From a virus, in the IMG/VR virus record IMGVR_UViG_3300037156_000020, positions 1 to 24,842 of that record: a DNA stretch of 24,842 bases; one strand, written 5' to 3'. This document shows, in pieces, positions 1 through 24,842 of the stretch. The notes beneath the pieces were generated by a model. The model was not told the DNA's origin and searched no databases. It worked only from the letters and a program-made list of their open reading frames with translations. A program made the translations under genes and the position numbers. The stretch's first letter is position 1. Every line of letters begins with the position of its first letter.

Positions 1-221
1 GTAACTCCACCAGTATTTATAAGTGAGGTCAGTTGTCCATAGGTTACTGCTGTATCGTATACTCCAGGGATATCATTGATGGAATCTAGACCTATAGCGA
101 GAGACTGCAATGCATTGTATATAGTAAGGAGTTCTTGGTATACTACTGGGTCAGTTACATTTGCAGGAGCTGCACCCAGAATTAAATTCAGGTTTGCTGC
201 AAATGTGTTAGTTTGGCTCAT
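1..221 (-). CDS. Partial phage structural-region protein (N-terminal 73 residues)
   Basis: The gene starts with ATG at 221-219 and stays open to the left edge, so only the first 73 codons are visible. Its ATG shares one base with the stop of the upstream gene (TAATG), which indicates translational coupling within the minus-strand morphogenesis operon. The protein begins MSQTNTFAANLNLILG and continues with a short stretch containing VVYQELLTIYNALQSL, a pattern common in small tail-fibre or tail-needle proteins of podoviruses, but no catalytic or binding motif is visible. A structural role is inferred from position only. Confidence 0.75.
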   Translation of the reverse strand, partial: MSQTNTFAANLNLILGAAPANVTDPVVYQELLTIYNALQSLAIGLDSINDIPGVYDTAVTYGQLTSLINTGGV

Positions 222-1810
222 TACCTATAACCTCCCTGTCCAAAGTAACATACGACTGAGACAAGATTAAAGGCCCCCGTAAAAACTATCGAGTGATTTA
301 GCCCAGAGGATCTAAAAGTATATCTCCTGTATAATCCAGTGCTCTCTGCAAGATACCCTGCAGTAGTATCTACTACATTCTTCCCATCCAAAGTTCTTCT
401 ATCCTGGCAGTTAAATGTTGCACCTTGTACTACATTCTCTAGGCACACAGCTTCAAGGTCACAGATATTTTGGCGCGCAAGTTGAAACTTTCCAAGGATT
501 AAAACTCCGGCAGAAGTAGTTTGGGTTTCAAGTGTATTTAAGTTAGCGATTTGGATTGAGCCATTACCTTGTACAAAGGCCATGGAACTTCTTGAAACAT
601 CAGAAGCTAGCAAAACGCTTGATGATCCATAAGGATACTCAAAATCTACAACAGCAGAGTGAGTAATCTTTAACTTTCCCAGACGTTTTAACACTGTATC
701 AAATATTAATGCATGAGTAAATAAATCTGGTAATGGCGAGCTAAGATCAGTTCTAGCAATCCCATAAGACAGTACGATATACCTATCTGCAACCACAACA
801 AGTGCTTTGGATATGGAGTAAGCTACTGTAGTTTCTGTAAAGACTCCAGTAGTTTCATTGAAATCTTCAAAGTAATTTCCTCCGAGGAAATCAGTTATCT
901 CTGGAAATACTGTATTAGCATTTGTAACTGTAACCAATTGCAATCCTGCTTCAGTATATGCATAGTGGTCTCCAGACACTGGATCTTTATCTATAAGTGA
1001 AGAAGATGAAACTCCACCTGAACCTACAACTTCCTTTAGTGTAAAAGGGTATCTTATATTTGCTGTGTATATACAGGCAATTGTGTTATGTGCTCCATAG
1101 ATCATAACTCCTGATTTATGCGCAGACACAGTTATAATATTTCCTTTAAGATTCTGTACTACTCCGCCACCTGCTCCAGTTATAAGACTCGGAGTAAAGT
1201 CCGTGGAGGATATGGAGCTGCACCAGTAGAATGTACTGCCTCCAAAAGCTATAAGGTAACCATTAGAAGCGACAATCCCAATAATTGAGACAGCAGTAAG
1301 TCCAGTAAGCGCTTGGAGAGTAAATGTAAATGCGTTTATATCTAAGATATAGCATCCAATATTTCCTAGATATACATACTGTACACCCCCTACAAATGCA
1401 GTAGTTACATTAAGTGTAGGGTTGGGGTATCCAACAGAACTGATTAATGCCCACCCAGTAGTAAAATCTTTGAGCAGGTATAATTTACCATATTGAGACT
1501 GTCCTAGGTATGCCATCTGCCTGAGACTTCCACGCACAAGAAATACATTTATGAGTTTTTCTGGGGTAGCAAGTGATCCAGTATAGATTTGATTATACCC
1601 AACAGATGCAAAACCTTGAGCTGTAGGAATTACATTATGCATGTAATATACTGCAGGTTGAGATAGTGAGTCTCCGTATTCTTGAGTTAATTGTGAGTGT
1701 TGATTCTGTGTCTCATCCTGCTGAGGAATTACTACAGTTCTACCTTGAAGCTCTGAAACTAAAGGAAACCCTTGAGCAGAGAGATTAATTCGAAATGGTA
1801 TCTGTGCCAT
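221..1810 (-). CDS. Tail nozzle/hub-like protein (propeller-type, P22 gp10-like), putative
   Basis: This 529-residue protein has no signal peptide or membrane segment and is rich in short beta-strand-like segments with repeated YG, GG and aromatic positions. That fits a beta-propeller nozzle or head-completion hub of the kind found in P22 gp10 and in podovirus nozzle proteins. Near residues 50-75 it carries a YYMHNVIPTAQGFASVGY stretch that I associate with phage head-completion or DNA-stabilisation proteins. The start ATG at 1810 is preceded by TAGGAAATCTTAA, a usable Shine-Dalgarno. It lies downstream of the adaptor and fibre genes, as expected for tail completion. The family assignment is by resemblance only; a generic virion protein is the alternative. 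Confidence 0.55.
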   Translation of the reverse strand: MAQIPFRINLSAQGFPLVSELQGRTVVIPQQDETQNQHSQLTQEYGDSLSQPAVYYMHNVIPTAQGFASVGYNQIYTGSLATPEKLINVFLVRGSLRQMAYLGQSQYGKLYLLKDFTTGWALISSVGYPNPTLNVTTAFVGGVQYVYLGNIGCYILDINAFTFTLQALTGLTAVSIIGIVASNGYLIAFGGSTFYWCSSISSTDFTPSLITGAGGGVVQNLKGNIITVSAHKSGVMIYGAHNTIACIYTANIRYPFTLKEVVGSGGVSSSSLIDKDPVSGDHYAYTEAGLQLVTVTNANTVFPEITDFLGGNYFEDFNETTGVFTETTVAYSISKALVVVADRYIVLSYGIARTDLSSPLPDLFTHALIFDTVLKRLGKLKITHSAVVDFEYPYGSSSVLLASDVSRSSMAFVQGNGSIQIANLNTLETQTTSAGVLILGKFQLARQNICDLEAVCLENVVQGATFNCQDRRTLDGKNVVDTTAGYLAESTGLYRRYTFRSSGLNHSIVFTGAFNLVSVVCYFGQGGYR

Positions 1811-1849
1811 TTAAGATTTCCTATAGATTATAAATATGCAGTTATACAA

Positions 1850-2569
1850 TTATTTATTTAGTTGGGAGTCTGGGGCTTCAAAATTCATATTAATGTAACC
1901 CCTCCTAACTTCTCCGGGCTGTCCTATATCTCTGAAGAACTCTAACTTTTGTGTCATGGAATTAAATCTAAAGCCAAATGGGACAGCGTCAACCTGGCCA
2001 AATATATAATTCATATTCTGGGCTATGATCCCGTATTTATATGTTAGAGGATTTTGAAACTGTAATCCTACAAGATTTCTTGCATTAATTTCTGGTTGGA
2101 TATTAATACCTACAGCCAAACTTCCTGGAGTGGTTTGAGGAAACTCAATATTAAGTCCTACGCATGTTCCACCAACTGCACGTATTACACAGTCAGCATG
2201 AACTGCGGCGGCCCATCCATTGTTATCAAGGATGGCTCTAAAGTTTCCACCTGTGATATCATGTACTCCCCAGGTACCTATATCTCCTACACTTCTAACA
2301 ACCCCGTTAACTGCATAGGATGCGTAAGCTTGACCATTAGAGCCGTCTATTAAAGTCTCACTTACAGACCCAGACTTAGGAGTATTGTCTGCAATATCAT
2401 TCCTAAATAATTCCATTGCCCCATTAATACCACTTTTTATTACTGTGGAGTTATTAAATTCTGGAGCAGTCGTTACAATGTTTCCGTTCCTAAAAGCAAG
2501 TGTTGAAATAACTCCATCCGCCTGAACAGAAGTTGCACAAAGTAAAAACACCCCAGTAAATATTTTCAT
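1850..2569 (-). CDS. Phage protein with Sec signal peptide inside the tail module
   Basis: This 239-residue protein opens with MKIFTGVFLLCATSVQA followed by DG: a lysine, a hydrophobic core and an A-x-A-like cleavage site, so it looks like an exported protein cut after residue 17. The cysteine at position 11 is not in a lipobox. The body is polar and glycine-rich with beta-strand character. Its end (PFGFRFNSMTQKLEFF, then GYINM) resembles C-termini of phage tail-fibre or appendage proteins. The start overlaps the stop of the 98-aa gene by four bases (ATGA), so the two are probably co-translated. It could be a periplasmic or surface-exposed accessory protein or a fibre tip whose N-terminus mimics a signal; function unknown. 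Confidence 0.7.
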   Translation of the reverse strand: MKIFTGVFLLCATSVQADGVISTLAFRNGNIVTTAPEFNNSTVIKSGINGAMELFRNDIADNTPKSGSVSETLIDGSNGQAYASYAVNGVVRSVGDIGTWGVHDITGGNFRAILDNNGWAAAVHADCVIRAVGGTCVGLNIEFPQTTPGSLAVGINIQPEINARNLVGLQFQNPLTYKYGIIAQNMNYIFGQVDAVPFGFRFNSMTQKLEFFRDIGQPGEVRRGYINMNFEAPDSQLNK

Positions 2570-2862
2570 GCAACACCTGCGAGTAAGGTTGCAAGTTCCG
2601 TACGTAATGCAAGTACCTGAGCATTAAGTGTAGCTAGGTATGAAGTATCTCCCTCTGCGAGTGGTCTGATCCTACGAATATCTAAAGATGCAAGTTCTGA
2701 CTTAATCTCAGATATTCGTGGATTCAGAGTAGGGTCAGCAGGAATAGCTGTAGCCAATTCCTCTTCAGGTATCGATTCAATCATCCTGGATTCCATGCTA
2801 ATACCATCATCTAAATATCGAGTTGCACTTAAGCCGTCTATCGATAGTTTCCAAGGGGTCAT
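2566..2862 (-). CDS. Conserved small phage protein, coiled-coil C-terminal half
   Basis: This 98-residue protein of unknown function has a C-terminal half (about residues 48-95) with an amphipathic helix pattern: SEIKSELASLDIRRIRPLA, then LATLNAQVLALRTELATLL. This matches a recurrent small protein found next to tail-fibre genes, in which a helical pair surrounds an IRPL-E-D motif. The start at 2862 follows the fibre gene stop by three bases and has GAGGAA seven bases upstream; its end overlaps the signal-peptide gene by four bases. A chaperone or fibre-assembly role is plausible from position but not shown. Confidence 0.75.
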   Translation of the reverse strand: MTPWKLSIDGLSATRYLDDGISMESRMIESIPEEELATAIPADPTLNPRISEIKSELASLDIRRIRPLAEGDTSYLATLNAQVLALRTELATLLAGVA

Positions 2863-2865
2863 GCG

Positions 2866-3804
2866 TTATTCCTCGCAGAAAAAATTAATATTGGCCGAAC
2901 CAGTTGGAGATCCCGCCTTAGTCCAATTAAGCGTGAACCCATCTGAATCCAGCGAAGTAAGAGTGGCCTGCTGCGCGTCGGCAACACTGGGGTTCCGAAT
3001 GTCGATAGCGGCGGTTGGAAAGTAAAAGCCATAGGATGGGATGTGCGCCATCCCTGCTGATCCAGTGGCATTGAAAAAACCGATCCACTGGGATTCCGTG
3101 TTGTAAACACCGGCTACAACGGTCACTTTTCTGGGTCTGAAACCAAGTCCCGTATAAGCAACTGAGCCGCTTGCGTCTGTCATAGTTCTTGTTGCGGAAA
3201 TGACTTTTGAGCGCATCCCAAAAACAAATCCTGTACTAGCGCCTTGCGTTGAATTTGTTCCTGCCGCTGCTGTGGACATTGAAAATGCTTGCGTTGCCGA
3301 ACCAGCTAGAAGCGCTTTAGCTGCTAATGCTGTTGTATTTGCCGATACTGTAAAATCAGCATCAACTGTTAATGTATGTGGTGTAGTACCTCCAGTGGCA
3401 TGGAAACCAACGGCATCAGGAGTAATTCCAGTACCATTTGTACCATTAGTGCCATTAGTACCATTAGTACCTGCAGCTCCAGTAGCTCCCGTAGCTCCAG
3501 TAGCACCAGTAGTTCCCTGCACACCAGCAATTGCAATTATCCAGTCTATGTGAGTTCCAGTACCCCCAACAACTGTTACATTTACAGTCAGAGAATTTAT
3601 AGTAGCAACTGTAACTTGTCCATACATCCAATTCGCTGTATTTGCAGCACTTGTAATTAGTACCCATTGCCCAAGAACAAACTGAGCTCCTAGTTGCGTA
3701 ACAAATGTTTTACTTCCTGTGCCTACAGCAAAACTTGTAATACTTGTATCTGCCATAAATACAGTAGCTCCTGTTGGAGTTCCTGGAGGATTCCAAATAG
3801 ACAT
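2866..3804 (-). CDS. Collagen-repeat tail fibre protein
   Basis: This 312-residue protein has three parts. Residues 1-94 are a beta-rich head with a VGTGSKTFVTQLGAQFVLGQ segment, probably the virion-attachment part. Residues about 95-126 are uninterrupted Gly-X-Y triplets (GAT then GTN repeats), a collagen-like shaft that trimerises in phage fibres. The remaining ~185 residues form a tip ending in GLGFRPRKVTVVAGVYNTES and NINFFCEE, resembling the terminal beta-sandwich of phage and prophage fibres. The tip-coding DNA (2866 to about 3340) is 53-57% G+C in sampled lines, against about 40% in the shaft and in neighbouring genes, which suggests an acquired receptor-binding tip. A role in host recognition is inferred. 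Confidence 0.75.
   Translation of the reverse strand: MSIWNPPGTPTGATVFMADTSITSFAVGTGSKTFVTQLGAQFVLGQWVLITSAANTANWMYGQVTVATINSLTVNVTVVGGTGTHIDWIIAIAGVQGTTGATGATGATGAAGTNGTNGTNGTNGTGITPDAVGFHATGGTTPHTLTVDADFTVSANTTALAAKALLAGSATQAFSMSTAAAGTNSTQGASTGFVFGMRSKVISATRTMTDASGSVAYTGLGFRPRKVTVVAGVYNTESQWIGFFNATGSAGMAHIPSYGFYFPTAAIDIRNPSVADAQQATLTSLDSDGFTLNWTKAGSPTGSANINFFCEE
3427..3522 (-). repeat. Collagen-like Gly-X-Y coding repeats
   Basis: About 32 codons encode consecutive glycine triplets, first Gly-Ala-Thr and then Gly-Thr-Asn. On the plus strand the DNA is a near-perfect 9-base repeat (CCATTAGTA variants), so slippage could change the length of the fibre shaft. Confidence 0.85.
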
Positions 3805-3827
3805 AACTTATAGTCCTCTCTTATCTC

Positions 3828-4421
3828 TTAAGATCCAATAGTTTCAAGATTACTTGCTATGATCTCTGCAATTTCTACGGCAGCAAGTTTATCCATCTTA
3901 GCTGCAAGTTCATCTTGGTGAATTGCGCTCAGTACAATGGAAGCAGCAGAGTAAACTATTGCATATGGGTACTCATTGTAAATCCAGGATGCATAATTCA
4001 CAGTATCCACGTTTGGACTTAGGTAGCATCCGAACAGAAAGTACTGTTCTTGAGTGCTTGATCTAATCTGAATTGCAGTTCCAGCTAGGTAGTATACATC
4101 CACCCTGTCAATCCCATAGGAGTCTAACACTTTTTCAATTGGAACTGCTTTAAGTTCTTTTCCAGCAGTTAATCCTACAGCATCATATTTTCTCAAGTAC
4201 TTTGCAGTTCTGAACAGTGGAACTGTAGACGCATATACAAGAGTTTGAAAGTACGAAGAGGTTGGAAATGTTAGTTCAACCTCATATAAATCTTTTGCAA
4301 AGTAATCCAAACGATGCAGTTTGAGAGTGGCTGCCTTTATTGCAAGTGTGGTTTCAGCAACCAAATCTGGTCTATTTGTAAGTGTATAGACATTTGCAAG
4401 CAAATCAGTAAAGGCAGTCAT
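3828..4421 (-). CDS. Probable head-to-tail adaptor (tail tubular A/gp4-like)
   Basis: This 197-residue protein starts MTAFTDLLANVYTLTNRPDL and has an alpha-helical N-terminal part (about 1-45, LVAETTLAIKAATLKLHRLD). A beta-rich middle follows, then a helical end with AIVYSAASIVLSAIHQDE. This helix-beta-helix layout and the DLVAETTLAIKAAT motif resemble head-to-tail adaptors of short-tailed phages, which dock under the portal and join the nozzle. Its place between the capsid gene and the fibre and nozzle genes agrees. No enzymatic motif is seen. An unrelated head-completion protein is the alternative. Confidence 0.55.
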   Translation of the reverse strand: MTAFTDLLANVYTLTNRPDLVAETTLAIKAATLKLHRLDYFAKDLYEVELTFPTSSYFQTLVYASTVPLFRTAKYLRKYDAVGLTAGKELKAVPIEKVLDSYGIDRVDVYYLAGTAIQIRSSTQEQYFLFGCYLSPNVDTVNYASWIYNEYPYAIVYSAASIVLSAIHQDELAAKMDKLAAVEIAEIIASNLETIGS

Positions 4422-4449
4422 CTCTTAGTTTCCGTATAAATGTGGCGAG

Positions 4450-4860
4450 TTATTTCAAGGCAGCAGAAGTTGAATCTGCAGAACCTTCAACTACTGATGC
4501 AGATGTAGCAACTTTCAACTTCTCCAGAGAAGTAGTTCCTCTGTCATTGGTTTTATTATTCGCTACTTCCTGGGCTGCGATATAATCTGCAACTGCTTTT
4601 GTGCGCACAGTCTCAAGAGGATCAACCATAGTACTACTCTTAGTTTCCTCTCCTTCCTGTACATAAATATGGGGGTGACGTGAAGCAATCTCTGCATTAA
4701 GTTCATCAATTTCAGATTGGATGTCTGTGGTAAATTCATGATTAATGAATGAGGCCTCTTTACCATTCAGGAAGATGTATTTAAAACTTGGCATCTTACC
4801 TTTGAATACATGAACAAGTTTTTCTGGTACTTCTTGAGTTGCTACAGGAGTTGTTGACAT
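4450..4860 (-). CDS. Conserved phage protein next to major capsid gene
   Basis: This 136-residue acidic protein has no recognised catalytic motif. Residues about 21-67 carry a pattern (FKYIFLNGKEASFINHEF, then DIQSEIDELNAEIASRHPHIYV) that I recognise as recurring in small proteins encoded just after podovirus capsid genes; it combines a short beta-hairpin with a helix. The C-terminal third is low-complexity Ser/Ala/Thr. The gene starts at 4860 with AAGGAACTCAATC ahead of the ATG. A minor virion or head-completion role is inferred from synteny only. Confidence 0.7.
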   Translation of the reverse strand: MSTTPVATQEVPEKLVHVFKGKMPSFKYIFLNGKEASFINHEFTTDIQSEIDELNAEIASRHPHIYVQEGEETKSSTMVDPLETVRTKAVADYIAAQEVANNKTNDRGTTSLEKLKVATSASVVEGSADSTSAALK

Positions 4861-4891
4861 GATTGAGTTCCTTGTAGTTGTGAGATGAAAG

Positions 4892-4914
4892 TGGCAGTTT
4901 TAAAAGATCTGCCA
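4892..4914 (-). terminator. Hairpin after the major capsid gene (weak terminator or mRNA stabiliser)
   Basis: On the minus strand a TGGCAG/CTGCCA stem (6 bp) closes an 11-base A/T-rich loop within the 71-base gap after the capsid stop. It is followed only by CTTTC, not a long T run, so it is more likely a partial terminator or transcript-end stabiliser than a full terminator. Confidence 0.4.
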
Positions 4915-4931
4915 ACTTAAACCACTTGTTA

Positions 4932-6152
4932 TTAGCCTGCAGCGCCAGCAGTAAGATTGTAAATTACTGCGTTGGCTGGAGGGTTCTTAACTACAGTGGT
5001 CATTTCCGTAGTAAGAGTACCACCTACTGCATCAATGCCGTTATCATTGGCATCAGCATCCGCATTGAACTCTTTATTCTGAGTCTTGCGATCACCAAGA
5101 TATGCGACAGAAAAAGTACTCAAGTCAACAGCAACTGCCATCTTGCTCCACGTTGCATTGGAGTTAAACAGAGGATGTTCGATCACTCGGAAAGTACCAC
5201 GAGAAGTTTTGAAGGTACTGAATTGCAGACCATAAGAAGTCTGGCCATCAGCCAAGAAATACGTACCATTCAAACGACCAATAGCAGTTAGTACTCGTTT
5301 ACCCGCACCACCAGTAAACAATACACGTTCGTTAGCAACTCGTGGATCAGTTGCTTGATTGAACACTGGATCCAGAGCAGTTTCCAGTTGGGTGTAAGTA
5401 GTAGTTGCACCAGCAGTTGTAATATTAGCTGTGGTGTAAATGCCAGGATAATAAGACAAGTTACCAATGATATTGATCAAACCATCCAGGGTACGGAAAG
5501 GTTGACCATTACGAGTACCTTGAGATTTCTGGCCAAAGAACAGCGCCTTCTCAATATCCGCTGCATGAAAAGCTGCACAGTCTTGACGACTCTCAGCTAC
5601 GTTAGTATCTCCAGCAATCATCATGGTGGAACGGACAGTGTCAGAAATTGCCCAAGTATTACGGAAGATTTGGGTGAAGTTAGTAACACGAACTGGATTG
5701 ATAATGAGAGCGTTTGGACGCAAAGATGCTTCCTCGTATGCATTACCAACTTGGTAGCAGCCATCAGCAGCAGTCATTGCAGCAGCAATTACAGTACCAA
5801 TTGCACGACTCACAGAAACTTGAGTTGCGTTAATAACAGTATTGATGATGAAGTTTTCACCGGTTGCTGATTCCTGCATAATCATGCCAGGAAGTACATT
5901 CGCAGTAGACACAACCGTGAGAATGTTATCTCCAGCAACTTGACCACCAGCCCCAATTACGAGAGATGGAAACAACATGGTTTTGGTGAAGAAACCATGC
6001 TCAATCTGAAGAGCAGTTTCAGATGGGATCATGGAGGTCATGGCAAATAGCGGAGCTGCACCGTTTGGCATCAAACGCGTAATCATTCCAGCAAATGACT
6101 TCTTTGCCAGATCTTGAGTAAGCGCGGTACTATTAAAGATTCCTACAGACAT
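4932..6152 (-). CDS. Major capsid protein (SU10/DUF5309-like HK97 fold)
   Basis: This 406-residue protein has the length and position of a major capsid protein, downstream of portal and scaffold. The stretch from about residue 148 (NALIINPVRVTNFTQIFRN, then DIEKALFFGQKSQGTRNG and RTLDGLINII) follows the pattern of the SU10/DUF5309 capsid family: TQIFR, a helix rich in Ala/Glu, then a loop. Residues about 72-122 form an inserted beta-module also seen in the decoration-like and fibre proteins here. The gene uses CGT, GGT and AAC-type codons more than its neighbours, as expected for an abundant virion protein. AAGGAA lies seven bases before the ATG at 6152. Confidence 0.85.
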   Translation of the reverse strand: MSVGIFNSTALTQDLAKKSFAGMITRLMPNGAAPLFAMTSMIPSETALQIEHGFFTKTMLFPSLVIGAGGQVAGDNILTVVSTANVLPGMIMQESATGENFIINTVINATQVSVSRAIGTVIAAAMTAADGCYQVGNAYEEASLRPNALIINPVRVTNFTQIFRNTWAISDTVRSTMMIAGDTNVAESRQDCAAFHAADIEKALFFGQKSQGTRNGQPFRTLDGLINIIGNLSYYPGIYTTANITTAGATTTYTQLETALDPVFNQATDPRVANERVLFTGGAGKRVLTAIGRLNGTYFLADGQTSYGLQFSTFKTSRGTFRVIEHPLFNSNATWSKMAVAVDLSTFSVAYLGDRKTQNKEFNADADANDNGIDAVGGTLTTEMTTVVKNPPANAVIYNLTAGAAG

Positions 6153-6183
6153 GATTTAATTCCTTTGTATAAATTAAGAAGTT

Positions 6184-6195
6184 TTTACTAGTAAA
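6184..6195. repeat. 12-bp perfect palindrome upstream of the capsid gene
   Basis: TTTACTAGTAAA is a perfect palindrome in the 53-base gap between the decoration-like gene and the capsid gene. Its function is unknown. A weak -35/-10 pair (TTTACT and TATACA, 18-base spacer) on the minus strand overlaps it and could give the capsid gene its own promoter, but the match is poor. Confidence 0.3.
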
Positions 6196-6205
6196 TCTTG
6201 TAACC

Positions 6206-6859
6206 TTAACCCATCGTGATAGCGTCAATCCGTACAGTGGGGCTGAAAGTAATTGCTCCACCTACAACAGTACCGGTGGAATTCACGGATACATTACAGC
6301 CAATGCCAGGTTGGATCGAAGTAACTACAGAGGCTGCGCCAACAGAAGTACCAGTTACCAACTGACCAATTGAAATTGCATTGGTTTGCGCCAATGTCAT
6401 TCCGGTGATAACTTTGGTGCCAGTAGTGAAATTAGCAGCTACGGTAGTTGTAGGAGTGGTATTGGTAAGAGTTACAAGATACTCTTTCCACATAGATGCT
6501 TGGAGTGTAGTTGCTGGCACAGTACCCAGAGTTACACCAGTTCCTGCTACCAGCGTCATTACATAAGCTACAGTGTTCAGATGACGGAAACGGAAAGTAT
6601 CTCCCGGGGAAGGAGCAGATCCAGCAGGGCCGCCTTGCAACGCAGCAATGATATTGGATGCAGTATCCGTAGTATCATTGTATGCACCGGTAGGACCAGT
6701 ACGAATACACATACCAGTCAACATAATTGCAGCCGTAAGAATTCCAGCACCGGCAGTTGCTAAGCCTGAGCCAGAAATGATTTCTCCTTGAGCAAGTACA
6801 TCTCCTGGCCCCATCTTACGCTGAAAACTTCCATCATACACAATAGGTTTCACAAACAT
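6206..6859 (-). CDS. Head decoration-like protein
   Basis: This 217-residue protein lies between the scaffold-like and capsid genes. Residues 1-120 are glycine/alanine-rich and beta-strand-like (DVLAQGEIISGSGLATAGAG, GDTFRFRHLNTVAYVMTLVAGTG), in the manner of beta-sandwich decoration or cementing proteins. Residues about 143-205 (TGTKVITGMTLAQTNAISIG, QLVTGTSVGAASVVTSIQPG) repeat the beta-module inserted in the capsid protein. AGATTGGAGATTTAAA precedes the ATG at 6859. No catalytic residues are visible. The decoration role is inferred from architecture and position. Confidence 0.6.
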   Translation of the reverse strand: MFVKPIVYDGSFQRKMGPGDVLAQGEIISGSGLATAGAGILTAAIMLTGMCIRTGPTGAYNDTTDTASNIIAALQGGPAGSAPSPGDTFRFRHLNTVAYVMTLVAGTGVTLGTVPATTLQASMWKEYLVTLTNTTPTTTVAANFTTGTKVITGMTLAQTNAISIGQLVTGTSVGAASVVTSIQPGIGCNVSVNSTGTVVGGAITFSPTVRIDAITMG

Positions 6860-6892
6860 TTTAAATCTCCAATCTAATTAAATTAAAAGGTT

Positions 6893-7693
6893 TTACAAAA
6901 AAGTAGTCCAGTCCATCTCACTAGGTTTACTTCCACCGCTTGCATGAGTTGCTGCATTTGTAGTGGGAGTACCAATTGCGGCAGAGAAGGATGTAAGATA
7001 TTGGGTAGCCATGTTACGCAACTCATTTGCAGTAGCATTTGGATACTTCTGCGTAAGTTGCTTTTCTAACGCACCAATAATAGGTTGTGCTGCTGGATGG
7101 GAGAATGCTGGATTTTCTGACCTCAAACCATCTTGGAGACCGTGCTGTTTAATCATTCCTGGCACAGAGGCGTTGAATTTAGTCTCTGCTTTTGCCAGTG
7201 CACTTTCTACAATCTTAGTAGTAGCTAATGCACTTCTTGCATATACATCTCGTGAGGAGGCATTAATTGCATCTGCGAAAGCTTTTACTGCTCCTTCGCC
7301 GCCACCTGCAATCGCTGCCAGATGTTCTGGAGTAATACCAGAAGTAAAGTCTTGTCCTGCGGCAGCTTTGTTAAGTGCTTCCATATTTACATTAAAGTAA
7401 GGGGTTGCACCACTTGCTGCATTGGGGTCAGTGTCCCACAGCTTCGCAAACTCATCGAGTGGGGATGCGGCAGCAGTTGCATCATTTGTAGCAGGCACTG
7501 TACCATTGGGAGCAGTAACACCTGAGAAGGCGGTACCAGAATTAGTATTTGCTGCCGGTGGAATATTTCCTGGAGTTCCCATGTTGTTAGTAGGAAGGTT
7601 TGGATCAATGCCAGGATTCACATTAGGGTTGGTGGCCTGTACAGATGCAGGTGCAGGATTTACAGCTTGCTTAAAAATATCGAGAATGCCCAT
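6893..7693 (-). CDS. Scaffolding-like protein
   Basis: This 266-residue protein starts MGILDIFKQAVNPAPASV, followed by a long disordered Pro/Asn/Gly/Thr region (to about residue 80). A helical core comes next (SPLDEFAKLWD, ITPEHLAAIAGGGEGAVKAF, then an Ala-rich helix), and the end is polar. The layout (MGILDIF, a disordered Pro/Asn linker, LDxFxxLW, ITPEHLAAIxxGGEGA) is one I associate with scaffold-position proteins of phages with SU10-like or marine podovirus capsids. It lies between portal and capsid, where scaffolds belong. Scaffold activity is inferred; no protease motif is seen. Confidence 0.65.
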   Translation of the reverse strand: MGILDIFKQAVNPAPASVQATNPNVNPGIDPNLPTNNMGTPGNIPPAANTNSGTAFSGVTAPNGTVPATNDATAAASPLDEFAKLWDTDPNAASGATPYFNVNMEALNKAAAGQDFTSGITPEHLAAIAGGGEGAVKAFADAINASSRDVYARSALATTKIVESALAKAETKFNASVPGMIKQHGLQDGLRSENPAFSHPAAQPIIGALEKQLTQKYPNATANELRNMATQYLTSFSAAIGTPTTNAATHASGGSKPSEMDWTTFL

Positions 7694-7724
7694 GGGATAA
7701 AACTCCTAAGATTAAAGTGAGATA

Positions 7725-8006
7725 CTACTGGTTGGATGCTGCGTTAGATACTACTGTTTCATTTGCTTCTACTGAATTTGATAGTAGTTGTTGAAGAATT
7801 TCCAGTTTTCCAGATAGAAAGGCAATCTGGATTCCATATGACTGTGGTTCTGATGGATCATATATCAATGCGAGTTTCTGCTCTGCCAGGAGTGCAATTT
7901 GGTTTTGTATCACCATTACTTGAAGAGAGGTAAGAATATTTCCAGAGAGTTCCTCCTCTTCAGTAAGTTTATATGAGGAGAATGTATTAGGTTGGAGTAT
8001 TGCCAT
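7725..8006 (-). CDS. Conserved phage protein between portal and scaffold genes
   Basis: This 93-residue acidic protein is mostly predicted helix: ELSGNILTSLQVMVIQNQIA, then LLAEQKLALIYDPSEP and GKLEILQQLL, with leucines spaced for a coiled coil. I recognise the general type (a small helical protein encoded just after the portal gene in podoviruses) but know of no function. The gene lies 28 bases past the portal stop and 31 bases before the scaffold-like gene, clearly within the same transcript. Confidence 0.7.
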   Translation of the reverse strand: MAILQPNTFSSYKLTEEEELSGNILTSLQVMVIQNQIALLAEQKLALIYDPSEPQSYGIQIAFLSGKLEILQQLLSNSVEANETVVSNAASNQ

Positions 8007-8034
8007 GATATAAGATTCCTGTGGATTTTGGGTA

Positions 8035-10092
8035 TTACAGTGAACGAACCTTTACATTTACTTGTGGTTGTCCTTCTACCGGCATTCCAACTCCTGGCCC
8101 TTGTTGCTGCCCTTGATTCTGCGCAACAGTTCCTCCTGGAGTGTAACCATACTGTTGAGGAGTTGGTTGTGGTGGGAACTGCGCAGAAGTAACTGCTGGA
8201 TTTTCTTTCATCATTCCCATCACTGTTTGCTGCCATTGCTGTACTGCCTGCTCATACGCCTGTTGTGCTGGTGACTTCTCAAACTCTGAGATATGTGCAC
8301 CTTGTGTTTTCATCAGATACGAGAATAAAGGCCCAATATTATAACCTGAAGATATCTGAGGTGAAGACCCAATTACCTGTAAAGCTGTCTGGAGAGCATC
8401 TGCCCCAATAAGTTTGTCAGAAGGTAATAGTCCATCAGACACTTTAAATGCAAGAGTAGCCGCACGTAATGCATTTGGATCGATTGAAACTGAGGCACTC
8501 TTGGAGCGATTATATACATCTCCAGATTGTTGGAACTGAAAGATATTAAGTTTTAATATTTCCTTCATCGGAGTAAATACTTGTGCCTCTAGAAGTATTG
8601 AGATCATCTGATCTCTACCATTTGCATGGGCCATTACATCTTGATACTCATGTAATGTTTTATTACCTTTTACAAACTGTCCTTGCTGTGCAGGATTTCT
8701 ACCAGTAATTGTATTGGAGAAGTTTTGAAGTTGTGCAAGTTCCTGCATTATAATCGGAGATTGGTCATCTCGGAATGGGATTGGATAATACGCTTCATTC
8801 AGAGGTTTACCATATGCTGCTGGGCGCACTGGAATCTTAGCTGAAGGATTATCAGAATTGATATTGGCTTCTGTAACTCGTGAAGGATCATACAACCCTC
8901 TGTCAGAGATTGCGCGCCTACGAGCTGCAACTGATGCAGTCATAAGAGCAGTAGAAAGTTCTTGGATTGGTTTTACATTCTGAGCAAGAGACTTTGCTTG
9001 ATAGTTTAATCCATCCTCAAGTGGCTGGGCAGCCAGAACAGGTAAGTATCCATGCGCATTAGTTTGACGCTCTGCATAGATAATTACTTGATGATTTACA
9101 ATTACAAACTTCCAGATCTGCGGAGTATTCTGAGAGGGAACTCGTAAGTTGAAATCTGAAGGAATAATCTTACCATACAGAGTTGTTACTTCATAGATAT
9201 TTTTATACGCAATTTTAGCTCCAGTACCTGATCCAGATTGCATTCCTGCCCACGCCATCCAGTCAGTAGATGCTCGTGGATTACGATTTAACATTGCCTC
9301 AGGATTAATTTGTGGAATGTAGAATGATTCAATACCAGTAGTAGATCCTGAGGATGAAGAACCTAAACCAGATTCAAAGGCCGCCTTGATGTTATCTACC
9401 ATCTTATCTGGGAGTTCTTGAATGAACTGCTTAAGTTGGATGCGAGACATAAGTTCAGTTCTTCCAATGAACTCACCTTTCTTATAGATTTCAGCAGGAG
9501 CAACTCTTGAATCAAAGAAAGTATTATATGGATCCCAACGTACAACTCTGTTACCTTCCCAGGTAGTTTCTTTAGGCTTACCCTGAGTTGCAGAAAACGC
9601 AAGATTAGTTTCCAGCACTGCAGTAACTTGGCGTTCCCAAACAACTTCTACAAATGCAAGATTGTACTTAAATCCATCTCTGAAAAAAAGCATTAGTTCT
9701 CTGCTCCAACCACCTCGTACAGAGTTTTCATCAATTACTGACTCCATCTGAAGAGCGGCGTCTTCATTTGCAGAGTCTGATACAACTCCGAAAATAGGAT
9801 TACCTTGAAGGAATACAGACGTTTGATACATTGTAGCAGATTCTACTGCTGGCATTACAACAGGAACTACAATATCTTGGTAGCGAGATGGGTCACCATA
9901 TTTATTGGCTACCTTTGCACGAGTATGTTCTTGGGCGTAATCATTCTCTCTGATGTATGCAAGATCTACAGCCCGCATCTGTTCTCGGATGTTCCACTGC
10001 TGGTTTAACATTCCATAGCATTGCTTGGAGAATGTAAGAATTCCTTCCTGGGCAGTTTTAGGAAGTATCATTGGAGTATTAGATTGTGCCAT
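8035..10092 (-). CDS. Portal protein
   Basis: At 685 residues this is the size of a podovirus portal, the dodecameric ring at the capsid vertex through which DNA is packaged and ejected. The N-terminal half has typical portal features: the YQDIVVPVVMPAVESATMYQ segment, a TSVFLQGNPIF strand, then MESVIDENSVRGGWSREL and FRDGFKYNLAFVEVVWERQ. A long helical stem or crown follows around residues 360-520 (PIQELSTALMTASVAARRRA, then FSNTITGRNPAQQGQF). The C-terminus is a Gln/Pro/Gly-rich low-complexity tail. It follows the large terminase with one small gene between, matching standard packaging-module order. No protease or nuclease motif is fused to it. Confidence 0.85.
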   Translation of the reverse strand: MAQSNTPMILPKTAQEGILTFSKQCYGMLNQQWNIREQMRAVDLAYIRENDYAQEHTRAKVANKYGDPSRYQDIVVPVVMPAVESATMYQTSVFLQGNPIFGVVSDSANEDAALQMESVIDENSVRGGWSRELMLFFRDGFKYNLAFVEVVWERQVTAVLETNLAFSATQGKPKETTWEGNRVVRWDPYNTFFDSRVAPAEIYKKGEFIGRTELMSRIQLKQFIQELPDKMVDNIKAAFESGLGSSSSGSTTGIESFYIPQINPEAMLNRNPRASTDWMAWAGMQSGSGTGAKIAYKNIYEVTTLYGKIIPSDFNLRVPSQNTPQIWKFVIVNHQVIIYAERQTNAHGYLPVLAAQPLEDGLNYQAKSLAQNVKPIQELSTALMTASVAARRRAISDRGLYDPSRVTEANINSDNPSAKIPVRPAAYGKPLNEAYYPIPFRDDQSPIIMQELAQLQNFSNTITGRNPAQQGQFVKGNKTLHEYQDVMAHANGRDQMISILLEAQVFTPMKEILKLNIFQFQQSGDVYNRSKSASVSIDPNALRAATLAFKVSDGLLPSDKLIGADALQTALQVIGSSPQISSGYNIGPLFSYLMKTQGAHISEFEKSPAQQAYEQAVQQWQQTVMGMMKENPAVTSAQFPPQPTPQQYGYTPGGTVAQNQGQQQGPGVGMPVEGQPQVNVKVRSL

Positions 10093-10095
10093 GAT

Positions 10096-10383
10096 TTAAT
10101 TTCCTAAGAATGAATTGGATTGATCTACTGAAGATGTATCTGTGGAAGTTGCAGTAGGATCTGAGGAAGTATCTGGGTTAGTGAGATCTTTTAGATCTGT
10201 GAGTGCTTTGGTATTAATAAGTTTCATTAACGAGTCAGTCTGTGGGTCAATTGAAGTCTTAGTTATATCTAAGATTTGCATAAGTTTTAATGCCTGGGGG
10301 GCCCCTGAGGATGTAATAGCTCCCAAAGCCTCTAGAAGAGTTTTTGTATCTTCAGGTTTAGATGGGTCTGAAGGAGTTGGCAT
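10096..10383 (-). CDS. Small phage protein between terminase and portal genes
   Basis: This 95-residue acidic protein is rich in Ser, Thr, Asp and Lys. Residues about 14-60 are helix-compatible (TLLEALGAITSSGAPQALKL, then MQILDIT), and the end is a disordered Ser/Asp/Thr stretch. No recognised family. The stop is separated from the portal ATG by three bases and the start is 12 bases from the large-terminase stop, so it is an integral member of the packaging operon. A terminase or portal accessory role is possible but not shown. Confidence 0.65.
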   Translation of the reverse strand: MPTPSDPSKPEDTKTLLEALGAITSSGAPQALKLMQILDITKTSIDPQTDSLMKLINTKALTDLKDLTNPDTSSDPTATSTDTSSVDQSNSFLGN

Positions 10384-10395
10384 CTTAAGTTCCTT

Positions 10396-11994
10396 TTAAA
10401 TTACTGAATTATTTTCTAGCACTTTCATCTGAGAAAGTTCCTGGTCTTCAATGATTCCCATGCTCATTACATACTCTCCATATAACTCTATAACGCGAGG
10501 TGCATATGTAAGTAGATCAAGAAGCCCATCTGTGTTATCTCGTTTGAGGGGGTTAAACTGCGCAATCTGAAGGTGACAAGCAGCTTTGCAGGATTCATGA
10601 ATATAAATCTCACCCGCTAAAAGTGCCTTAAACATCTCTAAGATGCGCGAATTCTTAGACTTAACTCCTGAGTATATCTCTACTGCATCAATTCCTATAA
10701 TACCCATCTGAGTTACAATGAACTTAAACCAATAATTTAATGAGTACTGGTACGCATTGGACTCAATTACTACTAGGCGACAATTATGTCTAAGCGCCAT
10801 TGTAACAGCTTCTCTTATAGTGTCACCGGGGGATAAGCGATCCTCTATAAGTTCTTTCATTACTGGGAGGGTATTATGGATCTCAAAGTAACCAATACTT
10901 ACAGCGTCTGCCCCAGGTTTATCAGTTGCAGGATCTATGATGATAAAGTTACCCGCGCTGATTTCATCTTCTTGGAATGGGCAGACTGGAAGTTTTGAAA
11001 GATCTATGAAGTTATTGGATGATGCAGTTTCATCATTTAGTACTTCAGCGAAAAAGATTTCTGGGTGACCCATACTTAAATCATTTTCAAACTCTTTTAT
11101 AAGTTGGGATATAGGTTGCAGATCTTCCCAGAGAGAAGTACCATCTGCCAGAATCCCACCAGCAATAAATTTAATCCAGTTAGGGTTTGCTTTGAGTTTA
11201 CGTAAGATGCTCCATTTAGTAGGATACATATTTGCTACAAATAGAAATAGGCAACCATGAGGAGATTTAGCTTTCATAGCAGTTCCTACCATCCAGGACT
11301 CTAAAGCTTCAGATTGGATTTGAGATTCTGCACACTCTCTAGATTGTATGTCATCAAATAGCATTACATCTGGGCGCTCATTCTTAATGGTAATGCCTCG
11401 AATACCAGTTCCAGCTCCTGCTGCCATAAGAATAATATTTCTACCTCTGAAACCAAATTTCTTTAGGGCCTGGGTATCAGTCTCAATTCCTAGTTTCCAA
11501 TCACCAAACACACGTTTGATGTTAGGTTCTTCCAGTGCATCTGTTATATCTGCAAGAATATTAATTGCTTTTTGTGCAGTCTCTGAAATAATAAGAATAA
11601 ATTTCTTAGATGTAAATAGAATACAGTATAAGATGAAAAGTTTCATCAACATTGTTTTACCAAATCCACGAGGTAAACCAAGAGCAAGCTGGGAAAAGTC
11701 TCGTGACTTGGATACATATAAAAGTAACCATTCCCACACAGCTTTAAATACTGTAGGAAATAGATACTTAAAAACTAGTGGCATTGCAAGGGCGGCGAGG
11801 AAATCCAGAGATGTCTTTGCAAGAGTGTGTACTTCGGATGAATTAAACGCAGACTCAGATACATCCATTGGAGGAGTAGAATCTCCTGGAGGAAGTAGAG
11901 TAGTAGGCAAATCCGAAGGTTCCTGCCCTGCGCCAGATTCAGGATACGTAGATGCTTTCTGAATTTCTTCAGGAGTAAAACCTAGAGACATCAT
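10396..11994 (-). CDS. Terminase large subunit (packaging ATPase/nuclease)
   Basis: This 532-residue protein has both terminase domains. The ATPase domain has a Walker A variant GLPRGFGKT at about residues 106-114, a Walker B VMLFDDI at 210-216, and a coupling-like FVANMYPTKW stretch around 250-260. The nuclease domain begins with FIIIDPATDKPGADAVSIGY near residue 350 (first acidic residue), followed by LVVIESNAY (second acidic residue) and DGLLDLLTYA near the end (third). It would pump DNA into the prohead at the portal and cut the concatemer. The gene starts with tandem ATGs at 11994 and 11991; I keep the first because it sits directly against the preceding small ORF. Confidence 0.92.
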   Translation of the reverse strand: MMSLGFTPEEIQKASTYPESGAGQEPSDLPTTLLPPGDSTPPMDVSESAFNSSEVHTLAKTSLDFLAALAMPLVFKYLFPTVFKAVWEWLLLYVSKSRDFSQLALGLPRGFGKTMLMKLFILYCILFTSKKFILIISETAQKAINILADITDALEEPNIKRVFGDWKLGIETDTQALKKFGFRGRNIILMAAGAGTGIRGITIKNERPDVMLFDDIQSRECAESQIQSEALESWMVGTAMKAKSPHGCLFLFVANMYPTKWSILRKLKANPNWIKFIAGGILADGTSLWEDLQPISQLIKEFENDLSMGHPEIFFAEVLNDETASSNNFIDLSKLPVCPFQEDEISAGNFIIIDPATDKPGADAVSIGYFEIHNTLPVMKELIEDRLSPGDTIREAVTMALRHNCRLVVIESNAYQYSLNYWFKFIVTQMGIIGIDAVEIYSGVKSKNSRILEMFKALLAGEIYIHESCKAACHLQIAQFNPLKRDNTDGLLDLLTYAPRVIELYGEYVMSMGIIEDQELSQMKVLENNSVI

Positions 11995-11995
11995 C

Positions 11996-12151
11996 TCAAT
12001 GCTTTCTTTCTATGGAAGAACAGGATCTGGAAAGCTGTAGTTGTATTGCAAGAAGTATAGAAGCCGCGGCCGCCTTATTAGCAGCAATTAGTTGTTCTCT
12101 CTTTCTGGATGTTTTAAGTTCTTCCAATTTCTTTTTCTCTATGAGACTCAT
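11996..12151 (-). CDS. 51-residue ORF bridging the terminase genes
   Basis: An ATG at 12151-12149, in a different frame from the small terminase, opens 51 codons ending in TGA at 11998-11996, one base before the large-terminase ATG. AGGAAAACTAA gives a good Shine-Dalgarno at proper spacing. The protein (MSLIEKKKLEELKTSRKR, then EQLIAANKAAAASILLAIQL and QLSRSCSSIERKH) is strongly basic and helix-compatible. It overlaps the last 38 bases of the small terminase and fills the gap to the large one exactly, which favours a real translated gene or a coupling ORF. Function unknown; a DNA-binding packaging accessory is only a guess. Confidence 0.55.
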   Translation of the reverse strand: MSLIEKKKLEELKTSRKREQLIAANKAAAASILLAIQLQLSRSCSSIERKH

Positions 12152-12656
12152 TTAGTTTTCCTGCGCTTTCTACTCGTTTTAAGAGTGATGAAGATTGGAT
12201 AGTGAGTAAGTCCTGATCTCCTGCTCTAATTACTTGGTTATGAATATTTTGTGTTACTGCATAGGTTTGTGTAATTATGGTTGGCATTACTAAGTTTACT
12301 ACAGTTTGCTGTGCGGTGATAGATTCTGGTGCAGATTGGCCGCGCCGCTTTGCTGCATTTATTACCTGAATACTCTTCAGTACTTCCATCGGCCGCATCA
12401 TCAGTGGCATGAGATCTTTCAATTTTTCTATGAGTGCATCCTCAATTTCATCATATGAGTTATCTCGTACATTGTGTTTTTGTAGAGATGTGAATCTAAG
12501 TTCTGCAACCTGTGCGGAAAACTCAGGATCAGAGATGAGTTGAGAGATGCGAGAAACTGAGACTCCTAGAGCAGAGGCAACAGTTTCAGGATTTACACCT
12601 GAACCTAAAAGTTGTAATGCCCGCGACTCAGTGGAGGTAGAGGTAGAAGTTGCCAT
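12114..12656 (-). CDS. Terminase small subunit (putative)
   Basis: This 180-residue protein carries a helix-turn-helix at about residues 14-45 (ALQLLGSGVNPETVASALG, VSVSRISQLISD), the type used by small terminases to recognise the packaging site. A helical middle follows (IEDALIEKLKDLMPLMMRP, then MEVLKSIQVINAAKR) that would serve for oligomerisation. It is the first gene of the minus-strand operon and lies immediately upstream of the large terminase, the usual order. AGAAGCATTAAT precedes the ATG. A plain transcription regulator is the alternative, but the context makes terminase much more likely. Confidence 0.75.
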   Translation of the reverse strand: MATSTSTSTESRALQLLGSGVNPETVASALGVSVSRISQLISDPEFSAQVAELRFTSLQKHNVRDNSYDEIEDALIEKLKDLMPLMMRPMEVLKSIQVINAAKRRGQSAPESITAQQTVVNLVMPTIITQTYAVTQNIHNQVIRAGDQDLLTIQSSSLLKRVESAGKLNESHREKEIGRT

Positions 12657-12852
12657 ATTAATGCTTCTTTCAGTAGATTTTGGTGTATTATATAAGTTGT
12701 AAGTTAGTATAAGCAGTAGGGATTTTGAAAAAGTTTAGTAATATTTTTTAAGCTTCTTAGGACTAGGACTAGGAACAGGTGTAAAAAGGCCTGTACCCCC
12801 ACCTAAAATTAGAATCTACTGATATACTACTGCACAGATTGACATTTATCAG
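12657..12852. promoter_or_regulatory. Divergent control region between the two transcription units
   Basis: Minus-strand virion genes and plus-strand early genes diverge here. A minus-strand TATAAT box lies at 12687-12692, 30 bases before the small-terminase ATG, with no good -35. Around 12760-12775 TAGGACTAGGACTAGGAAC contains a 7-base direct repeat, and ACAGG/CCTGT (about 12774-12793) can pair across a 10-base loop. No ORF with a ribosome site is seen. Confidence 0.5.
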
Positions 12853-12854
12853 GT

Positions 12855-12869
12855 GACGCAATTTGCGTC
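12855..12869. promoter_or_regulatory. Palindrome GACGCAA-T-TTGCGTC, possible operator
   Basis: A perfect 7-bp dyad around one base lies 11 bases after a TTGACA at 12839-12844, a -35 hexamer for which no convincing -10 follows. A near copy (GATGCAA-TC-TTGCATC) lies at 14292-14307 ahead of the 80-aa gene. A shared regulator site is inferred. Confidence 0.45.
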
Positions 12870-12952
12870 CATTTGTGACGTTTTACGGCATATTCTATCT
12901 ATGCCTGTATTTTCGCCCCCTGCTGGCATTGGGTTACGGGGTGGTAACTGTC

Positions 12953-12968
12953 TGGCACAGGTATTGCT
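12953..12968 (+). promoter_or_regulatory. Sigma-54-type promoter consensus
   Basis: TGGCAC, five bases, then TTGCT gives the -24 GG and -12 GC elements with the exact 10-base spacing of the RpoN consensus; transcription would start near 12979 and run into the early genes. An extended -10 (TGCTTATAT, 12966-12974) for sigma-70 overlaps it and is a competing explanation, although no good -35 accompanies it. Confidence 0.5.
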
Positions 12969-13015
12969 TATATATAGGCATGGGAATGTTCCCTATATTG
13001 AATGGAGTTATTACC

Positions 13016-13093
13016 ATGATCTTACTTTTAATTTCCATAGTTACTACTGGAACATTCCTAGGCCATGTAATCGCTTCATACTTTCACATCTAA
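13016..13093 (+). CDS. 25-residue hydrophobic micro-ORF
   Basis: An ATG at 13016 preceded by GGAG eight bases upstream opens 25 codons (MILLLISIVTTGTFLGHVIA, then SYFHI). Nearly the whole product would be one transmembrane helix. It lies between the sigma-54-like promoter and the first clear early gene, and ends 23 bases before that gene's ATG. Small membrane peptides are common first genes in phage early regions. It may instead be a leader or chance ORF, as so short a reading frame has little coding evidence. Confidence 0.35.
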   Translation: MILLLISIVTTGTFLGHVIASYFHI

Positions 13094-13116
13094 CTTTAAT
13101 TTATAAGGAATCTATC

Positions 13117-13779
13117 ATGTCTAATATCTCATCTACACACTCAATCCAAAATAATGAAGATGGTAAAGCAGCTGCACTATCTGACAATAGGTTAGTGACA
13201 TGCTGGTGGAAGCAGACAGCGGAAATGAAAGCTAAAGGTGAAGTGGCAAGGAAACCAATTGCGGCGTCGATTCCATTGCTATCAACCGCTGAAATCTCAG
13301 CCAATATTCAGATTCTTATGCCGCACATTACTTCTTATCTGGAAAGCGTACAGGATAAGATTGTACGTACCAAAGCCGAAAGTGGGGCAAGTGAGATTCC
13401 AACAGAAGAACTTAACACTTCTGCAATTTGTTCCTATCTTGACATGGAGGGAACTTCCAATCGTTTAACTAAAGAATCAGTATCGGCCTGGTTTATGGAA
13501 AATATCGCTGAACTTCTTACAGTGAGTTTGGCTGATAAACTCGGTGTTTCTGATACCCCCACACCTGAACAAGTTAAACGCCTTGAACAAATGGTTTCAG
13601 TAGTGCGGGATAAAATCGCTACACTGGCAGGAAGCAAAACTACATTCTCAGCAGAACATGCATCTAAACTCTGTAATGTCTTAAAATTGGCCCCTACCGG
13701 AGATGCACTAGCAGCTAAATTCATTACAAGGTTGGAAGGTATACAGAAAAATGACTCTGATTTGTTTGATGCCCTCTGA
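13117..13779 (+). CDS. Early-region protein, relative of the 20377 gene product
   Basis: I place the start at ATG 13117 because it has AAGGA seven bases upstream and the same leader (AAGGAATCTATCATG) as the 80-aa gene at 14332; the frame is open further upstream but would cross the promoter. The 220-residue protein is helical and polar, starts with a Ser/Asn-rich tail, and has no catalytic motif. Its middle (ILMPHITSYLESVQDKI, then LTKESVSAWFMENIAELL and TVSLADKLG) matches in layout the protein encoded at 20377 (LTDGGKGLELLQDCVADVI; ISKELWEAFAKDYVEVMP). I read the two as distant paralogues. Function unknown; a DNA-binding or replication accessory role is only a possibility. Confidence 0.7.
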   Translation: MSNISSTHSIQNNEDGKAAALSDNRLVTCWWKQTAEMKAKGEVARKPIAASIPLLSTAEISANIQILMPHITSYLESVQDKIVRTKAESGASEIPTEELNTSAICSYLDMEGTSNRLTKESVSAWFMENIAELLTVSLADKLGVSDTPTPEQVKRLEQMVSVVRDKIATLAGSKTTFSAEHASKLCNVLKLAPTGDALAAKFITRLEGIQKNDSDLFDAL

Positions 13780-13856
13780 TCTTTGGTAGTTTCACTTGCA
13801 GATACATTGTAGATTCTATAGTGTATCTGTGAATTGAATCTAATATATAGGCTATA

Positions 13857-13899
13857 TGATCCCTTTCATGAAATGAGATAACAATATTACTGGATAACA
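13857..13899. repeat. Left arm of long inverted repeat
   Basis: Bases 13868-13899 are an exact reverse complement of 14185-14216 (32 bp). The outer block TGATCCCTTT (13857-13866) matches 14226-14235. Further in, TTTTGCCCC (13915-13923) pairs with GGGGCAAAA (14160-14168). Confidence 0.9.
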
Positions 13900-14184
13900 G
13901 ACGCTTGCCCCCGGTTTTGCCCCCCCCTTTTTTTGGGTTACTACTAATCTATCACCTTATATCTACACCTTATCTACTATCTAGTAGTGTATATAGGATA
14001 TTATATTAGGGGTATACTTTAGTTTAAAATATTTTAGTGGGCTTAATATAGACCCATAGAACTTTGATATAGATATAACACCTAAGAACACATAAGAACT
14101 ACTATAAGGTAAGAAGCTATAGACAGAAATAAGATATAGCAGGAAGAGGTCGAAAAAGAGGGGCAAAATCATGGAGGTGTTGCT

Positions 14185-14235
14185 TGTTATCCAGTAATAT
14201 TGTTATCTCATTTCATCGTTTCATAAAAGGGATCA
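14185..14235. repeat. Right arm of long inverted repeat
   Basis: This arm matches the left one across 32 exact bases (14185-14216) and, after an insertion of about nine bases, again across AAAGGGATCA (14226-14235). The midpoint of the whole structure (about 14046) coincides with a TGGG/CCCA stem at 14038-14056, so the symmetry reaches the centre. Confidence 0.9.
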
Positions 14236-14291
14236 CAAATTTTCTTCAGGAGATTACCTCATATAAGACTTAGAGTGTTAGGTTTTATATG

Positions 14292-14307
14292 GATGCAATC
14301 TTGCATC
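14292..14307. promoter_or_regulatory. Palindrome GATGCAA-TC-TTGCATC, possible operator
   Basis: A 7-bp dyad lies 25 bases ahead of the 80-aa gene start. It closely resembles the dyad at 12855-12869, also upstream of an early gene. A shared binding site is inferred. Confidence 0.45.
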
Positions 14308-14331
14308 GCAAAAGACTGAAAGGAATCTATC

Positions 14332-14574
14332 ATGTCTAAGATGAGTGAACAAAACATTAAAAGTTTAAAAGCACTAGAAGCTGCTTTTACCCCAGAGCCT
14401 ACACTGGAAATAGTATTAAAGAAACTCCACAAATGCTGGGGAACTTATGCCTTTTGTGTGTGGGCGAAAAAACTAGGATATAAGTTTGAATATATCCATA
14501 AAGTAATTTTGGGGGTTGAGCCGCGAAAGTTTCATACATATAACTCAACTTCACATCATATAACAGCTAAATAA
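14332..14574 (+). CDS. Small early protein of unknown function
   Basis: This 80-residue basic protein (MSKMSEQNIKSLKALEAAFT) has a helical N-terminal half with alternating Leu/Lys and a middle rich in Trp, Cys and Tyr (KKLHKCWGTYAFCVWAKKLG). No recognised family. The start is secured by AAAGGAATCTATCATG, the same leader as the gene at 13117, and it follows the long palindrome and the second GAYGCAA palindrome. It is probably an early gene, perhaps with a host-directed role as many such small basic phage proteins have; that is inference from position. Confidence 0.65.
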   Translation: MSKMSEQNIKSLKALEAAFTPEPTLEIVLKKLHKCWGTYAFCVWAKKLGYKFEYIHKVILGVEPRKFHTYNSTSHHITAK

Positions 14575-14591
14575 CTTAGGAGGCGTGTATC

Positions 14592-14684
14592 ATGACATTA
14601 GCATATAAACCCATGTATCAGGGAGATTATCCAGATAAACCATTTCCGTACCCGCCAGTTGATAAAATGCCGGGGCAAAACTAG
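14592..14684 (+). CDS. 30-residue ORF with strong ribosome site
   Basis: TTAGGAGG eight bases before an ATG is close to an ideal Shine-Dalgarno. The 30-codon product (MTLAYKPMYQGDYPDKPFPY, then PPVDKMPGQN) is rich in Pro, Tyr and Asp and has no hydrophobic segment. It follows the 80-aa gene by 17 bases. The strong ribosome site argues that it is translated; no function can be suggested. Confidence 0.5.
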   Translation: MTLAYKPMYQGDYPDKPFPYPPVDKMPGQN

Positions 14685-14734
14685 ACACCACACTTTCTAC
14701 TTAGTTTGCAGGCATCTAGTATCTTCGGGAGGGG

Positions 14735-14763
14735 TTGACACATAAAGCTAAATGTGTTACCCT
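14735..14763 (+). promoter_or_regulatory. Weak promoter with internal dyad upstream of alanine-repeat gene
   Basis: TTGACA (14735-14740) is followed after 17 bases by TACCCT, a poor -10. The dyad ACACAT/ATGTGT (14738-14743 and 14752-14757) fills the spacer, a typical place for a repressor site. The following leader to 14830 contains no ORF. Confidence 0.3.
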
Positions 14764-14830
14764 TCTCATCTTATATGTAGATTTAAATGTATTTTACACC
14801 AAACTATACTTATAAGGAGATAAAATTATC

Positions 14831-15625
14831 GTGGCAATAATTGCATATAAGTTATTAAATCAAGATATGACTTCTCATAAAAATTGCTTCTGGAAATTGG
14901 GGGAAGAAAAAAGAATTATTGGAGTCCCTGGAAGAAAGTTATGTACTAATCAAGTATTGCACTGTTATAAAGATCCAGTTCTTGCAATTATTCTAAATCC
15001 AATACATGCAAATATAAAAAATCCAAGACTGTTTAAAATATCAATTCCTTCAATTGTAGTAACTGACGGATTAAAGTGTGCTTCTAAAGCTCAAACTCTT
15101 CTAGAAGAAATGGAAATTCCAAGTGTTACTATTGAAAATAGGATAGCCTTTGGGATTTTATGCTCCCTAGAAGTTTATAAAAGAGATAAGTTTAAGGCTT
15201 GGGCAGATAATTGGCTATCCTATAAAGATAGAAGTAAGGATGCTGCTAATGCTGCTTATGCTGATGCTAATGCTGCTGCTAATGCTGCTAATGCTGCTGC
15301 TTATGCTGCTGCTTATGCTGCTGCTTATGTTGCTGATGCTGCTACTGATGCTGCTACTGATGCTGCTTATGCTGCTGCTAATGCTGCTACTGCTGCTACT
15401 GCTGCTGCTACTGCTGCTGCTAATGCTGATGCTGCTGCTGATGCTGCTGCTTATGCTGCTGCTGATGCTGCTGCTTATGCTGCTGCTTATGCTACTTATG
15501 CTGCTGCTAATGCTGCTGCTAATGCTGCTAATGCTAATGCTGCTACTGCTTATGCTGCTACTGCTGCTGCTAAAGTCAAAAAGATAAACATAATCAAAAT
15601 TGCAAGACTTGCTATGAGCTACTAG
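14831..15625 (+). CDS. Alanine-repeat protein with DUF7666-like N-terminal domain
   Basis: The start is GTG at 14831 with AAGGAG 12 bases upstream. Residues 1-133 form a globular domain (AYKLLNQDMTS, then RKLCTNQVLHCYKDPVLAI and PRLFKI) resembling the DUF7666 domain of phage proteins, with an LC-n-LHC-Y-DP signature. Residues 137-247 are a low-complexity helical tract of Ala-Ala-X units (X is mainly Asn, Tyr, Asp or Thr), every alanine encoded by GCT. A basic end (KVKKINIIKIARLAMSY) closes it. The next gene has a different head on the same kind of tract. Function unknown; compositional likeness to type I antifreeze helices or to LEA-like repeats is not evidence of homology. Confidence 0.75.
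   Translation: MAIIAYKLLNQDMTSHKNCFWKLGEEKRIIGVPGRKLCTNQVLHCYKDPVLAIILNPIHANIKNPRLFKISIPSIVVTDGLKCASKAQTLLEEMEIPSVTIENRIAFGILCSLEVYKRDKFKAWADNWLSYKDRSKDAANAAYADANAAANAANAAAYAAAYAAAYVADAATDAATDAAYAAANAATAATAAATAAANADAAADAAAYAAADAAAYAAAYATYAAANAAANAANANAATAYAATAAAKVKKINIIKIARLAMSY
15239..15571 (+). repeat. GCT-rich trinucleotide tract (Ala-Ala-X coding)
   Basis: About 111 codons consist almost only of GCT with interspersed AAT, TAT, GAT and ACT. The uniform alanine codon contrasts with GCA use in the preceding domain and points to expansion by slippage or unequal recombination. A second tract is at 15910-16164. Confidence 0.9.
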
Positions 15626-15647
15626 CTACACCTACTTTATTTTTATG

Positions 15648-15663
15648 GAGAATCTATATCATG
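15648..15663 (+). promoter_or_regulatory. Translation-start cassette GAGAATCTATATCATG
   Basis: The identical 16 bases occur at 16264-16279; a one-mismatch copy is at 23116-23131, and shorter AAGGAATCTATCATG forms start the genes at 13117 and 14332. GAG serves as Shine-Dalgarno. Confidence 0.7.
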
Positions 15664-16236
15664 CCTGAAATCTATACTACGTTAAACAAAATTCGTTCAT
15701 TCTCGCCCTGTAAATCTGGATGGAGTAACTTACTTTCACACCTAAATAAAACAGAAGCAGATGACGAACATGTGAGCTACCTTACAATTCTTGAGTCCAA
15801 TGGAATAGAAGATACAATCTGGTGCATGAGGGCTGAATGGTTTGAGAATAAAGAACTGTGGATGAAGTTTATTAACTCTTGCGTAAAGAGAGTTAATAAC
15901 TACTCTAATGTTGATGCTGCTTATGCTGCTGCTTATGCTGTTGATGCTGCTTATGCTGTTGATGCTGCTTATGCTGCTGCTTATGCTGTTGATGCTGTTG
16001 ATGCTGCTGTTGATGCTGCTGTTGATGCTGCTGATGCTGCTGCTGATGCTGCTGCTAATGCTGCTACTGCTACTGCTTATGCTGCTGCTGCTGCTGCTTA
16101 TGATGCTACTTATGATGCTACTTATGCTGCTGATGCTGATGCTACTTATGTTGCTGATGCTGCTAGGCTAAAAGAGCGTGAATTACAGGCTCAAGCCCTA
16201 AAAACACTTTTAATTATGGAAACTGGTAATACCTAA
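15661..16236 (+). CDS. Second alanine-repeat protein with conserved CKSGW head domain
   Basis: This 191-residue protein has a compact head (residues about 8-66: LNKIRSFSPCKSGWSNLLSH, then LNKTEADDEHVSYLTILESN and GIEDTIWCMRAEW). I recognise it as a recurrent domain in phage and bacterial proteins, usually followed by an Ala-rich repeat. The tract spans residues 84-168 (AAY, AVD and ADA units, alanines as GCT), and a charged helix (RLKERELQAQALKTLL) ends it. The gene begins 36 bases after its twin and uses the 16-base start cassette. Function unknown. The shared tract with different heads suggests a scaffold-like helix presenting two domains, or recombination-driven shuffling. Confidence 0.75.
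   Translation: MPEIYTTLNKIRSFSPCKSGWSNLLSHLNKTEADDEHVSYLTILESNGIEDTIWCMRAEWFENKELWMKFINSCVKRVNNYSNVDAAYAAAYAVDAAYAVDAAYAAAYAVDAVDAAVDAAVDAADAAADAAANAATATAYAAAAAAYDATYDATYAADADATYVADAARLKERELQAQALKTLLIMETGNT
15910..16164 (+). repeat. Second GCT-rich trinucleotide tract
   Basis: About 85 codons of GCT with GAT, TAT, GTT and ACT, in the same direction and frame as the tract at 15239-15571. The two are therefore long direct repeats that could recombine and delete or exchange the intervening head domain. Confidence 0.9.
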
Positions 16237-16276
16237 GACTCAACCACTTAATTAAGTATAAGAGAGAATCTATATC

Positions 16277-17314
16277 ATGGCTACAATCTTATGTGCATAC
16301 TCTGGGTTAGAGTTTAAGGTAGAGCATTTCCCCTTAACTCTCTCATCCAGAGAGATGGCTCACCCAATATTCTATATACCACAAAAGAAACTATTAGGAT
16401 TTACTTCAAAGTGGGCAGCGGGAGAACTTACAGAAACTGATTCATATCTTCTGTTTCTTGCCCTCTTGCATTCTACTGATAAAGTAGAATTTAGAGTTCC
16501 AGCATTCAGAACTACATTCACTTCGTCCATAGTTGCAAACAACATGGAAAGACTCTTATCTACAGTTGGAAGAATCAATTGTATTAAGCACCCAGGATTT
16601 AATCTTCCCCAATTTGTAATTTCTCCAGATACTAAGGACTTAGCAAATATATCTAACTGGATTCATGCTTGGGAGGAGTGCATACAAGATTTTCATGATG
16701 GGTACAGAACCTATAACATAGAACGCGCTTTAATCAACCGGGAAACGGCCTTAGAGAAACTGATTAAGAATCCATCTAAATCCATTGCATCCTATGCTAA
16801 CATTCTAGCAGACTGGGCGGAAGTTGCCGGAAACTTTCCTACATTTCTTACAACTCTTGAAACTGGAGAATCAATACCATTCAATCGTTATTGGAAATCA
16901 ATCATAGTTAAGTGTGTAAAAGATGAAGCTATATTTGCAATACCTCGTGCGGATTTAGATGAGTTAATAGAATACTGTGAGACAGAAATAACTCACGGTT
17001 CAATATTCTCTCATTCTCTCATGAGTCTTTTAAAATCTGGCCTAAAGAAACAGATTAACTATTTAGGTTTAGGGGATATAACTCTTTCAGATTCACCATA
17101 TAAGATAGTAAATAGCGATTCTGATGTAGAAGCGGCGAATCTTCTTATTATGATTGAATCCGCACCAGATACCTTTCCAGTTCTATCTGGTTATCCATCT
17201 AAACTTGCATACTTGCGAGCTAAGATGAAGTGGGAGATGAGAATAGAATACCAGAAAGCTCAGGAGCAGAAAAATTCAGAAATTAAAGGAGACTCTGATG
17301 GCCCAGATTTGTGA
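16277..17314 (+). CDS. Conserved phage protein of unknown function upstream of helicase
   Basis: This 345-residue soluble protein has no signal or membrane segment. The N-terminal section (ILCAYSGLEFKVEHFPLTLS, then AHPIFYIPQKKLLGF and GELTETDSYLLFLALLHSTD) is a pattern I associate with phage proteins encoded beside RecD-like helicases. The rest is mostly helical, with a segment rich in Trp and Asp (SNWIHAWEECIQDFHDGY) and a charged C-terminal helix (LAYLRAKMKWEMRIEYQKAQ). It starts with the shared 16-base cassette and overlaps the next gene by 17 bases. The context suggests a replication role, perhaps helicase loader or origin binding; no motif confirms this. Confidence 0.7.
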   Translation: MATILCAYSGLEFKVEHFPLTLSSREMAHPIFYIPQKKLLGFTSKWAAGELTETDSYLLFLALLHSTDKVEFRVPAFRTTFTSSIVANNMERLLSTVGRINCIKHPGFNLPQFVISPDTKDLANISNWIHAWEECIQDFHDGYRTYNIERALINRETALEKLIKNPSKSIASYANILADWAEVAGNFPTFLTTLETGESIPFNRYWKSIIVKCVKDEAIFAIPRADLDELIEYCETEITHGSIFSHSLMSLLKSGLKKQINYLGLGDITLSDSPYKIVNSDSDVEAANLLIMIESAPDTFPVLSGYPSKLAYLRAKMKWEMRIEYQKAQEQKNSEIKGDSDGPDL

Positions 17315-17660
17315 AACTTCCTGCAATATTCCTTCAAGTATTGCAGCCTATAAGAAATACGGGCTACATAAGTCTTTACTGAGGCATCTACTAACTGAGT
17401 TTACAAGCTTCCCAGAAAACTACAGGGATGTACTAGATTCATACTATCTCCTATACTGGACTCCGCAATACTTAGATGCTAATATAAAACAAGGTACAAT
17501 TACTCACTCAGGTAAAACATACCAAGTAATATTTAAATGCATTCGTCCACTTACTCGTAATCCATGTGCTCAAGTAAAACTCTCCTTTAGATCACCTAAA
17601 GCTGAGTTTGATTTACCATCCTATGTAATTGTATCTCACGTAAAGAAATATAACCTCTAA
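17298..17660 (+). CDS. Small basic phage protein upstream of helicase
   Basis: This 120-residue protein of unknown function starts at ATG 17298 inside the end of the preceding gene, with AAAGGAG seven bases upstream. The N-terminal half is helical (IAAYKKYGLHKSLLRHLLTE), the C-terminal half beta-rich and basic (HSGKTYQVIFKCIRPLTR, then NPCAQVKLSFRSP). The overlap shows coupled translation with the 345-aa protein, so they probably act together. No known family is recognised; the basic beta-half could bind nucleic acid, which is inference. Confidence 0.65.
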   Translation: MAQICETSCNIPSSIAAYKKYGLHKSLLRHLLTEFTSFPENYRDVLDSYYLLYWTPQYLDANIKQGTITHSGKTYQVIFKCIRPLTRNPCAQVKLSFRSPKAEFDLPSYVIVSHVKKYNL

Positions 17661-17667
17661 AGTTACT

Positions 17668-17700
17668 ACATAACACATAAAAGTATCAGGTGTGTTATGT
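17668..17700 (+). promoter_or_regulatory. 10-bp stem-loop ahead of the helicase gene
   Basis: ACATAACACA (17668-17677) pairs exactly with TGTGTTATGT (17691-17700) around a 13-base loop in the 87-base gap before the helicase. No T run follows, so a binding-site dyad or a transcript-processing hairpin is more likely than a terminator. Confidence 0.5.
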
Positions 17701-17747
17701 GATTAACTTTTATATCACCTAACTGTATTTTATGTGGAGAAACTATA

Positions 17748-19418
17748 ATGGCAGCCGCAGCATATAAACTTGATCCTTCAAAACTAGCTGACTTACTAGC
17801 TAAAGCGAGGGCAGCAAGAACCATAGAAACTACCATACCTTCAGTACCTTCAATCCAAGTTCAACAAGTAACTCAACAAGTTAGTATTCACACCGACCGA
17901 CACGGAAATCTAATCCAATACAATGCAAAGCAGCAAGAATTCATCAATCTAGTTCTTGCAGGTAAATCCTGTATTCTTCTAGGTGCAGCAGGTACAGGTA
18001 AAACAACCTGCATGCAAGGAGTTATATCAGCCTTAATTCAATCAGGTAAGGCTGGATTACTAGATGGAGAAGATCACAAGTATCTTCCTGCCTCTGGCGC
18101 GCCCGGAATTGTAGTTACTGCATTTACTCGCAGGGCAGTTTCCAACATCCGTAGAGTTATGAATACTGGGATGAAAGAGAACTGTATTACAACTCACAAA
18201 CTCTTAGAGTACCAACCAGTTTATTATACTGTTATAGATGATGAGGGAAAAGAAAAGAATACAATGTGTTTTGAAGCTACAAGAAACTGTATTAGAAAAC
18301 TTCCTTCATCCATCCGTATAGTTGCAGTTGAAGAATCTTCTATGATGTCAGTTGAATTATTTAATCAAATAGTTTCAGCAGAGAGTTCTGCTCCACAGTA
18401 TATATTTCTGGGAGATATTCAACAGTTACCTCCAGTATTTGGCTCTGCAATTCTGGGCCATAAGATGTTATGCCTTCCTGTTGTAGAACTAACTGAAGTA
18501 TACAGACAAGCATTAGAATCTCCTATAATAAGATTAGCTCACAGGATTCTCTCCGGTAAAGAAATTCCTGCATCTGAGTACTCTTCATGGTATGAAGAAG
18601 GAAAACTAAAGCTCCACCCATGGAAAAAGAAGCTATCTGCTGAGCTGGCTCTTATGACTGCGGCCAAATTCTTCACAACTGCACTAGATGCAAAATCATA
18701 TGATCCAGCAGAGGATATGATTCTAATTCCATTCAACAAAGCTTTTGGAACTGATGAACTAAACCGACATATTGCAAATCATATAGCAAGAACTTCCAAC
18801 AAGCTAACCTATGAAGTAATTGCAGGTTTTAACAAACATTACTTCTCAGTTGGAGACAAAGTTTTATATGATAAAGAAGATGCAGTAATTGTATGTATTA
18901 CTCCAAATCCAGGATATACTGGAACTCGCGCTCAATCTGAATCTACACAGTTAGATTATTGGGGACACAATCATTTAACTACCCCAATAAAAACAGAAGA
19001 AACTGTGGATGAAAATGATATAGACTTCTACCTTTCCCAAGCTGCTTCACTTACAGGAGATGAAGAAAGAGTTAAACAGGCATCTCATCTTATAACTGTG
19101 AGAATTGAAGAATCAGATATAGAGTATACCATTGAAACTGCTTCAGAATTAAATGGAATGATCTTATCTTATGCTCTCACTGTACATAAGTCACAAGGTT
19201 CTGAGTGGAGAAAGGTATTTCTAGTTCTCCATCAATCTCATGCAACCATGATTCAAAGGGAACTTCTCTATACCGCAGTTACTCGCGCAAGGGAGGAGTT
19301 ATATGTTATATGTGAACCAGAAACTTTCTCGAAAGGAATTACATCGCAGAGAATTAAAGGAAATACATTGGAAGAGAAGGCAGAATTCTTTAAAGGGAAG
19401 CTGGAAAATAAGATATAA
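17748..19418 (+). CDS. SF1 DNA helicase, RecD/Pif1-like
   Basis: This 556-residue protein carries the ordered motifs of a superfamily 1B (5'-3') helicase: motif I GAAGTGKTT at residues 79-87; motif Ia near TAFTRRAVSNIRR; motif II VAVEESSMM around 195; motif III FLGDIQQLPPVF around 225; motif IV region LTEVYRQ; motif V YALTVHKSQGSEW near 480; and motif VI LLYTAVTRAREELYVI near 515. It would unwind DNA during phage replication or recombination. A polar N-terminal 60 residues may recruit a partner. The ATG at 17748 has GGAG nine bases upstream. RecD-like nuclease partners are not fused, but a PD-(D/E)XK nuclease is encoded at 23953. Confidence 0.92.
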   Translation: MAAAAYKLDPSKLADLLAKARAARTIETTIPSVPSIQVQQVTQQVSIHTDRHGNLIQYNAKQQEFINLVLAGKSCILLGAAGTGKTTCMQGVISALIQSGKAGLLDGEDHKYLPASGAPGIVVTAFTRRAVSNIRRVMNTGMKENCITTHKLLEYQPVYYTVIDDEGKEKNTMCFEATRNCIRKLPSSIRIVAVEESSMMSVELFNQIVSAESSAPQYIFLGDIQQLPPVFGSAILGHKMLCLPVVELTEVYRQALESPIIRLAHRILSGKEIPASEYSSWYEEGKLKLHPWKKKLSAELALMTAAKFFTTALDAKSYDPAEDMILIPFNKAFGTDELNRHIANHIARTSNKLTYEVIAGFNKHYFSVGDKVLYDKEDAVIVCITPNPGYTGTRAQSESTQLDYWGHNHLTTPIKTEETVDENDIDFYLSQAASLTGDEERVKQASHLITVRIEESDIEYTIETASELNGMILSYALTVHKSQGSEWRKVFLVLHQSHATMIQRELLYTAVTRAREELYVICEPETFSKGITSQRIKGNTLEEKAEFFKGKLENKI

Positions 19419-19439
19419 TGAAAATAGAAAGGAAATAAA

Positions 19440-19910
19440 ATGTCAGGCCCAGAACGACAAGGACAGAGTTGGCTATGGAAGGAAGTAATTTCCTTAATTC
19501 GCACATTAAATTTAGGGGGAGTTACTCTAGAAGCTCTTGCAGCTAGCCATAAGCGCAGTACCTACGCTATAAAATGTCAAGTAGATAAACTAGTGGAGCG
19601 CGGTATGTTAGATAAATCAAAATTACCTAAACAAACACAACCTATTATAGAAGAGGATATCATAATGACTACTAACTTAAATACTGTTACTGAATATGTT
19701 AACTTTCTAGAAACTCGTACATTCTTGTGTGGGAAGGACATTAAATCTTACACAAGAGAAGAGATTTACGCTCTCATTAATAATTATGAGCAGCGAGCTG
19801 TAAAACTCTCTAGCTTAGAGCATAAACCTAATATGCTTAAGGCAGACATAGCTAAGTTGAATAAAGACTTAGTAGCGCTTATTTCATATCTTGATAAGCA
19901 AGAGGCCTAA
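19440..19910 (+). CDS. Putative regulator, HTH-like head and helical tail
   Basis: The ATG at 19440 has GAAAGGAAATAAA ahead of it and follows the helicase stop by 21 bases. Residues about 10-62 (EVISLIRTLNLGGVTLEALA, then ASHKRSTYAIKCQVDKLVER) fit a winged-helix or HTH pattern of the TLEALAxxHxRS type. Residues 75-156 are a separate helical segment that begins MTTNLNTVTEYVNFLETRTF and looks like a protein start; AGAGGA lies seven bases before that internal ATG (19664). The gene may therefore make two products or be a fusion. DNA binding is inferred from the head only. Confidence 0.6.
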   Translation: MSGPERQGQSWLWKEVISLIRTLNLGGVTLEALAASHKRSTYAIKCQVDKLVERGMLDKSKLPKQTQPIIEEDIIMTTNLNTVTEYVNFLETRTFLCGKDIKSYTREEIYALINNYEQRAVKLSSLEHKPNMLKADIAKLNKDLVALISYLDKQEA

Positions 19911-20013
19911 CGGGCTAAAAGAATTAAGTAGAATCTCACAGAAAGATTCAATGCACCACAAACCAAGCAGTACAAACCAAGTAGCATAACTTTAAATGAA
20001 AGTGAGAGACATC

Positions 20014-20214
20014 ATGGCAAAATTTCACATCATCGCATCAGTGGGCGCCGCACCAGTAGAAGTTACTCTTACCAAAAGCAAAGTTGCAACTCGTGTAGGA
20101 GATGGAATCTACATCTGCAATGTATACAAGTCAGCAGATCATTCAATCATGATGATCGAGGAACTGAATCCTGTACATGTAGAAACTCTGGAAACTCTCA
20201 CAGCAGCATCTTGA
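20014..20214 (+). CDS. Small phage protein of unknown function
   Basis: I choose ATG 20014 (MAKFHIIASVGAAPVEVTLT) over the upstream ATG at 19996: GTGAGAGACATC ahead of it resembles the GAGAATCTATATC start cassette, whereas 19996 has no ribosome site. The 66-residue product is beta-rich with a VGDGIYICNVYKS stretch and no catalytic motif. It ends 13 bases before a large hairpin and a strong promoter. The 103-base gap upstream holds a GAATCT/AGATTC hairpin and an AAACCAAG direct repeat. Function unknown. Confidence 0.6.
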   Translation: MAKFHIIASVGAAPVEVTLTKSKVATRVGDGIYICNVYKSADHSIMMIEELNPVHVETLETLTAAS

Positions 20215-20226
20215 AGTTAAGAGAGT

Positions 20227-20278
20227 TGGGGATTACATTGAATCTACCCTGCAAAAAGGGCGCTTGACGTAATCCCCA
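20227..20278 (+). repeat. 10-bp inverted repeat overlapping a promoter
   Basis: TGGGGATTAC (20227-20236) is an exact reverse complement of GTAATCCCCA (20269-20278). Inside lie a CCCT/AGGG stem and the promoter -35 box. It could act as an operator dyad, or as an upstream terminator-like hairpin that shields the downstream gene. Confidence 0.7.
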
Positions 20279-20292
20279 GATTCCCGTACAAT
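20264..20292 (+). promoter_or_regulatory. Strong sigma-70 promoter (TTGACG-17-TACAAT)
   Basis: TTGACG at 20264-20269 and TACAAT at 20287-20292 are separated by exactly 17 bases, with start expected near 20299. It drives the gene at 20377. A GGTTTC/GAAACC dyad (20295-20315) covers the start site. The leader to 20376 has no ORF. Confidence 0.75.
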
Positions 20293-20376
20293 ATGGTTTC
20301 GTTACTAGGGAAACCAATCCAGTAATACACCAGTAGTATCCACTGTAATTAAATCAAACTGTAAAGGAAGCATACC

Positions 20377-21024
20377 ATGAGCACCGAAACCCAAAACACT
20401 GAAACCCAAGCACAGAGTGCAATTGTCGCAAACTATGACAAGAATGTAGATGTACGAGATTTTAAATTCAACTTCAAAAAAGATGAGCTCGGTAACAAGC
20501 GCGCATCTGTTGAATTGAAGCTCCCTGTTCCTTCTGTTGAAGGTATCATTCAAATCCTGACTGATGGCGGTAAAGGTTTGGAACTTCTGCAAGACTGTGT
20601 AGCAGATGTTATTGCATCTCAGGCGCGCTCCATTGTTAATGATAAGGAAGATATTTCTCAGGAGAATTTTCCTTTTGCACAAGTTCTGTGGGATGCAATT
20701 GCAAATCTGCCGAAAGCGGAGCGCCGTGGTGGTGGTATCTCCAAAGAACTGTGGGAAGCATTTGCCAAAGATTACGTGGAAGTTATGCCAGCAGTTACTG
20801 GCAAGTCTGTGGAAGCTATTGGTAATGCAGCTAAGATTTATCTCAACAAGTTCAATGCAGTTAAAACCAACAAGCCAGTTCTGCGTCTGTTGAAAGATCA
20901 ACTGGCTCTGTATCTGGTGAATTCGCCTAATGCAGAAACTTATACGGACTGCGTAGAGTTCTTGGACAACAAGGCAAAGACTCTGGTGGAGATGGATGAG
21001 GCGTCGTTGCTGGCGAATCTGTAA
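20377..21024 (+). CDS. Highly expressed early/middle protein, relative of the 13117 gene product
   Basis: This 215-residue protein has a polar N-terminus rich in Thr, Gln and Glu, then a beta-like stretch (FKFNFKKDELGNKRASVELK), then a long helical part (VEGIIQILTDGGKGLELLQD, ISKELWEAFAKDYVEVMP). It uses CTG, CGT, GGT and AAG codons much more than its neighbours and has its own strong promoter, so it is probably abundant. AAGGAAG precedes the ATG at suitable spacing. A distant layout match to the 13117 product suggests paralogy. I do not recognise a named family; an abundant DNA-binding or replication accessory protein is a guess from expression and context. Confidence 0.75.
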   Translation: MSTETQNTETQAQSAIVANYDKNVDVRDFKFNFKKDELGNKRASVELKLPVPSVEGIIQILTDGGKGLELLQDCVADVIASQARSIVNDKEDISQENFPFAQVLWDAIANLPKAERRGGGISKELWEAFAKDYVEVMPAVTGKSVEAIGNAAKIYLNKFNAVKTNKPVLRLLKDQLALYLVNSPNAETYTDCVEFLDNKAKTLVEMDEASLLANL

Positions 21025-21072
21025 TAGGATAAAGATTTAACTAGATACCGAAAGGTAAAGTCTACTTAAATC

Positions 21073-21103
21073 CTGCATCCCCTGAATCTTTTAGTGGGTG
21101 CAG
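21073..21103 (+). promoter_or_regulatory. Leader hairpin before small membrane protein gene
   Basis: CTGCATCC (21073-21080) pairs with GGGTGCAG (21096-21103), with one G-T pair and a 15-base loop, just ahead of TTAAGGAG. It follows a small GAAA-tetraloop hairpin (TACC/GGTA) near 21045. It may regulate translation or end the preceding transcript. Confidence 0.4.
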
Positions 21104-21126
21104 TCTTAAGGAGATTACGCATACAC

Positions 21127-21345
21127 ATGAAACTTATAACATTATATATTTCACTCGCTACTTTTATATTAAGTACATTTATTTTTGCTTTCCTTCAAGG
21201 ATTTAAAATTAAAGTCCAAGAAGTAGAGGATAACTTCAAACTGTATGAAACTTTCTATACTGAATGTGCTAAAGCATCTGCTCACGAGAAAGTAACTGTA
21301 GAACTATATCTAGGAAAACCTAGGTGCGAGATTCACCCAAAATAA
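21127..21345 (+). CDS. Small membrane protein, N-in single-helix type
   Basis: From ATG 21127 the 72-residue product begins MKLITLYISLATFILSTFIF, then AFLQG: one hydrophobic helix followed by a soluble, charged tail (VEDNFKLYETFYTECAKASA). An upstream in-frame GTG at 21094 would add 11 residues but lies inside the leader hairpin; AAGGAG sits 13 bases before the chosen ATG, rather far. It could be an anchored inner-membrane protein or have an uncleaved signal. A lysis or superinfection-exclusion role is possible for such a protein but nothing in the sequence proves it. Confidence 0.55.
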   Translation: MKLITLYISLATFILSTFIFAFLQGFKIKVQEVEDNFKLYETFYTECAKASAHEKVTVELYLGKPRCEIHPK

Positions 21346-21363
21346 GAAAGTATACTTTTAGAT

Positions 21364-21645
21364 ATGAATGCAAAAGAAATCTTTGAGGATCATCTTCTTA
21401 TAGGTGAATCTGTTACTCTCGAATTTGATTCACATATTGCGCTTAAGAATTTCAAGTCTGCTCTCCAGGTATATAAACTTAGGATGACTCGTTTAAACGC
21501 ATCTCTTGGAATTGAGCCAGCAGATATATTAGAGGGTGAAAGCATCCTTGCTACTACAATTTCCTCCGAACCTCTCACAGTTTTGTTCTGTGTGGGAGCC
21601 AAGGAAAAGAAAACTTCCTTTAAGATAATTTCAATCACCACCTAA
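21364..21645 (+). CDS. Small soluble phage protein
   Basis: This 93-residue protein (MNAKEIFEDHLLIGESVTLE) has a helix at about residues 26-45 (ALKNFKSALQVYKLRMTRL) and a beta-rich end (PLTVLFCVGAKEKKTSFKII). I recognise no family. It starts 18 bases after the preceding gene and opens a run of small plus-strand genes of similar size. The ribosome site is weak (AAGTATACTTTTAGAT), so efficient translation is not certain. Confidence 0.55.
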   Translation: MNAKEIFEDHLLIGESVTLEFDSHIALKNFKSALQVYKLRMTRLNASLGIEPADILEGESILATTISSEPLTVLFCVGAKEKKTSFKIISITT

Positions 21646-21665
21646 AATACCTATAACTTATCTGT

Positions 21666-21914
21666 ATGGCAATCATATCATCTAAGTATCAGCCAATCTG
21701 GGATGCACTTAAGAGAGACGCAGTCTGTAAGATTACTGCACCTCCTGCATTACATCCTAGAATTATCAAGGCTATATCAAAAAGAAAGTATGAAGATTTG
21801 GCATTTCATTTTGAAATGTCAGAAGCAGGTAAGCGCGCAACAATTGAGTACAAGAAGTCAGGATCAGTAATTACTTTTAAACTTGTTAAAACTTTTGGTG
21901 TAGGAGATTTATAA
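21666..21914 (+). CDS. Small basic phage protein
   Basis: This 82-residue protein starts MAIISSKYQPIWDALKRDAV and contains an Ile/Lys/Arg-rich helix (RIIKAISKRKYEDLAFHFEM) and a basic beta end finishing VGDL. The last codons and stop, with the next gene's Shine-Dalgarno (GTGTAGGAGATTTATAAT), recur exactly at the end of the 86-aa gene at 23129. No ribosome site stands out ahead of its own ATG. Unknown function; the net positive charge leaves nucleic-acid binding open. Confidence 0.55.
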   Translation: MAIISSKYQPIWDALKRDAVCKITAPPALHPRIIKAISKRKYEDLAFHFEMSEAGKRATIEYKKSGSVITFKLVKTFGVGDL

Positions 21915-21915
21915 T

Positions 21916-22092
21916 ATGAGCTATCTTATCATACCGCATGACTAAGATTTTGATATAGTCATCACAGATTCAACCACAGTTGCACTAGAATCTTTTGAGT
22001 CTGAACTTGTATCCTGCATATATGATACTTCCACAGGACTTGTAACTCGTGATCCTAGGATGATTAGTTGGTATAAGCCAAGGTCAATATAA
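21916..22092 (+). pseudogene. Gene interrupted by an in-frame TAA after nine codons
   Basis: ATG 21916 has an excellent Shine-Dalgarno (TAGGAG, at the end of the preceding gene) and begins MSYLIIPHD, then TAA at 21943-21945. The same frame then continues for 48 codons without another stop (starting DFDIVITDSTTVALESFESE, ending MISWYKPRSI) to TAA at 22090. The next gene starts 13 bases later. The 177-base unit thus reads as one 58-residue gene with one nonsense codon. It is either a fresh pseudogene, a sequencing error, or a readthrough or recoding site. The final portion has no good internal start of its own. Confidence 0.6.
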
Positions 22093-22105
22093 GGAATTAA
22101 ATTAA

Positions 22106-22432
22106 ATGGGTAGACAGCTATCAGTTAATCCAGATGACTTACAAGAGTACATGTCAACTGGATCATACACACTGTCAGAACTTGCAACTCACCTCAATGT
22201 TTCCAGGCAGTGTATCTATACCACGTATAAAAAATTACTATTTGCTGGAACTGCTTGGACTTCGGGATTCAGAGACCAGATTCCATTATATACTGCAAAT
22301 ACAGTAAATACCTCAGGTAAACCTAGAACCGTAAGACTCTCAGATCGCAAACCTCTCGCACCTATAAAAGATTCTGGATATGCAGGTAAGATTAAATTAG
22401 ACGGATGGAACAATTACACAGGGAATTGGTGA
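22106..22432 (+). CDS. Helix-turn-helix DNA-binding protein (putative regulator)
   Basis: This 108-residue protein has a clear HTH near residues 20-48 (SYTLSELATHLNVSRQCIYT, then TYKKLLFAG), like those in small phage regulators. The tail is basic and rich in Pro/Arg (SGKPRTVRLSDRKPLAPIK). It would bind DNA in the host cytoplasm, perhaps at the dyads in the early region; that target is a guess. AAGGAATTAAATTAA precedes the ATG. Its stop is one base from the next ATG, so the two are co-translated. Confidence 0.7.
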   Translation: MGRQLSVNPDDLQEYMSTGSYTLSELATHLNVSRQCIYTTYKKLLFAGTAWTSGFRDQIPLYTANTVNTSGKPRTVRLSDRKPLAPIKDSGYAGKIKLDGWNNYTGNW

Positions 22433-22433
22433 C

Positions 22434-22712
22434 ATGGATACTCATAATACATTGCATACATTGCACGACATACCTCTTGACACAATCACTCAGCGCCCAG
22501 GAGATAAAGCAGTTTCAATTCTTACTGGTTTAATCGTAGCTGAAACTGAAAGAGCAATTCTTATATCTTATAATACAGCAGAGCACTGGTTTCCACTCTC
22601 AACTGTACATGAGATTCATAGACACAAAGTTGGGGATAAAGATAAGGTAGGAAGTAAGGATTCATTTCTTATAGATAACTGGATTCTAAAGAAGAAGTTT
22701 TTAATTGATTAA
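22434..22712 (+). CDS. Small phage protein, beta-rich
   Basis: This 92-residue protein begins MDTHNTLHTLHDIPLDTITQ. Its centre (KAVSILTGLIVAETERAILI, then SYNTAEHWFPLSTVHEIHRH) reads as a small beta-barrel with a WFPLS motif of the kind seen in proteins that ask whether ionic or metabolite ligands are bound, but no named family is recognised. The end is lysine-rich. Its ATG lies one base after the upstream stop. The initial codons ATGGATACTC also begin the genes at 23389 and 23953. Confidence 0.6.
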   Translation: MDTHNTLHTLHDIPLDTITQRPGDKAVSILTGLIVAETERAILISYNTAEHWFPLSTVHEIHRHKVGDKDKVGSKDSFLIDNWILKKKFLID

Positions 22713-22743
22713 GAGATCTAAAAGAATCCTTTCATGCGAAGGT

Positions 22744-22874
22744 ACAGTTGGTAATAGGTGTGTGCAACTGTCTAAACTTAATAACTACCTATGAATAGAT
22801 ACGTGTGGTTACCCTTATTCCCACAGTAGAATCTTACAGCGTAAGTCTATTCCGATTGACTCCCGTAAGGAGTC
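22744..22874 (+). ncRNA. Four tandem hairpins, candidate structured leader RNA
   Basis: In the 214-base gap before the secreted-peptide gene are four stems: ACAGTTG/CAACTGT (22744-22771), TGTGG/CCACA (22804-22825), CTTAC/GTAAG (22833-22845) and GACTCC/GGAGTC (22858-22874). It does not fold as a tRNA, and no T run marks a terminator. A regulatory leader or small RNA is possible. Confidence 0.35.
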
Positions 22875-22926
22875 TCAAGTAGTTCTCATAACTTATTATA
22901 GTTCCTACATTAAAGGAGTTTACGAA

Positions 22927-23064
22927 ATGAAATCAATACTTTTAGTCTTGGCTCTTTGCGTGGTTTCTTTTAATGTATGTGCTGATACTATTATAATTGT
23001 AAATCCAGACGGTACTCATACAGTATGCACTCGTATGACTGGCGGGGTAATTGTCTGTAACTAA
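22927..23064 (+). CDS. 45-residue secreted peptide
   Basis: ATG 22927 is preceded by AAAGGAGTTTACGAA, a strong ribosome site. The product begins MKSILLVLALCVVSFNVCA followed by D: a textbook Sec signal peptide with cleavage after the Ala. The mature part is about 26 residues (DTIIIVNPDGTHTVCTRM, then TGGVIVCN) with two cysteines that could form a disulfide in the periplasm. I recall similar tiny exported proteins (I-I-x-PDG-x-x-T-x-C...CN) in bacteria and phages, function unknown. It is too short to be picked up by default gene finding. Confidence 0.7.
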   Translation: MKSILLVLALCVVSFNVCADTIIIVNPDGTHTVCTRMTGGVIVCN

Positions 23065-23115
23065 TAAGTTAATACTATAACAGAAACTCTAAATACATTT
23101 AACATAATTCTATGG

Positions 23116-23131
23116 GAGAGTCTATATCATG
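23116..23131 (+). promoter_or_regulatory. Translation-start cassette (GAGAGTCTATATCATG)
   Basis: This differs at one base from the 16-base cassette at 15648 and 16264, although the genes that follow are unrelated. Confidence 0.6.
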
Positions 23132-23389
23132 GACAATGTAACTCAATTACGTGAGAAGGTAGCAGCTTTGCAAGATGCTCTTCTTACTTCCAATCCCCTC
23201 ATGCCTTCACTATTACGTCAAATCCACACACAACTTCGAGATGATCCTGAGATTGTAACTCTCCTATCCGAAGAAGATATCTGTGGAATCGTTAACGGAT
23301 TAAAGAGGCAGACAGCAACTGAGCTTACATCAGCAACTTTGAAATCTAAAACCAAATCACTAAAGACTCTGAGTGTAGGAGATTTATAA
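23129..23389 (+). CDS. Conserved small phage protein
   Basis: This 86-residue helical protein begins MDNVTQLREKVAALQDALLT and contains SLLRQIHTQLRDDPEIVTLL and SEEDICGIVNGLKRQT, a pattern of N-P-x-x-P-x-LLR-IH, DPE-VTLL and EEI that I associate with small conserved proteins of phages and their relatives. No function is known to me. It ends VGDL, like the 82-aa protein at 21666, sharing an exact 18-base junction with the next ribosome site. Its stop overlaps the next ATG by one base. Confidence 0.65.
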   Translation: MDNVTQLREKVAALQDALLTSNPLMPSLLRQIHTQLRDDPEIVTLLSEEDICGIVNGLKRQTATELTSATLKSKTKSLKTLSVGDL

Positions 23390-23682
23390 TGGATACTCTC
23401 CAAGAAAGTCCTACAGAAGCTACAACAATTCTATGGCGAGGCGCATTTCTAGATGGTGATCTTGTGTTAGGGATCTCTCCTCATGTACCTAACACTGTTT
23501 TCTATTCAATACTTGCAGCAGATATAGATTCAGAAGGTTTAATCTCATTAGATCCTCTGACTATACCTACTACACTTAAAGGTCTGGTAGATTTCATAAT
23601 TGAGTTCCTGACTGAGAAGTATCTTACAGCTGTGGTGGAGGATAAGAATGAATACATTTCCTCAGGTGGAAGCCTTAACTGA
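23389..23682 (+). CDS. Small phage protein of unknown function
   Basis: This 97-residue acidic protein (MDTLQESPTEATTILWRGAF) has a beta-rich core (LVLGISPHVPNTVFYSILAA) and a C-terminal helix (LVDFIIEFLTEKYLTAVV). Its start overlaps the previous stop (TAATG) and uses the AGGAG in that gene's end. It overlaps the following gene by 35 bases. Nothing links it to a known family; tight coupling suggests a complex or shared task with its neighbours. Confidence 0.6.
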   Translation: MDTLQESPTEATTILWRGAFLDGDLVLGISPHVPNTVFYSILAADIDSEGLISLDPLTIPTTLKGLVDFIIEFLTEKYLTAVVEDKNEYISSGGSLN

Positions 23683-24016
23683 TAGACAGGAACTTCTGGA
23701 AGCTGCGTGTTTCTATCAGTTCATTGTATCTGGAATACATTACCAGGAATATAAAATCTTCTCTGAGTGGCTTGGAGCATACAAGTGGATACCCTACCCA
23801 GAGAGGAAAGAAATCTTACCTAAGTTTGCAGAAGTGGTACTTCACGTAATTTTAAAACGTAAACCAATTACTACAGACTCACTGTTTATGCTCTCATTTT
23901 ATGCAGACTTCATCCAGAGTTACTCAATCAACGTACAGCGGCAGGTGATATCATGGATACTCAAATCAGAGAAATCGACCCAAGAATTAAAAAGCTATCC
24001 TACTCTTCTCTCTTAA
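23648..24016 (+). CDS. Helical phage protein overlapping the nuclease gene
   Basis: The ATG at 23648 has TGGAGGATAAGA in front. The 122-residue protein is almost wholly helical (LTDRQELLEAACFYQFIVSG, FAEVVLHVILKRKPITTDSL, INVQRQVISWILKSE) with no signal peptide. It overlaps the preceding gene by 35 bases and the following nuclease by 64, in different frames. I recognise no family. The overlap suggests translation tied to the nuclease, so a partner or inhibitor of it is conceivable, but this is inference. Confidence 0.6.
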   Translation: MNTFPQVEALTDRQELLEAACFYQFIVSGIHYQEYKIFSEWLGAYKWIPYPERKEILPKFAEVVLHVILKRKPITTDSLFMLSFYADFIQSYSINVQRQVISWILKSEKSTQELKSYPTLLS

Positions 24017-24842
24017 CTCTACATTCTTGCCCACGCAAGATGCAACTGTATAAACTTCAATCTAAGGCAGAAGATACAGATGTAGATGGAACACAGAATA
24101 TTACATTCGCTTATGGCCATGTTGTAGGTGAAGGAATACAGGGAATCTTTGAAGGTAAGACTGAAAACCAGATTATATGGAATATGTTTCTTGGGTGGCA
24201 CGCGGATTTATTTGCAGAAGATAAGAAGCGCGCAAAAACTTTTTGGCTTGCAGTAATTGCGGTGCAAAAACTTGCAGCTCTACGTGTTGCTGGATTTCTT
24301 GCAGACTACGAACTTGTATATTATGATTCAAATCCAGCGGTAGAATTAAGTTTTCGTGTAACTTTTCCAGGTGGATTTACTCTCCGAGGTTATGTGGACG
24401 CGGTATTGAAATCTAAATCTACAGGTAAGGTTGTAGTTCTGGAGTGTAAAACATCTTCATCTACATCCCTGAATCCTGCATCATACAAGAATTCAGCTCA
24501 GGCGATTGGGTACTCAATTGTTCTAGATGTAATGTTCCCGGAACTTTCATCTTATGAAGTAATCTACTTGGTGTATAAAACAAAGGCCTTAGAGTATGAG
24601 ATTCTAAACTTCACTAAGACTTATCTCCAGCGCGCTCTATGGATTCAGGAAATACTTCTGGATATAGAAACCATTAAGATGTATGAGGATGTAGGTATAT
24701 ACCCTATGCGCGGAGAGAGTTGTTTTAACTTCTGGCGTGAGTGTGAGTACCTGAATCTCTGCACACTTTCAACTCAGCATCTCACTACAGAATATAAAGT
24801 TCCTCTGGGTGAAGAAGGAAATGAAATAAAAGAAGTGTATCA
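23953..24842 (+). CDS. PD-(D/E)XK nuclease, RecB/Cas4-like, C-terminus outside window
   Basis: The gene opens at ATG 23953 and is still open after 296 codons. Motifs match the RecB/Cas4 exonuclease family: GHVVGEGIQ near residue 56 (motif I); GYVDAVL with D149 (motif II); VVLECKTSS with E164 and K166 (motif III); and SAQAIGY, a Q-x3-Y at 183-187. Cys26 with Cys257, Cys264 and Cys270 (C-x6-C-x5-C) resembles the iron-sulfur clamp of AddB and Cas4. It probably processes DNA ends during phage replication or recombination alongside the helicase at 17748. CRISPR-associated function is unlikely: no array or other cas genes are seen. Confidence 0.85.
   Translation, partial: MDTQIREIDPRIKKLSYSSLLTLHSCPRKMQLYKLQSKAEDTDVDGTQNITFAYGHVVGEGIQGIFEGKTENQIIWNMFLGWHADLFAEDKKRAKTFWLAVIAVQKLAALRVAGFLADYELVYYDSNPAVELSFRVTFPGGFTLRGYVDAVLKSKSTGKVVVLECKTSSSTSLNPASYKNSAQAIGYSIVLDVMFPELSSYEVIYLVYKTKALEYEILNFTKTYLQRALWIQEILLDIETIKMYEDVGIYPMRGESCFNFWRECEYLNLCTLSTQHLTTEYKVPLGEEGNEIKEVY

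Follow-up and report, generated by a model that had tools for sequence, protein, structure and literature searches.

Results

The palindrome and its place among the genes

The window, by which we mean the whole stretch of DNA analysed here, is a 24,842-base virus record that encodes an SU10-type capsid protein and a protein with a remote portal match. Late genes run leftward and early genes rightward from the region of an imperfect palindrome (13857-14235), hereafter the element, which stands at the start of the early block. Directly to its left lies an early gene on the plus strand (13117-13779) that has homologues in 12 of 12 large relatives; the fold of its protein is unassigned, the AlphaFold2 model having no confident PDB match, and a paralogy with the 20377 gene that we had suspected by eye proved unsupported (hhalign probability 4%). 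The first gene to the right (14332-14574, plus strand, 80 aa) gave no Pfam or PHROGs match at thresholds, the only hit being one at E 0.066 to a DUF. Farther right, a conserved early gene upstream of a Dda-like helicase (16277-17314, plus strand; located by alignment and scan) is the right landmark of the interval compared across relatives, and a host search of 84,980 bacterial and archaeal genomes found no relative of its protein. Between these two genes the window also codes for two proteins with long alanine/aspartate/asparagine-rich repeats (AADAAYAA...; 14831-15625 and 15661-16236), and similar repeats occur in the same interval of loci L036 and L043.

Recomputation bears out the arms described in the original prediction: 13868-13899 is the exact reverse complement of 14185-14216 over 32 bp, the outer 10 bp match as TGATCCCTTT in both arms, and the inner pair TTTTGCCCC/GGGGCAAAA is present within an inverted repeat that we label I5. 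Two other inverted repeats, I1 (13868-13931 with 14153-14216, 77% complementary over 64 nt) and I2 (13857-13876 with 14216-14235, 90%), span the arms. The left arm, identified by repeat scan (13857-13899, plus strand), comprises the outer TGATCCCTTT followed by ATGAAATGAGATAACAATATTACTGGATAACA and carries GATAACA twice, 16 bp (2 x 8) apart, at the place where relatives have arrays with a period of about 8 bp. The right arm (14185-14235, minus strand; I1, I2 and repeat D11) is the left one inverted, as are the opposite arrays in relatives, with TTGTTATC at 14184-14191 and 14200-14207, likewise at a 16-bp spacing. The window's own arm is a weak array, with GATAACA present in two copies. Inward of the arms, a C-rich block GCTTGCCCCCGGTTTTGCCCCCCCC (13903-13931, plus strand) adjoins the left array and a G-rich block AAAAAGAGGGGCAAAA (14153-14168, plus strand; recognized from I5 and from the opposite skew in relatives) adjoins the right one.

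The centre between the complementary arms 13857-13899 and 14185-14235 is AT-rich, as first described, and no gene lies in the stretch except an unsupported minus-strand ORF of 63 aa (13981-14172). Its central core TTAGTTTAAAATATTTTAGTGGGCTTAATATAGACCCATAG (14019-14059, plus strand), made up of an AT-rich tract, a G tract and TAATATAGACCCATAG, is conserved, most closely in loci L004 and L005, and is a candidate DNA unwinding element. The longest perfect palindrome that a search found in the element lies inside this core and measures 12 bp (TAAAATATTTTA, 14025-14036), not the 14 bases initially given. A TGGG/CCCA pair (14038-14041 and 14053-14056) does sit at the centre but is absent from most relatives, where the tract may be G5 or C5, and TTATCCA does occur in each arm, but as one palindrome sequence read twice. 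The single strands fold far more stably than shuffles (z -7.8 for the plus strand, -9.1 for the minus strand and -7.3 as DNA), and folding of long flanked segments was uninformative on the choice of strand.

Conservation and layout across relatives

Loci of the same synteny were gathered through the terminase, the 16277 gene and the 13117 gene and reduced to 82 distinct intervals, taken to the right of the 13117 homologue; the complete-looking relatives are 41.5-45.8 kb long, and repeats of 114-127 bases, such as circular assembly leaves, mark the ends of several. The DNA of the region had no match in 50,697 phage records, and the arm had no exact match in viral contigs. Gapped inverted repeats were scored in the first 750 bases of each interval, where 19 corresponds to the 99th percentile of dinucleotide shuffles: 57 of the 82 homologous intervals score 19 or more, a count that is approximate because a few of the scored alignments are not the arms themselves (for example in L036, L201 and L202). 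For control stretches taken downstream in these loci the 95th percentile is 20.5, with one outlier at 52.5. The low scorers L008 and L076 nevertheless carry arrays, and by eye L082, L083 and L069 have none at that place. These comparisons indicate that the palindrome is a real DNA element with a shared location in most members of a large, uncultivated lineage of phages. The MITE-like insertion once considered is excluded, since the element exists as a single copy in the contig and keeps a fixed position in phages that are only distantly alike, cultured Pseudomonas phages included.

In the relatives the arms are tandem repeat arrays, for instance (TTGACTAA)n, (AGACYGNN)n, (TGCCAGAA)n and (ATAATC)n, the opposite arm being the same array inverted. 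At least one arm has a tandem score beyond the 95th percentile of shuffles in 55 of 63 elements, and the period is 8 in 50 of the 58 strongest arrays and 6, 9 or 10 in the others. From clade to clade the repeat sequence differs and the layout is constant. Between the arrays the left half is C-rich and the right half G-rich, with a mean GC skew (64 elements) of -0.22 to -0.42 at 160-60 bp left of the core and the opposite to its right. Cumulative GC skew, proposed earlier as a check, does not settle whether this is an origin, because its turning points among the 12 large relatives are mixed, some close to the element and others distant, and the skew within the element itself is a local one. In relatives G003, G005, G006, G007, G010 and G011 the array motif forms chains at the element only, apart from one stray chain in G010. 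As a separate matter, G004, G009, G012 and others contain many 6-10 bp tandem repeats elsewhere in the genome, unrelated in sequence to the arrays of the element.

Midway between the arrays lies a conserved core, AAATTTTTAA-(G/C)5-TAAAATA, that is, about 20 bp of AT-rich sequence in which AAATTTT is prominent, followed by a run of some five G or C and by TAAAATA. In 40 of 50 elements it lies no more than 16 bp from the midpoint (mean offset 7, s.d. 21.5; mean span 381), statistics that are partly built in, as the script that positions the core favours AT-rich sequence followed by a run of G or C; this bias covers AT-richness and the run only, and the letters around them are free of it. GGGTAT or GGGGTA precedes the G/C tract by 29-32 bp in 13 of 73 elements as against 0.7% of background windows, and anywhere in the 52-bp zone in 18 of 73.

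Helix stability was computed from nearest-neighbour energies, with the first 1.2 kb after the 13117 homologue taken as the element zone. The least stable 100 bp fall within this zone in the window contig and in 11 of 12 large relatives (12 of 13 genomes in all, G011 being the exception). In the window these 100 bp lie in the AT-rich centre of the element; in G004 the minimum falls on the left array and not on the core. When the comparison is restricted, at 60-bp resolution, to non-coding stretches of 120 bp or longer, the element ranks first in most genomes and takes second place in G004 and G007; for G001 and the window a spurious ORF masks the core in this control. AT-rich promoters also melt easily and phage genomes are poor in non-coding stretches, which weighs against reading an origin from these minima. 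In Aeromonas phage P5 and Polaromonas phage Tiera, too, the least stable 100 bp are intergenic and lie in the comparable part of the genome, with no arrays seen by eye. The comparable intergenic region of Tiera (L258, 43391-44172) contains two tandem copies of about 100 bp (GTTCGTTATATCCCCGCGATCCCCCC...ACCGGATACT).

Co-variation of the arms, as a non-coding RNA hairpin or an extruded cruciform would have it, is disfavoured, related arms diverging without compensation, which the original prediction had itself set as a ground for refutation. A comparison of 11 pairs of related elements showed 101 altered arm base pairs. Of these, 82 were altered on one side only (48 broken, 34 a wobble of either strand), 8 were two-sided and complementary, and 11 were two-sided and non-complementary. 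This mostly one-sided pattern is that expected of binding sites on double-stranded DNA. When one arm is compared with the other, wobble-type mismatches number 315 on the plus and 312 on the minus strand, and 1055 of 1682 mismatches are transversions; since selection on an RNA would give an excess of G-U on one strand, the lack of such a bias argues against it. Rfam returned no match at gathering or permissive thresholds, and the arms bear no signature of RNA pairing.

An early promoter and a candidate binding protein

Most relatives have a rightward promoter of the form TTGACA-N17-TAnnnT with which the right array overlaps. Of 73 elements, 54 have TTGACR (TTGACA or TTGACG) within 260 bp on the right side of the core, as against 2 with the leftward equivalent on its left, and, where read, a -10-like hexamer follows 16-18 nt downstream and coincides with, or just precedes, the beginning of the repeats in the right array. 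Promoter scans found no consensus promoter at the matching place in the window; by eye, and missed by those scans, there is a weak candidate rightward promoter, TTGCTT-17 nt-TTATCT (14180-14208, plus strand). Past the first gene to the right of the element, TTGACA-N17-TACCCT (14735-14763) overlaps an interrupted dyad, ACACATaaagctaaATGTGT, and may be the working early promoter of the window. A leftward promoter in the core was considered and dropped (27 found, 26.6 expected). With TTGACR to the right of the core in 54 elements, we noticed no flipped form such as an invertible promoter would have.

A small gene, here called Y (KYRPYFTLxEL...), occurs in 56 of the 82 intervals and adjoins the element in most relatives; HMM searches place it elsewhere in G002, G005 and G009 and do not find it in the window, G004, G008 or G012. 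AlphaFold2 predicts a strand-helix-helix order for its N-terminus, the order of ribbon-helix-helix proteins. The model has no PDB match, a result compatible with such a fold, and Pfam gave no match below E 0.05. Among loci in which both the array and Y could be classed, Y proteins with RPY accompany GAC arrays in 31 of 31 cases, and those with other residues accompany CCA arrays in 10 of 10, plus one unread. This perfect separation of array class by strand residue (31:0, 0:10) is not proof, because the class of array changes once on the tree of the 16277 protein; with a single tree event behind it, and with too few independent pairs from presence and absence, we do not treat Y as a proven binder. 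Y is the leading candidate for a protein that would bind the arrays.

The element in cultured Pseudomonas phages

The element is also found in cultured Pseudomonas phages, among them 119X, PaP2 and PaMx41, with 16 records of 13 phages matching a 390-base stretch that holds the left array and core. In 119X (Fredfastierviridae, Jamesmcgillvirus), at 32% terminase identity, mirror-image CAAGGT/ACCTTG arrays with a spacing of 10-13 bp stand in a comparable place around GAATTTTTTAACCCCCTATCAATATGACC. In this record (L259) the element lies at the ends, 1-390 and 43200-43365, and the record starts a few tens of bases away from the core. Searches of 119X with HMMs of the 13117, 16277 and Y proteins gave no hit, and the flanking proteins of this phage are not detectably related to those of the window. 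We found no earlier description of the element in open papers, a novelty that is provisional since the PaMx41 transcription map lay outside the search.

Discussion

The layout outlined here, with its arrays, a meltable core, one site per genome where this could be scanned and a position at the start of the early block, fits an origin of replication combined with promoter control. Our best explanation, to which we give close to an even chance, is that the element is a phage replication origin joined to control of the early promoter and opened by a phage protein that binds the repeats. The reported episomal persistence of the phage Shea, from the genus of 119X, which carries the element, counts on the same side (PMC13348215). 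An origin had been among the first suggestions for this palindrome, and it gains support because the conserved core falls in the least stable stretch, repeat arrays flank it and there is one site per genome; the argument from DnaA boxes fails, with TTWTNCACA found twice in 23 kb of elements (2.2 expected) and not at all in the element of the window.

We hypothesize cooperative binding of a phage protein to the tandem sites of about 8 bp in both arrays, whose mirror-image arrangement would place protein on both sides of the AT-rich core and may hold the two sides together. The core would then be strained and opened, and replication would start there. Since the right array of most relatives covers the -10 region of the early promoter, the same binding could also switch this promoter, presumably by repressing it, and transcription leaving the promoter would put negative supercoils behind it, into the core. 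The promoter part of this mechanism applies only to a limited extent to the window, which lacks the consensus promoter and is a real exception.

An operator and promoter devoid of origin function would account for much of the same arrangement if a repressor bound to the right array formed a loop with the inverted left one, some 380 bp distant, the AT-rich core merely easing the bend or acting as a UP-type promoter element. The 54:2 orientation bias of the TTGACR -35 sequence, which sits just inside the right array, the overlap of that array with the -10 region and the position at the start of the early gene block all favour such an operator, and the combination of an array over the promoter with a distant second array is present in relatives, the window having the arrays only. 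We nevertheless regard an operator alone as rather unlikely, because it leaves unexplained both the conserved core, with its G/C tract and its coincidence with the stability minimum of the genome, and the retention of the element in the window and 119X, where no consensus promoter accompanies it.

In phage SPP1, pacL, pacC and pacR provide the model of a packaging site in which terminase sites flank the point of cleavage, and the arrays could by the same logic be bound by the small terminase around a central cut. Although the small terminase gene (12114-12656) is nearby, the 119X record begins close to the core and the phage Shea is reported to be terminally redundant (PMC13348215), other related Pseudomonas phage records start elsewhere and the contig ends of relatives are, by eye, scattered. 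The helix-turn-helix segment of the small terminase also appears alike by eye in the window, G012 and G003 despite their different arrays, and a packaging site would leave the early promoter inside it unexplained; we judge it improbable.

Shea, a Jamesmcgillvirus phage like 119X, has been reported to persist as an episome by a mechanism left open in that report (PMC13348215), and a centromere-like site for episomal maintenance could take the form of arrays of 7-8 bp bound by a ribbon-helix-helix protein. Such is the parS of pSM19035, in which contiguous 7-bp repeats overlap promoters and are bound by a ribbon-helix-helix ParB (PMC9499535), and the predicted strand-helix-helix order of Y is in keeping with it. 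We noticed no ParA gene, without a search by family models, Y lacks a PDB fold match and a conserved melting core is foreign to such sites, all of which makes a centromere quite improbable here. A hairpin or cruciform in which arm pairing is what matters is very improbable indeed, for although both single strands fold strongly, wobble mismatches are equal on the two strands, arm changes are one-sided, Rfam has no match and TGGG/CCCA is not conserved.

Returning to an origin joined to early control, we note that reviewed origins place repeat arrays beside an A+T-rich region, that a promoter can assist them through upstream negative supercoiling and that most plasmid iterons are in phase with the DNA helix (PMC5043065). 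Like the lambda origin and those of iteron plasmids, the element has an array of short repeats (the repeats observed, their role as sites putative) next to a low-stability A+T-rich region, one site per replicon and a possible promoter-aided opening by upstream negative supercoiling (PMC5043065). Unlike them, it has an AT core set midway between two mirror-image arrays, repeat units of roughly 8 bp that are not helically phased (period 8 bp, 50 of 58 arrays) and no enrichment of DnaA boxes. With the parS/operator sites of pSM19035, bound by the ribbon-helix-helix protein Omega, it shares contiguous non-palindromic repeats of about 7-8 bp that overlap promoters (PMC9499535), whereas it differs in being bipartite, occurring once per genome and having a conserved AT core at its centre, and in that Y is only a candidate ribbon-helix-helix protein. 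By analogy, its 8-bp spacing resembles the operator and centromere arrays of such proteins (7 bp in pSM19035) more closely than helically phased iterons. The early/late control region of Phi29 is reported to be a DNA hairpin shaped by p4 and p6, phage proteins that reshape a promoter region from several sites (PMC3100819); compared with the region as described there, the element adds long inverted arrays and an easily melted core.

It is conceivable, though we lean against asserting it, that the element represents a class of origin undescribed in the literature searched, in which mirror-image arrays of about 8 bp, a small and changeable phage protein and a fixed melting core doubling as the upstream region of the early promoter would act together, the layout persisting from an uncultivated lineage to Pseudomonas phages and the binding sequence being replaced between clades. 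For this lineage we found no description of where and how replication starts or how early genes are switched, and the element is a candidate for both in a widespread group of phages. As cultured Pseudomonas phages carry it, the idea is directly testable, and the open question of the Shea episome concerns the same genus as 119X, a carrier of the element. The clade-wise replacement of repeats within a constant layout further offers a natural series for a DNA-binding protein and its sites changing together.

Variable genes beside the element

Across the 82 loci, the interval between the 13117 and 16277 homologues is a hot spot, with small variable early genes between the element and the 16277 gene. 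By eye, these include genes for metallopeptidase-like (HELAH) proteins, and the accessory region of L064 (819-1326 of its interval) encodes a pentapeptide-repeat-like protein (ANLREADL...).
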